Shown: one piece after another, positions 1-44,050 of the stretch | Position numbering within the stretch: the first letter of the stretch is position 1 | Layout: the number at the start of each line of letters is the position of its first letter | Assembly (NCBI GenBank): GCA_902630465.1 | Contig: CACOVJ010000008.1 | Location: 1 to 44,050 of the forward strand | Length of the DNA stretch: 44,050 nt | Direction of reading: 5' to 3' | Origin: an uncultured Alphaproteobacteria bacterium | GTDB taxonomy: Bacteria > Pseudomonadota > Alphaproteobacteria > HIMB59 > GCA-002718135 | Made by a program: the position numbers and the translations under genes | Notes under the pieces: model-generated | The model's input: the letters and a program-made list of their open reading frames with translations, nothing else | Told to the model about the DNA's origin: nothing | Database searches by the model: none

Positions 1-471
1 TGATTGTACAGCTTCATTAACAGTACTATCTGATAATTTCATATCTAATATTTTGCTAACAGTTATTTTTGTAATGTTTGCAACTTCATCATTTATTTCA
101 TTCATCTGATTATCTCTATTTTTTAGAATTTCTTTTTCTGACTTAGAGATTTTTTCTTCTAATTCTTTATCAAGAGAATTAAGTTTTTTTGATACTTCAT
201 CTTGAAGTGAAATAGCTGTTTTCTTTATTTGCTCGTCAGTTTCTGCCTTTACTTTATTTATCTCAATATTTATATTATTTTCGATTTCTTGAGCTTGTTC
301 TTGTAGATCTTTGGCATACGCTAAGTCATTATTTATTTTGTCCTGTCTTTTTCCCAATACAGTTGCAATTCTAGGAAGCGAAATTCTCCACAAAAAAATG
401 AACAAAAAAGTAAAAAATACGGCTAACCAAAAGAGCTGCGAGACAAAAAACTCAGGATTCAATTGAGGCAT
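1..471 (-). CDS. atpF': F0F1 ATP synthase subunit b' (partial, 3' end off window)
   Basis: Peripheral-stalk subunit of the proton-translocating ATP synthase, tying the membrane F0 sector to the F1 head. The ATG at 471 opens 157 codons with no stop before the left edge, so the C-terminus is missing. The protein begins MPQLNPEFFVSQLFWL, followed by one hydrophobic membrane segment (about residues 9-28) and then a long charged, coiled-coil-like helix rich in Glu, Lys and Gln. That short N-terminus matches the b' form that alphaproteobacteria keep beside a separate b subunit. It lies 18 nt downstream of atpE in the atpI-atpB-atpE-b' order. A canonical b gene would be expected next, outside the window. 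Assignment as b' rather than b rests on the N-terminal motif and gene order. Confidence 0.88.
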   Translation of the reverse strand, partial: MPQLNPEFFVSQLFWLAVFFTFLFIFLWRISLPRIATVLGKRQDKINNDLAYAKDLQEQAQEIENNINIEINKVKAETDEQIKKTAISLQDEVSKKLNSLDKELEEKISKSEKEILKNRDNQMNEINDEVANITKITVSKILDMKLSDSTVNEAVQS

Positions 472-489
472 TATATTCTACAATTAAAT

Positions 490-714
490 TTATCCAAATA
501 AAATAACTAGTGCTATTACTAATGCAAAAAGTGCAATAGCTTCTACAAGTGCGAAACCAAGCATAGTCATTGTAAAAACTTCACTTCTTGCTGCAGGATT
601 TCGTCCTACTGCTTGAATAAATGATGAAAAAATATTTCCAATTCCAATACCTGATCCAATTACACCGATAACGGCTAGTCCCGCTCCGATAACTTTTGCT
701 GCTTCAATTTCCAT
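490..714 (-). CDS. atpE: ATP synthase subunit c (proteolipid ring)
   Basis: Forms the rotating c-ring of the ATP synthase in the inner membrane. The 74 residues make a hairpin of two hydrophobic helices. A glycine-rich motif occupies residues 17-29, the polar loop carries Arg-Asn-Pro at 38-40, and the ion-carrying carboxylate is Glu58 in the second helix. Glu58 is followed by Ala-Ile rather than the Ser/Thr of sodium-type rings, so proton coupling is expected. Length is normal for the family. It sits between atpB and the b' gene on the same strand, with a purine-rich GGAGGA ribosome binding site just upstream of the ATG, fitting the high synthesis a c-ring needs. Confidence 0.97.
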   Translation of the reverse strand: MEIEAAKVIGAGLAVIGVIGSGIGIGNIFSSFIQAVGRNPAARSEVFTMTMLGFALVEAIALFALVIALVILFG

Positions 715-732
715 AAGTCCTCCTATTTTAAA

Positions 733-1467
733 TTAATGTAAATGATAAGCATCGTTAATATATAAACATGTAAGTATTGCAAACACATATGCTTGCAAAA
801 AAGCAATTAAAATCTCTAATCCAGTCAAAGCGACTATGAAGGCTAATGGGAATACTCCTGTAAAAAATGGCATTGAAACCACAAACCCTGCAAATACTTT
901 AAGTAATGTGTGGCCTGCAAGCATATTAGCAAAAAGTCTCACAGAAAGACTGATTGGTCGTGAAAGATATGATATTACTTCAATTGGAATTAAAAGTGGA
1001 TGCATGTAAAATGGCACTCCTGGAATATAAAAGAAAGTGAAAAATTTAATACCATGATTTACAAATCCTAGTATTGTAACTCCAACAAAAACAACAGCTG
1101 CCAAAGCAAAAGTAACTATGATATGACTAGTGAATGTGAATTGATATGGTATCATTCCTACCATATTACCAATAAGGACAAACATAAAGAGTGAAAAAAC
1201 GAATGGGAAATATTTTTTTCCATTATCACCTACAGTATCAGATAATAATTGAGCTATAAAATTATACATAAGTTCTGATATTAGTTGCATTCTTGAGGGA
1301 ATAATTGAACGCGTATTAACAGTTAATGTTAAAAACAAAGTAATCAAAAGAACTGTGACTAACATGGCAAGTGAAGAATTTGTAAAAGAGATATTATAAC
1401 CACCAAGCTCAATTTTTGAAATTGGATCTATCTCAAACTGTTTTAATGGACTATCTTTTGCGGCCAT
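733..1467 (-). CDS. atpB: ATP synthase subunit a
   Basis: Membrane stator subunit that forms the two proton half-channels against the c-ring. At 244 residues it is of normal length, with five to six hydrophobic helices. The essential arginine is visible as Arg177 in SLSVRLFANMLAGH, the counterpart of the E. coli SLGLRLFGNM segment. The upstream Asn101 and the helix-5/6 hydrophobic blocks are also in place. It is 19 nt downstream of atpI and 18 nt upstream of atpE, so co-transcription with the other F0 genes is expected. No unusual feature was seen. Confidence 0.97.
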   Translation of the reverse strand: MAAKDSPLKQFEIDPISKIELGGYNISFTNSSLAMLVTVLLITLFLTLTVNTRSIIPSRMQLISELMYNFIAQLLSDTVGDNGKKYFPFVFSLFMFVLIGNMVGMIPYQFTFTSHIIVTFALAAVVFVGVTILGFVNHGIKFFTFFYIPGVPFYMHPLLIPIEVISYLSRPISLSVRLFANMLAGHTLLKVFAGFVVSMPFFTGVFPLAFIVALTGLEILIAFLQAYVFAILTCLYINDAYHLH

Positions 1468-1486
1468 ACATTATTGATTATTAAAA

Positions 1487-1789
1487 TTACCTTTGTTTTT
1501 CAATGCGACGCATTACACGATAAACGTTTAAAAATCCAGCAAATGCGCCAAAAATAAAAAAAATAATTAACCCAAATGGTTTAGTATTAAAATAATTATC
1601 CACAATTAAGCCAATTCCAACTCCGACAACTAGTGCAGCTATTATCTCAGTGCTTATTTTAAATCCAAAACTTGCTCCACTCTGACTAACTTTATTATTT
1701 AATTTTTCAGAATTATTGGTTTTTATTTTATCTATTTTTTTATTTAGCTCTTCTAATTTTTTATTTTTATAATTAATTTTATTAATCAT
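1487..1789 (-). CDS. atpI: AtpI-like F0 assembly protein
   Basis: A 100-residue small membrane protein of the AtpI family, linked in other bacteria to c-ring assembly and magnesium handling during ATP synthase biogenesis. The first 40 residues are Lys/Asn-rich and probably disordered or cytoplasmic. Two hydrophobic helices follow (about 45-65 and 72-90) with the family-typical GVGIGLIVD segment, and a basic tail ends RRIEKQR. Its ATG overlaps the last 8 nt of smc, so translation is probably coupled to smc. It heads the F0 genes as usual. Sequence conservation in this family is weak, so the call leans on position and the two-helix pattern. Confidence 0.85.
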   Translation of the reverse strand: MINKINYKNKKLEELNKKIDKIKTNNSEKLNNKVSQSGASFGFKISTEIIAALVVGVGIGLIVDNYFNTKPFGLIIFFIFGAFAGFLNVYRVMRRIEKQR

Positions 1790-4412
1790 TCTCTTTAATT
1801 TCTATTGCCTTTTCTAAATCTACTGAAACTAATTGCGACACACCTTTTTCAGGCATAGTCACCCCAAATAAACGATTAACTCTTGCCATGGTCATTCTGT
1901 GGTGTGTTATAACCAAAAATTTAGTGGAAGAAGTTTTTGCTATTTCTTCTACCAAAGAACAAAATCTGTCTACATTAGTATCGTCTAAAGGAGCATCAAC
2001 CTCATCAAGTACACAAATTGGTGCTGGGTTAGATAAAAATACTGCAAATAAAAGAGATAGAGCAGTTAGGGCTTGTTCCCCACCTGAAAGTAGATTTAAA
2101 TTTTGTAATTTTTTGCCAGGTGGGCTTGCAAATATTTCTAATCCCGCTTGTAAAGGATCACTTTCATCAGTGAACTTTAAATATGCCTTTCCTCCACCAA
2201 ATAATCTCGTAAACAGCTTTTGGAAATTTTCATTTACTATACCATAGGCTGCAAGTAACCTTTGTCTACCTTCTGTGTTAAGGGAATCAATTGCCTCTCT
2301 TAGTTTTGTAATTGCATTTAATAAGTCACTTTGATCTTTTTTTATAGTATTCACTTTTTCTTCTAAATCTTTTGATTCTTGTTCTGCTAGTAAATTAACT
2401 CCACCTAAGCGTTCTTGCTCTCCTATTAATCTTTCTAGTCTCTTTTCAAGATAATCTATATCTCCTAATGCTTTGTTTGGATTGATTTCTCCAATTTCAA
2501 ATAAATCGTCTAATGATACATTTAATCTCTCTTTTACTTGTGTTGTGAGTAATTTGATTGCTTCATTTATTGTATTTATTATTCCTTCAGTTCTAATTCT
2601 TTCTTCTCTCAACTCAGTTAATTTTATTTCTTCAAGTTTTAATTTCCTATTAATTTCATTTGATTTTTGTTCTGTTTCTTTAAGTTTACTTGCTATTTCC
2701 TCGTAAATAATCTTGTTATCATCAATCATATTTTGGATTTTAATTTTTTCATTTGAAACATCATCAGGTACAGATCTGAGATTGGACAACTCTTCAATTA
2801 ATGTTTTTTCTCTTGAATTTAATTCCTCAATTCTTTGATCAGCCTTGATTGAAATATCGTTCCATTGTTTTTCTTCTGCACTCAGTTGCTTAATTCGCCT
2901 ATTTTTTAATTGATCTAATATTGCTTTAGTTGAATTATTTTGTTTACCTTTCGAAACATATCCATCCCAACGCCAAATCTCACCTAATTTACTTACTAGA
3001 ATTTGCCCAGGCTTTAAATTTTTTTGTAGCTCCATAATATTATCCTTATTTTCAATTAAACCAATAAATTCTAACTTCTTTTTTAAGTTGTCTGGCGCCT
3101 TTATTAATTTAGAAAATTTAACTACATTACCGCTAAAATTTGTATCTTCTTTTTCAAGCATTCTCCAAAAGCTACTCTGCGCTTCATCAACTGAAGCAAT
3201 TAGTTCATCTGAAAACACAGCTGCAACTGCTTGTTCTAGACCATCTTCAAAATCAATATAATCAATTATTGGATTTTCATTCTTTTTACTCGATAGTTTA
3301 ATATCATCTATATGTTCACTTGGATTTAAAAACAAATCACCTTGTTGTTTAAGAAGGACCGACTTTTCTTCTTTTACTCTTTCTAAATTTTGCTTTGCAT
3401 CTTCAAATAAAAATTTTTCCCTTTCAATATCATTTTTGATTTGTTCGATTCTTACATTTATTTCATCTACAGCTATATTTGCTCTTTCAATTTCTTTCTC
3501 TTGATTTTCAAGGTTGATAGTATTTTTTTGTAATTCGGAAGCAGTTTTGTTTTCCTCAATTCTTAAGTTAGGTAAACTTTCCTGAACTCTTTCATATTCT
3601 GTATTGAGTTGAGCAACAACATGTGTTTGATCATTTACTAGATTAGTTTCATTTTCTATTTTATCTTGATTTTTTTTTAATTTTTCTTTTTCATCGATCC
3701 ATTTTTTATAGAACAATTGAGCTCTAGCTTTAGTTATATCTTTTTGAATATATTTATATCTTTCTGCCTGTTTAGATTGTTTTTTTAAAATTACTAATTG
3801 TTCATCTTGTGCTTGAAGTACATCTTTTACGCGCTCCAAATTATTTTCTGTAGCATTTAATCTTAATTCTGCTTCATGCCTTCTAGAATGTAAACCAGTT
3901 ATTCCAGCAGCTTCTTCTAACAACGTTCTTCTTTGCTCTGGTTTTGCAGCTATTATCGCGCCAACCCTTCCTTGACTTACCATTGAAGTTGATCGAGCAC
4001 CTGTTGCAGCGTCTGCAAATAAAAGTTGTACGTCTTTTAATCTGACCTCTTTACCATTGACTCTGTATTCTGAACCTTCGCCTCTCCAAATTCTTCTTGT
4101 AACCTCTATTGAATCAGTTTCATTAAAAATACTAGGCGCCATTCTATTTTTATTATCTAAATCAATTGTGACTTCGGCAATATCCCATGCAGGACGGTCT
4201 GATGTTCCATTAAAAATCACATCATCTAGTTCACTTCCTCTCATCTGTTTTGGAGATAATTCTCCCATAACAAATCGAAATGCCTCAACCAAGTTTGATT
4301 TACCACATCCATTAGGTCCAACTATACCAGTCAAACCGTTCTCTATTTGAATTTCCGTTGGTTCAACAAATGACTTAAAGCCTTTGACTTTAAGTGTCTT
4401 AAAATTAATCAT
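1782..4412 (-). CDS. smc: Chromosome segregation ATPase SMC with shortened arms
   Basis: Condensin ATPase that organises and segregates the chromosome as a dimer. Walker A is at residues 32-39 (GPNGCGKS), followed by the head segment around GRVGAIIAAKPEQRR. A first coiled coil runs about 170-375. The hinge, about 375-490, ends in the alphaproteobacterial-looking EIWRWDGYVS block. A second coiled coil runs about 490-690. The ABC signature LLSGGEQALTAL is near 773-785, followed by Walker B and the D-loop (CVLDEVDAPLDD). All functional parts are present, but the protein has only 876 residues against about 1,150 in typical bacteria, because each arm is about 200 residues rather than 300 or more. 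It starts 3 nt after the dsbA-like gene and overlaps atpI by 8 nt. Confidence 0.96.
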   Translation of the reverse strand: MINFKTLKVKGFKSFVEPTEIQIENGLTGIVGPNGCGKSNLVEAFRFVMGELSPKQMRGSELDDVIFNGTSDRPAWDIAEVTIDLDNKNRMAPSIFNETDSIEVTRRIWRGEGSEYRVNGKEVRLKDVQLLFADAATGARSTSMVSQGRVGAIIAAKPEQRRTLLEEAAGITGLHSRRHEAELRLNATENNLERVKDVLQAQDEQLVILKKQSKQAERYKYIQKDITKARAQLFYKKWIDEKEKLKKNQDKIENETNLVNDQTHVVAQLNTEYERVQESLPNLRIEENKTASELQKNTINLENQEKEIERANIAVDEINVRIEQIKNDIEREKFLFEDAKQNLERVKEEKSVLLKQQGDLFLNPSEHIDDIKLSSKKNENPIIDYIDFEDGLEQAVAAVFSDELIASVDEAQSSFWRMLEKEDTNFSGNVVKFSKLIKAPDNLKKKLEFIGLIENKDNIMELQKNLKPGQILVSKLGEIWRWDGYVSKGKQNNSTKAILDQLKNRRIKQLSAEEKQWNDISIKADQRIEELNSREKTLIEELSNLRSVPDDVSNEKIKIQNMIDDNKIIYEEIASKLKETEQKSNEINRKLKLEEIKLTELREERIRTEGIINTINEAIKLLTTQVKERLNVSLDDLFEIGEINPNKALGDIDYLEKRLERLIGEQERLGGVNLLAEQESKDLEEKVNTIKKDQSDLLNAITKLREAIDSLNTEGRQRLLAAYGIVNENFQKLFTRLFGGGKAYLKFTDESDPLQAGLEIFASPPGKKLQNLNLLSGGEQALTALSLLFAVFLSNPAPICVLDEVDAPLDDTNVDRFCSLVEEIAKTSSTKFLVITHHRMTMARVNRLFGVTMPEKGVSQLVSVDLEKAIEIKEND

Positions 4413-4415
4413 TAA

Positions 4416-5027
4416 CTATTCTGATAATATTTTATCGATGATTTGTCTAAACTCTTTTATATCTTTGTTACCAGAATAAAGTACACCGTTTACTATAAAC
4501 GATGGTGTTGATCGTATATTAAATTCTCTTTGAGCATTCATGACACCTTCTAGAAGATCATTTTCTAAGTCAACATCGCTCAAACAAGCATCAAACTCAT
4601 CTTGTTGCATACCACCACTTTGCATTATTTTATATAATTCAGCTCTAGTTTTACCATTGTCGCGAAATACCCAGCTTTTCTGTAGTTTATAGACAGCGTT
4701 CATATAGTCATATCTTACTTCATTAGGGATACATCGCATCATCATACTTCCTGCTAGTGCGGGATAATTAAATGGGAAATCTCTAAAAACAAATCTTACT
4801 TTACCGGTGTCTATGTATTCTGCTTTTAGATCTTCTAGTGTATTATTGTGAAAATCAGCACAATGACTACACGACATAGATGCGTATTCAATAATGGTTA
4901 TAGGTGCATCTGAATCACCAATAGAGAAATCACTATCTTTTATTTCTAGAATAGAATTGTCTACGGCCTTTAGATTAAAAGCTATTATCGAACATACTAG
5001 AATAGTTAATGCTAAAAATTTTTTCAT
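4416..5027 (-). CDS. DsbA-family thiol:disulfide oxidoreductase
   Basis: Periplasmic thioredoxin-fold protein expected to introduce disulfides into exported proteins. An N-terminal signal peptide (about 1-21, ending LKA) is followed by the thioredoxin domain with active-site CSHC at Cys53-Cys56 and the cis-proline loop STPSF at about 173-177. Two further cysteines, Cys99 and Cys148, could form a structural disulfide in the helical insert, as seen in some alphaproteobacterial DsbA homologues. The 203-residue length is usual. It lies between dciA (2-nt gap) and smc (3-nt gap), an arrangement common in alphaproteobacteria. Substrates in this window could include the cysteine-rich secreted protein at 35188-35895, though that link is only inference. 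Confidence 0.93.
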   Translation of the reverse strand: MKKFLALTILVCSIIAFNLKAVDNSILEIKDSDFSIGDSDAPITIIEYASMSCSHCADFHNNTLEDLKAEYIDTGKVRFVFRDFPFNYPALAGSMMMRCIPNEVRYDYMNAVYKLQKSWVFRDNGKTRAELYKIMQSGGMQQDEFDACLSDVDLENDLLEGVMNAQREFNIRSTPSFIVNGVLYSGNKDIKEFRQIIDKILSE

Positions 5028-5029
5028 AA

Positions 5030-5557
5030 TTACTTAGATCCTTTTGTAATATTTTTACCTAAATTAATAAGTGAATCTTTTAGTTCTTTGTTACTTAAAC
5101 CTTTAACTTCATCGGTTATGGTTTTTTTTTCAATATCAGTCAAATTACGATTATTCATTAGTATTTTTTTTTCTTCTTTATTGTTAGGTATGTAATTTTG
5201 CTGAATTCTCAAGTCTATTATGGCTTTATATCCAAAATAACTATTTATTTTTTCTAAAATGGTATCTTTAAAATGCTGGAATTCCAAAGCTGCAGCAGGT
5301 GCCACACTGACGTTTAGTTGATTTTTATAAATTGTTTCACCAATTTCATTTTCGATATCTGGTATTCTAGAAATATTTTTTGGTATTGAGTATTCCGAGA
5401 AATAAGAGCCTGCTATTTCTGGCCATTTTGAGTGAATTATAAACTCAATTTTACCAAATTTAGAAGAAAAGTTTCTGTTAATTTTTTTAATAGTGTCCCC
5501 AACTAATTGTGGAATAAACTCTCTTTTGGGCTTCTTATTATTATGGTTCATATACAT
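5030..5557 (-). CDS. DUF721/DciA-family protein
   Basis: A 175-residue protein of the DUF721 family, which includes DciA, the helicase-loading factor found in bacteria that lack DnaC. After a basic N-terminus, the family core runs about 12-110: the helix around LVGDTIKKI, the HSKWPEIAGSYFSEYSIP segment, a strand with Val-Ala-Pro-Ala-Ala, and the FHYGYKAI-like stretch here reading INSYFGYKAIIDLRI. The C-terminal 60 residues are charged and resemble the flexible tail of DciA. It is the first gene of the minus-strand dciA-dsbA-smc-atp run and diverges from mutY across 33 bp, so both promoters must lie in or near that gap. A loader role is inferred from the family, not shown here. Confidence 0.82.
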   Translation of the reverse strand: MYMNHNNKKPKREFIPQLVGDTIKKINRNFSSKFGKIEFIIHSKWPEIAGSYFSEYSIPKNISRIPDIENEIGETIYKNQLNVSVAPAAALEFQHFKDTILEKINSYFGYKAIIDLRIQQNYIPNNKEEKKILMNNRNLTDIEKKTITDEVKGLSNKELKDSLINLGKNITKGSK

Positions 5558-5590
5558 AAATAATTTATAGTACCTAATTATGAAAGCAAT

Positions 5591-6640
5591 ATGTTAAACC
5601 AAGAAAGGCAAATTAATTCCTATCTTCTTAAATGGTATTCTCAACATAAGAGGGATCTGCCTTGGAGAAAACTATACCAAAATAATCTTCCAAATCCTTA
5701 CTATGTTTTTGTCAGTGAATATATGCTTCAACAAACTACTGTAAATACAGTTATTAATCGTTTCAATGAATTTATGATTAAATGGCCAAGTTTGGATAAG
5801 TTAGCAAATGCTACTGAATCACAAATTTTAAAATTTTGGTCTGGATTAGGTTATTATTCTAGAGCAAGAAATTTATTAAAAGCAGCAAAACTAATAAAAC
5901 AAAATTTTGACTCTGAAATTCCAAATAACTATAATGATTTAATAACATTACCAGGCATAGGTGACTATACTGCAAAAGCGATCCTTGGTATTGCATATAA
6001 TACGCCTGTAATGCCAACAGATGCAAATATCGAAAGAATATTAGTCAGGTTATTTGCAATAGAAAAACCAATAATTAAAATAAAAGATAAATTAAAAAAT
6101 CTAGCTAATACGTTTATATCAAAAAAATCTTCTTCTGACCTTATTCAATCATTTATGGATTATGGCTCTTCAGTGTGTGTTCCAAGAAATCCCAAATGTG
6201 ATATTTGTAAAATAAAAAAACTATGTGAGTCACACAAAAAAAATTTACAATCGCTTTTGCCTTTAAAAATAAAAAAAACAGGAAAAAAAAATATCAAATA
6301 TACAAGAGCCTACGTATTAATTAATGAGCAGGATGAAATATTAGTTAGAAATCGACCTTCAAAAGGAATGCTAGCTTCAATGCTTGAAGTACCAAATGAC
6401 AATTGGGTTGAAAATAAAAAATTGTTATCTCATGATGAATTGATAAGTAAGCTTAAAACTACACTTAAGCATAAAGGATCAATCGAATATTCCTTTAGTC
6501 ATTTTGATTTGGAAACAGAAATTTATTTTGGGAATATAAAAAAAAATAAACTATCTCAAGCTAATTGGATAAAAAAAACACATTATTCAAAATCAGGATT
6601 GCCTACAGTAATGAAAAAAATTGTAGAAGTTGCGATCTAA
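5591..6640 (+). CDS. mutY: A/G-specific adenine glycosylase MutY
   Basis: Base-excision repair enzyme that removes adenine mispaired with 8-oxoguanine. The catalytic glutamate is Glu43 in VSEYMLQQT. The helix-hairpin-helix LPGIGDYTAKAI lies at 120-131 and the catalytic aspartate is Asp144. The 4Fe-4S cluster ligands are Cys196, Cys203, Cys206 and Cys212, with the canonical X6-X2-X5 spacing. A C-terminal NUDIX-like recognition domain occupies about 235-345, including RPSKGMLASMLEVP. The length of 349 residues is normal. It diverges from dciA, and its TAA directly abuts the stop codon of the convergent gene at 6641. Confidence 0.97.
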   Translation: MLNQERQINSYLLKWYSQHKRDLPWRKLYQNNLPNPYYVFVSEYMLQQTTVNTVINRFNEFMIKWPSLDKLANATESQILKFWSGLGYYSRARNLLKAAKLIKQNFDSEIPNNYNDLITLPGIGDYTAKAILGIAYNTPVMPTDANIERILVRLFAIEKPIIKIKDKLKNLANTFISKKSSSDLIQSFMDYGSSVCVPRNPKCDICKIKKLCESHKKNLQSLLPLKIKKTGKKNIKYTRAYVLINEQDEILVRNRPSKGMLASMLEVPNDNWVENKKLLSHDELISKLKTTLKHKGSIEYSFSHFDLETEIYFGNIKKNKLSQANWIKKTHYSKSGLPTVMKKIVEVAI

Positions 6641-7120
6641 TTAAATTTTATATTCAAAATTCTGAGTTGTTGGATTGATTTTTATTAGTCTTGCACCATT
6701 TCTAATGTGATAATGAGTTGCTACAGGCGTTAAAGGTGAAATAGTTATAATACTTTCAAACTGTTTTTTTGATTTAATATATTTTTGAAGCTCTTTCATA
6801 ATTTTTTTACCAGCACCTTTTTTAAAAGACCATAAAGTATATGCAATGGGAATTGATGCCTCTCCTTCTTCAACACTCATTAGATCCATTTCTTTTATGG
6901 TAGCTGGAATTTCTTTTGTAAAAGCAAAGCACGCTACACCTTCAATATCATCTTTATATTTGAGACCAAAAATTTTTCTTCCCTTAGCTTTTCTAAAGTC
7001 GTTATCTAATTCTGGTCTTACAGGGTCATCTTCTGGATTAACACTATCTAGCTCCACTAGCTCAGTTTTTTTAATCCAGCTAAAAAAATCAAAATCATAT
7101 TTATATTTGCCGATTTGCAT
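6641..7120 (-). CDS. Putative GNAT-like acetyltransferase
   Basis: A 159-residue soluble protein with no signal peptide. It has a weak GNAT look: a mid-protein strand around GVACFAFTKE, then IAYTLWSFKKGAGKKIMKELQKYI (about 93-115), which resembles the acetyl-CoA-binding loop and helix, and a C-terminal HYHIRNGARLIK segment (about 136-147) like the last strand-turn of GNAT folds. No substrate can be named. An alternative is a stand-alone member of an uncharacterised family with the same fold. The ATG at 7120 has no clear ribosome binding site. It converges on mutY with no intergenic base. Confidence 0.5.
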   Translation of the reverse strand: MQIGKYKYDFDFFSWIKKTELVELDSVNPEDDPVRPELDNDFRKAKGRKIFGLKYKDDIEGVACFAFTKEIPATIKEMDLMSVEEGEASIPIAYTLWSFKKGAGKKIMKELQKYIKSKKQFESIITISPLTPVATHYHIRNGARLIKINPTTQNFEYKI

Positions 7121-7221
7121 CTTAATTTATGTGCATTTACAAGATTTCAAAAATAAAGAAAGTGAAAAATTTAATGTTAAAGTGATCTTCTAAAAAATCA
7201 ATTATCAAAATTTAACAATTT

Positions 7222-7638
7222 TTAATCTACTAATTTTAAATTTTTAATTTGGGAATAAATATCTCCATCATTTACAAATTCACATAATCCCTTTGGAAAC
7301 ATTTCTCTTGTTGTAAAACCACCACCTGTCATTGTCCAGACATCAACTCTCAGAGTGTTTAGTTCAATAGAATAGACCCTGTCTCTAATATTATTTTCAC
7401 TTTTGAATATATTAATAAAGGATAGCTCTAAATCAGTAACATAAGAATATTCATTGGTTGACGTTTTCTTATTTAAATCTGTTTTAATCACTCTGACTCT
7501 ATCGGAGGAAATAAATTCTACTCCCCATAATAGCTTAGGGCATAGTAATTGTTTATTTGTTAAATCTTTATTTGTTAAAGTTAAAGCTGGTAACGAAAAA
7601 AAATATGAAAATATAAGAATTAGTAATACTTTATTCAT
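7222..7638 (-). CDS. Hypothetical secreted protein
   Basis: Not recognised. The 138-residue product begins with a signal peptide-like stretch (about 1-20, MNKVLLILIFSYFFSLPALT) and is otherwise a small soluble domain with alternating hydrophobic residues that suggests beta structure (VEFISSDRVRVI, YSIELNTLRVDVWTMTGGGF). Two cysteines (in LLCPKLL and GLCEFV) could form one disulfide. It lies 15 nt downstream of the rhodanese gene on the same strand and may be co-transcribed with it. A periplasmic location is inferred from the signal peptide only. Confidence 0.6.
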   Translation of the reverse strand: MNKVLLILIFSYFFSLPALTLTNKDLTNKQLLCPKLLWGVEFISSDRVRVIKTDLNKKTSTNEYSYVTDLELSFINIFKSENNIRDRVYSIELNTLRVDVWTMTGGGFTTREMFPKGLCEFVNDGDIYSQIKNLKLVD

Positions 7639-7653
7639 ATTGCTTATAATTAA

Positions 7654-8019
7654 TTATTTTTTAATTTTTTCCCATTCTGCCATACCACCAGTAATATTTT
7701 TAACATTTTTAATACCCATGTCTTGCATTGTTTTAGTTGCTAAAGTTCCTTGTCCACCTACTCCACAAAATACAACATATTCTTTGTCTGGATTATTTTT
7801 AAAAAAATCATTTTCTAAAGGACTGCCTTCCGCTAAATAAAATTCAAGAAATGCCTTATCCAAATGCATTGCATTCCCAATAGTTTCTCTTTCAAAACTC
7901 TCTTTATCTCTAACATCTATGAATTGAACATTTGGATCACTGATCTTTTCTTTTGCTTCTTCAGCAGTAATGTTTTTAATTTCATTTTTAATACTCATTA
8001 AGTCTTCAAATTTTTTCAT
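7654..8019 (-). CDS. Single-domain rhodanese-like sulfurtransferase
   Basis: A 121-residue cytoplasmic single rhodanese domain, expected to carry sulfane sulfur on its active-site cysteine. The strand-helix core begins with ITAEEAKEKI. The Asp-Val-Arg signature (FIDVRDKESF) is at about 33-42, and the catalytic loop starts at Cys85 (CGVGGQG). The C-terminal signature NITGGMAEW is at about 107-115. Loop length fits thiosulfate-type rhodaneses rather than phosphatases. AAGGA lies about 7 nt before the ATG, which supports the start. It is the most upstream of the small minus-strand genes and diverges from the boxA leader unit. Confidence 0.9.
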   Translation of the reverse strand: MKKFEDLMSIKNEIKNITAEEAKEKISDPNVQFIDVRDKESFERETIGNAMHLDKAFLEFYLAEGSPLENDFFKNNPDKEYVVFCGVGGQGTLATKTMQDMGIKNVKNITGGMAEWEKIKK

Positions 8020-8225
8020 AATTATCCTTTTTTAAAAGATTTTTTTATTTGTTGTGATTTATTAAAATTAACAGAAAAATACATGTTTTAATATTAAAAA
8101 TTAAACATTTTTTTTAATATTAATAAGGATACCTTTCAAGATCTGAAAATAAAGGTAATGAATTTTACTTTTTTTTAGTGATTTTACAAATACTTTAGTA
8201 GCATTTTTGCTAATATTTTATTTGA

Positions 8226-8255
8226 TTGAAATTAAGGAATCTCATAAATTAATAT
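8226..8255 (+). promoter_or_regulatory. Predicted sigma-70 promoter of the boxA leader RNA
   Basis: A -35 element TTGAAA at 8226-8231 and a -10 element TAATAT at 8250-8255 are separated by 18 nt. A start site near 8262 would put the first transcribed bases just before the boxA sequence. The same TTGAAA plus A/T-rich -10 pattern recurs upstream of the small RNA at 18603 and of tRNA-Arg. In AT-rich DNA such matches arise by chance, but here the match leads straight into a boxA, a strong ribosome binding site and a terminator. Confidence 0.55.
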
Positions 8256-8263
8256 TGTTATCG

Positions 8264-8275
8264 TGCTCTTTAACA
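8264..8275 (+). promoter_or_regulatory. boxA antitermination element
   Basis: The 12 bases TGCTCTTTAACA match the E. coli ribosomal RNA leader boxA exactly. In RNA, boxA binds NusB with ribosomal protein S10 and nucleates an antitermination complex. In the E. coli suhB leader a boxA next to the Shine-Dalgarno represses translation. Here boxA sits 2 nt upstream of AAGGAG and no rRNA gene follows in the window. Its place at the very start of a predicted transcript makes chance less likely. Confidence 0.65.
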
Positions 8276-8291
8276 AAAAGGAGTTACAAAA

Positions 8292-8312
8292 ATGAATCCG
8301 CCAACACTTTAA
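8292..8312 (+). CDS. Six-residue leader peptide MNPPTL (putative)
   Basis: ATG at 8292 opens six sense codons, Met-Asn-Pro-Pro-Thr-Leu, closed by TAA. AAGGAG (8278-8283) lies 8 nt upstream, one of the best Shine-Dalgarno and spacer combinations in a window where many genes lack one. The consecutive prolines right after the start are a context in which ribosomes pause and need EF-P. The terminator lies about 90 nt downstream, so translation could influence folding or termination. A chance ORF of this size is common; the strong ribosome binding site is the reason to list it. Confidence 0.4.
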   Translation: MNPPTL

Positions 8313-8403
8313 GGGTGGTGTCCACAACCAAAGCCAACTTTGCAAATTAAGCAGACCTTTTTTTAAAAGGCCTCGCATTAGGTGATGAGCCGAATTTATA
8401 AAA

Positions 8404-8426
8404 CCCCCAAACTACGGGGGTTTTTT
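8404..8426 (+). terminator. Intrinsic terminator of the leader RNA
   Basis: A GC-only stem CCCCC (8404-8408) / GGGGG (8416-8420), extendable by flanking AAA/TTT, with a 7-nt loop, is followed by six T (8421-8426). Orientation is plus. It separates the leader unit from the promoter and gene of the secretion exoprotein. Confidence 0.85.
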
Positions 8427-8437
8427 ATTCTGATTTG

Positions 8438-8465
8438 TTGAAATCTTTATTTTGCTCGATATAGT
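8438..8465 (+). promoter_or_regulatory. Predicted promoter of the two-partner secretion operon
   Basis: TTGAAA (8438-8443) and TATAGT (8460-8465) are separated by 16 nt and lie directly downstream of the terminator at 8404-8426. A start near 8472 leaves a leader of about 30 nt before the ATG at 8503. If active, the exoprotein operon does not depend on read-through of the boxA leader. Predicted by eye only. Confidence 0.5.
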
Positions 8466-8502
8466 CAATAAATTTTTAAATTTAAAATCAGATACTAAGA
8501 TC

Positions 8503-11500
8503 ATGAAAAATATTATTAGTTTTTTTATTTCTTTTCTTTTTTTAGGATCTCAATTTTTATATGCGGCAGATCTTCCAAGTGGAGAAAATGTAGTTGCGGG
8601 TAATATTTCCATTAGTTCATCTGATAATGCTATGACCATTACTCAGTCTTCTCAACAGTCTATAATTGAATGGAATAGTTTTGATATTAGTGCGGAAAAT
8701 AGTGTAACTTTTAATCAACCCTCTATTAATGCCAGTGCTTTAAACCGCGTTATCTCAGGTAATCCAACTACACTTGCTGGTTCATTAAATGCCAATGGTA
8801 AAGTTTTTGTGGTGAATGAAAACGGTGTCTACTTTACACCAACATCTACAATTAATGCGCATTCATTTGCTGCGTCCACCCTTGCTTTATCCAATGATGA
8901 TTTTCTTAACAATAAATTATTATTTAAATTAGATGATGTAGATAATATTTTTTCTTCTATTATTCATAAAGGTTCTATTACAACTTTGGATGGAGGTTTT
9001 ACTGCTCTCTTAGGTGGTGCCATTGATAATGAAGGTACACTTAACGCTAATCTTGGTAAAATTGGAATAGGGGCTGGAAAAGAAATTACATTAGACTTGA
9101 GTGGTGATAAATTTTTGCAAGTAAGCATCCCTTTTACTGAAGCTATTACCTTACTCGATCAAAATGCAGAAGAATTAAATACCATTATTAATCATGCAGG
9201 AACATCAACGGCAAATAGAATAGACATTGATGTTGGTGCTGCGAAAAATGTTGTTCAGCGTGCTGTTAACATTCCAGGCAATCTTGTTGCAACTACTGCT
9301 TCACAACAAAACGGTGTCATTACTCTTGGAAGTGGAAGCGATATTGTTGTTGCAGGAAACTTAACGGCAAAAGAGGGCGGCAACATTAGTGTTGAAGGAG
9401 ACTTTTTATCTTTTGGAGGAGCAGTTGATGTATCTGGAACAAATGTAGGTACAATAAATTTAAATAGCACTGGAGAAATTTCATTAGGAGGAACTTTAAA
9501 TTCTTCTTCTACTAGCAATGATGGTGGTGATATAAGTATTAAATCTCAGTACAAAATTGTTCAAAGTTACGGCAGTGAAATTAGTTCATCAGGAAATACC
9601 AATGGTGGTGATATTCATTTATCCGCACCAAATATTATGTCTTCCGGTTCAGTTTCCGCAAAAGGCAATCAAAAAGGTGGATATATAGACATAGAATCTG
9701 AGGGATATATTCGTTTATTATCTTCCAAGATTGATGTTGCAGGTATTAACCAGGGTGGTTTAGTGCGTATAGGGGGAGAATTTCAAGGCAATAATAACTT
9801 AACAAGAACTGCAGAACAGCAAGAGGTTTTTGTTGATAGATGGAATGAAAGACAATCACTTTCAAATGCGAAAACAGTTTTAGTCTCCGATGGTACTAGC
9901 ATCGATATATCATCTTCAAATGGGAAAGCAGGTACTGCAATTATTTGGAGTGATCAAGAAACAACAATGCTTGGTAATATTCATGCAACAGGAACAACAG
10001 GTGGCGCAGTTGAGATTTCTTCCAAAGATACCTTACGCCATGTGGGATTATCAAATGTTAATATATCAGAAGGTGGTCATTTATTACTTGATCCAAAAAA
10101 TATAACTGTTGGAACAGGTGTAACATCTCAAAACTGGATCTATCGAGGTCTGATTGGACATGATTATATAGTGGCATCAACAAATAATGTTGGTGAAGGA
10201 AACTTGGAAAAAAATGATCATTTTGGATCAGATGTTACGATTAGTGATGATGCTACTTTAATGGCGGTTGGTGCAAGACACGGTGATGGATCTTCAAATT
10301 CAAGTCAAGATTCTGGAGAAGTATATTTGTATAAATTTGATGATGGTGATTTTACGAATGCCACACTAATGGGTCGAATAGGAAAAGGTTATACTGGAGG
10401 TAAAAATATTAATGTAAATACTCTAGGTAAAGCTGATAAATTTGGCCGTTCATTATCTTTTAATAGCGATGGTACTCGATTAGCTGTTGGTGCATCAGGA
10501 GACAGTGGAGCAGTTAGCAATAATTTGACCAATGCAGGTGTAGTTTACCTTATCACCTTTGATGATACTTCTTACTCAAATGGGCAAGTAGTAGGAAGAA
10601 TTGGTCACAGATATACTTCAATGGATAAAGACGTTAACTTAGCCAAACAGGGCAATATTAATGGCAGGAAAGGTGGACCAGTAATTAGCGATTATGATTT
10701 ATTTGGTATGGGTGTAGCTCTTGATGGTGATGCCGATGTTTTAGCTGTTGGATTATATGGTGATAATGGTTGGGAGAGAAGAGGAAAAGGTTCTGTTAAC
10801 ACACTAGATAATACAGGTTCAGTTTACATGATTAGTTTTGATGACTCTGATTTTACTGGAGGAAAAGTAGTTTCACGTATTGGTTATGGTTATAGATATA
10901 AAGTTGGAGGGTGTGTTGATAAAGGTACATGTGCAACATTCGAAAATGATTACAATACACGATTGGGAGGCTGGACACCAAGAGTAGATGATAAACTTGG
11001 TAAATCAGTATCTTTAAACCATGATGGTTCTTTATTAGCTATAGGTAATGAACTTAACGATGGTAATGATAGTTCTCTTGTAGCAAGTACAAATAGAGAT
11101 TCTGGAGCAGTCCATTTATTTAAATTTGTTGATGGTAATGGAGATCTTATTTCAGGAGCATCAGGAGCGCCAACATATGTTGGAACAATTGGAGAAGGTT
11201 ATGACTATTTAGATACAAGCAGTTCATCAGAAAAAAGTGATAAATTTGGAAACTCAGTAGCATTTGATAAAGATGCAGATCGTTTAGTTGTTGGATTTTA
11301 TGATCAAACACAAGCTTCAGGCTCTAAAAGAAAGCCAGGAGCTGTAAACTTATATACTTTAACGAGTAATCTTGCATCAGCAACATTAGTTGGAACAATA
11401 GGAAACGGATATAGTGGAGGTAAAAATTTTAATATTGGTTCTTCCATTGAAGCAAAGGATATTTATGGAGAAGGTGTCGATTTAAATGAGACGGGTAGTC

Positions 11501-13821
11501 GTCTTGTTGTTTCAGGAATGTATGCCGATGGTAATAGTAATGGAAAATCTAACAGTGGAGAGGTCATGCTAATTAAGTTTACTGATGACAATTTTTCAGG
11601 GGGATCTCGTTATGCAAATATTGGATCTGGTTATGGTAGTGCAGGAGGTAATTCATTAGATATTGATGCTAATCTCGATAATAGTGATAAGTTTGGTCGC
11701 GCTGTATCATTAGACAGTGATGGTGATAGATTGGCTGTTGCAACATCTGAAGATGATGGGAATGGAGGAAGCAATTCTAATGCTGGCGCAGTTCATTTAT
11801 TTACATTTGATGATACTAATTTCTCCAATCCAACACTTAAAGGGACTATTGGAAAAGGTTATTCAGGAGATTATAGTTTAGATTTAAGTAGTTTAGGTGA
11901 TGGAGATAAAGTGTGGCGAGTAGCTCTTGATGGGGATGCAGATAGATTAGTTTTATCTCAACAACTAGCTGAGTCAGGTGGTGTTGACTCAGGATCAGTT
12001 TATACAATAAAATTTGATGATACAAACTTTACAAATCCAACACATGTTGGAACTATTGGAAAAAGTTTTAATTCATCAACTCATGATTTATCAATTGCTA
12101 ACTTAGGATCAGGTGATGCATTTACCTCTGTAGCTTTGACAGATGATGGATCACGTCTTGTTGTTGGAGCAATAAAGGATGATGGATCTGATAATAGTAG
12201 CTCAAATGCAGGAGCTGTTTATTTAATTACATTTGATCAAACAACAAACAGTGATGGTAATGCTTCAACAGATTTTAACAATCCTACACATGTAGGAACA
12301 ATTGGAGTAGGTTACTCAGGCACTAAGAGTTTAGACATAGGATCAGGTGCAACTAACGAACTTTTGGATAATAATGATCAGTTTGCAAACTCACTTGCAT
12401 TAACAAAAGATGGAAAGATTTTAGCTGTTAGTTCAACAAATGATGATGGAGCGAACGGAACTACTTCTGATAAAGGAGCGGTGCATTTATTTACTTTTGA
12501 TGACTCAGATTTTACTAATCCAAAATATGAAGCATCAATAGGGAATAATTACACAGGTGGTAAAAATTATGACACATCAGGAATTTCTGATTGGGGAGTT
12601 GCCCAGGTAGCTATTGATGGTGATGGAAATAGATTAGCAACGGGTGATTTCAATGACGGTGATATTCGAATATTTGGATTTGAAGATACTTCCTTAAATG
12701 AAGCAAGTCTGCAATTTACTATTGGTTTTGACCAGTCAGGAACTAATTCAGTAGATATTAGTGACCATGGATTTGAAGATGGTGATACTTTTCCAAATTA
12801 CATTGCATTAGACGATACTGGAACTTTAATGGCTGCAGGATCTACACTTGATGATGGTCTTAGTAATGGTGCTACAAATACAGGAGCAGTATATTTATGG
12901 TCTGATACTATCATCAGAGGGGCTACCTCGTACACAGATTTTTCAAGTGATGACGTGGTCATTAATAAAACTGAATTAGAGGAATTTCTAAATAACGGGG
13001 TGGATGTAACCCTTCAGGCAAATACTGATATTACTATTGACTCTGCCATAACAGTTACAGGAACAGGAAATTTGAATCTTCATGCTGGCAGAGATGTTAA
13101 TATTAATAGCAATATTAATACAGCAGCCAATTTAGGTATTATTGCAAGTGATACAGATAACAATAATGTTTCTGATAGTGATAGAGATTCTGGTGAAGCA
13201 GATATTGATGCAAGTTCAGCAAGTTTAACAGCATCAGATCTCAATATTGAACTCCTAGATGGAGGTACTCTTACTAATGCGAGTATGGGGGATATTAATC
13301 TCTCTACAGTCACAGCTACAACTGGATCTTTAATGTCTGCTAATTTTTCAGTTTCTGGTTCTAGTGCGGATAATAAAACTTATGATGGAACAACAACAGC
13401 TACGGTTAGTGGTGGCACTATATCAGGATTAAATTTAACTGGTTCTGATCTTGCTATAAGTTCTTCCGGTAGTTTCTTAGATCCAGATGTAGGTGACAAT
13501 AAAAATGTACCAATTAATTATGAACTATCAGGATTTACATCAAGTTCTATTTCAATAGATGATAGTAATGGATCATTAGAATCACTTCCAACTGCAAATA
13601 TAACAGCTGGTGCTTCCACACCTCCACTTCCAGGTGTTGCTCCTGATGAAGAAAAAGAAAAAATTGTTGTACGGGAAAAAATAAATAAGGATGTTTTTGA
13701 TGATGTATCGCGAATAATATCTTTTATCTCTGTTGATGGTGCATCCAATGCAGCATTAATTCAAAATGAATTCATTACGTCATTTCCTCAAGTCGATGCT
13801 CTAAGTATTCAGCGTCTATAA
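8503..13821 (+). CDS. Two-partner secretion exoprotein (TpsA) with FG-GAP-like repeats and a YDG domain
   Basis: A large exported protein of 1,772 residues, probably a surface-bound or released adhesin-like filament. The ATG at 8503 is preferred to an upstream TTG at 8452 because it directly begins a signal peptide (1-21, ending LYA). A haemagglutinin activity / TPS domain follows (about 24-150), with the GNPTTLAGSLNANGKVFVVN core and ENGVYF. Glycine-rich beta-helix repeats continue to about 550 and end in LLLDPKNITVG. About 555-1470 is an array of roughly 12 FG-GAP-like units. A YDG domain ([13 protein letters not shown], near 1622-1690) lies close to the C-terminus, after which a charged linker leads to the end. 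Its stop directly abuts the ATG of the transporter gene. Ligand and host surface are unknown. Confidence 0.92.
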   Translation: MKNIISFFISFLFLGSQFLYAADLPSGENVVAGNISISSSDNAMTITQSSQQSIIEWNSFDISAENSVTFNQPSINASALNRVISGNPTTLAGSLNANGKVFVVNENGVYFTPTSTINAHSFAASTLALSNDDFLNNKLLFKLDDVDNIFSSIIHKGSITTLDGGFTALLGGAIDNEGTLNANLGKIGIGAGKEITLDLSGDKFLQVSIPFTEAITLLDQNAEELNTIINHAGTSTANRIDIDVGAAKNVVQRAVNIPGNLVATTASQQNGVITLGSGSDIVVAGNLTAKEGGNISVEGDFLSFGGAVDVSGTNVGTINLNSTGEISLGGTLNSSSTSNDGGDISIKSQYKIVQSYGSEISSSGNTNGGDIHLSAPNIMSSGSVSAKGNQKGGYIDIESEGYIRLLSSKIDVAGINQGGLVRIGGEFQGNNNLTRTAEQQEVFVDRWNERQSLSNAKTVLVSDGTSIDISSSNGKAGTAIIWSDQETTMLGNIHATGTTGGAVEISSKDTLRHVGLSNVNISEGGHLLLDPKNITVGTGVTSQNWIYRGLIGHDYIVASTNNVGEGNLEKNDHFGSDVTISDDATLMAVGARHGDGSSNSSQDSGEVYLYKFDDGDFTNATLMGRIGKGYTGGKNINVNTLGKADKFGRSLSFNSDGTRLAVGASGDSGAVSNNLTNAGVVYLITFDDTSYSNGQVVGRIGHRYTSMDKDVNLAKQGNINGRKGGPVISDYDLFGMGVALDGDADVLAVGLYGDNGWERRGKGSVNTLDNTGSVYMISFDDSDFTGGKVVSRIGYGYRYKVGGCVDKGTCATFENDYNTRLGGWTPRVDDKLGKSVSLNHDGSLLAIGNELNDGNDSSLVASTNRDSGAVHLFKFVDGNGDLISGASGAPTYVGTIGEGYDYLDTSSSSEKSDKFGNSVAFDKDADRLVVGFYDQTQASGSKRKPGAVNLYTLTSNLASATLVGTIGNGYSGGKNFNIGSSIEAKDIYGEGVDLNETGSRLVVSGMYADGNSNGKSNSGEVMLIKFTDDNFSGGSRYANIGSGYGSAGGNSLDIDANLDNSDKFGRAVSLDSDGDRLAVATSEDDGNGGSNSNAGAVHLFTFDDTNFSNPTLKGTIGKGYSGDYSLDLSSLGDGDKVWRVALDGDADRLVLSQQLAESGGVDSGSVYTIKFDDTNFTNPTHVGTIGKSFNSSTHDLSIANLGSGDAFTSVALTDDGSRLVVGAIKDDGSDNSSSNAGAVYLITFDQTTNSDGNASTDFNNPTHVGTIGVGYSGTKSLDIGSGATNELLDNNDQFANSLALTKDGKILAVSSTNDDGANGTTSDKGAVHLFTFDDSDFTNPKYEASIGNNYTGGKNYDTSGISDWGVAQVAIDGDGNRLATGDFNDGDIRIFGFEDTSLNEASLQFTIGFDQSGTNSVDISDHGFEDGDTFPNYIALDDTGTLMAAGSTLDDGLSNGATNTGAVYLWSDTIIRGATSYTDFSSDDVVINKTELEEFLNNGVDVTLQANTDITIDSAITVTGTGNLNLHAGRDVNINSNINTAANLGIIASDTDNNNVSDSDRDSGEADIDASSASLTASDLNIELLDGGTLTNASMGDINLSTVTATTGSLMSANFSVSGSSADNKTYDGTTTATVSGGTISGLNLTGSDLAISSSGSFLDPDVGDNKNVPINYELSGFTSSSISIDDSNGSLESLPTANITAGASTPPLPGVAPDEEKEKIVVREKINKDVFDDVSRIISFISVDGASNAALIQNEFITSFPQVDALSIQRL
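10165..12915 (+). repeat. Protein-level array of about 12 FG-GAP-like repeats inside TpsA
   Basis: About 12 units of 60-100 residues (mean near 76) follow the plan: D-K-F-G-x-S-V-x-L, then D-x-D-G-x-R-L-A-V-G, D-D-G with a Ser/Asn-rich loop, G-A-V-Y/H-L-F-T-F-D-D-T/S-x-F, and a closing G-T-I-G-K-G-Y. The closing motif is recognisable at 11 junctions (for example GRIGKGY, GTIGEGY, GTIGNGY, GTIGKGY). The Asp-rich turns (DSDGDR, DGDADR, DGDGNR) resemble calcium-binding loops. The units suggest beta-propeller blades of the FG-GAP type. They differ enough in DNA sequence that recent duplication is unlikely. Unit 4 has an insertion with two cysteines. Confidence 0.85.
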
Positions 13822-15504
13822 ATGAGATATATTTTTTCTTTATTTTTCTTTATCACTACGTCATTAACTACATTTCCATCTTATACAGATACTGGAAATT
13901 ATATTGTTTATGAAACAGGTCTCATTGTTCCTCCTGGAGCAGAAAATATTTCTTTTAATTTTGTTGGAATAGAAATTGATAATGAAATTGAAGACATGAT
14001 TGAACTCCGAAAGAACTTATTTAAATCAAAAAAATTTAAAACAATAAGTTTAAAAGATTTTTACAATCTCTTAATAGCCTTGGAACAATTATATGTTTTG
14101 AATGGATACTTTTTAACCCGTTTTATTGTGCCACCGCAAACAATTGAACAAAATACTAAGATTAAAGCTATTGTTTTTCCTGGTAAAATTGAGTCAGTTG
14201 ATTATTCTCAGTTAGATAAGCGTATTTCAAAGCCTATCAAAAATTATTTCCAAAAATTAATTGATATAAAAGGCTTAGAATATCCTATCATTGAAAAATC
14301 AATTATTAAATCTAGAGAACTACCAGGAGTAGAGTTGGAGACCACTATTAAAGCTGGTGAAGAGCCAGGTACATCATCTCTTCAACTTAATGCAGAACAT
14401 GATTTGGTCAGTGGTTATCTCACTTATTCTAATGGATTATCAGAAACAGCAGGAAAAGATCAGTTTACTTCTTATTATAGTCTTAATAGTCCATTTGGTT
14501 ATGGTGAAAATATCTATGCAGCATATGTTTTAGACCCAGAAAATAGTGTGCGTGTTCCAATTGATCAAACAGAAATAATTAAACGAACAGATTTTAGAGA
14601 TGCATATCTTGTTGGTGGTAAAGTTCCCATTCTTGCATCTGATTTTTCTATATTTGGTGCCATTAATGAATCTTATTCTGAGCCAAATGGCTTAGAAAAA
14701 AAAGGTGAATTTAAACAAATAAATTTTGGAGTTGAATATCAACTCAAAAATACGCGCTTAGTGAAGAATAATATTTTGCTTGATTGGCAATGGATTAGAG
14801 AAAGAGAATATTCAACTCTTTCTTACTATACTACTGATACATTTAATGATGAATATAATGCACTAGAGTTAAAATATATAACAACAAATTTATCTTTTTT
14901 GGATTCTTTTTCCCTTAAAGGCAACTCTTCTCTAAAGTTTGGCACACCAATGTATACAAATAAAACATCAGAAACAAATACACCTTCTCGTGTTGGCTCA
15001 ACCTTAAATTTCATTAAATGGAATGGTGATATAAATTTAAATAGGCAAATACTTAGAGACTACTCACTTAATACAAGATTTGTTTTTCAAAAACTTGTGA
15101 GTGATCGAGGTTTAGTTAATTCTGAACAAATTAATATCACAGGTCCTGGTCAAATATCTGGGTTTGAGTCAGGTAATATGTCTGGTGACCAAGGATTTTT
15201 TTTTAGAGGTGATTTCGGTAGATCTTTCTATCCATTTATTGACAATCAAGATGATAAAAAAGAAGATTCTATTCGCATAGAACCATACATTCATCTAAGT
15301 GTTGGTGCTACCTACTATAAAAGACCAGCCTCAGGTGAATTTAGTCGAGTAGAAGCTGCAAGTGGTGGGTATGGAATTAAAATAAAAATTCCTCTTAGTT
15401 CAAATAATCTTGATATAAATTTTGAAGTAGCTGAGGCTGACAAAAGTGTGAAAGGAACTACTTCTAGTCCAGTTTATTTATTTAATACAACATTTTCATT
15501 CTAA
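13822..15504 (+). CDS. Two-partner secretion outer-membrane transporter (TpsB, ShlB/FhaC family)
   Basis: Omp85-superfamily pore that moves the partner exoprotein across the outer membrane. The 560 residues include a signal peptide (about 1-22) and two POTRA domains (about 30-190; the first includes the LYVLNGYFLTRFIVPPQ segment typical of POTRA_2). A C-terminal beta-barrel follows (about 195-560), ending in a strand that closes with Phe (NTTFSF). The loop-6 motif, VRGF/Y in FhaC relatives, reads Ile-Ser-Gly-Phe at 445-448, so the conserved arginine is serine. The following MSGDQGFFFRGDF block is conserved. It starts at the base after the tpsA stop codon, so coupling is certain in layout if not proven. 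Confidence 0.93.
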   Translation: MRYIFSLFFFITTSLTTFPSYTDTGNYIVYETGLIVPPGAENISFNFVGIEIDNEIEDMIELRKNLFKSKKFKTISLKDFYNLLIALEQLYVLNGYFLTRFIVPPQTIEQNTKIKAIVFPGKIESVDYSQLDKRISKPIKNYFQKLIDIKGLEYPIIEKSIIKSRELPGVELETTIKAGEEPGTSSLQLNAEHDLVSGYLTYSNGLSETAGKDQFTSYYSLNSPFGYGENIYAAYVLDPENSVRVPIDQTEIIKRTDFRDAYLVGGKVPILASDFSIFGAINESYSEPNGLEKKGEFKQINFGVEYQLKNTRLVKNNILLDWQWIREREYSTLSYYTTDTFNDEYNALELKYITTNLSFLDSFSLKGNSSLKFGTPMYTNKTSETNTPSRVGSTLNFIKWNGDINLNRQILRDYSLNTRFVFQKLVSDRGLVNSEQINITGPGQISGFESGNMSGDQGFFFRGDFGRSFYPFIDNQDDKKEDSIRIEPYIHLSVGATYYKRPASGEFSRVEAASGGYGIKIKIPLSSNNLDINFEVAEADKSVKGTTSSPVYLFNTTFSF

Positions 15505-15510
15505 AATTTT

Positions 15511-16830
15511 ATGTTAAAGATACAATTAATAATGAAATTTTTTATTCTTATTATTCTTAAAATTATATTTTTCTATTCAAACATTGTTAGTGCTGAAGTT
15601 AAAGTAGCTGGACTTTATGCTGAAAGTGGACCGGTTAGTGAAATTGCAGAAGCAATTGCAGAAGCAAAAAGGGTTGTTGTTGAAACCATTAATGCTGATG
15701 GAATAGGTATTGTGGGTAGAGGACTTATTAAGATAGATAAAGTTGATACAGCTTGCGATCCTGCAAAGGCCAAAACAAATTTAAGAGAATATTTGAAAAA
15801 AAATGAGCCTGAAATTCTTTTAGGTCCTACTTGCTCTACAAGTGCAGCTCGTATAATTCAAGACATAACCATTCCAAAAAAAATACTAACTATATCTTCA
15901 TCGGCTAGTTATCCATTATTATCAAGTATTGAAGATAATGATTTATTCTTTAGGACCATACCTTCTGATATTCAACAATCAACTTCTATTGCTAACTATC
16001 TTATTTCAAAAAATATTAGGCAAATAATATTGTTATACGGTGATGATAATTACAATTCAACTCTTGCTCAGAATTTTCTAAAGGTCTTTACAGAGGAAGG
16101 TGGTATAGTTCTTTTTAATACTTTGCTCACAGATAAAACTGTTATTAATCAAAGTTTTATAAATACTTTTGTTGATATTGCGATTGATAATGATCAACCA
16201 GGATTAGTTATGTTTCTTCATGGTAATGAAAGAACTGTGAATTTACTAGAACAATTTACAAATACAGTATTGATTAGATTACAAGAATTACAAACTTCGA
16301 ATATTTTTAAACATCAATATGGTTCAGATAGTATGTTGACTAATGAAGTAAAAGATTTGATTTATTCTTACATACCAATTCAATTACACGAAAGAACAAC
16401 AATTGTTGCACAGGCTACCTCACAAAGTTCCGAAGAGTTCCAAAGTTATGCTAATATTATGTTAAATTCTGGTGTTGATCCCAACTCACCTTATTCAGCA
16501 ATAAGTTTTGATACTATGATGCTAGCAGCATTGGCCTTACAACACCAAGCACATAATAACTATTCTAAAGATGATTTATCAAAAAGTTTAGTTAGTGTTG
16601 CCAATCCCCCTGGCATAACTGTAGGTCCTGGTAGTTGGGAGTCTGCAAGAGCATTATTATTAAGAGGCATTGAAATAAATTATGAAGGAGTATCTGGGTC
16701 TCTTGATTTTGATATTAATGGGGATGTAGAGGGTTTATATTCTTTAAATCAAGTCACAGAAGATAATTTATGGAGTGTTGAGCCTCTTGAAAAACTTCAT
16801 CCTTTTGAGCCAAGAATTATAATTGAATAA
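15511..16830 (+). CDS. Periplasmic ligand-binding protein of the branched-chain amino acid (Peripla_BP_6) type
   Basis: A 439-residue type I periplasmic binding fold like LivJ and related receptors. A signal peptide ends near VSA (about residue 28) with no lipobox cysteine, so a soluble periplasmic protein is expected. The opening strand VKVAGLYAESGPVSE, the GPTCSTSAARII loop and ISSSASYPLLS, then FFRTIPSDIQQSTSIANYL and the GDDNYNSTLAQNF hinge region, follow the family order. No permease or ATPase gene is nearby, so it is an orphan receptor. It starts 6 nt after tpsB; an alternative ATG at 15532 would also give a good signal peptide. It overlaps the next gene by 8 nt. The ligand cannot be told from sequence. 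Confidence 0.85.
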   Translation: MLKIQLIMKFFILIILKIIFFYSNIVSAEVKVAGLYAESGPVSEIAEAIAEAKRVVVETINADGIGIVGRGLIKIDKVDTACDPAKAKTNLREYLKKNEPEILLGPTCSTSAARIIQDITIPKKILTISSSASYPLLSSIEDNDLFFRTIPSDIQQSTSIANYLISKNIRQIILLYGDDNYNSTLAQNFLKVFTEEGGIVLFNTLLTDKTVINQSFINTFVDIAIDNDQPGLVMFLHGNERTVNLLEQFTNTVLIRLQELQTSNIFKHQYGSDSMLTNEVKDLIYSYIPIQLHERTTIVAQATSQSSEEFQSYANIMLNSGVDPNSPYSAISFDTMMLAALALQHQAHNNYSKDDLSKSLVSVANPPGITVGPGSWESARALLLRGIEINYEGVSGSLDFDINGDVEGLYSLNQVTEDNLWSVEPLEKLHPFEPRIIIE

Positions 16831-17371
16831 AATTTTTTTTATTATTTTATCTGTAGTATTTTCTTTAATACCTAATATTGCAAAAACAGAACTTATTGAT
16901 ACTCTAAAAGAAAATAACAAATTAATTTTTATTAGACATGCTCTAGCACCAGGAAATGGTGATCCTGATGAATTTAATATTTTAGACTGTAATACACAGC
17001 GAAACTTAGATAGTATAGGTAAAGAGCAATCAGTGAGATTAGGTCAGTATTTCAAAGTTAACAATGTCCCTATCGATGTTGTTTTATCAAGTGAGTGGTG
17101 TCGTTGTAAAGAAACAGCAAAATTAGCGTTTCAAAATTATGAAACATTTAAACCTCTAAATTCTTTTTATGATCCAAAATTTTATAAAAATAAAGAATCT
17201 CAATTGATCAATCTTAAAAAATTTATTAATAATCTTAAAGACGAGGGGAACATAGTTTTTGTCACTCATTATGTTGTAATTGCTGCCATGTTTGGTATTG
17301 GAGTTACTTCAGGGGAAATTTTAATTGCTGATAGAAATCTTAATGTACTAGGGTCTATTGAAGAATACTAA
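16823..17371 (+). CDS. Periplasmic histidine phosphatase family protein
   Basis: A 182-residue branch-1 histidine phosphatase (phosphoglycerate mutase-like). The motif [10 protein letters not shown] holds the catalytic Arg38-His39. A second arginine region ([15 protein letters not shown], about 90-104) and the later [11 protein letters not shown], with the second catalytic histidine, complete the site. A hydrophobic N-terminus (about 3-20) looks like a signal peptide, so it should act in the periplasm on phosphate esters. The start is TTG at 16823, within the end of the binding-protein gene (8-nt overlap), which argues for translational coupling. No ATG gives the signal peptide. Its stop overlaps the stop of ccrM on the other strand. 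Confidence 0.82.
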
Positions 17372-18438
17372 TTAAGTTTGTCTTTACGATAATTGGATCG
17401 TACTTCATCTAGTAAAACGGATCTTGATTTATTTTTAATATGCCAAAAATCCCATCCATTACAGCTTGGAAGACCTTGTATCTTTGCTCCTACCTGGTGA
17501 ATAGAACCTGATAAGTCTTTTATTTTTAGTGTACCATCGATACTAACGGTTGCTTTAAAGCGCTCTTTTTTATCTGTGAGTACAGCACCAGGAGGAATAA
17601 TTCCTTGCTCTACAAGTTCACCAAAAGGAACTTTTGGTAATTCTTTTCTACTTTTTGCAATAGTGACAACATTTTCTTCCAATATTTTTGTTTTCTTTAA
17701 TCTTTCTTTAGAAAGTTTGACATAATCTTTATCTTTTTCAATGCCAATAAAGTTACGTTGTAATTTTTTTGCAACTACTGCTGTGGTTCCTGAACCACAA
17801 AAGGGATCAAAAACTAAATCACCTTTATTAGTTGAGGCCAAAAGAATTCTATAAAGTAAGGCCTCTGGTTTTTGTGTTGGATGAGATCGTTGATTATTAT
17901 TTTTTCGCAATCTTTCTTTTCCTGAGCAAATAGGAATGTACCAGTCACTTCGCATTTGTTTTCCTTCATTTAGCTCTTTCAGGTTCTGGTAGTTGAAAGT
18001 ATATTTTGCTTTACGAGAAGTTGTGCACCAAAGAAGTGTTTCGTGTGCATTTGTAAAACGTGTTCCTCTAAAGTTTGGCATAGGGTTTGTTTTATGCCAA
18101 ATTATATCATTTAAAATCCAAAGACCTTTATTTTGAATAGAGGAGCCAACTCGTAAAATATTATGATAGCTTCCTATTACCCATAATGCTCCACCTTTTT
18201 TTAATATTCTTGCACATTCACTAAGCCACTCATTTGTAAACTTATCATATTCTTCATAAGTATTAAATTTATCCCAATCTTGTGTTACTGCCTCTACTGT
18301 CGTTTGATCAGGTCTATACAAAGTGTCTTTAAGTTGAAGATTGTAGGGTGGGTCAGCAAAGATAAGATCAACGGAATGATCTTTCATTTTCTTCATCTCT
18401 TTGATTGAATCTCCTAAAATTATTTGATTTATTTTCAT
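17368..18438 (-). CDS. ccrM: Cell-cycle adenine DNA methyltransferase CcrM (GANTC)
   Basis: N6-adenine methyltransferase of the beta class that methylates GANTC in alphaproteobacteria and links replication to gene expression. Motif IV DPPYNL is at 29-34. The SAM-binding motif [10 protein letters not shown] is at 211-219, after the [15 protein letters not shown] block. The order IV then I is that of beta-class enzymes. A C-terminal domain of about 90 residues (about 265-356, with [21 protein letters not shown]) matches the extra domain of CcrM. The 356-residue length is near the Caulobacter enzyme. Three GANTC sites lie just upstream of the start, so methylation feedback is plausible. It neighbours rnhB, as is common in the class. 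Confidence 0.95.
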
Positions 18439-18450
18439 AATTGCAAAAAA

Positions 18451-18504
18451 GAATCTTTAAGCAGTTATGGAATCAGGTCAATCGACTTATCAACAAGACG
18501 AATC
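18451..18504. promoter_or_regulatory. Cluster of three GANTC sites upstream of ccrM
   Basis: GAATC (GATTC on the other strand) occurs at 18451-18455, 18470-18474 and 18500-18504, within 66 bp of the ccrM start. GANTC is the substrate of the adjacent enzyme. In Caulobacter, methylation of GANTC sites in the ccrM promoter region lowers its transcription. Exact promoter elements were not assigned; TTGATA with an 18-nt spacer to CATAAC on the minus strand is one possibility. Confidence 0.6.
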
Positions 18505-18544
18505 TTTTCATTGGGATAAGAGAGAATTTTTTGTAAAAAAACAT

Positions 18545-18572
18545 AAAAAAAAGGGGAGTCTAGCGACTCCCC
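18545..18572 (-). terminator. Intrinsic terminator of the small RNA (and possibly of rnhB)
   Basis: Read on the minus strand, an 8-bp perfect stem GGGGAGTC / GACTCCCC with a 4-nt loop (plus 18553-18572) is followed by eight T (18552-18545). It would end both the small RNA and any read-through from the moaB-rnhB genes. Confidence 0.88.
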
Positions 18573-18603
18573 ATAAAATCATCAAATGGGAGGAATGATG
18601 ATT
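18545..18603 (-). ncRNA. Candidate small RNA with an anti-Shine-Dalgarno loop
   Basis: On the minus strand a predicted 59-nt RNA starts at about 18603. A perfect 8-bp stem (AATCATCA / TGATGATT, plus positions 18577-18584 and 18596-18603) displays the loop UUCCUCCCAUU, which is complementary to ribosome binding sites. A 10-nt linker leads to a perfect GC-rich terminator. A near-consensus promoter ends 3 bp upstream of the first base. The layout resembles the alphaproteobacterial small RNAs with CCUCC-type loops (cuckoo/CcsR and alpha-r families), but I cannot place it in a named family. It lies between rnhB and ccrM in a 252-bp gap that holds no protein gene. Confidence 0.68.
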
Positions 18604-18606
18604 AAT

Positions 18607-18636
18607 ATTATATAAGTTTTCAAATATCTATTTCAA
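18607..18636 (-). promoter_or_regulatory. Predicted sigma-70 promoter of the small RNA
   Basis: On the minus strand, TTGAAA (18636-18631) and a perfect TATAAT (18612-18607) are separated by 18 nt. The predicted start falls at about 18603-18601, at the first base of the anti-Shine-Dalgarno hairpin. It is one of the best promoter matches seen in the window. Confidence 0.65.
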
Positions 18637-18690
18637 TTATGTTCAAGCTATAATTATTATGCAATAATTGCATAATAAGAAAATGTGATT

Positions 18691-19311
18691 TTATTTTTTA
18701 ATTAGTGATTTAATTGGGTCAAATGTCTTACGATGACAGTTGGTAGGCCCTCTTTTTTTAATTGCATCAATATGTTTTTGAGTTCCGTAACCAGCATTCT
18801 GTTTCCATCCAAAGTGTGGATATTTATTATCTAAAATACTCATAAGCCGATCTCGGTGAATTTTAGCAATTATAGAAGCTGTAGCAATTGATAAGGAAAC
18901 TTTATCCCCTCCAATAATAGATTTCTCATTAGCATTTTTATATTCTAGCTTAAAGTTTCCATCAATAATTATACTAGCAGTTGGATTATTAAATTTATCT
19001 ATAACTCTTTTCATTGATAGTTTCGTTGCTTCCAAAATATTTATTTGGTCAATTTCTTCTACAGTAGCAAGACCTAAGTAGTATTTTAAAATTTTTTTTG
19101 TTTTCATTTGTTTAAACAATTTAAATAATTCTAATCTTTGTTTTCTTGTTAATTTTTTAGAATCTCTGATTGGAATTTTGGTTTCTAAAATTTCATAACT
19201 ATTGTAAATTACACCGCAGCTAACAACTGGGCCTGCAATTGGACCTCTTCCAACTTCGTCTAAACCAATAACAGGACCCTCGATTGTATTTTCTATTGAA
19301 AAATCAGTCAC
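18691..19311 (-). CDS. rnhB: Ribonuclease HII
   Basis: Cleaves RNA in RNA-DNA hybrids and initiates ribonucleotide excision. The N-terminal active-site motif VIGLDEVGRGPIAGP gives Asp17 and Glu18. The third acidic residue is in SIIIDGNF (near 118). The C-terminal segment includes ASIIAKIHRDRLM and the GWKQNAGYGTQKHIDAIKKRGPTNCHRKTF block. At 206 residues the length is normal. Translation starts at a GTG whose first base is the last base of the moaB stop codon (TAGTG), so coupling is likely. The ccrM gene follows downstream after the small RNA. Confidence 0.96.
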   Translation of the reverse strand: MTDFSIENTIEGPVIGLDEVGRGPIAGPVVSCGVIYNSYEILETKIPIRDSKKLTRKQRLELFKLFKQMKTKKILKYYLGLATVEEIDQINILEATKLSMKRVIDKFNNPTASIIIDGNFKLEYKNANEKSIIGGDKVSLSIATASIIAKIHRDRLMSILDNKYPHFGWKQNAGYGTQKHIDAIKKRGPTNCHRKTFDPIKSLIKK

Positions 19312-19838
19312 TATTTCTCATTTAGCCTAGGCATTATTTCTACAAAATTACATGGCTTATGCCTGATATCTAATTGATACTTTAAAATCTCATCCCAACC
19401 ATCTTTACATGCACCAGTTGATCCAGGTAAACAAAAAACATATGTGCTATTAATAAGGGCTGCAACTGCTCTCGATTGTATTGCAGAGGTTCCAATTTTT
19501 TCAAAACTAACTTTACGAAATAATTCTCCAAATCCATCTATGTGTTTACTTGCAATTTCTTTTACTGCTTCAGGAGTGGTATCACGTCCAGTTAAACCAG
19601 TTCCCCCTGTTGTAATAATACAATCTACTTCTTGTTCTTGAGACATTGAGTTTAAAGTATCTTTTATTTTCTTCACATCATCAGGAATGATAGTTCTTTT
19701 AATCATGTGATGACCAGTATCTATAATTCGCCCTTCAAGTATGTTGCCTGAAGTATCATTTTCAATTGAACGTGAATCAGAAATTGTAATTATAGCAATA
19801 TTAATAGGAATAAAATCTATAGAGGTATCTATTGGCAT
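19311..19838 (-). CDS. moaB: MoaB/Mog-family molybdopterin adenylyltransferase-like protein
   Basis: A 175-residue MoCF-binding-fold protein of the MoaB type, associated with molybdenum cofactor synthesis. The core motifs are IAIITISDSRS near the N-terminus, the DCIITTGGTGLTGRDTTPEAV substrate loop (about 81-101), FGELFRKVSFEKIGTSAIQSRA, and VFCLPGSTGACKDGWDEIL. The loop and the Asp after Gly-Arg are intact. No other molybdopterin genes lie in the window, so its partners must be elsewhere. It is 6 nt downstream of the transglycosylase gene and shares one base with rnhB. Confidence 0.9.
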   Translation of the reverse strand: MPIDTSIDFIPINIAIITISDSRSIENDTSGNILEGRIIDTGHHMIKRTIIPDDVKKIKDTLNSMSQEQEVDCIITTGGTGLTGRDTTPEAVKEIASKHIDGFGELFRKVSFEKIGTSAIQSRAVAALINSTYVFCLPGSTGACKDGWDEILKYQLDIRHKPCNFVEIMPRLNEK

Positions 19839-19844
19839 ATCATA

Positions 19845-21587
19845 TTAATAAAGTGGATCATCGCCATTAGCTAGCATTTTAAGAGATCTCATTTCCTGTT
19901 TGTTTTTATTTTGATAAATCCAATATTTTGTTAGTATTTTTTCAATAAACCACCTAGTTTCACGTGATGGTATGCTTTCCATAAAAAAGAGTGGGTCATC
20001 TAAATAATTTGTTTCCTTCTTCCATTTTTGAAGATTGCCTGGTCCTCCATTATATGCCGCTGCTAAAAAAATTAAATTTCTTGAGACTACTTCTAGATCT
20101 AGAAGATAAGTAATATATTCCTGACCTACTTCTAAATTTATTTCAGGATTTTTTAAAATATTGCTATTATTCCTTTTCACATCTTTGCTTTTGGTAATAA
20201 ATTTAGCGGTAGATGGAAGAACCTGCATGAGTCCCATAGCACCATCCTTGCTTTTAGCTTTAGTATTAAACATAGATTCCTGATGCATGAAGGCGTGTAA
20301 TAATTCTTTTTCTAGCTTAAAACCATCTCGGGGTTTCCAAACACTTGTTGGGTAATAAAGACTTGTAGGTACATCCATACCAAATTGCTCTAGTTTATTA
20401 ACAATTTTTAATTGTGTATAAGCTAAATCAAAATTTTCAGCTATACTTATTGATTCCTTTGCAATTTCTTTATTTAAAATTGAATTAAGGTGAACTATTT
20501 CCTTTTCTAACTCCTCTGCAAAACCTACTTGAATAAGTGATTGTAATCTTTTGCCTGCTGGAAGATTAAGTAATTTACTATTACTTTTATTTAGAATTGT
20601 TCTTTGATTCCATTGAATCTTTTCTTCTACACCTAAAATTTCAAGAGCTAACATTCCATAAAAGCTGTTTGGATTATTTGAAGCTCTTTTGAGCCAAAAA
20701 TTAATATCATCATAGCTACCTAATTTTGCATATGATCTCGCAGTCCAAAAACTCCCTGATGTTTGATGCCAAGCATCATCTTTTAAGCTAATAGAAAATA
20801 ATGAAAAATAATTTGCTGCATCTTCATATTTTTCTAATCTCCATGAACTTAGACCTGCTGTCCAAGCTGCATAAGGTACATATTGTGCAGAATTAACTAA
20901 TGCTTCAGATGCAAATTGAATTGCGAGTTTATTTTTGTTTGCAAGAAAATATCCTTTAGCTATTAACTCTTTTTGTTGATCAATTTCTATCTGGTCTAAT
21001 AACAGATTTACATCACGTTGTTTAAGTAATTTTAGAGCTCCAGTTGGCCAACCTCGATTAACTCTTGATTTAATACCATTAATAAGTTTTCTTTTTTCAG
21101 CTTTTTGATTGTTTGATAATTTTTTTGAACTTTTATATTTATTTTTTTTTATAGTTTTGATTGTTTCAGCATCTATACCTATTGGTAATGAGGGTTTGGT
21201 TGGGCTTTTATAACCAGAAGGCATTCTTTTTATTGCTAATTTATATATTCGTTTAGCTTGAGGGTGGTCATTATATTTTTTTAACCAGTAATACAATTCT
21301 AGATATTTTGACTTATAACAGTTTGGGTGTAAGAATTTTTGAGCATAAATATGACCTAGAAGTGTTTTATTTTGAATTTTTAAAATATATCTATTAGCAC
21401 TCTTCCATTTACATTTCTCTTGAAACAAATATGCCTGCTGATAATTGTGCACATCTTCATCACTTAATATTTTTGTTTCAAAAATATCATTATACTTTTT
21501 TGATATATCAACTTGGAAACTATATGCATTAAATGAAAAGAAAAATAGTAAGATAGAAACGATTAAGAATAAATTAATTTTTTTCAT
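19845..21587 (-). CDS. Soluble lytic murein transglycosylase (Slt70-like)
   Basis: Periplasmic peptidoglycan-cleaving enzyme that forms 1,6-anhydromuramyl ends. The 580 residues carry a signal peptide (about 1-23). A long alpha-helical superhelix resembling the Slt70 U- and L-domains fills the middle (about 25-410). A C-terminal goose-lysozyme-like catalytic domain follows (about 415-560), with HAFMHQESMFN (catalytic Glu near 435), GAMGLMQVLPSTA and AAYNGGPGNLQKW. The superhelix is weakly conserved but of usual length. The start overlaps the upstream uracil-DNA glycosylase gene by 14 nt. Confidence 0.92.
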   Translation of the reverse strand: MKKINLFLIVSILLFFFSFNAYSFQVDISKKYNDIFETKILSDEDVHNYQQAYLFQEKCKWKSANRYILKIQNKTLLGHIYAQKFLHPNCYKSKYLELYYWLKKYNDHPQAKRIYKLAIKRMPSGYKSPTKPSLPIGIDAETIKTIKKNKYKSSKKLSNNQKAEKRKLINGIKSRVNRGWPTGALKLLKQRDVNLLLDQIEIDQQKELIAKGYFLANKNKLAIQFASEALVNSAQYVPYAAWTAGLSSWRLEKYEDAANYFSLFSISLKDDAWHQTSGSFWTARSYAKLGSYDDINFWLKRASNNPNSFYGMLALEILGVEEKIQWNQRTILNKSNSKLLNLPAGKRLQSLIQVGFAEELEKEIVHLNSILNKEIAKESISIAENFDLAYTQLKIVNKLEQFGMDVPTSLYYPTSVWKPRDGFKLEKELLHAFMHQESMFNTKAKSKDGAMGLMQVLPSTAKFITKSKDVKRNNSNILKNPEINLEVGQEYITYLLDLEVVSRNLIFLAAAYNGGPGNLQKWKKETNYLDDPLFFMESIPSRETRWFIEKILTKYWIYQNKNKQEMRSLKMLANGDDPLY

Positions 21588-22296
21588 TCAATTTTTTTTG
21601 TAACATTTGTAAGTCTTCCCAAGAAGCTTTTTTGAATGCTGGTGAACGTAATAAAAAAGCAGGATGGTATGAAGCAATTGTATAAATTGTTTTATTTAAA
21701 TGGATGGATTGGTATGTATGCCACTTTCCTCTAATTTTACCTAATGCTAGTGGTGTTGACAATATCGCTTTAGCTGCAATGCCTCCTAGTAAAAAAATAA
21801 AATCTGGGCATACGATATCTATTTGCTCTTGTAAAAATGGTAAAAATTGTAAGATTTCTTCATCTGATGGAGTCCTGTTATCTGGAGGTCTCCAATTAAC
21901 TACATTCGTAATATACACTTCTTTTCTATCTAAATTTATTGCCTTCAACATTTTATTTAATAGCTGCCCGGCTTTTCCAACAAATGGCAATCCCTGCTCA
22001 TCTTCATCTCTGCCTGGAGCTTCACCAATAAACATCACTTTTGCATTTAAACTACCATCAAAAACGACTAAATTCTTAGCATTTCTTTTTAGAGGAGTTT
22101 CATAAGATTTAATTTTATTAATTACATTCTGAATTTTGATAGCCTTATTATTATCCTCGTTTTTATTAGATTTAATTTTTATCTTATCAGTTTTATCAAA
22201 CCAATTTCTTGGATTTTCTTGTAAGAAGTAGTTGATTCCTGAGTCCTTAAAAAACTCTAAATATTTTTTATTTGATTGATTCATAAAATAATACAA
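21574..22296 (-). CDS. Uracil-DNA glycosylase, family 4-like without Fe-S cysteines
   Basis: Removes uracil from DNA; related to the SPO1 polymerase N-terminal type. The 240 residues show [20 protein letters not shown] (91-110, uracil-binding and catalytic loop), [13 protein letters not shown] (131-143) and the leucine-loop motif HPAFLLR (211-217). Classical family 4 enzymes bind a 4Fe-4S cluster through four cysteines, one of them in the CRPP motif. Here that position is Trp135 and only Cys163 remains, so no cluster is expected. WRPP variants occur in other alphaproteobacteria. The N-terminal 70 residues are Lys/Asn-rich linker. Met5 (22284) is an alternative start. Confidence 0.88.
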
Positions 22297-22327
22297 TTAT
22301 CTAATAATATGTAACTATTTATATTAA

Positions 22328-23647
22328 ATGATTTATTTACTAAAAAAACTCATATTTTTAAACTTATTTTGTTTTATTTCTTCATCGCTACTGGCTTTTA
22401 ATAGTTCTTCTTTTTTAATTTCACAATCTGCTTACAATAATTATGACTATGCTGAAACTATATTAAATTTTGAAGAAAAACCCCTAAATGATTTCACAGA
22501 TAATTTACTTGATAAACTCATAGCTGCAGTCATCATTGAAGATATTTCTCTTGCAAATAGAATTGCTAAAGAAATTTTATTAAAAGATCCTACAAATCAA
22601 GAGGCATATATTGTACGTCTAGCTTATTTGTACGTTAATGAAAAATTTGGCAAAATAATAAAGTTTCATAAAAAAAATGGCAATAATAATGATTTAATAG
22701 AATTTATTTTTTTTAATGATCAAATTCTAAACAGTAAAGAAAATATTAGTAAAGCATTTATAGACATAGTTGTTTCATCGTACTCTAGTGCAGATCAAAG
22801 ACAACTTAACTATAATTTTTTATTATTTTATACTTCAATTGGGAAATTAATAAGTCCAGAAAATGATAGAGCAACTTTAATAAAAGGTGAATTATTTCAA
22901 AATATTAATAAAGATAAAATTGCTAGAAAGATATTTGAAACTATTACTCCTAAAAGTGAATACTATATAGAAGCTCAGAAAAGTTTAGCATATAATTATT
23001 CTACCTTTCTTTCTCATAATGAGGCTGTTGCCAAAATTGAAGAACTTCTTAAAAATACCAATGATAATTATTACATAAAAAAAATTCTAGCAGATTTTTA
23101 TAGGTATGAAAAAAAATATGAAATATCAATTGAAATATATAACGAGTTAATTACTGAGAAGGGTGAAGATCTTTGGGAAATTTATTATAAGCGCGGTGTC
23201 TGCTATGAAAGATCAGGAGAATGGAATAAAGCAGAAAAAGATTTTCTAAAATCTCTAGATTTAAATCCAAATTCACCGAATGTATTAAATTACTTAGCTT
23301 ATGGTTGGGTAGAAAGAGGGAAAAGACTTACTGAATCATTAGAAATGTTAAAAAATGCATATGATACCAACCCTGACAGTTTTTACATTATTGATAGTCT
23401 TGCTTGGGCATATTTTAAATTAGATGAGTTAGAACAAGCAGCAACACTCATGGAAAAAGTTATTGATATTGCTCCTGGAGAAGCAATATCCCTAGACCAC
23501 CTAGGAGATATCTATTATGCTATGAATAGAAAAAGAGAAGCAACGCATTTTTGGCAACAAGCTCTAGAACTTGCTGATCCTGAAGATGAAATTGAAGAAA
23601 AGATTTTAAGTAAATTAGATAAATTAGATGCTGGACAAAATTACTGA
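22328..23647 (+). CDS. Tetratricopeptide repeat protein, exported or membrane-anchored
   Basis: A 439-residue protein with an N-terminal hydrophobic signal or anchor (about 4-24) and helical repeats throughout. Clear TPR units lie in the C-terminal half, for example LWEIYYKRGVCYERSGEWNKAEKDFLKSLDLNP (about 280-312), followed by NVLNYLAYGWVERG, FYIIDSLAWAYFKLDELEQAATLMEK and ISLDHLGDIYYAMNRKREATHFWQQAL. The family commonly precedes ispE in alphaproteobacteria; its function is unknown and is probably scaffold or envelope related. It overlaps ispE by 20 nt. Confidence 0.85.
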   Translation: MIYLLKKLIFLNLFCFISSSLLAFNSSSFLISQSAYNNYDYAETILNFEEKPLNDFTDNLLDKLIAAVIIEDISLANRIAKEILLKDPTNQEAYIVRLAYLYVNEKFGKIIKFHKKNGNNNDLIEFIFFNDQILNSKENISKAFIDIVVSSYSSADQRQLNYNFLLFYTSIGKLISPENDRATLIKGELFQNINKDKIARKIFETITPKSEYYIEAQKSLAYNYSTFLSHNEAVAKIEELLKNTNDNYYIKKILADFYRYEKKYEISIEIYNELITEKGEDLWEIYYKRGVCYERSGEWNKAEKDFLKSLDLNPNSPNVLNYLAYGWVERGKRLTESLEMLKNAYDTNPDSFYIIDSLAWAYFKLDELEQAATLMEKVIDIAPGEAISLDHLGDIYYAMNRKREATHFWQQALELADPEDEIEEKILSKLDKLDAGQNY

Positions 23648-24464
23648 GAAATCACCTGCAAAAATAAATTTATTTCTTAAAATCATAAATAAAAGAAAAG
23701 ACGGTTTTCATAATATTAGAACTGGGGCAACATTTATAAATCTATATGATGAAATAATTGTTAAACCAAATGATAGGTTTGAAGTTTTATATTCTGGAAG
23801 TTTTGCACCTGTAAATAATAAATTTGAAGATTGTATAATTAATAAAATATTTGATTTTTTGAATATTAAAAAACCAAAACTTCTTTTTAAAATAAATAAA
23901 AATTTTCCTCATAAAGCTGGGCTTGGCTCTGCATCCTCCAATGCTGCTACTGTAATTAAAATACTAGAAAATTTGGATTTAATTAAAAGGTATAATATTT
24001 TTAATTACGTTGATCTAGGTTCTGACATTCCCTTTTTTCTTTATCAAAAGGATGCTTTAATAAGAGGAAAGGGGGAGTTAATATCTAATATTATTTTTCC
24101 AAAATACTATTTTCTTATAGTTCAACCTAATTTTAAATGTTCAACAAAAGAAATGTATCAATCTTTTTCTTCAAATGATTTTGATTACTCACCTGAATTA
24201 GATCTAGAGGAAATTAATGAATTTGATAATGGAAATGACTTTGAAAAAATTATAATAAAAAAAGAACCGCAATTTAAAACTTTGATAGATTACCTTGAAA
24301 AGTTAGATGGAGTAATATTTTCAAGAATGACTGGAAGTGGATCCTGTATATTTAGTGTATTTGATAAAAAAGAACATGCAGATAAAGCTAAACATTTAAT
24401 GTCTAATAAATTTCAAGATCTTTGGATTGAGACAGCGGAAAACAATGTAATAAATCTTATTTAA
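23628..24464 (+). CDS. ispE: 4-diphosphocytidyl-2-C-methyl-D-erythritol kinase
   Basis: GHMP kinase of the MEP isoprenoid pathway that phosphorylates CDP-methylerythritol. The substrate lysine is Lys12 in SPAKINLFLKI. The ATP-binding motif PHKAGLGSASSNAATV is at about 94-109, with an Asn where GLGGGSSDAA enzymes have Asp. The catalytic aspartate is Asp133 in LGSDIPFFL, and the C-terminal SRMTGSGSCIFSVF loop is intact. The 278-residue length is normal. The ATG lies inside the end of the TPR gene. Its stop is 5 nt from the convergent gene at 24470, with no terminator visible between them. Confidence 0.95.
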   Translation: MLDKITEKSPAKINLFLKIINKRKDGFHNIRTGATFINLYDEIIVKPNDRFEVLYSGSFAPVNNKFEDCIINKIFDFLNIKKPKLLFKINKNFPHKAGLGSASSNAATVIKILENLDLIKRYNIFNYVDLGSDIPFFLYQKDALIRGKGELISNIIFPKYYFLIVQPNFKCSTKEMYQSFSSNDFDYSPELDLEEINEFDNGNDFEKIIIKKEPQFKTLIDYLEKLDGVIFSRMTGSGSCIFSVFDKKEHADKAKHLMSNKFQDLWIETAENNVINLI

Positions 24465-24469
24465 AAAAT

Positions 24470-26209
24470 TTATATTATTTCCTTTAATTTATCTTCTAGA
24501 TTTAAAAAAAGTTTTTTCCAATTATGATTTTCTTCTTGTTTAAAAATTTTAACAGACTTGTACCACAATGAATTTTGATTTCTTGTATTCCAGTACCAAA
24601 ATGGATATTTTTGAACTAAAGTCCAAACTTTTACACCTAAAGCACCACCTAAATGGGCTATTGAAGTGTCTGATGATATTACTAGATCTAGATTTTTCAT
24701 CAAGCCAGCCGTATCCATAAATTTAGCTTCTTTATCAAGTGTATCATTGAAATCTACCAGTTTATTTTTTTTGGTAAATTCTTTGATTTGATCTAATCCT
24801 TCATTTTTTTGTAAACTGATTAAATTAACATTTTTTATCTTTGATATATTTTCAAAATATTTTAATTTAAAAGATCTACCTTCATCAACTACGCTACCTG
24901 TTTTTCCTTGCCAACAAATTCCAATATTAAACTTCCTTTTATCAATTTGGTTTTTCCATTTTTCAATCCATTTATTTTCAATAGTCAAGTAAGGATCTTC
25001 TATAGGAATATTTTTAGCATTTATATTAAAAATTTCAAATAAATCACCTAATGTACAAATATGGTCAAACTTGTAATTAGAAATATTTTTTATTAAGAAT
25101 ATGATTCTCCTATCTAAACCTTTTAATAAATATTCCATTGATTCTGGAATTTGAAAAAAAACTTTAGCTTTATAATTAGACAGTTTATTTACAAACCTAC
25201 TCATCAATATAATATCGCCTAAACCCTGATCACATTTTATAAGAATTTTTTTATTTTCAATTTCATCTAAACTAAAAATATCACTATTTATGTATTTCCC
25301 ATTTTGTCTCCATTTATAAAATTTGAACCCTTCTTTGAAATTACCATTTTCAAGTAGGCAAATTGATTTATTGTATAAAATATCACTATTATTAGGATCA
25401 TATTTCAAAGCCATCGTATAATTATTTAATGCTTCTTGAAATTCTCCATTTTTTTTTAATAAAAGTCCTAAATTATTATAGGATTTGCTATTCTGTTTAT
25501 TTAATTTTATAGAATTTTCATAAGCTTTTATTGCCATATCATATTTAAATAACTTTTGATAACTTACACCCAAAGAATTAAAATATTGATCTTGCTTGTT
25601 ATTTGCTTTTATTGCTTTTTTAAAATATTTAATAGAAAGTAAAAAATCCTCTTTTTTTTGATAAGTAATTCCTAAATTAAAGTATGTGTCAGACAAATAT
25701 TTTTTTTTGTTAATAATATTTTTAAAAATTATTATAGCACTTTCATATTCCTTAAGTTCAGATTGAATTATTCCATATATTAATTCACTATCTCTAAATT
25801 CATTTTTATCAAGAATTAAATTTTGTAAATATAATTCAGCTTCCTTATATTTTTTTTGTTTAAATAAATTTAAACCTAAATTATATTTAATTGGGATATT
25901 TTGAGGATCATGCAATAAATATTTTTTTAAATATTTATTTCCAGATTGATAATCTTTTAATATGGAATATGAAGTGCCTAAAATATTTAAAATATTTATA
26001 CCATCCTTTTCATCTAAAGTCTTCAATAATTGGTGACCGTATTTTATCGCTTCTAAGTATTTTGCAATCTTGAAGCTTGATATTGTTAATATATTTAATA
26101 GAAGTTTATTTTTATTATTTTCTTTTAACTTAACTCCCAAATTATATGCATTTTTGAAGTTTGATTTATTAAATTCAGATAAAACTTCTCCAATATTTTC
26201 TTCTTCCAT
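24470..26209 (-). CDS. TPR protein fused to a glycosyltransferase-like domain
   Basis: A 579-residue cytoplasmic protein. Residues 1-290 are eight or more TPR units (for example FNLGITYQKKEDFLLSIKYF and YNNLGLLLKKNGEFQEALNNY). The C-terminal half resembles the GT-B fold of SPINDLY/heptosyltransferase-like proteins: ILIKCDQGLGDIILMSRFV (about 323-341), NIGICWQGKTGSVVDEGRS, and MKNLDLVISSDTSIAHLGGALGVKVWTLV near 510-540, which is the donor-binding part. It could modify proteins or glycans with a sugar; acceptor and donor are unknown. The start shares one base with the ligase stop codon (TAATG). The very Lys/Asn/Ile-rich composition reflects the AT bias. Confidence 0.85.
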   Translation of the reverse strand: MEEENIGEVLSEFNKSNFKNAYNLGVKLKENNKNKLLLNILTISSFKIAKYLEAIKYGHQLLKTLDEKDGINILNILGTSYSILKDYQSGNKYLKKYLLHDPQNIPIKYNLGLNLFKQKKYKEAELYLQNLILDKNEFRDSELIYGIIQSELKEYESAIIIFKNIINKKKYLSDTYFNLGITYQKKEDFLLSIKYFKKAIKANNKQDQYFNSLGVSYQKLFKYDMAIKAYENSIKLNKQNSKSYNNLGLLLKKNGEFQEALNNYTMALKYDPNNSDILYNKSICLLENGNFKEGFKFYKWRQNGKYINSDIFSLDEIENKKILIKCDQGLGDIILMSRFVNKLSNYKAKVFFQIPESMEYLLKGLDRRIIFLIKNISNYKFDHICTLGDLFEIFNINAKNIPIEDPYLTIENKWIEKWKNQIDKRKFNIGICWQGKTGSVVDEGRSFKLKYFENISKIKNVNLISLQKNEGLDQIKEFTKKNKLVDFNDTLDKEAKFMDTAGLMKNLDLVISSDTSIAHLGGALGVKVWTLVQKYPFWYWNTRNQNSLWYKSVKIFKQEENHNWKKLFLNLEDKLKEII

Positions 26210-27774
26210 TATACTTTGAACTCTTTTTTAAATTCTTCTAGTGTTATAACTTCTTTGATAGATTTATCCCATCTAATACGATGAATCCTTGGAAATCGCA
26301 TAGCTACACCAGATTTATGACGTGTGCTTTTAAAAATATCATCAAATGCAATTTCTAAAATAATTTCTCTTTTCACTTCTCTGACAGGTCCAAACTTATT
26401 TATAGTATTATTTCGTATAAATTTATCAATTATTAAAAGGTCTTTATCAGTATAGCCTGAGTATGCTTTTCCTATAGGCACCAATTCCTTGTTTTGCCAA
26501 ATTCCAAAAGTATAGTCTGAATAGAAAGATGACCGTTTACCATGACCACGTTGTGCGTACATCAGAATAGCATCTACATATTTGGGATTTTTTTTCCATT
26601 TGTACCAAAAACCTTTTTTTCTGCCTGGAATATACTCACTACTTTTTAATTTGATCATTAAACCTTCATTTAAATGATTGAGATTATTATTTTTATATTT
26701 TTCCAATTCTTTCCAATTAGAAAATTTAATAATTTGAGACAAATCAATTTTATTATTTTTGAAACTAGAATAGAATTTTTTTAAATACACTTTACGACGT
26801 ACCAGATTTAATTTTCTTAGATCATCTCCATTATAAAAAAGAATATCATATGCCCTAATAAATGCAGGAAATTTTTTTATTAAATCTGCTGTTGGTTTTT
26901 TTCTATTCAAACGTTGTTGTAAATCATTAAATTTTGAAGGCTTAAAATTTTTTCCAACAAGTAATTCGCCATCAATAACTGCTTCACCCTTAACATTCTC
27001 GATTATATCTGGAAAAGCATTTGAAATATCTTCTCCATTTCGAGAATAAAGAGAAATACCAGATTTTGAAACCATCAATTGTACTCGAATTCCATCCCAT
27101 TTATATTCAGCATGAAAGTCTAGAGGATTTAGATTAGCAAAATCTTTTTCTTCATCTATTGGATGAGCCAGCATCATCGGGTGAAACAAATTTTTAAAAT
27201 CAATTTTTGGTTTTTTAGCTTCATTTTTTAACCATTTAAAGAGATTATCATATGGAAAATTCAATCCATGCCAAATTTCTTCAATTTCATTTAATGACTT
27301 ATCAAATTTCTCTGCAAGTGCTGTTTTTACAATTCTTTCAGACACCCCAATTCTTAAACCTCCAGTACATATCTTTATTAGTGTCCACCTCTCATTATTA
27401 GAAAGTTGGTCTAAGATTTTACTAAATTCAGTAGAAATTTGATTTTTTTTTAATTTTTTAATTTTTTCAATAAGAGAGGACAAACTTTGTGATTTATATT
27501 TAGATGACTTTGGCCAAATTAATGAAATAGTTTCTGCTAAATCTCCAACATAATCATAAGAAAAATCAAATAGGTTTTTATCAACTTTTTTGTAAACAAC
27601 CTCTCGTAATTTGGATGGTTTAATGAACTGAAAAGTTAATTGATTACATAAAATTGAAAGTGCATATGCCCTATTTATATCAAGTACATCAAAATAATCT
27701 TTTAATAATTTAATTTTACTATTTCTTGATGGAGTTAATATTAGACTGTTAAGTAAGGAAGAAAATCTATTCAT
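26209..27774 (-). CDS. ATP-dependent DNA ligase of the Lhr-Lig-Exo-Pe repair cluster
   Basis: Seals nicked duplex DNA using ATP. The N-terminal DNA-binding domain (about 1-200) includes LRIGVSERIVKTAL. The adenylation domain begins with the nucleotidyl lysine Lys225 in EYKWDGIR (223-230). Motifs continue with YSRNGEDIS, VIDGELLVG, IRAYDILFYNGDDL, EGLMIKLKSSEYIPGRK and YKWKKNP. The OB domain contains KAYSGYTDKDL, and the C-terminus has EIAFDDIFKSTRHKSGVAMRFPRI. The family is found with the metallo-beta-lactamase exonuclease, Lhr helicase and PdeM phosphoesterase, all present here. The ATG overlaps the exonuclease stop by 4 nt. Confidence 0.95.
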   Translation of the reverse strand: MNRFSSLLNSLILTPSRNSKIKLLKDYFDVLDINRAYALSILCNQLTFQFIKPSKLREVVYKKVDKNLFDFSYDYVGDLAETISLIWPKSSKYKSQSLSSLIEKIKKLKKNQISTEFSKILDQLSNNERWTLIKICTGGLRIGVSERIVKTALAEKFDKSLNEIEEIWHGLNFPYDNLFKWLKNEAKKPKIDFKNLFHPMMLAHPIDEEKDFANLNPLDFHAEYKWDGIRVQLMVSKSGISLYSRNGEDISNAFPDIIENVKGEAVIDGELLVGKNFKPSKFNDLQQRLNRKKPTADLIKKFPAFIRAYDILFYNGDDLRKLNLVRRKVYLKKFYSSFKNNKIDLSQIIKFSNWKELEKYKNNNLNHLNEGLMIKLKSSEYIPGRKKGFWYKWKKNPKYVDAILMYAQRGHGKRSSFYSDYTFGIWQNKELVPIGKAYSGYTDKDLLIIDKFIRNNTINKFGPVREVKREIILEIAFDDIFKSTRHKSGVAMRFPRIHRIRWDKSIKEVITLEEFKKEFKV

Positions 27775-28760
27775 TCATTTTCCTCATCATTTCTTCCTTG
27801 AATAGATAATGGCTTAGATGAAAGATTATTTTTTTTACAAAAGTATACTAATGCATCTTCTTGACCATGTGTAACCAACACATTTCTAGCTCTTGATTTT
27901 TTAATTGTTTCTAATAATTCATTCCAATCACTATGATCACTTATTACTAACGGTAGCTCTACACCTCTTTGTTTTGCTCTTTGTTTAATTGTCATCCAGC
28001 CACTTGCCATACATATGATCGGATTATTAAACCTTCTCGACCACCTATCTTTTAACGCAGAAGGTGGTGCAATGATAATTTTACCTAAATAAAAATTTTT
28101 ATCTTTTGAACTTACTTTCTCAAATGGACCTATATTTATTTTTTGACTTTTATAATACTTGCATATCTTTTCTAAAGACCCATGAACATATATTGTGTCA
28201 TTATAATCATTTTGCCTTAAAAGATTCATTACTCTTTGCGCTTTACCTAACGCATAAGCACCAACAATATGACACTTATTTTTATTTTTTTTAACTGAAT
28301 TTAATAATTTTTTTATTTCCTCCTTGGGTTCAGGATGTTGATAAATAGGTAGCCCAAAAGTTGCTTCTGTAATTAATGTATCACATTTAATAAACTTAAA
28401 ATTTTTACATGTTTCATCTTTACCCACTTTATAGTCACCCGTAACAACAAGACGATGATTATTATGTTCTATTAGAACTTGAGCACTGCCTAAAATATGA
28501 CCTGCGGGGTAAAGGGTAAATTGATAACCTTTTATTTGGTGTTTCTGACCATATCGCAAAATTGTATATTTTTTAGCACAATTTTCCCCATATCTGATTT
28601 TCATGATATCAATAGTTTGTTTAGTGGCTATTACTTCATCATGCCCATATCTTGCATGATCAGCATGAGCGTGTGTTATAATTGCTATTTTTTTAGGCAA
28701 TATTGGATCTATATGTACATTAATATCTTTTATAAATAACTGATGATTAATAAAATCCAT
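27771..28760 (-). CDS. Ligase-associated 3' exonuclease, metallo-beta-lactamase fold
   Basis: A 329-residue relative of the CPSF73/SNM1 nucleases, expected to act with the adjacent ligase in DNA damage repair. The metal-binding motif HAHADH is at 30-35, preceded by IAIITH. A GHILGSAQVLIEH block follows (about 87-99), then VVTGDYKVGKDE with its Asp ligand, and VISDHSDWNELLE plus VLVTHGQE in the C-terminal half. The second metal ligands are intact. The start codon ATG (28760-28758) abuts a possible ATG of the divergent helicase gene, leaving no intergenic base. Confidence 0.93.
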   Translation of the reverse strand: MDFINHQLFIKDINVHIDPILPKKIAIITHAHADHARYGHDEVIATKQTIDIMKIRYGENCAKKYTILRYGQKHQIKGYQFTLYPAGHILGSAQVLIEHNNHRLVVTGDYKVGKDETCKNFKFIKCDTLITEATFGLPIYQHPEPKEEIKKLLNSVKKNKNKCHIVGAYALGKAQRVMNLLRQNDYNDTIYVHGSLEKICKYYKSQKINIGPFEKVSSKDKNFYLGKIIIAPPSALKDRWSRRFNNPIICMASGWMTIKQRAKQRGVELPLVISDHSDWNELLETIKKSRARNVLVTHGQEDALVYFCKKNNLSSKPLSIQGRNDEENE

Positions 28761-31193
28761 ATGAACATAGATAAGACAAATCCGTTATTATTACACCCTT
28801 TAAACCCATGGATAGAGAAAAAAAAATGGTCATGGTTTGAGCACCAAATTGAGACTTTTAAAGCTGTGAAAAAAGGTTTTGATGTAGTTGTATTTGCACC
28901 TACAGGAGCTGGAAAAACATTAACAGGATTTATTAATCCAATAGAAGACTTATTAACCTCAAAAAAATTTAAAGGTCTTCACACAATATACATATCTCCA
29001 TTAAAGTCTCTTGCTAACGATATTGTTAGAAATTTAGAAAAACCAATAAAAGATTTAGATTTAAAAATAACATTTGAAGTTAGATCAGGCGATACTACAG
29101 CATATAAAAAACAAAAACAAAAAAGAAGACCTCCAAATATTATTATAACAACTCCAGAGTCACTTGCATTGTTAAATTCTTATGAAGATGCCAAGATATT
29201 TTTTCAAAATTTAAAGTTTATTATAATTGATGAAATACACACTTTTCTTGATAATAAAAGAGCTGATCTTCTAAGTCTAAATATTGAAAGATTACAAACG
29301 TATTCACCACATTTACAAAGAATAGGTTTGTCAGCAACTTTAAAAAATAAACAAGATGCAAAAAAATGGCTCTGTCGGAAAAAATCAAAAATTATTTCAT
29401 TCGAACACTCAACTTTACCGAAAATAAAAATTCTAAAATCTAAAGAACGTATACCTTGGTCAGGTCATATGGCTACTTATGCAATAAATGAGATATACAA
29501 GGAAATAACTAATTCAAAACTATCAATTATCTTTGTCAATACACGTGCCCAAGCTGAATATATGTTTAAAAATTTGTGGCTTATAAATAAGAAAAAAAAG
29601 AGAATTGCTGTTCATCATGGTTCACTAGAACAAAATTTACGTTTAAAAGTTGAAACAAATTTAAGCAAGGGACTTATTGATTGTGTTGTAGCTACTTCAT
29701 CCTTAGAACTTGGATTAGATTATGGTGATGTTGAAAAAATAATTCAAGTAGGCGCACCAAAAGGAGTCAATAGATTGCTTCAAAGAGTTGGTCGTTCAAA
29801 CCATAATTTGAATACTCCTTCTAAAGCTGTTCTTGTTCCCACTAATCGTTTTGAATTTATTGAATCAAAAGCAGCAATTGAAGAAATTAAAAAAGGAAAT
29901 CTTGATAAGATAGAATTAAAAGAGGGTAGCTTAGACGTAGTCGCGCAACATATATTTGCAACGGCTTGTTCAGGAAGTTTTAATATTAATGATCTCTATT
30001 TAGAAATAATAAAAGCTTATCCTTATAATAACTTATTAAAAAAAGATTATGTTCAACTTGTCAAACTTATTCAGGATGGAGGGTATATATTAAAAAATTA
30101 TGATCAATTCAGAAGAATTCAGCAAGAAAAAGACAATAAGAATATTTACCGATTAGTTAATAGAAGAGAAACGCGAAAATACCGAATGAATGTTGGTACA
30201 ATAATTGAAAATCCCATGCTAAAAATTAAACTGGGGACAAAGACTTTAGGCAATATTGAGGAAATATTTATCCAAAATTTATCACAAGGAGACTCTTTTA
30301 TTTTTGCTGGAAAAGTTCTTGAATTTCTATCCATGAAAAACAACTTAGTTCAAGTAAAAAAAAGTAATTCAAAAATTTCAAAAATTCCCTCTTATTCTGG
30401 AGGAAGAATGCCATTGTCTACCAATCTAGCAAAATCCGTTCGTAAATTGATTTCTTCTAAGGACAATTGGAAAGAGTATCCTTCTCAAATAAAAGAGTGG
30501 TTAGATCGACAAAATTTAATTTCTGTGTTGCCAAAAAAAGATGAATTTTTAATTGAACAATTTCCTCGAAAAAAAAATTATTATACCGTTATTTATTCAT
30601 TTGCAGGCTGGCATTCTAATCAAACATTAGGATTTCTTCTTCTACGCGGAATGAAAGAGCTAAAATATAAACCTCTTGGTTTTGTTGCAAATGATTACGC
30701 AATTATCTTGTGGTCTCTTGATGAAGCAACAGAAATTATAAAATTATTGAATATAAATTTGATTGAAAGACACTTAGAAAATTATTTGGAAGAGACATCT
30801 ATTGTTAAAAGATTATTTCGCGATAATGCTATTATATCTTGCCTTATTGAAAGAAGATTACCAGGAATGGAAAAAACAGGAAAACAGGTATTATTTAGTT
30901 CAGATCTTATTTATTCTGTATTGAAAAAAAATGAGCCAAACCATATTCTTTTACAATCATCATACGATGATGCAAAGAAAAATATGATTGATTATGATAG
31001 ATTAATTAGAATCTTAACAATAAATAATAAAAAAATTATTCTGAAAAAACTAAAAACGATTTCCCCTTTAGCAGTTCCAATAATACTAGAAATTAATAGA
31101 GAAAATCTATCAAAAAAAGATACTGATCAATATATTTTAGAAGATTTAGAAAAAGAAATACTAAAAGAAGCTAATGTCCAGTCAATTAATTAA
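28761..31193 (+). CDS. Ligase-associated DEXH-box helicase (Lhr-Core)
   Basis: ATP-driven DNA translocase/helicase of the Lhr-Core type, about 810 residues. Walker A APTGAGKT is at about 46-53, the DEIH box in FIIIDEIHTF near 160, and the LSATL motif near 194. The RecA2 motifs are VATSSLELGLDYGDVE and RVGRSNH. The Lhr winged-helix and beta-barrel region occupies the C-terminal half. ATG 28761 is chosen because it directly abuts the exonuclease start on the other strand. The upstream ATG 28743 would add six residues and make the two genes overlap; neither has a clear ribosome binding site. It overlaps pdeM by 20 nt. Confidence 0.93.
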   Translation: MNIDKTNPLLLHPLNPWIEKKKWSWFEHQIETFKAVKKGFDVVVFAPTGAGKTLTGFINPIEDLLTSKKFKGLHTIYISPLKSLANDIVRNLEKPIKDLDLKITFEVRSGDTTAYKKQKQKRRPPNIIITTPESLALLNSYEDAKIFFQNLKFIIIDEIHTFLDNKRADLLSLNIERLQTYSPHLQRIGLSATLKNKQDAKKWLCRKKSKIISFEHSTLPKIKILKSKERIPWSGHMATYAINEIYKEITNSKLSIIFVNTRAQAEYMFKNLWLINKKKKRIAVHHGSLEQNLRLKVETNLSKGLIDCVVATSSLELGLDYGDVEKIIQVGAPKGVNRLLQRVGRSNHNLNTPSKAVLVPTNRFEFIESKAAIEEIKKGNLDKIELKEGSLDVVAQHIFATACSGSFNINDLYLEIIKAYPYNNLLKKDYVQLVKLIQDGGYILKNYDQFRRIQQEKDNKNIYRLVNRRETRKYRMNVGTIIENPMLKIKLGTKTLGNIEEIFIQNLSQGDSFIFAGKVLEFLSMKNNLVQVKKSNSKISKIPSYSGGRMPLSTNLAKSVRKLISSKDNWKEYPSQIKEWLDRQNLISVLPKKDEFLIEQFPRKKNYYTVIYSFAGWHSNQTLGFLLLRGMKELKYKPLGFVANDYAIILWSLDEATEIIKLLNINLIERHLENYLEETSIVKRLFRDNAIISCLIERRLPGMEKTGKQVLFSSDLIYSVLKKNEPNHILLQSSYDDAKKNMIDYDRLIRILTINNKKIILKKLKTISPLAVPIILEINRENLSKKDTDQYILEDLEKEILKEANVQSIN

Positions 31194-31824
31194 ATTTGCT
31201 AATGAGGAGTTCTACGCATATCCTAATAGTGCTTTATATTGGAAAAAATTAAACATTATTATTGTTGCCGATCTTCATTTAGGTAAATCAATTAGTTTTG
31301 CTAAACAAAAACAATTTTTGCCACCTTATGATACAAAGGAAACTTTAACAAAATTGTTTAATTGTATAAATGAATATGGGCCTTCAAAATTAATAATTGT
31401 TGGAGATTTATTACATGACATGTTTTCTGTTCAGAGTTTTCAAGACAGAGATCATGAAAATTTTAATAAATACACAAAAAAAACTGAATTTATTTGGGTT
31501 AAGGGTAATCACGATTCTAATGTTGAAATTAATGGAGTTAGCAAGGTATTAGACTATAAGGTTAATGAAATTATTTTTAATCATATACCAATAAAAACTA
31601 AAAATTTTCAAATTTGTGGTCATTATCATCCAAAGGTAAAAATTTCACATAGAGGAAAATCAATATATAAATCCTCTTTTGTTAATAATGATAAGCTATT
31701 AATTTTACCTAGTTTTGGAACTCTAACGGGAGGATTAAATATTGATAAAGAACCATTAAAAGACCTACTTGGTAAAAATATAAATATATTTCCAGTAGGC
31801 AGTGAGAAAGTTTATAAATTATAG
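31174..31824 (+). CDS. pdeM: Ligase-associated metallophosphoesterase PdeM
   Basis: The fourth member of the Lhr-Lig-Exo-Pe set, a binuclear metallophosphoesterase of 216 residues. The metal ligands appear as VADLHLGKS (about 30-38), VGDLLHD, the GNHDS motif near 111-115 and the ICGHYHPK motif near 147-154. Order and spacing match the calcineurin-like family. The ATG lies within the last 20 nt of the helicase gene. Its 3' end overlaps the convergent gene at 31812 by 13 nt. Confidence 0.93.
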   Translation: MSSQLIKFANEEFYAYPNSALYWKKLNIIIVADLHLGKSISFAKQKQFLPPYDTKETLTKLFNCINEYGPSKLIIVGDLLHDMFSVQSFQDRDHENFNKYTKKTEFIWVKGNHDSNVEINGVSKVLDYKVNEIIFNHIPIKTKNFQICGHYHPKVKISHRGKSIYKSSFVNNDKLLILPSFGTLTGGLNIDKEPLKDLLGKNINIFPVGSEKVYKL

Positions 31825-32240
31825 CTTGTATAGTTAAGTATAATTATCAAAATTAATAAAAAAAAATTAATTACAAATAGTAAAACTGATAAAAGGTGCA
31901 TTATTTTAAATTTTTTCGCAGCTTTTAGATCACCTGTTAGTTCAAGATCTCTAAAATTATTAATTATTGGTGTTAAATAATTTCTGTTTATAATAAAAAA
32001 TAATCCAATAATTACCAAAATTATAGAATTATGAAAGTTATTGGATAATAAAGTTAATACTAAGGCAGCTACAGAAATAATAAATCCAAATAAAAACATC
32101 CTAGGGAAAATAGTTCTTAAAAACTTACTACTACTATTACTGTTCAACGACGCAAAAACTGATGGAGAAACAACAGCTGAGAAAAAGATCATAGATCCAA
32201 TTAAAAAAGACAGCAAGATGTTAGTTAGGAATATTATCAA
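31812..32240 (-). CDS. Small integral membrane protein, DUF4149/TMEM205-like
   Basis: A 142-residue protein with four hydrophobic helices (about 4-28, 46-66, 72-86 and 112-135). The opening helix with the FLIGSMIFFSAVVSPSVF segment and the FIINRNYLTPIINNFRDLE loop fit the DUF4149 family, whose function is unknown. It is 6 nt downstream of the DoxX gene, so the two are probably co-transcribed. The 3' end runs 13 nt into pdeM on the opposite strand. Confidence 0.7.
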   Translation of the reverse strand: MIIFLTNILLSFLIGSMIFFSAVVSPSVFASLNSNSSSKFLRTIFPRMFLFGFIISVAALVLTLLSNNFHNSIILVIIGLFFIINRNYLTPIINNFRDLELTGDLKAAKKFKIMHLLSVLLFVINFFLLILIIILNYTSYNL

Positions 32241-32246
32241 TGTTAT

Positions 32247-32627
32247 TTATTTTGATAGACGGTGATCAATACTAAATTCCTTTGCACCATTGATTGCAAA
32301 AATAAAAAATCCTCCAGCTAAAGCAACATTTTTTAGGAAATTAGTTAATGTCATTGGATCTGAAAAATCTCTAAGAAAAATAACTGCTGTAGCCAAGCAA
32401 AATAGTCCAAGTGAAATTGAAGCTAACCTTACTTGATAACCTATGATTAGTAGAACTGGTGCCGCAAACTCTAAAACTATTGCTGGGTAGATAAAATATC
32501 CTGGAAGGTTATGATCAAATTCCATCCAAAACATTACATCCTCCATATTTATAATTTTGGAGTAACCGTTTACCAAAAATACTAGAGAGAGAAAAATTCT
32601 TGAAATTAGATCAACTAGGTTTGACAT
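32247..32627 (-). CDS. DoxX-family membrane protein
   Basis: A 126-residue four-helix membrane protein. The N-terminal ISRIFLSLVFLVNGYSKI segment is the DoxX signature helix. The PAIVLEFAAPVLLIIGY and LGLFCLATAVIFLRDF helices, then FLKNVALAGGFFIFAINGA, complete the fold. DoxX proteins are implicated in redox or thiol stress in other bacteria, but the role here is not shown. It lies upstream of the DUF4149-like gene on the same strand. Confidence 0.88.
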   Translation of the reverse strand: MSNLVDLISRIFLSLVFLVNGYSKIINMEDVMFWMEFDHNLPGYFIYPAIVLEFAAPVLLIIGYQVRLASISLGLFCLATAVIFLRDFSDPMTLTNFLKNVALAGGFFIFAINGAKEFSIDHRLSK

Positions 32628-32668
32628 AGTTTATATCTAGTTAAAATAATTAATCTTTCAATGATATT

Positions 32669-32696
32669 AAAAAACCCTTTAAAAAAAGGGCTTTTT
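32669..32696 (-). terminator. Intrinsic terminator after the TPR gene
   Basis: Stem CCCTTT (32675-32680) / AAAGGG (32685-32690) with an A-rich loop. On the minus strand six T follow (32674-32669), which suits the TPR gene at 32720. Five T on the plus side mean it could act in both directions. Confidence 0.75.
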
Positions 32697-32719
32697 GAAG
32701 AAATTTTAAGTAATTCTAA

Positions 32720-33178
32720 TTACGAATTAGCAATAGCTTTTTTAAGCTTTTTATATTCATCGGCACTTGTACCGACGATTGTTTCGAGTTTAGCTAACAT
32801 TTTTTCAGCCATAAATTTATCACCCATTTTTAGGTAAAGTTCGCCTAAATATTCATGGGCACCAGCATGTTCTGGATTTGCCTCTAGAGCTATTTTATAA
32901 GAATTGAATGCTTTATCAAAATCTGGATTGTCACTTTTTCTGTAACTAAATCCTAGGAGATTGTATACATCAGCTTTCATTTCGCCAAGGTCATCCCTTT
33001 TAGCAATTTTTTCTAAAAGCTTTAGAGATTTATCAAATTTTTCGGCGTAAACTAACTCATATGCTTTATTGTAAAGTTTGTTAACTTGTTCTGAAGCATT
33101 TGAATTATCGCTTGAGCTAGATGCGGCAGCAAATACGTTAGTACTAAATAGTATTATAAATAAAAATATTTTAATCAT
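32720..33178 (-). CDS. Small exported TPR protein
   Basis: A 152-residue protein with a signal peptide (about 1-18, ending VFAA) and a Ser/Asn-rich linker. Three TPR-like units follow: LYNKAYELVYAEKFDKSLKLLEKI, VYNLLGFSYRKSDNPDFDKAFNSYKIALEANP and AGAHEYLGELYLKMGDKFMAEKMLAKLE. A periplasmic scaffold role is likely, but partners are unknown. It is flanked by its own terminator at 32669-32696 and a 107-bp upstream gap, so it is probably a single-gene unit. Confidence 0.82.
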   Translation of the reverse strand: MIKIFLFIILFSTNVFAAASSSSDNSNASEQVNKLYNKAYELVYAEKFDKSLKLLEKIAKRDDLGEMKADVYNLLGFSYRKSDNPDFDKAFNSYKIALEANPEHAGAHEYLGELYLKMGDKFMAEKMLAKLETIVGTSADEYKKLKKAIANS

Positions 33179-33285
33179 GTAAATCAGATATGTTAGAACT
33201 CTAAATTTTCAACTTTGTTGAGTTAAGAATTTATAGAATTTTTGGATATGATGAAAAAAACATTGAATAACGGGGAAATTTAACA

Positions 33286-33744
33286 TTAATGACAGGCAAT
33301 ATTATATTTTTTTAATTTATAATAATTATATGGCCATGGTGTCAAAAATCCAGCAATAAGCATTAATGGTACTATCCACCATACTAATTTAGCTTCACCA
33401 ATTATTATCCAATCAACTGCATTCATTGCTATTTCCATTGCAACCATTGAAATAAAACTCATCGTCATTGCAGTTTGAAAAGCTTTCTTTAAAAGCATTT
33501 GTTTTGAGAGAATACATGTTTCAAATATTACACTTGTAATCAGTCCATTAATGATAGCTAGAAGCATTATATTAAGAGTAGGCCAATCAATTTGATTTAA
33601 TTGAAAATATAATATCGTTCCAAAATCACCAATTGAACAACCCAGTAGACACCAGAGGGTGTTTTTTGCACTACGCCTCCAAGTATGTTTACATTTCCAA
33701 TGAAACCTTGGTTTTGGCTTATTTAATATTGCCGATTGTGACAT
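33286..33744 (-). CDS. DUF4396-family membrane protein
   Basis: A 152-residue protein with about four hydrophobic segments. The N-terminal part has a His/Cys-containing basic stretch (HWKCKHTWRRSAKNT) followed by the conserved TLWCLLGCSIGDFGTILYFQ helix. A Met-rich helix (TAMTMSFISMVAMEIAMNAVDW) and a last helix ending WPYNYYKLKKY follow, and the protein ends Ala-Cys-His. The Met, His and Cys pattern hints at metal contact, but the function of DUF4396 is unknown. It lies 14 nt downstream of the FG-GAP/ASPIC gene. Confidence 0.75.
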   Translation of the reverse strand: MSQSAILNKPKPRFHWKCKHTWRRSAKNTLWCLLGCSIGDFGTILYFQLNQIDWPTLNIMLLAIINGLITSVIFETCILSKQMLLKKAFQTAMTMSFISMVAMEIAMNAVDWIIIGEAKLVWWIVPLMLIAGFLTPWPYNYYKLKKYNIACH

Positions 33745-33758
33745 ACGATTAATATAGT

Positions 33759-35177
33759 TTAAATAGTTTGCTTATAAACAATTGTTTGATTTATATCGTT
33801 TATAAAATATTTATCAATATTGCCATTAGTCCATTTAATTAAAATACTCTCTACTTTCTCTCCCTTCCTTATTCCATAATGTGCAACAGGTTCCATCTGA
33901 CATAAATAGCCTGATCCAGAGTCAATTGTTTTAGAATGTGTTCTCATATTTGTATTTAACGTTACTGTTGCCCCTCTTGCAGGTGCGCCATAAATATTAA
34001 TAGGTTTAATGCGAATAAAATTAGAATCTAAATTTACATTAGCTTTAAATAAACTTAGCGGTTGTAAACCTGATTCACCATGAGAAACCAATAATTCTAA
34101 TACTCCATCATTATCTATATCAGCAACAGCGGCACCCGTTCCAAGCCCTTGAGGCTCAAGAGCATTTACTAATGGTATTTCTTTTAGAATTCCATCATCA
34201 AATATTTTAAATAATTTATTTGGCTGACCAATATTGTTCATAAATATTTCATCATATCCATCATTATCAAAATCCGCTGATATTATAGTTCGTACTAAAG
34301 TAGGGGATTTAAATTCTAATGATGATTTGTCATTAAAAGTATCCTTTTCTCTTACAAATATTCGATGGTAACCATTCCAATTGCCAGTAACTATATCTAA
34401 TTGACCATCGTAGTTAAAATCAGTTAAAGCCGTTCCTCTTCCATTTTGAAACAAATCCTGAACTCCATTTTTCCCTGCTAAATCATTAAATGTGCCATTT
34501 ATATTTTTGTATAGAAAATTAGGACCTCTTTCATTAGCTGCAAATATGTCAACTTGATTTGAAATTATATGACCGGCTACTACTGCCCTCCCACCTGTTA
34601 TTTGATCTATATTTAGTGCTGGTGCTAAGTCATAAATTTTCGAGTCATCTAATTCGTAAAAACGAGTTGGTCCTCCATAATTCGCAACATATACCCCATA
34701 CTTTCCAAGACCTTCGCGATCAACACAAACAACAGATCTTCCTGCAGTTAAATTTAATTTTTTAAAATTATCATCAATCTCAAAATAATCATAAATATTT
34801 TTATCATTGTCTAAAAGTCTATCAGAGTATTTTTTTTCTCCACTATAAGTATCAGTATTTAAAAAATAAATTTCTTCAAAACCATCTTGATCGATATCAC
34901 AGGCAGTAACTCCAATTGTTTTTCTACTAGCATCCACAAATAAATCATTTTTAATATTATTAACAAGTTTGCCATCCTTATATTTGAGTGCTAGATTAGG
35001 ATAACCAAAACCTGTAACAATAAATTCATAGTTACCATCCTTATCAAAGTCTGTAACCGAAACTCCATAACTCAAACGTTTTTCATTATTATCTATTATT
35101 TGAGAAATATTTTTAAAAAACTCTGCTCTAGCCATGTTACAAAAAAATATAACTATAAATATTAATATTGTCTTCAT
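33759..35177 (-). CDS. Secreted FG-GAP/VCBS repeat protein with ASPIC/UnbV C-terminus (CRTAC1-like)
   Basis: A 472-residue exported protein (signal peptide about 1-18, ending ARA) built of FG-GAP/VCBS repeats. Five or more Asp-rich loops of the calcium-binding type are visible, including DFDKDGNYEF, DIDQDGFEEI, DFNYDGQLDI, DFDNDGYDEI and DIDNDGVLEL. The final 85 residues (about 388-472, with APARGATVTLNTN and ESILIKWTNGNIDKYF) match the ASPIC/UnbV domain. Function is unknown; such proteins are often extracellular. It lies 10 nt downstream of the cysteine-rich secreted protein gene and 14 nt upstream of the DUF4396 gene. Confidence 0.87.
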   Translation of the reverse strand: MKTILIFIVIFFCNMARAEFFKNISQIIDNNEKRLSYGVSVTDFDKDGNYEFIVTGFGYPNLALKYKDGKLVNNIKNDLFVDASRKTIGVTACDIDQDGFEEIYFLNTDTYSGEKKYSDRLLDNDKNIYDYFEIDDNFKKLNLTAGRSVVCVDREGLGKYGVYVANYGGPTRFYELDDSKIYDLAPALNIDQITGGRAVVAGHIISNQVDIFAANERGPNFLYKNINGTFNDLAGKNGVQDLFQNGRGTALTDFNYDGQLDIVTGNWNGYHRIFVREKDTFNDKSSLEFKSPTLVRTIISADFDNDGYDEIFMNNIGQPNKLFKIFDDGILKEIPLVNALEPQGLGTGAAVADIDNDGVLELLVSHGESGLQPLSLFKANVNLDSNFIRIKPINIYGAPARGATVTLNTNMRTHSKTIDSGSGYLCQMEPVAHYGIRKGEKVESILIKWTNGNIDKYFINDINQTIVYKQTI

Positions 35178-35187
35178 ATAGTTTTAG

Positions 35188-35895
35188 TTATTGAGCTAAA
35201 TTAATAAATATATCTCCCATACCAAAATTTAATTCATCTGAAGACATGCTATTTCTAATTTCACACATAGGACCCGTAATTTCATGATTGTCAATATAAT
35301 CTATATCGTACTTGTTACAAGTTGAAGCGTTATGCATTAAGCCAATTACAAGCTTTCCATCAATTGAGTATGTATAATCAGGATGAAGTTTGCCACCTTG
35401 ACAAAAATAATTTCTATTCACAAGCTCTGGAAAATCATTTTTATCACAAGGATTATCTATAACGATTGCATTAATGTATTCTTCTTGACCGTCAAAATTT
35501 ATATTTATTTTTTTTGTTGATGCATATTTCATAACATCACATAGGCATGGCCAACAACATTTATAATATTGACCACAAATTTTTTCATTTGTATCAACAT
35601 CTTTTAAATAAATTTCATCCGGTTGCGTATTTGGCGAAATAAGAGAACCAGAAACTGAACAATACAATTTATTAAAATTTATAAATTCATCGTAATCTAG
35701 TTTCTGATCTAAAATGTATTTAAAGAATCTGGGGCCAGCTGCATTTCTGTTCCCATCTGGAAAAATTTTTGGCCAATCTTGTAATAGTTTTTGATAAATT
35801 TCTTCTTCATTTGCATAGCTTTTAAAAGGTAGAGATATAATAAAGGTTGATAAAATAAAAAAAGTAGTAACAATTAATTTAATAGCTTTTGACAT
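35188..35895 (-). CDS. Hypothetical cysteine-rich secreted protein
   Basis: Not recognised. ATG 35895 is preferred to 35940 because it begins a clean signal peptide (MSKAIKLIVTTFFILSTFI, ending near SYA). The mature part of about 210 residues has ten cysteines, five of them in a cluster CGQYYKCCWPCLC near the middle, consistent with several disulfides in the periplasm. A segment DGKLVIGLMHNAST and a C-terminal GMGDIFINLAQ have no known match to me. It is directly upstream of the FG-GAP/ASPIC gene (10-nt gap), so a shared pathway is possible. Confidence 0.72.
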   Translation of the reverse strand: MSKAIKLIVTTFFILSTFIISLPFKSYANEEEIYQKLLQDWPKIFPDGNRNAAGPRFFKYILDQKLDYDEFINFNKLYCSVSGSLISPNTQPDEIYLKDVDTNEKICGQYYKCCWPCLCDVMKYASTKKININFDGQEEYINAIVIDNPCDKNDFPELVNRNYFCQGGKLHPDYTYSIDGKLVIGLMHNASTCNKYDIDYIDNHEITGPMCEIRNSMSSDELNFGMGDIFINLAQ

Positions 35896-36063
35896 ATTGG
35901 TTAAATAGTTTGAGCTAAAAAAATGTAAATCCCCGTTCATAGTTTAAATCATATTGAAGCACCTTGGCGTACTTTTTCTCGTATCCCATAAAATCTTGTG
36001 CTACTGTAGTAATGTTAGATATTGCACTAAATACAAGGAATATATATAGGCAATAGCATATCA

Positions 36064-36138
36064 TGGGGCGTCGCCAAGCGGTAAGGCACCGGTTTTTGGA
36101 GTCGGCATTCGTAGGTTCGAATCCTACCGCCCCAGCCA
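36064..36138 (+). tRNA. tRNA-Gln (anticodon UUG)
   Basis: A full cloverleaf: acceptor TGGGGCG pairs with CGCCCCA (36128-36134), the anticodon stem CCGGT/GTCGG encloses loop TTTTGGA with anticodon TTG, and the T arm is GTAGG-TTCGAAT-CCTAC. Discriminator G is followed by an encoded CCA (36136-36138). It is alone on the plus strand among minus-strand genes. The reverse strand gives a long spurious open frame. Confidence 0.96.
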
Positions 36139-36284
36139 AAAAATCCAATAGCAAGTTGTCGTTTTCCAAAGTGGGCACACTTAAAAGATATTTTTTTATA
36201 AAAAAAATTTATCCAAGTATTTTAACAAATTTATAGTTTTAATTATTAAAGTGAATAAAGAATTTGAAGAGAGCCGTAAATATT

Positions 36285-36860
36285 TTATTTTGTGTTAATG
36301 TATCGATCAATATAATTTATTGACTTGAAATAATAATCATTAAACATTTCAATAAAACTTATATTGAACTTTTCATTTCCTTTAACACCCCAAATATTTT
36401 TTTTTCTTATCCAGCCTTTATAATTATTTATTAATATGTAGCACCAATCTATTTTACATTTGGAAAGGCGTACAATTAGTTTTGTATTTATTTCACCAAT
36501 AACTTTTCCATTTATTGAATTATAAATATTAACACTTCTTTTATTTCTTGAAAGAATTAATCCGTATCTTTCACCTGTAAGTAGACTTTTATGCATCCAA
36601 CCAATATTTTTTTCAAAATCTTCTACTTTTCTCCAATCCAAATATTCATCGATTATTTTTACAGGGTAATTTTTAGATATATAATTTAATTTTATTGGAT
36701 AATTTTTACTCGGTCCGACACGCATATTTGAATCATTTGACTTAAGTGAGACATATCTAGGTATTTCAAGTCCAGTTTGAGACCCAATGTTATCAGCATA
36801 GCTTAAATTAATTGAAAATAATAAAAATAGTACGTAAAGCAACTTCATACTTGAACTCAT
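36285..36860 (-). CDS. Exported bacterial SH3-domain protein
   Basis: A 191-residue protein with a signal peptide (about 1-22, ending SYA) and two SH3-like segments. The first is SNMRVGPSKNYPIKLNYISKNYPVKIIDEYLDWRKVED followed by IGWMHKSLLTG (about 38-94), the arrangement of the SH3_4 family. The second, KVIGEINTKLIVRLSKCKIDWCYILINNYKGWIRKKNIWGV (about 118-158), repeats the plan. The domains usually bind cell wall or peptides. A role in the envelope is likely, but no enzyme domain is present. Confidence 0.85.
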   Translation of the reverse strand: MSSSMKLLYVLFLLFSINLSYADNIGSQTGLEIPRYVSLKSNDSNMRVGPSKNYPIKLNYISKNYPVKIIDEYLDWRKVEDFEKNIGWMHKSLLTGERYGLILSRNKRSVNIYNSINGKVIGEINTKLIVRLSKCKIDWCYILINNYKGWIRKKNIWGVKGNEKFNISFIEMFNDYYFKSINYIDRYINTK

Positions 36861-36880
36861 AAAGTAGCATACTTTAATAT
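36851..36880 (+). promoter_or_regulatory. Predicted promoter of tRNA-Arg
   Basis: TTGAAC (36851-36856) and TAATAT (36875-36880) are separated by 18 nt, 23 nt upstream of the tRNA. The -10 lies in a 16-bp perfect palindrome ACTTTAATATTAAAGT (36871-36886). The -35 overlaps the start of the minus-strand SH3 gene. Confidence 0.45.
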
Positions 36881-36903
36881 TAAAGTGTATAACATATTAT
36901 TTA

Positions 36904-36980
36904 GCGCCCGTAGCTCAATTGGATAGAGCGCATGACTACGGATCATGAGGTTAGGAGTTCGACTCTTCTCGGGCGCGCCA
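36904..36980 (+). tRNA. tRNA-Arg (anticodon ACG)
   Basis: A full cloverleaf: acceptor GCGCCCG pairs with CGGGCGC (36970-36976), D arm AGCTC...GAGC, and anticodon stem CATGA/TCATG with loop CTACGGA, anticodon ACG (read as ICG after deamination). The T arm is followed by discriminator G and an encoded CCA (36978-36980). Confidence 0.96.
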
Positions 36981-37048
36981 TTAAATTTTTAAAAATTGTA
37001 TTTTATTTACTTATATAAGTTTATTAATATAATTATTATATAACTGTT

Positions 37049-38077
37049 ATGCTTAAGAATTTTACATCAGAAGATATACACAAAGAAAAAACTTTAAAAA
37101 ATAATTTCCTAAATGCGGAATACAAGAGCTTAGGTTTTAATTGTAATATTTTAAAGGGTAATTTTTATTTAGATTCATATAATTATTTTGTTATTGATAA
37201 AGAATTTAGAACTTTTGCTGATTTGTTTAGTAGAGATAAATATCAAAACAATGAGCATTTTTTTTCACAAAAATTTTATAAAAATTTTAAATCAAAGATT
37301 GATAATTTCAAGCAGTTTGAAAATATCTTCATACTTGGGTCAAATGCAGCAAATAATTATTATTCAAATCTTTTGCAGTTTCTCCCAAGAATTTTTTTTA
37401 TAAATAAAAGCAAAATTAAAATCGCAATTCATAGAAATTCCTCTACTAAATTTAGGGAGTTTATAAAATTAATACTTGAAGAAAAAAACGTCAATTTTTC
37501 ATTTATATATTTAGATGATGGGTTTTATAAATTTACAAATTGTGAAATACCTCAATTTTTAAACTTAAATAAATCTATTACTATTTTAAAAAATCTATTA
37601 ATACCTAATAATCAAGAAACTGATGATAAAAAAATTTATGTAACAAGAGAAGATTCAGCTTATAGAAAAGTTGTTAATGAAGCTGATATAATTCCAATTT
37701 TAAGATCTAAAGGATACAAAGTTATTAATCCTTATTTATACACAATCAATGAACAGATAAAAATTTTTTCTGGAGCAAATAAAATCATAGCACCACATGG
37801 TTCAAATTTATCAAATATTATTTTTTGTAAACCAGGCACTCAAATTTATGAGATTGGTCCTAAGTTTACAAATAGTTTTGAGAAAATATTTGAAAACAGG
37901 TATAAAAATTTAGCTGAAATTCGAGGTTTAAGCTACATAAGACTCATAGCAGACAGTGTCACTGTTGATAGTCATTCAGATCTTGCACTTAAATATATAA
38001 ACTCAAAAATATTGGATGAAAGTAATTATTATAAAAATTTAATTGTTAAAGTTACTCAACTTTCATCATTAATATAA
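37049..38077 (+). CDS. GT61 (DUF563)-type glycosyltransferase
   Basis: A 342-residue cytoplasmic protein. The C-terminal half has the GT61/DUF563 motifs: KIYVTREDSAYRKVVNEADI (about 192-211), GYKVINPYLYTINEQIKIFSGANKIIAPHGSNLSNIIF and PGTQIYEIGP. In bacteria such proteins add sugars to polysaccharides or glycans. The N-terminal part is divergent, with weak similarity to anything. It stands alone on the plus strand, after tRNA-Arg and before a convergent S49 peptidase whose stop codon abuts its own. Confidence 0.85.
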   Translation: MLKNFTSEDIHKEKTLKNNFLNAEYKSLGFNCNILKGNFYLDSYNYFVIDKEFRTFADLFSRDKYQNNEHFFSQKFYKNFKSKIDNFKQFENIFILGSNAANNYYSNLLQFLPRIFFINKSKIKIAIHRNSSTKFREFIKLILEEKNVNFSFIYLDDGFYKFTNCEIPQFLNLNKSITILKNLLIPNNQETDDKKIYVTREDSAYRKVVNEADIIPILRSKGYKVINPYLYTINEQIKIFSGANKIIAPHGSNLSNIIFCKPGTQIYEIGPKFTNSFEKIFENRYKNLAEIRGLSYIRLIADSVTVDSHSDLALKYINSKILDESNYYKNLIVKVTQLSSLI

Positions 38078-39082
38078 TTAACATTTATTTAAAAAAGTAG
38101 GTAATAAAGATATAAAATTGGTATTAAGTTGGTTGCAAATACTAGTGTAATTGGGTTTAAGAAAACTTACTAGATATTTATTGAAAATACTTTCTCTAAT
38201 ATTAATTTCTATAAGTTTATAATTATTATAACCATTTGTTTTTATAATATTATTTATTAACTCTTCAAAATCTATAACACCATCTATTAGAAATTTTTCC
38301 TTAGCTTGGTTACTATTAAATATTAGAGCTCCTATATCATTTTTTAATGTCGTTACTTCAATTTTTCTGCTTTTTGAAACTTTTAATAAAAAATCATCAT
38401 AGATATCTTCAACTATTCTTTGAAGATGTTGTAACTCCTCATTAGTTGGTTTTCTAAAAGGGTTATACAAATCTTTAGAGCTTCCAGCACTTTGATTATA
38501 TATTTGAATTCCATTTTTAGTTTCTATTTTTTGACCAATTAATCCAGTAGAAATAGCTGTTGGCTTATCATAGTAATACCAGCTTGGACCACTAACCCCG
38601 ATACTTCCTATTATAGATCCATAATTTGCATATATTTTATCACCTGTTGTTGCAGCCCAATAGCCTCCTGATGCTAATAAGCCATTAGTGTAAAAATATA
38701 TTTTTGTATTATTTTCTCTTTTATAATCATTTATTATTTTTTCTAAATGTACAGATGATGATACTGTTCCACCAGGAGAATTAATTTTAATAATTAAAAT
38801 TTTAGGATTAATCGTTTGTAATTCAGATAAATATTTTTTTATATCTTCAGGATTAATATAATTAACTACATTTTTTATTAATGAATAATCTAAATTATTT
38901 AATATTGGTCCATTTAGATTTAAAATAGCTATTATATTCTTTGAACTTTTTTCTCCTTTTATGGTTCTGTAGTTTTGGGTATTATAATCAAGTAAATTAC
39001 TTACTAAACTTATAATTATGATAAAAGTGGTAAAACCTAATAAAATACCCAAGGTTTTTAAAAATATATTTATGAATGGCAT
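38078..39082 (-). CDS. Signal peptide peptidase SppA-like S49 protease
   Basis: A 334-residue membrane-anchored serine protease that cleaves leftover signal peptides. The N-terminal membrane segment is at about 10-30. A ClpP-like fold follows with INSPGGTVSSSVHLEKI and the catalytic serine at Ser138 in LLASGGYWAA. GSIIGSIGVSG (155-165) is present, and the general base is probably Lys189, 51 residues after the serine, as in the Ser/Lys dyad of the short SppA family. The 334-residue length fits the single-domain class. The stop abuts that of the GT61 gene. It diverges from groES, whose control region lies in the 151-bp gap. Confidence 0.9.
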   Translation of the reverse strand: MPFINIFLKTLGILLGFTTFIIIISLVSNLLDYNTQNYRTIKGEKSSKNIIAILNLNGPILNNLDYSLIKNVVNYINPEDIKKYLSELQTINPKILIIKINSPGGTVSSSVHLEKIINDYKRENNTKIYFYTNGLLASGGYWAATTGDKIYANYGSIIGSIGVSGPSWYYYDKPTAISTGLIGQKIETKNGIQIYNQSAGSSKDLYNPFRKPTNEELQHLQRIVEDIYDDFLLKVSKSRKIEVTTLKNDIGALIFNSNQAKEKFLIDGVIDFEELINNIIKTNGYNNYKLIEINIRESIFNKYLVSFLKPNYTSICNQLNTNFISLLPTFLNKC

Positions 39083-39164
39083 AATTAAAGAATATCATAA
39101 GTTTTAAAAATATTTAAAAATTCTTTATTTCATACTTGAATCATAACTAATAATGCTTAAATAA

Positions 39165-39191
39165 TTAGCACTCTAATAGTTAGAGTGCTAA
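39165..39191 (+). promoter_or_regulatory. CIRCE operator (HrcA binding site)
   Basis: A perfect inverted repeat TTAGCACTC (39165-39173), nine-base spacer, GAGTGCTAA (39183-39191), identical to the CIRCE consensus. It lies 42 bp before the groES start and just downstream of a candidate promoter (TTGAAT at 39136-39141, TAAATA at 39158-39163). HrcA repression released by heat shock is expected. Confidence 0.97.
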
Positions 39192-39233
39192 TTAAATATT
39201 GTTATTTATCAATAACTTAATAAATGAGGAAAT

Positions 39234-39536
39234 ATGAAATTTAGACCGCTACATGATAGAGTCCTAGTTAAGAGAGTGGACTCTGATCAAAAAACAGCAG
39301 GAGGAATTATAATTCCAGATACAGCTCAAGAGAAGCCTATGGAGGGCGAAGTATTGGAAATTGGTTCTGGGGCTAGAGATGAAACTGGAAAGCTGGTACC
39401 ATTAGACGTTAAAAAAGGTGATAAAATCCTTTTTGGTAAATGGTCAGGCACAGAAGTAAAAATGAATGGTGAGGATTACCTTATTATGAAAGAGTCAGAC
39501 ATAATGGGTATTATCACAACAGGTAAGAAAAAATAA
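39234..39536 (+). CDS. groES: Co-chaperonin GroES
   Basis: The lid of the GroEL folding chamber, 100 residues. The N-terminal [35 protein letters not shown] contains the mobile loop that contacts GroEL (about 17-35). The core reads [28 protein letters not shown] and a C-terminal [13 protein letters not shown]. Length is normal. GAGGAAA precedes the ATG. It is the first gene of the CIRCE-controlled groES-groEL operon, with groEL 24 nt downstream. Confidence 0.98.
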
Positions 39537-41228
<1,692 letters not shown>

Positions 41229-41250
41229 ATTTTAATTTAATTTAAATACT

Positions 41251-41276
41251 AAGGGCATTTCGGTGCCCTTTTTTTA
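41251..41276 (+). terminator. Intrinsic terminator of groESL
   Basis: A 7-bp perfect stem AAGGGCA (41251-41257) / TGCCCTT (41264-41270) with loop TTTCGG and a run of T to 41275. It slightly overlaps the stop of the convergent glutathione peroxidase gene. Confidence 0.92.
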
Positions 41277-41810
41277 TATTAATTTATCAATTTGTTTTGT
41301 AATTTTTGAACTATCAGGTTTTGTCATTGATGACCAAGATTCAACTAACTCTCCATTTCGATCAAAAAGAAATTTAAAAAAATTCCATTTAGGTTTTTTA
41401 TTGTAAGTTGTATTTAACCAGTCATAAATGGGATGTGCATCGGTGCCTTTTACATTCATTGGAGATGAAGTAACAAAACCTACACCATAGTTTACTAAAC
41501 ATATTTTTTTAATGTCTTCTACTTCTTCATACTCTTGATAAAAAGAGTTACTAGTAGTTGCAATTATGGTTAAATCACTATCTTTATATTCAAGAAAAAG
41601 ATTTTGTAGATTGGCATACTGAGGTGTATACCCACATCTTGAAGCAGTATTCACGACTAAAATTGGCATACCAGAAAATTTTTCAAGATTAACTAAATTA
41701 CCATCAATATCTTCAAAAGAAAAATCAAACAGAGTAGTGTTTTCTTTGGCCATAATTGTGTTGTTTATCAAAAACATAAGTAAAAAAACAAGTAAAATTC
41801 TGAATTCCAT
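41274..41810 (-). CDS. Exported glutathione peroxidase-like protein
   Basis: Peroxidase of the GPx family; about 178 residues from ATG 41810, which starts a signal-like hydrophobic segment (MEFRILLVFLLMFLIN). The upstream ATG 41861 would add 17 residues and spoil that segment. The peroxidatic cysteine is in VNTASRCGYTPQY. The usual second motif CNQFGxQEPG is replaced by SNSFYQEYEE, keeping the Gln-Glu pair, and WNFFKFLFDRNGELV has the family tryptophan. Thioredoxin may be the real reductant. It diverges from the MscS gene across 25 bp. Confidence 0.85.
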   Translation of the reverse strand: MEFRILLVFLLMFLINNTIMAKENTTLFDFSFEDIDGNLVNLEKFSGMPILVVNTASRCGYTPQYANLQNLFLEYKDSDLTIIATTSNSFYQEYEEVEDIKKICLVNYGVGFVTSSPMNVKGTDAHPIYDWLNTTYNKKPKWNFFKFLFDRNGELVESWSSMTKPDSSKITKQIDKLI

Positions 41811-41835
41811 GTTATTGTCATTAGATATATTGGTT

Positions 41836-42969
41836 ATGGAATCATTCAATAGCTTTAACAATCTTTTTTTAGATGTCTGGAATAACGGAGTTTTTGGTAT
41901 AAATGCTACAGATATTATTATAAGTTTAGCTATATTTTTATTCTTCTATCTACTTCGTAGGTTAATTGCCAGATTTATTTTAAATAGAATATCAAGAATT
42001 GTCACAAAGACTAAAAATCAGATTGATGATGCTGTTATTGAAGTCCTTGACGGGCCATTAAAATTTTTCCCAGTTGTTATTGGTTTTTTTATTGCTTCAT
42101 CTTACCTAAATCTCTCTGATCAAAAACAAGAGTTTATAGATTTATTTAACAGATCCTTGATTACAGTATTTATCTTCTGGTTATTACATCAATTAATTAT
42201 ACCCTTTTCTTTTGTAATAAAAAAATTTGAGTCAAAAATTTCTAAGCCTTTAGTTGACTGGACACTAAAAGGTCTAAAAATTTTAGTAATTGTACTAGGC
42301 TCAGTAGCAATTCTAGAGTTATGGGGAATACGAGTTGGTCCAGTAATAGCTGGTCTAGGCTTACTGGGCGTTGCAGTTGCACTGGGAGCTCAAGATTTAT
42401 TTAAAAATTTAATTAGTGGAATTATGATATTAATGGAAAAAAGATTCACTATAGGTGATGTAATTTTGGTCTCTAATGAAGTTGAAGGCGTGGTTGAGCA
42501 AATAGGATTTCGTTCTACTCTTGTCAGAAGGTTTGACTCAACTCCAGTTATGGTTCCAAATTATAAATTTGCAGAACAATCAGTTACAAATTATACTAGA
42601 AGACACCACAGAAGAATTAGATGGTTAATTGGTTTAGAATATAGAACAACAATTGATCAATTAAGAACTATAAGAAATAGAATTTATGATTTGATAAATA
42701 ATGAAAAAGATTTTGCTAAAAATGAAAATGCAAGTTTTTACGTAAGAATAGATAGTTTTTCTGATAGTTCTATTGATATTTTAATACAAGCTTTTACCGT
42801 AACTAATGATTGGGGTGAATTTTTAAAAATAAAAGAAAATCTTGCAATTAAAATAATTGAAATAGTAGAAGAGAATAATGGTGGTTTTGCATTCCCTAGT
42901 CAATCAATTTATATTGAAAGTTCTCCAACTGATAAACCAGAAATATTTAACTCAAAATTAAAAATGTAA
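41836..42969 (+). CDS. MscS-family mechanosensitive channel
   Basis: Inner-membrane small-conductance channel that opens under osmotic stress. ATG 41836 is chosen because it leaves 25 bp to the divergent gene and fits the N-terminus; upstream starts would overlap it. The 377 residues have about four N-terminal membrane helices. The pore-lining TM3 glycine-alanine segment is GLGLLGVAVALGAQDLFKNLISGI, followed by MEKRFTIGDVILV and the beta domain GVVEQIGFRSTLVRRFDSTPVMVPN. The soluble C-terminal part ends near GGFAFPSQSIYIE. It is 3 nt upstream of the AI-2E permease gene. Confidence 0.94.
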   Translation: MESFNSFNNLFLDVWNNGVFGINATDIIISLAIFLFFYLLRRLIARFILNRISRIVTKTKNQIDDAVIEVLDGPLKFFPVVIGFFIASSYLNLSDQKQEFIDLFNRSLITVFIFWLLHQLIIPFSFVIKKFESKISKPLVDWTLKGLKILVIVLGSVAILELWGIRVGPVIAGLGLLGVAVALGAQDLFKNLISGIMILMEKRFTIGDVILVSNEVEGVVEQIGFRSTLVRRFDSTPVMVPNYKFAEQSVTNYTRRHHRRIRWLIGLEYRTTIDQLRTIRNRIYDLINNEKDFAKNENASFYVRIDSFSDSSIDILIQAFTVTNDWGEFLKIKENLAIKIIEIVEENNGGFAFPSQSIYIESSPTDKPEIFNSKLKM

Positions 42970-42972
42970 ATT

Positions 42973-43977
42973 ATGAATGAAAATAATAAAGTAATTTCTG
43001 GGTCTCTATTTATTTTAGCTAGCATAGCTGTTGCATTTATTCTAAATTTTTCACAACCAATTATGGTACCTTTTGTCTTAGCGTTACTATTAAGAATTTT
43101 GATAGATCCCATTATAGATTTTCAGACAATAAATTTAAAAGTACACAGATTTATCGCCGTGTTTGTAAGTATTTGTTTAATAATACTTATATTTTCAATC
43201 ATTGTTCCATTTGTTGTTTCTTCGGTTGCTACATTTTTAGAATCTGCAGATGATTATAATCAAAAAGTAATTATTTTAATTGAAGCAGTTATAGTAAAAC
43301 TTCAAGAATTTGAAGTTAATATAGATAGAGAAACTATAAGAAATACAATTTTAGAATTACCAATAACCAATTGGGCTACTACTATATTGAGTAATAGTGC
43401 AAATTTTATATCCAAATTTTTGCTTGTCATAATAATTACACTTTTCCTATTACTTGGAAAACCTCCAAAGAATACTTCTAATGAATGGAACGACATAATA
43501 GGATTAGTTAAGAAATATATTTTTACAAAATTCTTAACATCTGCATTTACTGGAATTGCTGCTGGTTTAATTTATTGGTTTCTTGGTTTGGAGTTAGCAT
43601 TCATTTTTGGAACATTAACTTTTATCTTAAATTTTATTCCAGTCATTGGATCAGTAATTGCAGTTCTATTACCATTACCAATTGCCTTCTTACAATATAA
43701 TGATCCCACATTGGTTATTCTAATTATTATATTACCTACAATTATTCATCAAATTGTTGGTAATTTTTTAGAGCCAAAAATATTTGGAGAAAGCTTTGGA
43801 CTGCATCCAATTACAATTATTTTATCTTTGATTTTTTGGGGTATGATATGGGGCTTTATCGGTGTTTTACTAGCTGCACCATTAACAGCAATCATAAGGG
43901 TTACATTTGAAAGATTTGAAACGACAAAACAAATAGCAAGATTATTAGAGGGCAAGATTCATATAAAAGAAAATTAG
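42973..43977 (+). CDS. AI-2E/PerM-family permease
   Basis: A 334-residue membrane protein with about eight hydrophobic segments. The family pattern is visible: N-terminal pair of helices with FVLALLLRILIDPII, a central periplasmic region (about 85-130), LVKKYIFTKFLTSAFTGIAAGLIYWFLGL, TLTFILNFIPVIGSVIAVLLPLPIAFL and LEPKIFGESFGLHPITIILSLIFWGMIWGFIGVLLAAPL. Substrates vary across the family, so transport of AI-2 is not implied. It follows the MscS gene at 3 nt, and its stop overlaps the end of the minus-strand gene at 43974. Confidence 0.93.
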   Translation: MNENNKVISGSLFILASIAVAFILNFSQPIMVPFVLALLLRILIDPIIDFQTINLKVHRFIAVFVSICLIILIFSIIVPFVVSSVATFLESADDYNQKVIILIEAVIVKLQEFEVNIDRETIRNTILELPITNWATTILSNSANFISKFLLVIIITLFLLLGKPPKNTSNEWNDIIGLVKKYIFTKFLTSAFTGIAAGLIYWFLGLELAFIFGTLTFILNFIPVIGSVIAVLLPLPIAFLQYNDPTLVILIIILPTIIHQIVGNFLEPKIFGESFGLHPITIILSLIFWGMIWGFIGVLLAAPLTAIIRVTFERFETTKQIARLLEGKIHIKEN

Positions 43978-44050
43978 CTCAAAATCTTCTTACAAATTTC
44001 ATAACTAAAACCAGCTCTTGCCATTTTGGCTAGTTTTTTTTCATAGGTAT
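43974..44050 (-). CDS. recX: Probable RecX C-terminus (partial, 5' end off window)
   Basis: Only the last 25 codons lie in the window. The readable C-terminus is TYEKKLAKMARAGFSYEICKKILS, ending in TAA at 43976-43974. It resembles the final helix repeat of RecX, a RecA regulator (KALRFLARRGFSYD-like motif). The fragment is too short for certainty; other small helical proteins could end this way. It overlaps the AI-2E gene stop by 4 nt. Confidence 0.5.
   Translation of the reverse strand, partial: TYEKKLAKMARAGFSYEICKKILS

Follow-up and report, generated by a model that had tools for sequence, protein, structure and literature searches.

We conclude that positions 8226-8426 of the window, by which we mean the whole 44,050-nucleotide stretch of DNA analysed here, are probably a stand-alone SAR11 small-RNA gene that was acquired horizontally, is transcribed separately and has a fold gated by the ribosome. 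The conserved unit is a predicted structured RNA of about 160 nt, whose core (8291-8397) recurs with some covariation in three Pelagibacteraceae genera. To judge from the genomes searched, the RNA is carried by a minority of ocean SAR11 bacteria. It has a promoter of its own (by consensus match only) and its own terminator, and its neighbours vary from carrier to carrier. We found no description of this RNA in the open-licence literature, including Meyer et al. 2009 (PMC2704228), or in Rfam. SAR11 genomes are streamlined and are considered poor in transcriptional regulators (PMC13198564); a small RNA that has been gained and is held nearly letter for letter is therefore worth testing as a regulator.

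In the model that we propose (features in Table 1), the 5' end of the RNA would fold, through a hairpin that we call P0, so as to cover the Shine-Dalgarno sequence belonging to a six-codon Met-X-Pro-Pro mini-ORF. This mini-ORF ends just before GGUGGUG.CCACAACC, the best conserved block, with its Pro-Pro codons forming the 5' arm of helix P1. Since P0 covers the ribosome-binding site and the mini-ORF overlaps P1 and stops against a near-invariant block, the arrival of a ribosome would change the fold, opening P0 and P1 and refolding the downstream domain. The product would be a regulatory RNA that targets other RNAs or a protein, with its fold or lifetime gated by the ribosome; action in trans is the simplest reading because the RNA is constant while its neighbours change. 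We infer the expression, translation, switching and trans action of the RNA from its sequence. A more detailed proposal, which we offer tentatively and consider doubtful as a whole, is that of an unclassified, SAR11-specific RNA carried on a cassette of about 260 bp with no recognisable transposase, where the arrival of a ribosome, or its stalling at Pro-Pro, would switch a trans-acting domain.

Table 1. Features of the putative small-RNA gene and of the DNA that follows it, in window coordinates.
Feature	Position	Strand	Basis or remark
Sigma-70-like promoter TTGAAA-N18-TAATAT (TTGAAA 8226-8231; TAATAT 8250-8255)	8226-8255	+	Consensus match only
boxA-like 12-mer TGCTCTTTAACA	8264-8275	+	Exact letters; hairpin P0 has its 5' arm at 8265-8271
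Shine-Dalgarno AAGGAG (8278-8283) with U8284, 3' arm of P0	8278-8284	+	Pairing across nine leaders
Putative six-codon mini-ORF, ATG AAT CCG CCA ACA CTT TAA (MNPPTL); ATG at 8292, TAA 8310-8312	8292-8312	+	Conservation
Helix P1, CCGCC 8298-8302 / GGTGG 8314-8318	8298-8318	+	96% of cells paired; one-sided changes only
Near-invariant block GGTGGTGTCCACAACC	8314-8329	+	Almost unchanged across three genera
Helix P3, GCAGACCTT / AAGGCCT-C-GC, with conserved A-C mismatch and bulge	8351-8376	+	87% of cells paired; two pairs with compensatory changes
Hairpin P4, TTAGGTGATGAGCCGAA, near-invariant	8378-8394	+	100% of cells paired; one pair varies one-sidedly
Intrinsic terminator of the RNA gene; stem 8400-8424, T tail	8400-8426	+	Terminator prediction; relatives
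Promoter-like TTGAAA-N16-TATAGT (10/12), after the terminator and before the secretion gene; outside the RNA	8438-8465	+	Consensus match
Two-partner-secretion (TPS) exoprotein, downstream neighbour; outside the RNA	8503-13821	+	Pfam
ShlB-like transporter	13822-15504	+	Pfam

A sequence-only reading of this region had reported TTGAAA-N18-TAATAT, an exact TGCTCTTTAACA at 8264-8275, AAGGAG two bases on, a 6-residue ORF and a terminator, and these letters are all correct. Its description of a short transcript stands in so far as the region is a discrete short unit with its own promoter-like site, ribosome-binding site, mini-ORF and terminator; the Nus/boxA role that it gave this transcript does not. 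The promoter match (9/12) is unremarkable, as 4 such sites occur in 8020-8520 against 3.2 in shuffles, and it is the terminator-like sites of that interval that stand out (2 against 0.1 expected). We infer a transcription start near 8262, and -10-like hexamers lie at roughly the position of TAATAT in relatives. About 85 nt separate the stop codon of the mini-ORF from the terminator, which is seen also in the copies from the same genus and in both copies of genome G103, and not in the copy of genome G104. Beyond the RNA, positions 8503-17371 encode the TPS exoprotein (with TPS, FG-GAP and YDG domains), the ShlB-like transporter, and periplasmic-binding-protein-like and histidine-phosphatase-like proteins, a large secreted-protein operon within a streamlined genome.

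A covariance model built from ten distinct sequences matched the core in 13 of the genus's 102 genomes and in two that represent the other two genera, G103 with two matches and G104 with one, at E values of about 1e-15 to 1e-25. A match in G054 looked by eye like rpoB coding sequence and was rejected. Searching 39 genomes of other genera with a laxer filter gave nothing further that was convincing (best other E 0.05), a search of 385 genomes from across the class found the window alone, and none of 44 records from other organisms, picked up by a pattern scan as signs of spread outside SAR11, held a believable match to the model. No DNA match to the RNA was present in phage and plasmid collections and two patterns found nothing in viral contigs; the single viral-contig match of a third pattern lay inside a phage coding gene.

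Absence of the RNA is uncertain genome by genome, the assemblies being incomplete (that of the window, at 1.02 Mb, is about 77% complete), and the empty sites are direct evidence. Of 30 fetched loci, 21 are without the RNA, and in these a GNAT-like gene, itself found in 74 of the 102 genomes of the genus, leads straight into a MATE-type gene; alignment of carriers with non-carriers places an inserted block of about 260 bp between the two. In the window, further genes separate the RNA from the GNAT-like gene. The 8-mer ACTAATAT is single in non-carriers and occurs on both sides of the block in L132, and with a few mismatches in the others (L130, L134, L137, L146 and L150). This near-repeat resembles a target duplication, a reading on which we do not lean because ACTAATAT is also -10-like; terminal inverted repeats were not seen by eye at the inserted block. 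Carriers did not form one group in a tree of the GNAT gene (support values were not considered), and their scatter fits either spread by recombination or repeated loss. It is of note that an integrase-like gene lies no more than about 3 kb from one of the two copies in the G103 genome (L052 and L051), and that the other copy is beside genes named by eye as DNA cytosine methyltransferase-like and Vsr-like nuclease genes. In two genera, a small CxxC protein with a hydrophobic C-terminus, without relatives in phage records, is encoded immediately upstream of the RNA (L050:5123-5338 and a matching frame in L052).

Within the core, the blocks GGUGGUG.CCACAACC, AGCAGA and AUUAGGYGA..AGCCGAA are near-invariant. 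Across the whole structure 92.6% of cells are paired, compared with 90.0% after shuffling, and 0 of 500 shuffles reached as high; the covariation score likewise exceeded all 500 shuffles, for sequences that are related and a structure drawn from the same alignment. Covariation, for which the sequence-only reading had suggested aligning the leader, appeared in part, as two pairs of P3 are changed on both sides and P0 and P1 show one-sided changes only. It is thin, since the number of distinct sequences is only about ten and one genus supplied 13 of the 16 copies. Rfam returned no match to the RNA at gathering score and nothing convincing at a lax threshold; the hits to rimP, Phe_leader and others were weak, below gathering and rested mainly on the terminator. 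We inspected a hammerhead-like GAUGAG..CGAA in P4 and rejected it, since L016 has GGC-GAAUAA-GCC there, which keeps the hairpin and not the hammerhead core.

The mini-ORF reads M-[N/S]-P-P-[T/A]-x-stop in all 13 copies from the genus. Elsewhere it reads IPPVV after a TTG start (L037) or MIPP... in a longer frame (L016). The G104 copy (L015) may be decayed, as its start codon and one Pro codon are lost and a terminator was not seen in the sequence that follows. In L007 and L008, CCG has become CCC, which keeps the Pro and breaks the centre pair of P1; that Pro is kept at the expense of P1 hints that the mini-ORF is coding. Substitutions in the mini-ORF are without a clear third-position bias, the changes being too few for a test.

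The resemblance to boxA upstream of the mini-ORF is, according to folding, best explained as the pyrimidine arm of P0 covering the ribosome-binding site. CUCUUU complements AAGGAG, one G-U included, and when the leader of the window is folded, the boxA-like tract and the Shine-Dalgarno sequence form a hairpin with 6-7 pairs. Each of the nine distinct leaders from the genus folds P0 at the corresponding position (weakly in L012, at -1.6 kcal/mol), and the hairpin persists over the Shine-Dalgarno sequence while matches to boxA fall from 11/11 to 7/11. In register, 92.5% of cells in the nine leaders are paired, versus 34-64% when the arms are slid, and for most leaders 1-11% of the shuffles of the 5' tract alone were as stable as P0, the figure for L012 being 27%. 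The changes in P0 are one-sided (G-U to G-C, C-G to U-G and U-G to C-G); since double changes are absent and the shuffle control cannot discriminate, we regard P0 as consistent pairing and not as proven covariation. Our claim for P0 is limited to this genus, because the 5' ends differ in the other two genera. Next to a Shine-Dalgarno sequence, a string that looks like boxA may simply be the complement of that sequence, and given that CUCUUU pairs with AAGGAG, calls of boxA made near ribosome-binding sites from a single sequence need relatives.

We considered the alternatives against the same evidence. That the 12-mer is a true boxA, with NusB-S10 binding nascent 8264-8275 and either antiterminating into the secretion operon or blocking the loading of ribosomes in the manner of suhB, now seems to us hardly credible. 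The resemblance itself is close: the letters are exactly those of the E. coli rRNA boxA, the published consensus GYTCTTTAANA (PMC5725501) is matched exactly at 8265-8275, and AAGGAG is two bases away. A comparison with the rRNA leader boxA of the same genome, proposed in the sequence-only reading, came out in favour of that reading, as TGCTCTTTAATA, about 165 nt before the 16S gene, is identical to the 12-mer at 11 of 12 bases. NusB was not found in this assembly, 77% complete, an absence that is probably due to incompleteness because NusB is present in most of the genus (NusB-domain proteins, NusB-sized ones included, in 86 of 102 genomes). Frequency argues the other way. The 1.02-Mb assembly has a single exact TGCTCTTTAACA; tolerating one mismatch raises the count to 10, compared with 5 for the reversed pattern (in the window, 1 against 0.47 expected). 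The consensus is at chance level genome-wide (18 against 16 for the reversed pattern), so that chance alone would be expected to yield a boxA-like match in 44 kb of sequence. Among the 13 carriers of the genus the consensus is kept in 5 (L002-L006, L004 as GCTCTTTAAAA), and matches drop to 10/11 in L007, 9/11 in L008 and 7-8/11 in L009-L014; none was seen at the element in either G103 copy or in that of G104. In genomes of the boxA-less group (G069, G029, G023 and G091), TGCTCTTTAA is kept before the 16S gene, indicating that boxA is retained where it is known to function and lost here. L044, L046 and L048 have the RNA and terminator without boxA, and a TPS gene further downstream. This retention of RNA and terminator without boxA is essentially the outcome that the sequence-only reading had named as fatal to its proposal of an antitermination leader for the secretion operon, an operon that is moreover not the usual neighbour, which is MATE-type, and that has its own promoter-like site. 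The boxA of suhB is broadly conserved in Enterobacteriaceae (PMC5725501), whereas that of the element varies even within a genus. The element shares with the suhB and rRNA boxA elements (PMC5725501) identical letters near a Shine-Dalgarno sequence, but these are not retained in relatives, are not enriched in the genome and are explained by Shine-Dalgarno pairing.

We also judge it unlikely that the RNA is a cis-acting attenuator or riboswitch-like leader that gates read-through into the next gene, be it MATE-type or the TPS exoprotein. In leader-peptide attenuators and riboswitches, a gene is preceded by a mini-ORF, alternative stems and a terminator, and in one genus the RNA has this anatomy: a co-directional gene follows shortly after the terminator in all 13 carriers, making cis action possible within the genus, and the cassette lies inside a former GNAT-MATE intergenic region. 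Unlike those leaders, however, the RNA has no constant downstream gene. Directly behind it is a MATE-type transporter in 10 of the 13 carriers (with a TPS-type gene next in 4 of the 10) and a TPS exoprotein in 3 of 13, a distribution at odds with a constant association with the TPS operon; the genes of relatives were named by eye and by clustering with those of the window, which were identified by Pfam. The genes around the G103 and G104 copies are unrelated, with neither a TPS nor a MATE-type gene behind. The two G103 copies are without a plausible co-directional gene start within 600 nt, and the terminator-less G104 copy precedes a 106-aa frame of another kind that starts 234 nt after the conserved block. 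Furthermore, a separate promoter-like site precedes the TPS gene, and a conserved antiterminator pairing was not found. Very improbable, in our estimation, is a CreT-like RNA that would sequester ribosomes or tRNAs through stalling at Pro-Pro or at rare Pro codons before a stable structure. CreT toxins (PMC8501985) likewise combine a strong Shine-Dalgarno sequence, an ATG, a six-codon mini-ORF with paired slow codons and stable downstream structure, and CCG is the second-rarest sense codon of the window genes (11/12192 codons), CCC being rare too. The two consecutive rare codons of CreT are nonetheless not found here, for in most copies the Pro codons are CCG CCA, only one of them rare, and rarity is not conserved, since L016 uses CCA CCA, the common codon. 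The RNA differs from CreT (PMC8501985) also in its intrinsic terminator and in its long 3' domain, conserved far beyond the need of such a role, and no CreA or CRISPR partner was recognised by eye among its neighbours. A CreT-like trap would, by analogy, fit the 5' half of the RNA and neither L016 nor the conserved 3' half.

The stand-alone small RNA that we favour can be compared with the SAR11_0636 motif of Meyer et al. 2009 (PMC2704228), a three-stem junction that is thought to be separately transcribed and whose neighbours vary. Both this motif and the other Pelagibacter candidates of that study (PMC2704228) are, like the RNA described here, structured RNAs in SAR11 intergenic DNA. The neighbour genes of SAR11_0636 are different, and the two RNAs are set apart by the published description of the three-stem junction and by the lack of a match between our RNA and any Rfam model. 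Elsewhere in the window, positions 18439-18690 form a gap between a DNA methyltransferase gene (Pfam) and an RNase HII-like gene (by eye), the arrangement that surrounds the third of the Pelagibacter motifs in Meyer et al. 2009 (PMC2704228); on the minus strand, this gap gave weak Rfam hits, both below gathering, to AniS (E 0.0027) and suhB/mmgR (E 0.16).

Follow-up and report, generated by a model that had tools for sequence, protein, structure and literature searches.

The HIMB59/AEGEAN-169 order consists of abundant, streamlined and supposedly free-living bacteria. In one of its genomes (1.02 Mb, 54 contigs, 77% complete; GC 29.5%), the two genes of a two-partner secretion (TPS) system, tpsA and tpsB (here A and B), are followed by a gene for a solute-binding protein (C) and one for a phosphatase (D). 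This raises the question of what a binding protein and a phosphatase contribute to a secretion system, if they belong to it at all. The accessory genes named in a review of TPS include hxuC, hmw1C, bcpO and cdiC, and a solute-binding protein is not among them (PMC5422565). Our literature search found no published link between HIMB59 and two-partner secretion. We analysed a window of 44,050 nt, by which we mean the whole stretch of DNA under study; in the genome collection compared, its nearest relatives are marine single-cell genomes named AG-/AH-.

Re-checking of the open reading frames reproduced the order and coordinates of the four genes exactly, all on the plus strand (Table 1), together with the junctions described in the first-pass annotation: 0 nt between A and B, a gap of 6 nt between B and C and an overlap of 8 nt between C and D. 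Because about 27 related loci show the same junctions, the arrangement is not due to chance. Export signals of the products were judged by eye from the sequence, and all Pfam domain matches in the four proteins exceed the curated cut-offs. A terminator scan detected no strong terminators between the operon genes. Upstream of A, a candidate promoter matches the consensus at 10 of 12 positions, in a scan that gave no more than the chance number of hits, and its sequence is identical in two related loci (L033 and L034). Promoter and terminator patterns would fit a single transcript starting at about 8470, scans of this kind being weak.

Table 1. Features of the TPS locus and its flanks (positions in the window).
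Feature	Position	Strand	Basis or remark
Left flank: conserved 159-aa protein, function not assigned	6641..7120	-	operon-bearing and operon-less g1 loci
Small-RNA-like element at the left edge of the slot	8236..8432	+	6-codon ORF MNPPTL and intrinsic terminator
Candidate operon promoter, TTGAAA-16-TATAGT	8438..8465	+	38 nt before the tpsA ATG
A = tpsA, TPS exoprotein	8503..13821	+	ORF; 1772 aa
Hypervariable FG-GAP/beta-propeller section of A	10144..12900	+	sliding identity, 26 orthologues
B = tpsB, outer-membrane transporter	13822..15504	+	ORF; 560 aa
C = periplasmic HAAT/Liv-type substrate-binding protein	15511..16830	+	ORF; 439 aa
D = exported branch-1 histidine phosphatase, optional rider	16823..17371	+	ORF; 182 aa, TTG start
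Right flank: CcrM-type DNA methyltransferase	17368..18438	-	synteny, g1 group and sister family

The locus is a three-gene core, A-B-C, plus one optional gene, D. Across 28 loci of one genus, A, B and C occur in fixed order with near-fixed junctions. At contig ends, A is missing or cut in two loci (L044, L055), and a third (L059) ends within C. Of the 61 close genomes, 8 contain B, these 8 also contain C, and neither gene ever occurs alone; in the wider order, B was found in 29 of 162 genomes, all belonging to this one genus of seven. The first-pass annotation had proposed to check whether the third and fourth gene co-occur with this TpsA subtype. Within the genus, C co-occurs perfectly with this type of TpsA/TpsB, and D does not: it is present in 16, absent from 10 and broken in 1 of the 27 judgeable loci, so that the complete four-gene order is limited to the window and 15 further loci. 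Of the four-gene unit claimed originally, A-B-C remains as the conserved core and D has to be taken out as optional.

In the loci lacking D, the stop codon of C runs directly into the methyltransferase gene, or a rhodanese or small-protein gene sits in its place. Of the 24 genomes examined from the sister family f2, 21 have a homologue with 45-50% identity to D that stands alone in an unrelated neighbourhood, with no link to TPS, and B is absent from all of these. The view that the phosphatase is a functional part of the operon is not supported, given its frequent loss in the genus and its solitary occurrence in the sister family. D itself matches Pfam His_Phos_1 (PF00300, 28.2 bits) and contains the motifs IRHA, SSEWCRC and VTHY, which align with those of a homologue and provide the RH motif, second arginine and second histidine of branch-1 histidine phosphatases. 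Matches of D to PRK06193-type models stayed below the cut-off, and a sequence search of the PDB with D returned no match.

One locus is particularly informative about the coherence of the remaining three genes. In L034, A, B and C are close to their counterparts in the window (dS 0.15, 0.16 and 0.39, respectively) and D is absent. The methyltransferase, moaB and transglycosylase genes flanking them belong to the other clade: they differ from those of the window with a dS of 1.1-1.9 and from those of that clade with a dS of only 0.3-0.8, except for the outlying moaB of L043. A, B and C thus changed their chromosomal background together and without D, and this co-transfer is the best single argument for C belonging with A and B. 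Pairwise omega values, calculated roughly by the Nei-Gojobori method with some dS values near saturation, were 0.02-0.09 for C, 0.06-0.16 for B, 0.09-0.27 for D and 0.19-0.46 for A. By these estimates, C is the most constrained of the four genes.

The secretion pair shows the features of type Vb systems. B is a ShlB/FhaC-type transporter with a POTRA domain (POTRA_2 PF08479, 24.7 bits) and a ShlB barrel (PF03865, 59.8 bits), the family signature of 16-stranded barrels. The N-terminus of A carries the TPS secretion domain (residues 24-281; Pfam PF05860, 88.4 bits with a cut-off of 33.5; NCBIfam TIGR01901, 66 bits). The motif of this domain that usually reads NPNG is NENG in A (residues 104-108), with Pfam and NCBIfam scores far above the cut-off. 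Further matches are FG-GAP_2 (105 bits), with about 12 repeats at residues ~570-1460, and YDG (33 bits), followed by a conserved C-terminal tail.

Among 26 orthologues of A, the mean pairwise identity drops to 62-72% in residues 551-1430, compared with 84-93% in residues 111-550 and the C-terminal part (84-87% for the C-terminal parts taken separately). A is also mosaic: the B proteins of L035 and L037 are identical, and their A proteins are just 79% identical. We modelled the first six of the about 12 repeats (residues 548-1010; pLDDT 81, pTM 0.89) and obtained four-stranded blades. Foldseek placed integrin alpha heads at the top (E about 1e-9, with TM-scores of just 0.4-0.5) and VIA-align gave Z values of 19-24 against several beta-propellers (NHL domains, integrin alpha, TolB). 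On the basis of these blades and matches, the variable section is predicted with good confidence to fold as a beta-propeller. Structure alone does not single out the nearest propeller family; the FG-GAP_2 match comes from the sequence. A sequence search of the PDB with the whole propeller section gave no match. Compared with the propeller of integrin alpha, with which A shares the FG-GAP_2 repeat family and the predicted fold, the repeats of A sit on a TPS-secreted stem and number about 12.

A contact-dependent inhibition system of the CdiBA type, which has a hypervariable C-terminal toxin and an immunity gene, was rejected, since the C-terminus of A is conserved, the variation is internal (FG-GAP), and an immunity-like gene 3' of A is absent. 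About half of the operon loci contain a second tpsA in tandem directly upstream of A (L118:6507-10232, L119, L120, L132/L133), and genome G003 apparently has three. The tandem copies possess the same kind of C-terminal tail and have one tpsB in common, and the upstream copy (A1-type) is without FG-GAP repeats. A much longer TpsA, which many relatives seemed to encode, was rejected for this reason: the extra matches belong to the second tandem gene.

C is a member of the fold family of HAAT/Liv substrate-binding proteins (ANF_receptor PF01094, 92 bits; Peripla_BP_6 PF13458, 71 bits), and the profile of its family aligns over the full length with the leucine-specific binding protein 1USG. Its true start is probably the second methionine at 15535, because M8-K9 is nearly invariant even in distant relatives. 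Residues S109, S133, Y181 and D273 of C align with S79, T102, Y150 and E226 of LivJ/LivK (1Z15, 1USG), which we take to be the residues binding the alpha-amino and carboxylate groups; all four, including the exchanges of Thr to Ser and Glu to Asp, are invariant in 17 orthologues. Judged by this alignment, C keeps an amino-acid-binding signature and not a phosphate-ester one. It differs from LivJ and LivK and from transport homologues in a lineage-specific insertion in the second lobe and a C-terminal extension, and the region of LivJ Tyr202 is altered (LHGNE), so its specificity may differ. A structural model based on the 17 orthologues (85-93% identity) reached a pLDDT of 40.

The genes surrounding C differ from those of its relatives as well. 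The closest relatives elsewhere in the class (29-32% identity) lie, wherever the neighbourhood is readable, in livHMGF operons with permease and ATPase genes; one is located on a short contig without them. None of the A-B-C loci encodes a cognate permease and ATPase, and to this extent the first-pass description of an orphan binding protein is correct. However, complete LivHMGF systems are present elsewhere in the operon-bearing genomes, where the single C paralogue of the genus (25-28% identical) adjoins livM, livH, livF and livG, and C is therefore not necessarily an orphan. In Escherichia coli, LivJ and LivK use one common permease. By analogy, C could use the shared LivHMGF permease of the genome. 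C stays constant although the head of A varies, and thus cannot track a changing ligand of A; its conservation would imply a small ligand that is always the same, whatever the target of A.

To place the gene set in a broader context, we searched 385 genomes of Alphaproteobacteria for the ShlB family and found strong matches in 67. In about 90 TpsB neighbourhoods across the class, a limited sample (60 extending about 5 kb to either side, the rest about 1.5 kb or taken as whole stretches), no C-like or D-like protein was detected; as a positive control, 6 of 6 known binding proteins were recovered. This search for pairings of TPS with a binding protein was centred on Alphaproteobacteria, with other phyla hardly covered. 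A close parallel is HxuCBA, the haem-haemopexin system of Haemophilus influenzae, which likewise combines a TPS pair with a third gene for nutrient uptake in one operon; its exoprotein frees a nutrient and its receptor imports that same nutrient (PMC5422565, PMC4873976). HxuC, however, is a TonB-dependent haem receptor of the outer membrane, whereas C is a soluble periplasmic binding protein of the amino-acid type. As the operon contains no TonB-dependent outer-membrane receptor, it can only work like HxuCBA. HMW1ABC/EtpABC and BcpAIOB are likewise TPS operons with a constant accessory gene, but there the accessory product is a cytoplasmic glycosyltransferase or a small lipoprotein or cytoplasmic protein, in contrast to the solute-binding protein described here.

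The operon occupies a chromosomal slot whose right border is formed by the methyltransferase gene, followed by rnhB, moaB and a lytic transglycosylase gene (slt). The left border is mutY or the gene of the 159-aa protein, often with a MATE exporter. In the sister family, mutY adjoins the methyltransferase gene directly, which we take as the empty site. We inspected 16 operon-less loci of the g1 group: ten carry a classical autotransporter (type Va) with beta-propeller-like repeats, Big_5 and an autotransporter barrel in the slot, three have the MATE gene only, either by itself or beside small genes, a different gene content was seen in one, and the last two, which are more divergent, lack even the MATE gene. 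Autotransporters of this kind were noted in L076-L085 and L087 (e.g. L085:7744-10161). TPS operon and autotransporter were never seen together among the loci inspected. Replacement flexible genomic islands of HIMB59 and SAR11 similarly hold alternative gene sets of equivalent role at the same position (PMC10734472). The alternatives here differ in being type Va and type Vb secretion of beta-propeller surface proteins, and the text of the island paper is without haemagglutinin, adhesin or secretion system (PMC10734472). The slot offers a clean natural experiment, in which type Va and type Vb systems present beta-propeller heads at one address.

We tentatively favour the explanation that the locus is a replaceable type Vb surface-display cassette in which C serves as a periplasmic receptor, with the shared Liv permease as its probable partner. 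A would reach the cell surface through B, and its propeller head or heads may there bind a variable partner such as a particle, an alga, another cell or a polymer. C would reside in the periplasm and bind an amino acid or a comparable small molecule, the same in all strains, for delivery to the LivHMGF permease, whose genes lie at another place in the genome; this role of C we infer. Cells would thus express attachment together with the uptake of a nutrient encountered on contact, following a logic similar to that of HxuCBA, and D, where present, would be an exported phosphatase riding along. A direct coupling of contact and feeding, in which the heads of A tether or strip amino-acid-containing material, C feeds LivHMGF and strains of a dominant ocean bacterium swap the whole set against autotransporters that display other propellers, we consider unlikely. 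A functional link between A and C would add, next to the haem system, another route by which two-partner secretion is coupled to nutrient uptake, in this case through the periplasm. The linkage of A-B-C hints that adhesion and feeding may be connected. That a conserved and exchanged adhesin operon brings along a solute receptor suggests that some members of the population make a living from physical contact.

That C is just an ordinary additional Liv-type binding protein in a block-exchanged segment, functionally unconnected with A and B, appears somewhat improbable. The locus is indeed an exchange slot in which unrelated genes ride, as D demonstrates, and with A-B-C found in no more than one genus, a single founding event could explain the linkage. 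Yet C was never lost in any locus, whereas D was lost many times, purifying selection is strongest on C among the four genes, and the 6-9-nt junctions are fixed in all loci. A protein that has given up transport and serves A instead, as a periplasmic assembly factor or as a quality-control or sensor protein gating or reporting TpsA export, would account for the missing permease beside C, in contrast to its relatives, and for the insertion and C-terminal extension absent from transport homologues, and TPS accessory proteins such as BcpO and HMW1C are known (PMC5422565). We doubt this reading, because C retains the amino-acid-binding signature, the genome encodes a complete Liv permease, and the other TpsB neighbourhoods indicate that TPS export needs no such protein. 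Least probable by far is the original proposal of a phosphorylated nutrient that is sensed or released through the combined action of filament, binding protein and phosphatase. The four-gene order recurs, as described above, and phosphate-related flexible islands exist in the HIMB59 order (PMC10734472), but the idea loses its basis with a phosphatase that 11 of 27 loci lack or carry in broken form and that mostly stands alone, in an unrelated context, in the sister family, and C shows an amino-acid-type binding signature.

Several smaller elements were observed in and around the slot. Genes for a rhodanese and small exported proteins are mobile within it; in the window they lie left of the operon (7222-8019, minus strand), and in L037, L042, L047, L049, L055 and L057 right of C or D. 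The small-RNA-like element at the left edge comprises a ribosome-binding site, the 6-codon ORF, a structured stretch and a terminator at 8400-8424 (fold z = -2.0), and is conserved in L033, L034, G003 and the operon-less genome G028. We rejected it as a riboswitch or leader of the operon: an Rfam search of the element gave no match, it precedes a terminator with a separate promoter-like site downstream, and its presence in G028 shows that it is not operon-specific. Between rnhB and the methyltransferase gene (18545-18642, minus strand), a clear terminator hairpin coincides with an Rfam match to AniS of 29.3 bits (gathering threshold 50), which is probably due to chance or merely to the terminator. 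In another alphaproteobacterial family (L114, L116), two TpsB genes flank the mnmE-gidA-rsmG-parAB cluster, next to the region of replication and partition, and at least one of them has a TpsA as its neighbour.

Follow-up and report, generated by a model that had tools for sequence, protein, structure and literature searches.

The RNA gene between rnhB and ccrM

The window analyzed here, a 44,050-nucleotide stretch of a contig from an uncultured alphaproteobacterium, contains a predicted RNA gene of approximately 59 nt on its minus strand (18545-18603), located between rnhB and ccrM and equipped with a sigma-70-like promoter. The covariance model R2, described below, matches the element at 18535-18610 with 78.6 bits. 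The predicted RNA opens with an 8-bp hairpin (hairpin 1, 18577-18603) whose arms, AAUCAUCA (18603-18596) and UGAUGAUU (18584-18577), pair perfectly around the 11-nt loop UUCCUCCCAUU (18595-18585), and this loop carries the anti-Shine-Dalgarno core UCCUCCC (18594-18588). A 4-nt linker, UUAU (18573-18576), leads to an 8-bp terminator stem-loop, GGGGAGUC-GCUA-GACUCCCC (18553-18572), and a run of eight T (18545-18552). Compensatory changes were found in 4 of the 6 core pairs of hairpin 1, and 3 of 6 core pairs in the terminator stem change on both sides. Upstream lie a -35-like TTGAAA (18631-18636) and, after an 18-nt spacer, a TATAAT -10 element (18607-18612), both identified as consensus matches only. 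Hairpin, terminator and TTGAAA-N18-TATAAT had been listed in a preliminary description of this DNA and are all there, base for base.

Between 17300 and 19900 the scan found 19 promoters, compared to 11.9 expected in shuffles, and this one was the best (11/12); the terminator was one of 4, with 0.8 expected. The 59-mer folds at -22.3 kcal/mol (z = -6.18), a value equaled by none of 200 shuffles. Because the element is conserved with compensatory changes, it is not a product of chance. The proposal of a small RNA gene that exposes an anti-Shine-Dalgarno sequence in its loop is supported by conserved structure and loop; there is very little doubt that this is a real RNA gene, and it is previously undescribed. 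The 5' end had been placed at the first base of a perfect 8-bp hairpin. The hairpin is perfect, and a start exactly at 18603 is a prediction: the -10 element lies just 4 nt before it, and a start at +7 would cost the stem approximately 3 bp. A short reading frame on the other strand (ATGATGAAA behind GGGAGGAA) was considered as a gene and rejected because early stops in three loci (L003, L021 and L023) indicate that it is not conserved.

Conservation at two loci

A BLASTN search in 60 relatives returned 21 loci of the same genus with the element (L004-L024), and these were combined with the window copy (L003) into model R1 (22 sequences). In 13 loci from a second clade of the genus (L063-L074 and L076) and in the genus g6 (L077), the RNA has another stem and lies at another locus. 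The flanks of this second locus were read for L063, where the RNA is flanked by an acyltransferase and ETF-QO, and for L077, where it lies between a similar acyltransferase and a neighbor read as GlpX. The stem at the second locus, GAUUUAAUAUU/AAUAUUUAAAUC, is wholly different from UCAUCA/UGAUGA, and the loop core UUCCUCCCA is unchanged. Retention of the loop with compensating stem changes had been named beforehand as a check on the RNA, and these two loci with the same UUCCUCCCA core bear it out.

The same core is identical in 33/33 host and phage sequences of alignment A3, the rows of which were gathered by the string TCCTCCCA. These 33 rows (27 distinct) were kept out of 37; L024, L075 and L080 were excluded for loop indels and L175 as a duplicate. 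Across the six pairs of the hairpin core 94.4% of positions were paired and 4 pairs change on both sides. Covariation was 0.602, compared to 0.226 in shuffles (0/500 as high) and no more than 0.206 in slid controls, and for host sequences only, over both helices, 98.7% were paired with a covariation of 0.535 versus 0.250. The covariation counts are, however, inflated by relatedness, and as the stems fall into just four or five types, few independent changes lie behind them.

Model R2 was built from 19 host sequences representing both clades and the second genus. Across the 110 genomes of the family it had matches at E<=0.001 in 82 (>=54 bits in 81), with a single match per genome; a match of 37 bits was seen in G083. 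Because many genomes of the family are merely 55-90% complete, the misses are not proof of absence. Among 385 class-wide genomes, R2 gave clear matches in just two, G000 and G112, which belong to the same genus as the window. Of the weaker class-level matches outside the family, the 13 inspected (L482-L494) resemble plain terminators; a UCCUCCC loop was present in 0/13 and CCUCC lay near one of them. Scanning the species-genome collection for exact copies of CATCATTCCTCCCAWTTGATG turned up 61 stretches, each from a record titled uncultured Alphaproteobacteria or Pelagibacteraceae. The hairpin records are single-cell genomes and MAGs of marine alphaproteobacteria, which probably belong to the AEGEAN-169/HIMB59 group. 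Excerpts of a study that used GORG-TROPICS single-cell genomes equate AEGEAN-169 with SAR11 subclade V/HIMB59 (PMC10308909).

The second locus also bears on what the element could be in relation to its neighbors. The RNA is on the same strand as ccrM, approximately 107 nt upstream of the ccrM ORF, as an attenuator or leader acting in cis on ccrM would be. However, in clade 2 and genus g6 the RNA is found at the other locus, in G079 (L075) a 309-aa ORF on the opposite strand separates it from ccrM, and the terminator and its T-run are complete. Cis control of ccrM is largely refuted by the second locus and is very improbable. Given the other neighbors at the second locus and the ORF interposed in G079, the adjacency to ccrM is incidental, and ccrM is a lineage-specific neighbor only. 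The RNA also follows rnhB closely on the same strand, which would fit an rnhB terminator accompanied by a chance hairpin. However, the loop, the stem pairing and the upstream dyad described below are kept at the second locus, which has no rnhB, and the hairpin occurs in phages; these findings refute the terminator reading, which is hardly credible.

The promoter dyad and the question of GANTC control

The intergenic gap had been described as holding nothing else, but it contains an exact 15-bp dyad, ATGCA-N5-TGCAT (18659-18673, no strand assigned), and, on the ccrM side of the RNA, three GATTC sites. The dyad is the core of a 25-bp palindrome and a putative transcription factor site. Within one mismatch it was present in 63/63 distinct upstream regions of the ccrM locus, in 61 of them exactly (shuffled mean 0.16%), and upstream of the RNA in 13/13 second-clade loci (12 exact); genus g6 has two mismatches. 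The copy at 18659-18673 is the sole exact occurrence in the window, where 0.10 would be expected. A factor that binds this dyad, a regulator predicted from its site, probably controls the RNA promoter.

Control through GANTC, proposed from the proximity to ccrM, did not hold up. GANTC is missing from 62/63 distinct ccrM-locus upstream regions and from 14/14 upstream regions of the second locus, and both the second locus and the interposed ORF in G079 argue against a link to ccrM. The three GATTC sites (18439-18544) probably belong to ccrM as part of its promoter region.

Three minor features of this locus were also noted. The terminator in the window contains two GANTC words that are absent from the GGGGUC-type terminators of relatives. 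A block, TTATTATGCTTCAAAAAGATGCGACAAA, is common to most ccrM-locus promoters (L004-L024); the window, L078, L079 and L081 are among those without it. In several relatives the sequence ATCAAATGGGAG, in the HQMGAK codons of ccrM, is a 12-nt perfect complement of the RNA loop and 3' arm (e.g. in L015, approximately 1.1 kb past the RNA in the 3' part of the ccrM coding region), and the window encodes HQVGAK; this complementarity may be chance.

Relationship to known small RNAs and Hfq

The element had no match in Rfam at the gathering threshold. AniS (RF02274) scored 29.3 bits (E 0.0016) against a cutoff of 50, and the alphaR8 family (RF00519 suhB; MmgR in Sinorhizobium; SisA-D in Caulobacter), second in the Rfam list by E-value, scored 18.3 bits against a cutoff of 41. 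Membership in an alphaproteobacterial anti-Shine-Dalgarno family had been suggested earlier with a covariance search as the check, and the search went against it. RF00519 was above its cutoff in 0/162 genomes of the order (one control was above it), and UCCUCCC was present at none of the ten best weak matches in the order. Hfq (PF17209) was likewise found in 0/162 genomes, with positive Caulobacter and E. coli controls.

A diverged member of alphaR8 does have points in its favor. The window RNA shares the CCUCCC anti-Shine-Dalgarno core and an alphaproteobacterial host with that family, and like that family it has a Rho-independent terminator. Compared to the alphaR8 core UUUCCUCCCU, the window has AUUCCUCCCA and clade 2 has UUUCCUCCCA, which is 9/10 identical. 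However, excerpts of PMC12559287 describe the alphaR8 core as single-stranded, placed after a weak hairpin, and working with Hfq, whereas CCUCCC here is closed within a hairpin loop in an approximately 59-nt RNA from an order in which Hfq was not found. The gene neighbors differ as well: the main alphaR8 copy is linked to an N-formylglutamate amidohydrolase gene, while this RNA lies beside RNase HII and an N6/N4 methylase in the window and an acyltransferase and ETF-QO in L063. We consider descent from alphaR8 quite unlikely.

UCCC or C-rich motifs within hairpin loops, which pair with G-rich sites close to start codons, are found in LhrC, sX13, RNAIII and RsaE, and the window RNA likewise presents UUCCUCCC in the loop of hairpin 1. 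In excerpts of the respective papers, Hfq is dispensable for Listeria LhrC on lapB (PMC4132741), Hfq is dispensable for the C-rich-loop sRNA sX13 of Xanthomonas (PMC3771888), and staphylococcal RNAIII and RsaE are cited as belonging to the same class (PMC4132741/PMC3771888). No homology to these RNAs is claimed; the window RNA has one loop, a different predicted target class and an alphaproteobacterial host. Its architecture is nearer to Hfq-free C-rich-loop RNAs such as LhrC and sX13 than to alphaR8. In excerpted sources AbcR1/2 and GcvB are sRNAs that regulate ABC transporter genes, resembling the targets predicted here. AbcR1/2 and GcvB act on solute-binding proteins; they are Hfq-dependent and longer, and they use other pairing sequences. 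Titles and abstract openings, with full texts limited to those under open license, mention neither an anti-Shine-Dalgarno RNA in this group nor a phage copy of one, and the main text of a Pelagibacter RNA paper (PMC2704228) contains none of the terms 'Shine-Dalgarno', 'sRNA' and 'ccrM'.

Predicted targets and proposed mechanism

The sequence GGGAGGAA at ribosome-binding positions was found chiefly ahead of genes for signal-peptide proteins. For the control AAAGGAGG, 4 of the 30 loci inspected had a start and an ORF after it, 2 of which were judged to be real starts. GGAGGAA-N1-6-ATG occurred 22, 40 and 30 times in three genomes, compared to 4, 12 and 8 for the reversed pattern. When genes with a GGAGGAA site were counted in G000 and G112 (ORF >=100 aa with an upstream in-frame stop; the site at the RNA itself in G000 left out, and the 30 sites of G099 outside the count), Pfam called solute-binding proteins in 7/10 and 17/20, respectively (24/30 together). 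The remaining genes were PhyH (2), KARI (2), RpsB (1) and one without a family. In an unselected set comprising all 21 PF01547 matches in the same two genomes, 17/21 had GGAGG within 20 nt upstream of the first ATG, whereas it preceded the start in 0/36 window ORFs of >=120 aa. Judged by these window genes, the lineage seems to reserve strong Shine-Dalgarno sites for a small class of genes. The median RNA duplex energy was -16.3 for the PF01547 genes and -5.45 for the window genes, a difference matched by 0/200 shuffled RNAs, though a 16S tail separates the two gene sets equally well. Any CCUCC can pair with a Shine-Dalgarno sequence. Compared by hand, the 5' arm is complementary to the target consensus on its start-codon side as well, as an example duplex illustrates.

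The distribution of GGAGG was then compared over 400 kb in each of two genomes, using first-ATG start calls, which are crude and lower the GGAGG counts. In G112, GGAGG lay ahead of 2/2 SBP-like ORFs and 3/337 other ORFs, one of which resembles a missed solute-binding protein. In G037, a genome of the sister family, it lay ahead of 4/4 SBP-like and 13/323 other ORFs, several of the 13 again resembling missed solute-binding proteins. G037 has only weak model matches (29.4 bits with R2), the counterparts of which in G038 and G039 are plain terminators, and the noncoding DNA of the same G037 stretches yielded two weakly folding CCUCC hairpin loops, both without a visible terminator hairpin. As strong GGAGG sites are present in G037, where no RNA was detected, they predate or do not need the RNA, and with 4/4 such genes there bearing GGAGG, the strong sites at solute-binding proteins may simply reflect the abundance of these proteins.

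An alternative is a real anti-Shine-Dalgarno RNA that works mainly by being bound, in the manner of a sponge or decoy, or that acts on some other target, with the match to solute-binding proteins reflecting only where strong Shine-Dalgarno sites occur. The sister-family genome is consistent with this, and titration of a CCUCC RNA has a precedent in Caulobacter, where CrfA acts as a sponge for the CCUCC-bearing SisA-D (excerpts of PMC12559287). However, GGAGG in G112 is nearly confined to solute-binding proteins, so any Shine-Dalgarno pairing would fall chiefly on them, and the complementarity of the 5' arm extends to the start-codon side. A sponge, decoy or other target is unlikely as the main role, though less so than the alphaR8 reading. 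In excerpts of the same paper SisA binds a TonB receptor mRNA ahead of its start codon, and this receptor likewise serves nutrient uptake (PMC12559287).

The reading favored here is repression of solute-binding proteins. From the conserved structure, loop and dyad, the failure to detect Hfq in the order and the match between the loop and the ribosome-binding sites, we infer that a stand-alone, Hfq-independent small RNA gene is transcribed from its own promoter, probably through a factor on the ATGCA-N5-TGCAT dyad. Hairpin 1 would offer UUCCUCCCA in its closed loop, and the loop, followed by the opened 5' arm, would pair in vivo with mRNAs that encode periplasmic solute-binding proteins, covering their GGAGGAA ribosome-binding sites and start codons, so that ribosome entry would be blocked. 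Taken as a whole, this proposal of Hfq-free repression is somewhat better than an even bet. The earlier suggestion that the RNA could act on many mRNAs is in keeping with it, as the predicted set consists of solute-binding proteins and the loop matches their GGAGGAA sites. A single Hfq-free RNA that recognizes the starts of many solute-binding-protein genes would amount to one brake on nutrient uptake, and the AEGEAN-169/HIMB59 group consists of streamlined bacteria that live on the uptake of dissolved nutrients.

Phage copies of the hairpin

The most surprising part of this analysis is the presence of the hairpin in phages. It was found in at least 19 IMG/VR contigs (L174-L180, L254, L505 and L565-L574) in two stem versions. 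Seven contigs came from an exact scan for the clade 2 type (8 matches, of which L181 was without the unit), L254 was reached via TerL, and 11 carry the second type (UCAUAAU/AUUAUGA). In these seawater viruses the RNA lies directly before the DNA-packaging gene terL in 19/19 contigs, with the ORF starting 54-88 nt after the start of the loop core. The host-only model R2 gives 33-54 bits on the 12 distinct phage contigs searched; its matches at four other phage loci (L280, L283, L285 and L286) were rejected as terminators. Among 25 loci with a TerL of >=80% identity, the RNA precedes terL in 8. In type A, 8/8 have a promoter in which an 18-nt spacer separates TTGACA or TCGACA from TATAAA, and for type B TTGACA was seen in L259 only, of four contigs scanned. 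No good T-run follows the second hairpin of the phage element, most markedly in type B, and the phage element may therefore be a terL leader and not a separate RNA.

The presumed host of these phages is deduced from the shared RNA. GGAGG was absent before ORF starts in L176 (0/16) and L504 (0/15). It is possible, though doubtful, that marine phages infecting these bacteria have captured the host silencer of nutrient uptake and express an anti-Shine-Dalgarno hairpin before terL that silences host solute-binding proteins, while phage genes, which are without GGAGG where examined, escape. On this reading the hairpin versions of the two phage subgroups would resemble those of two different host clades. 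According to excerpts of PMC12197685, the phage sRNAs AgvB and AsxR are likewise phage-encoded RNAs acting on host post-transcriptional control; these are anti-sRNAs, whereas the phage hairpin here is a near copy of the hairpin of a host RNA. The retention of so similar a hairpin ahead of terL, together with the compensated change in the stem of a second subgroup, would connect infection with nutrient uptake. A phage copy serving as an attachment site is disfavored, as the version B stem differs from all host loci compared by eye; no integrase was recognized in L176 or L504 from ORF lists and partial family scans. In L176, TerS, TerL, portal and endolysin were recognized, and its TerL reaches no more than 45.3% identity to any of the deposited phages listed, which include pelagiphages.
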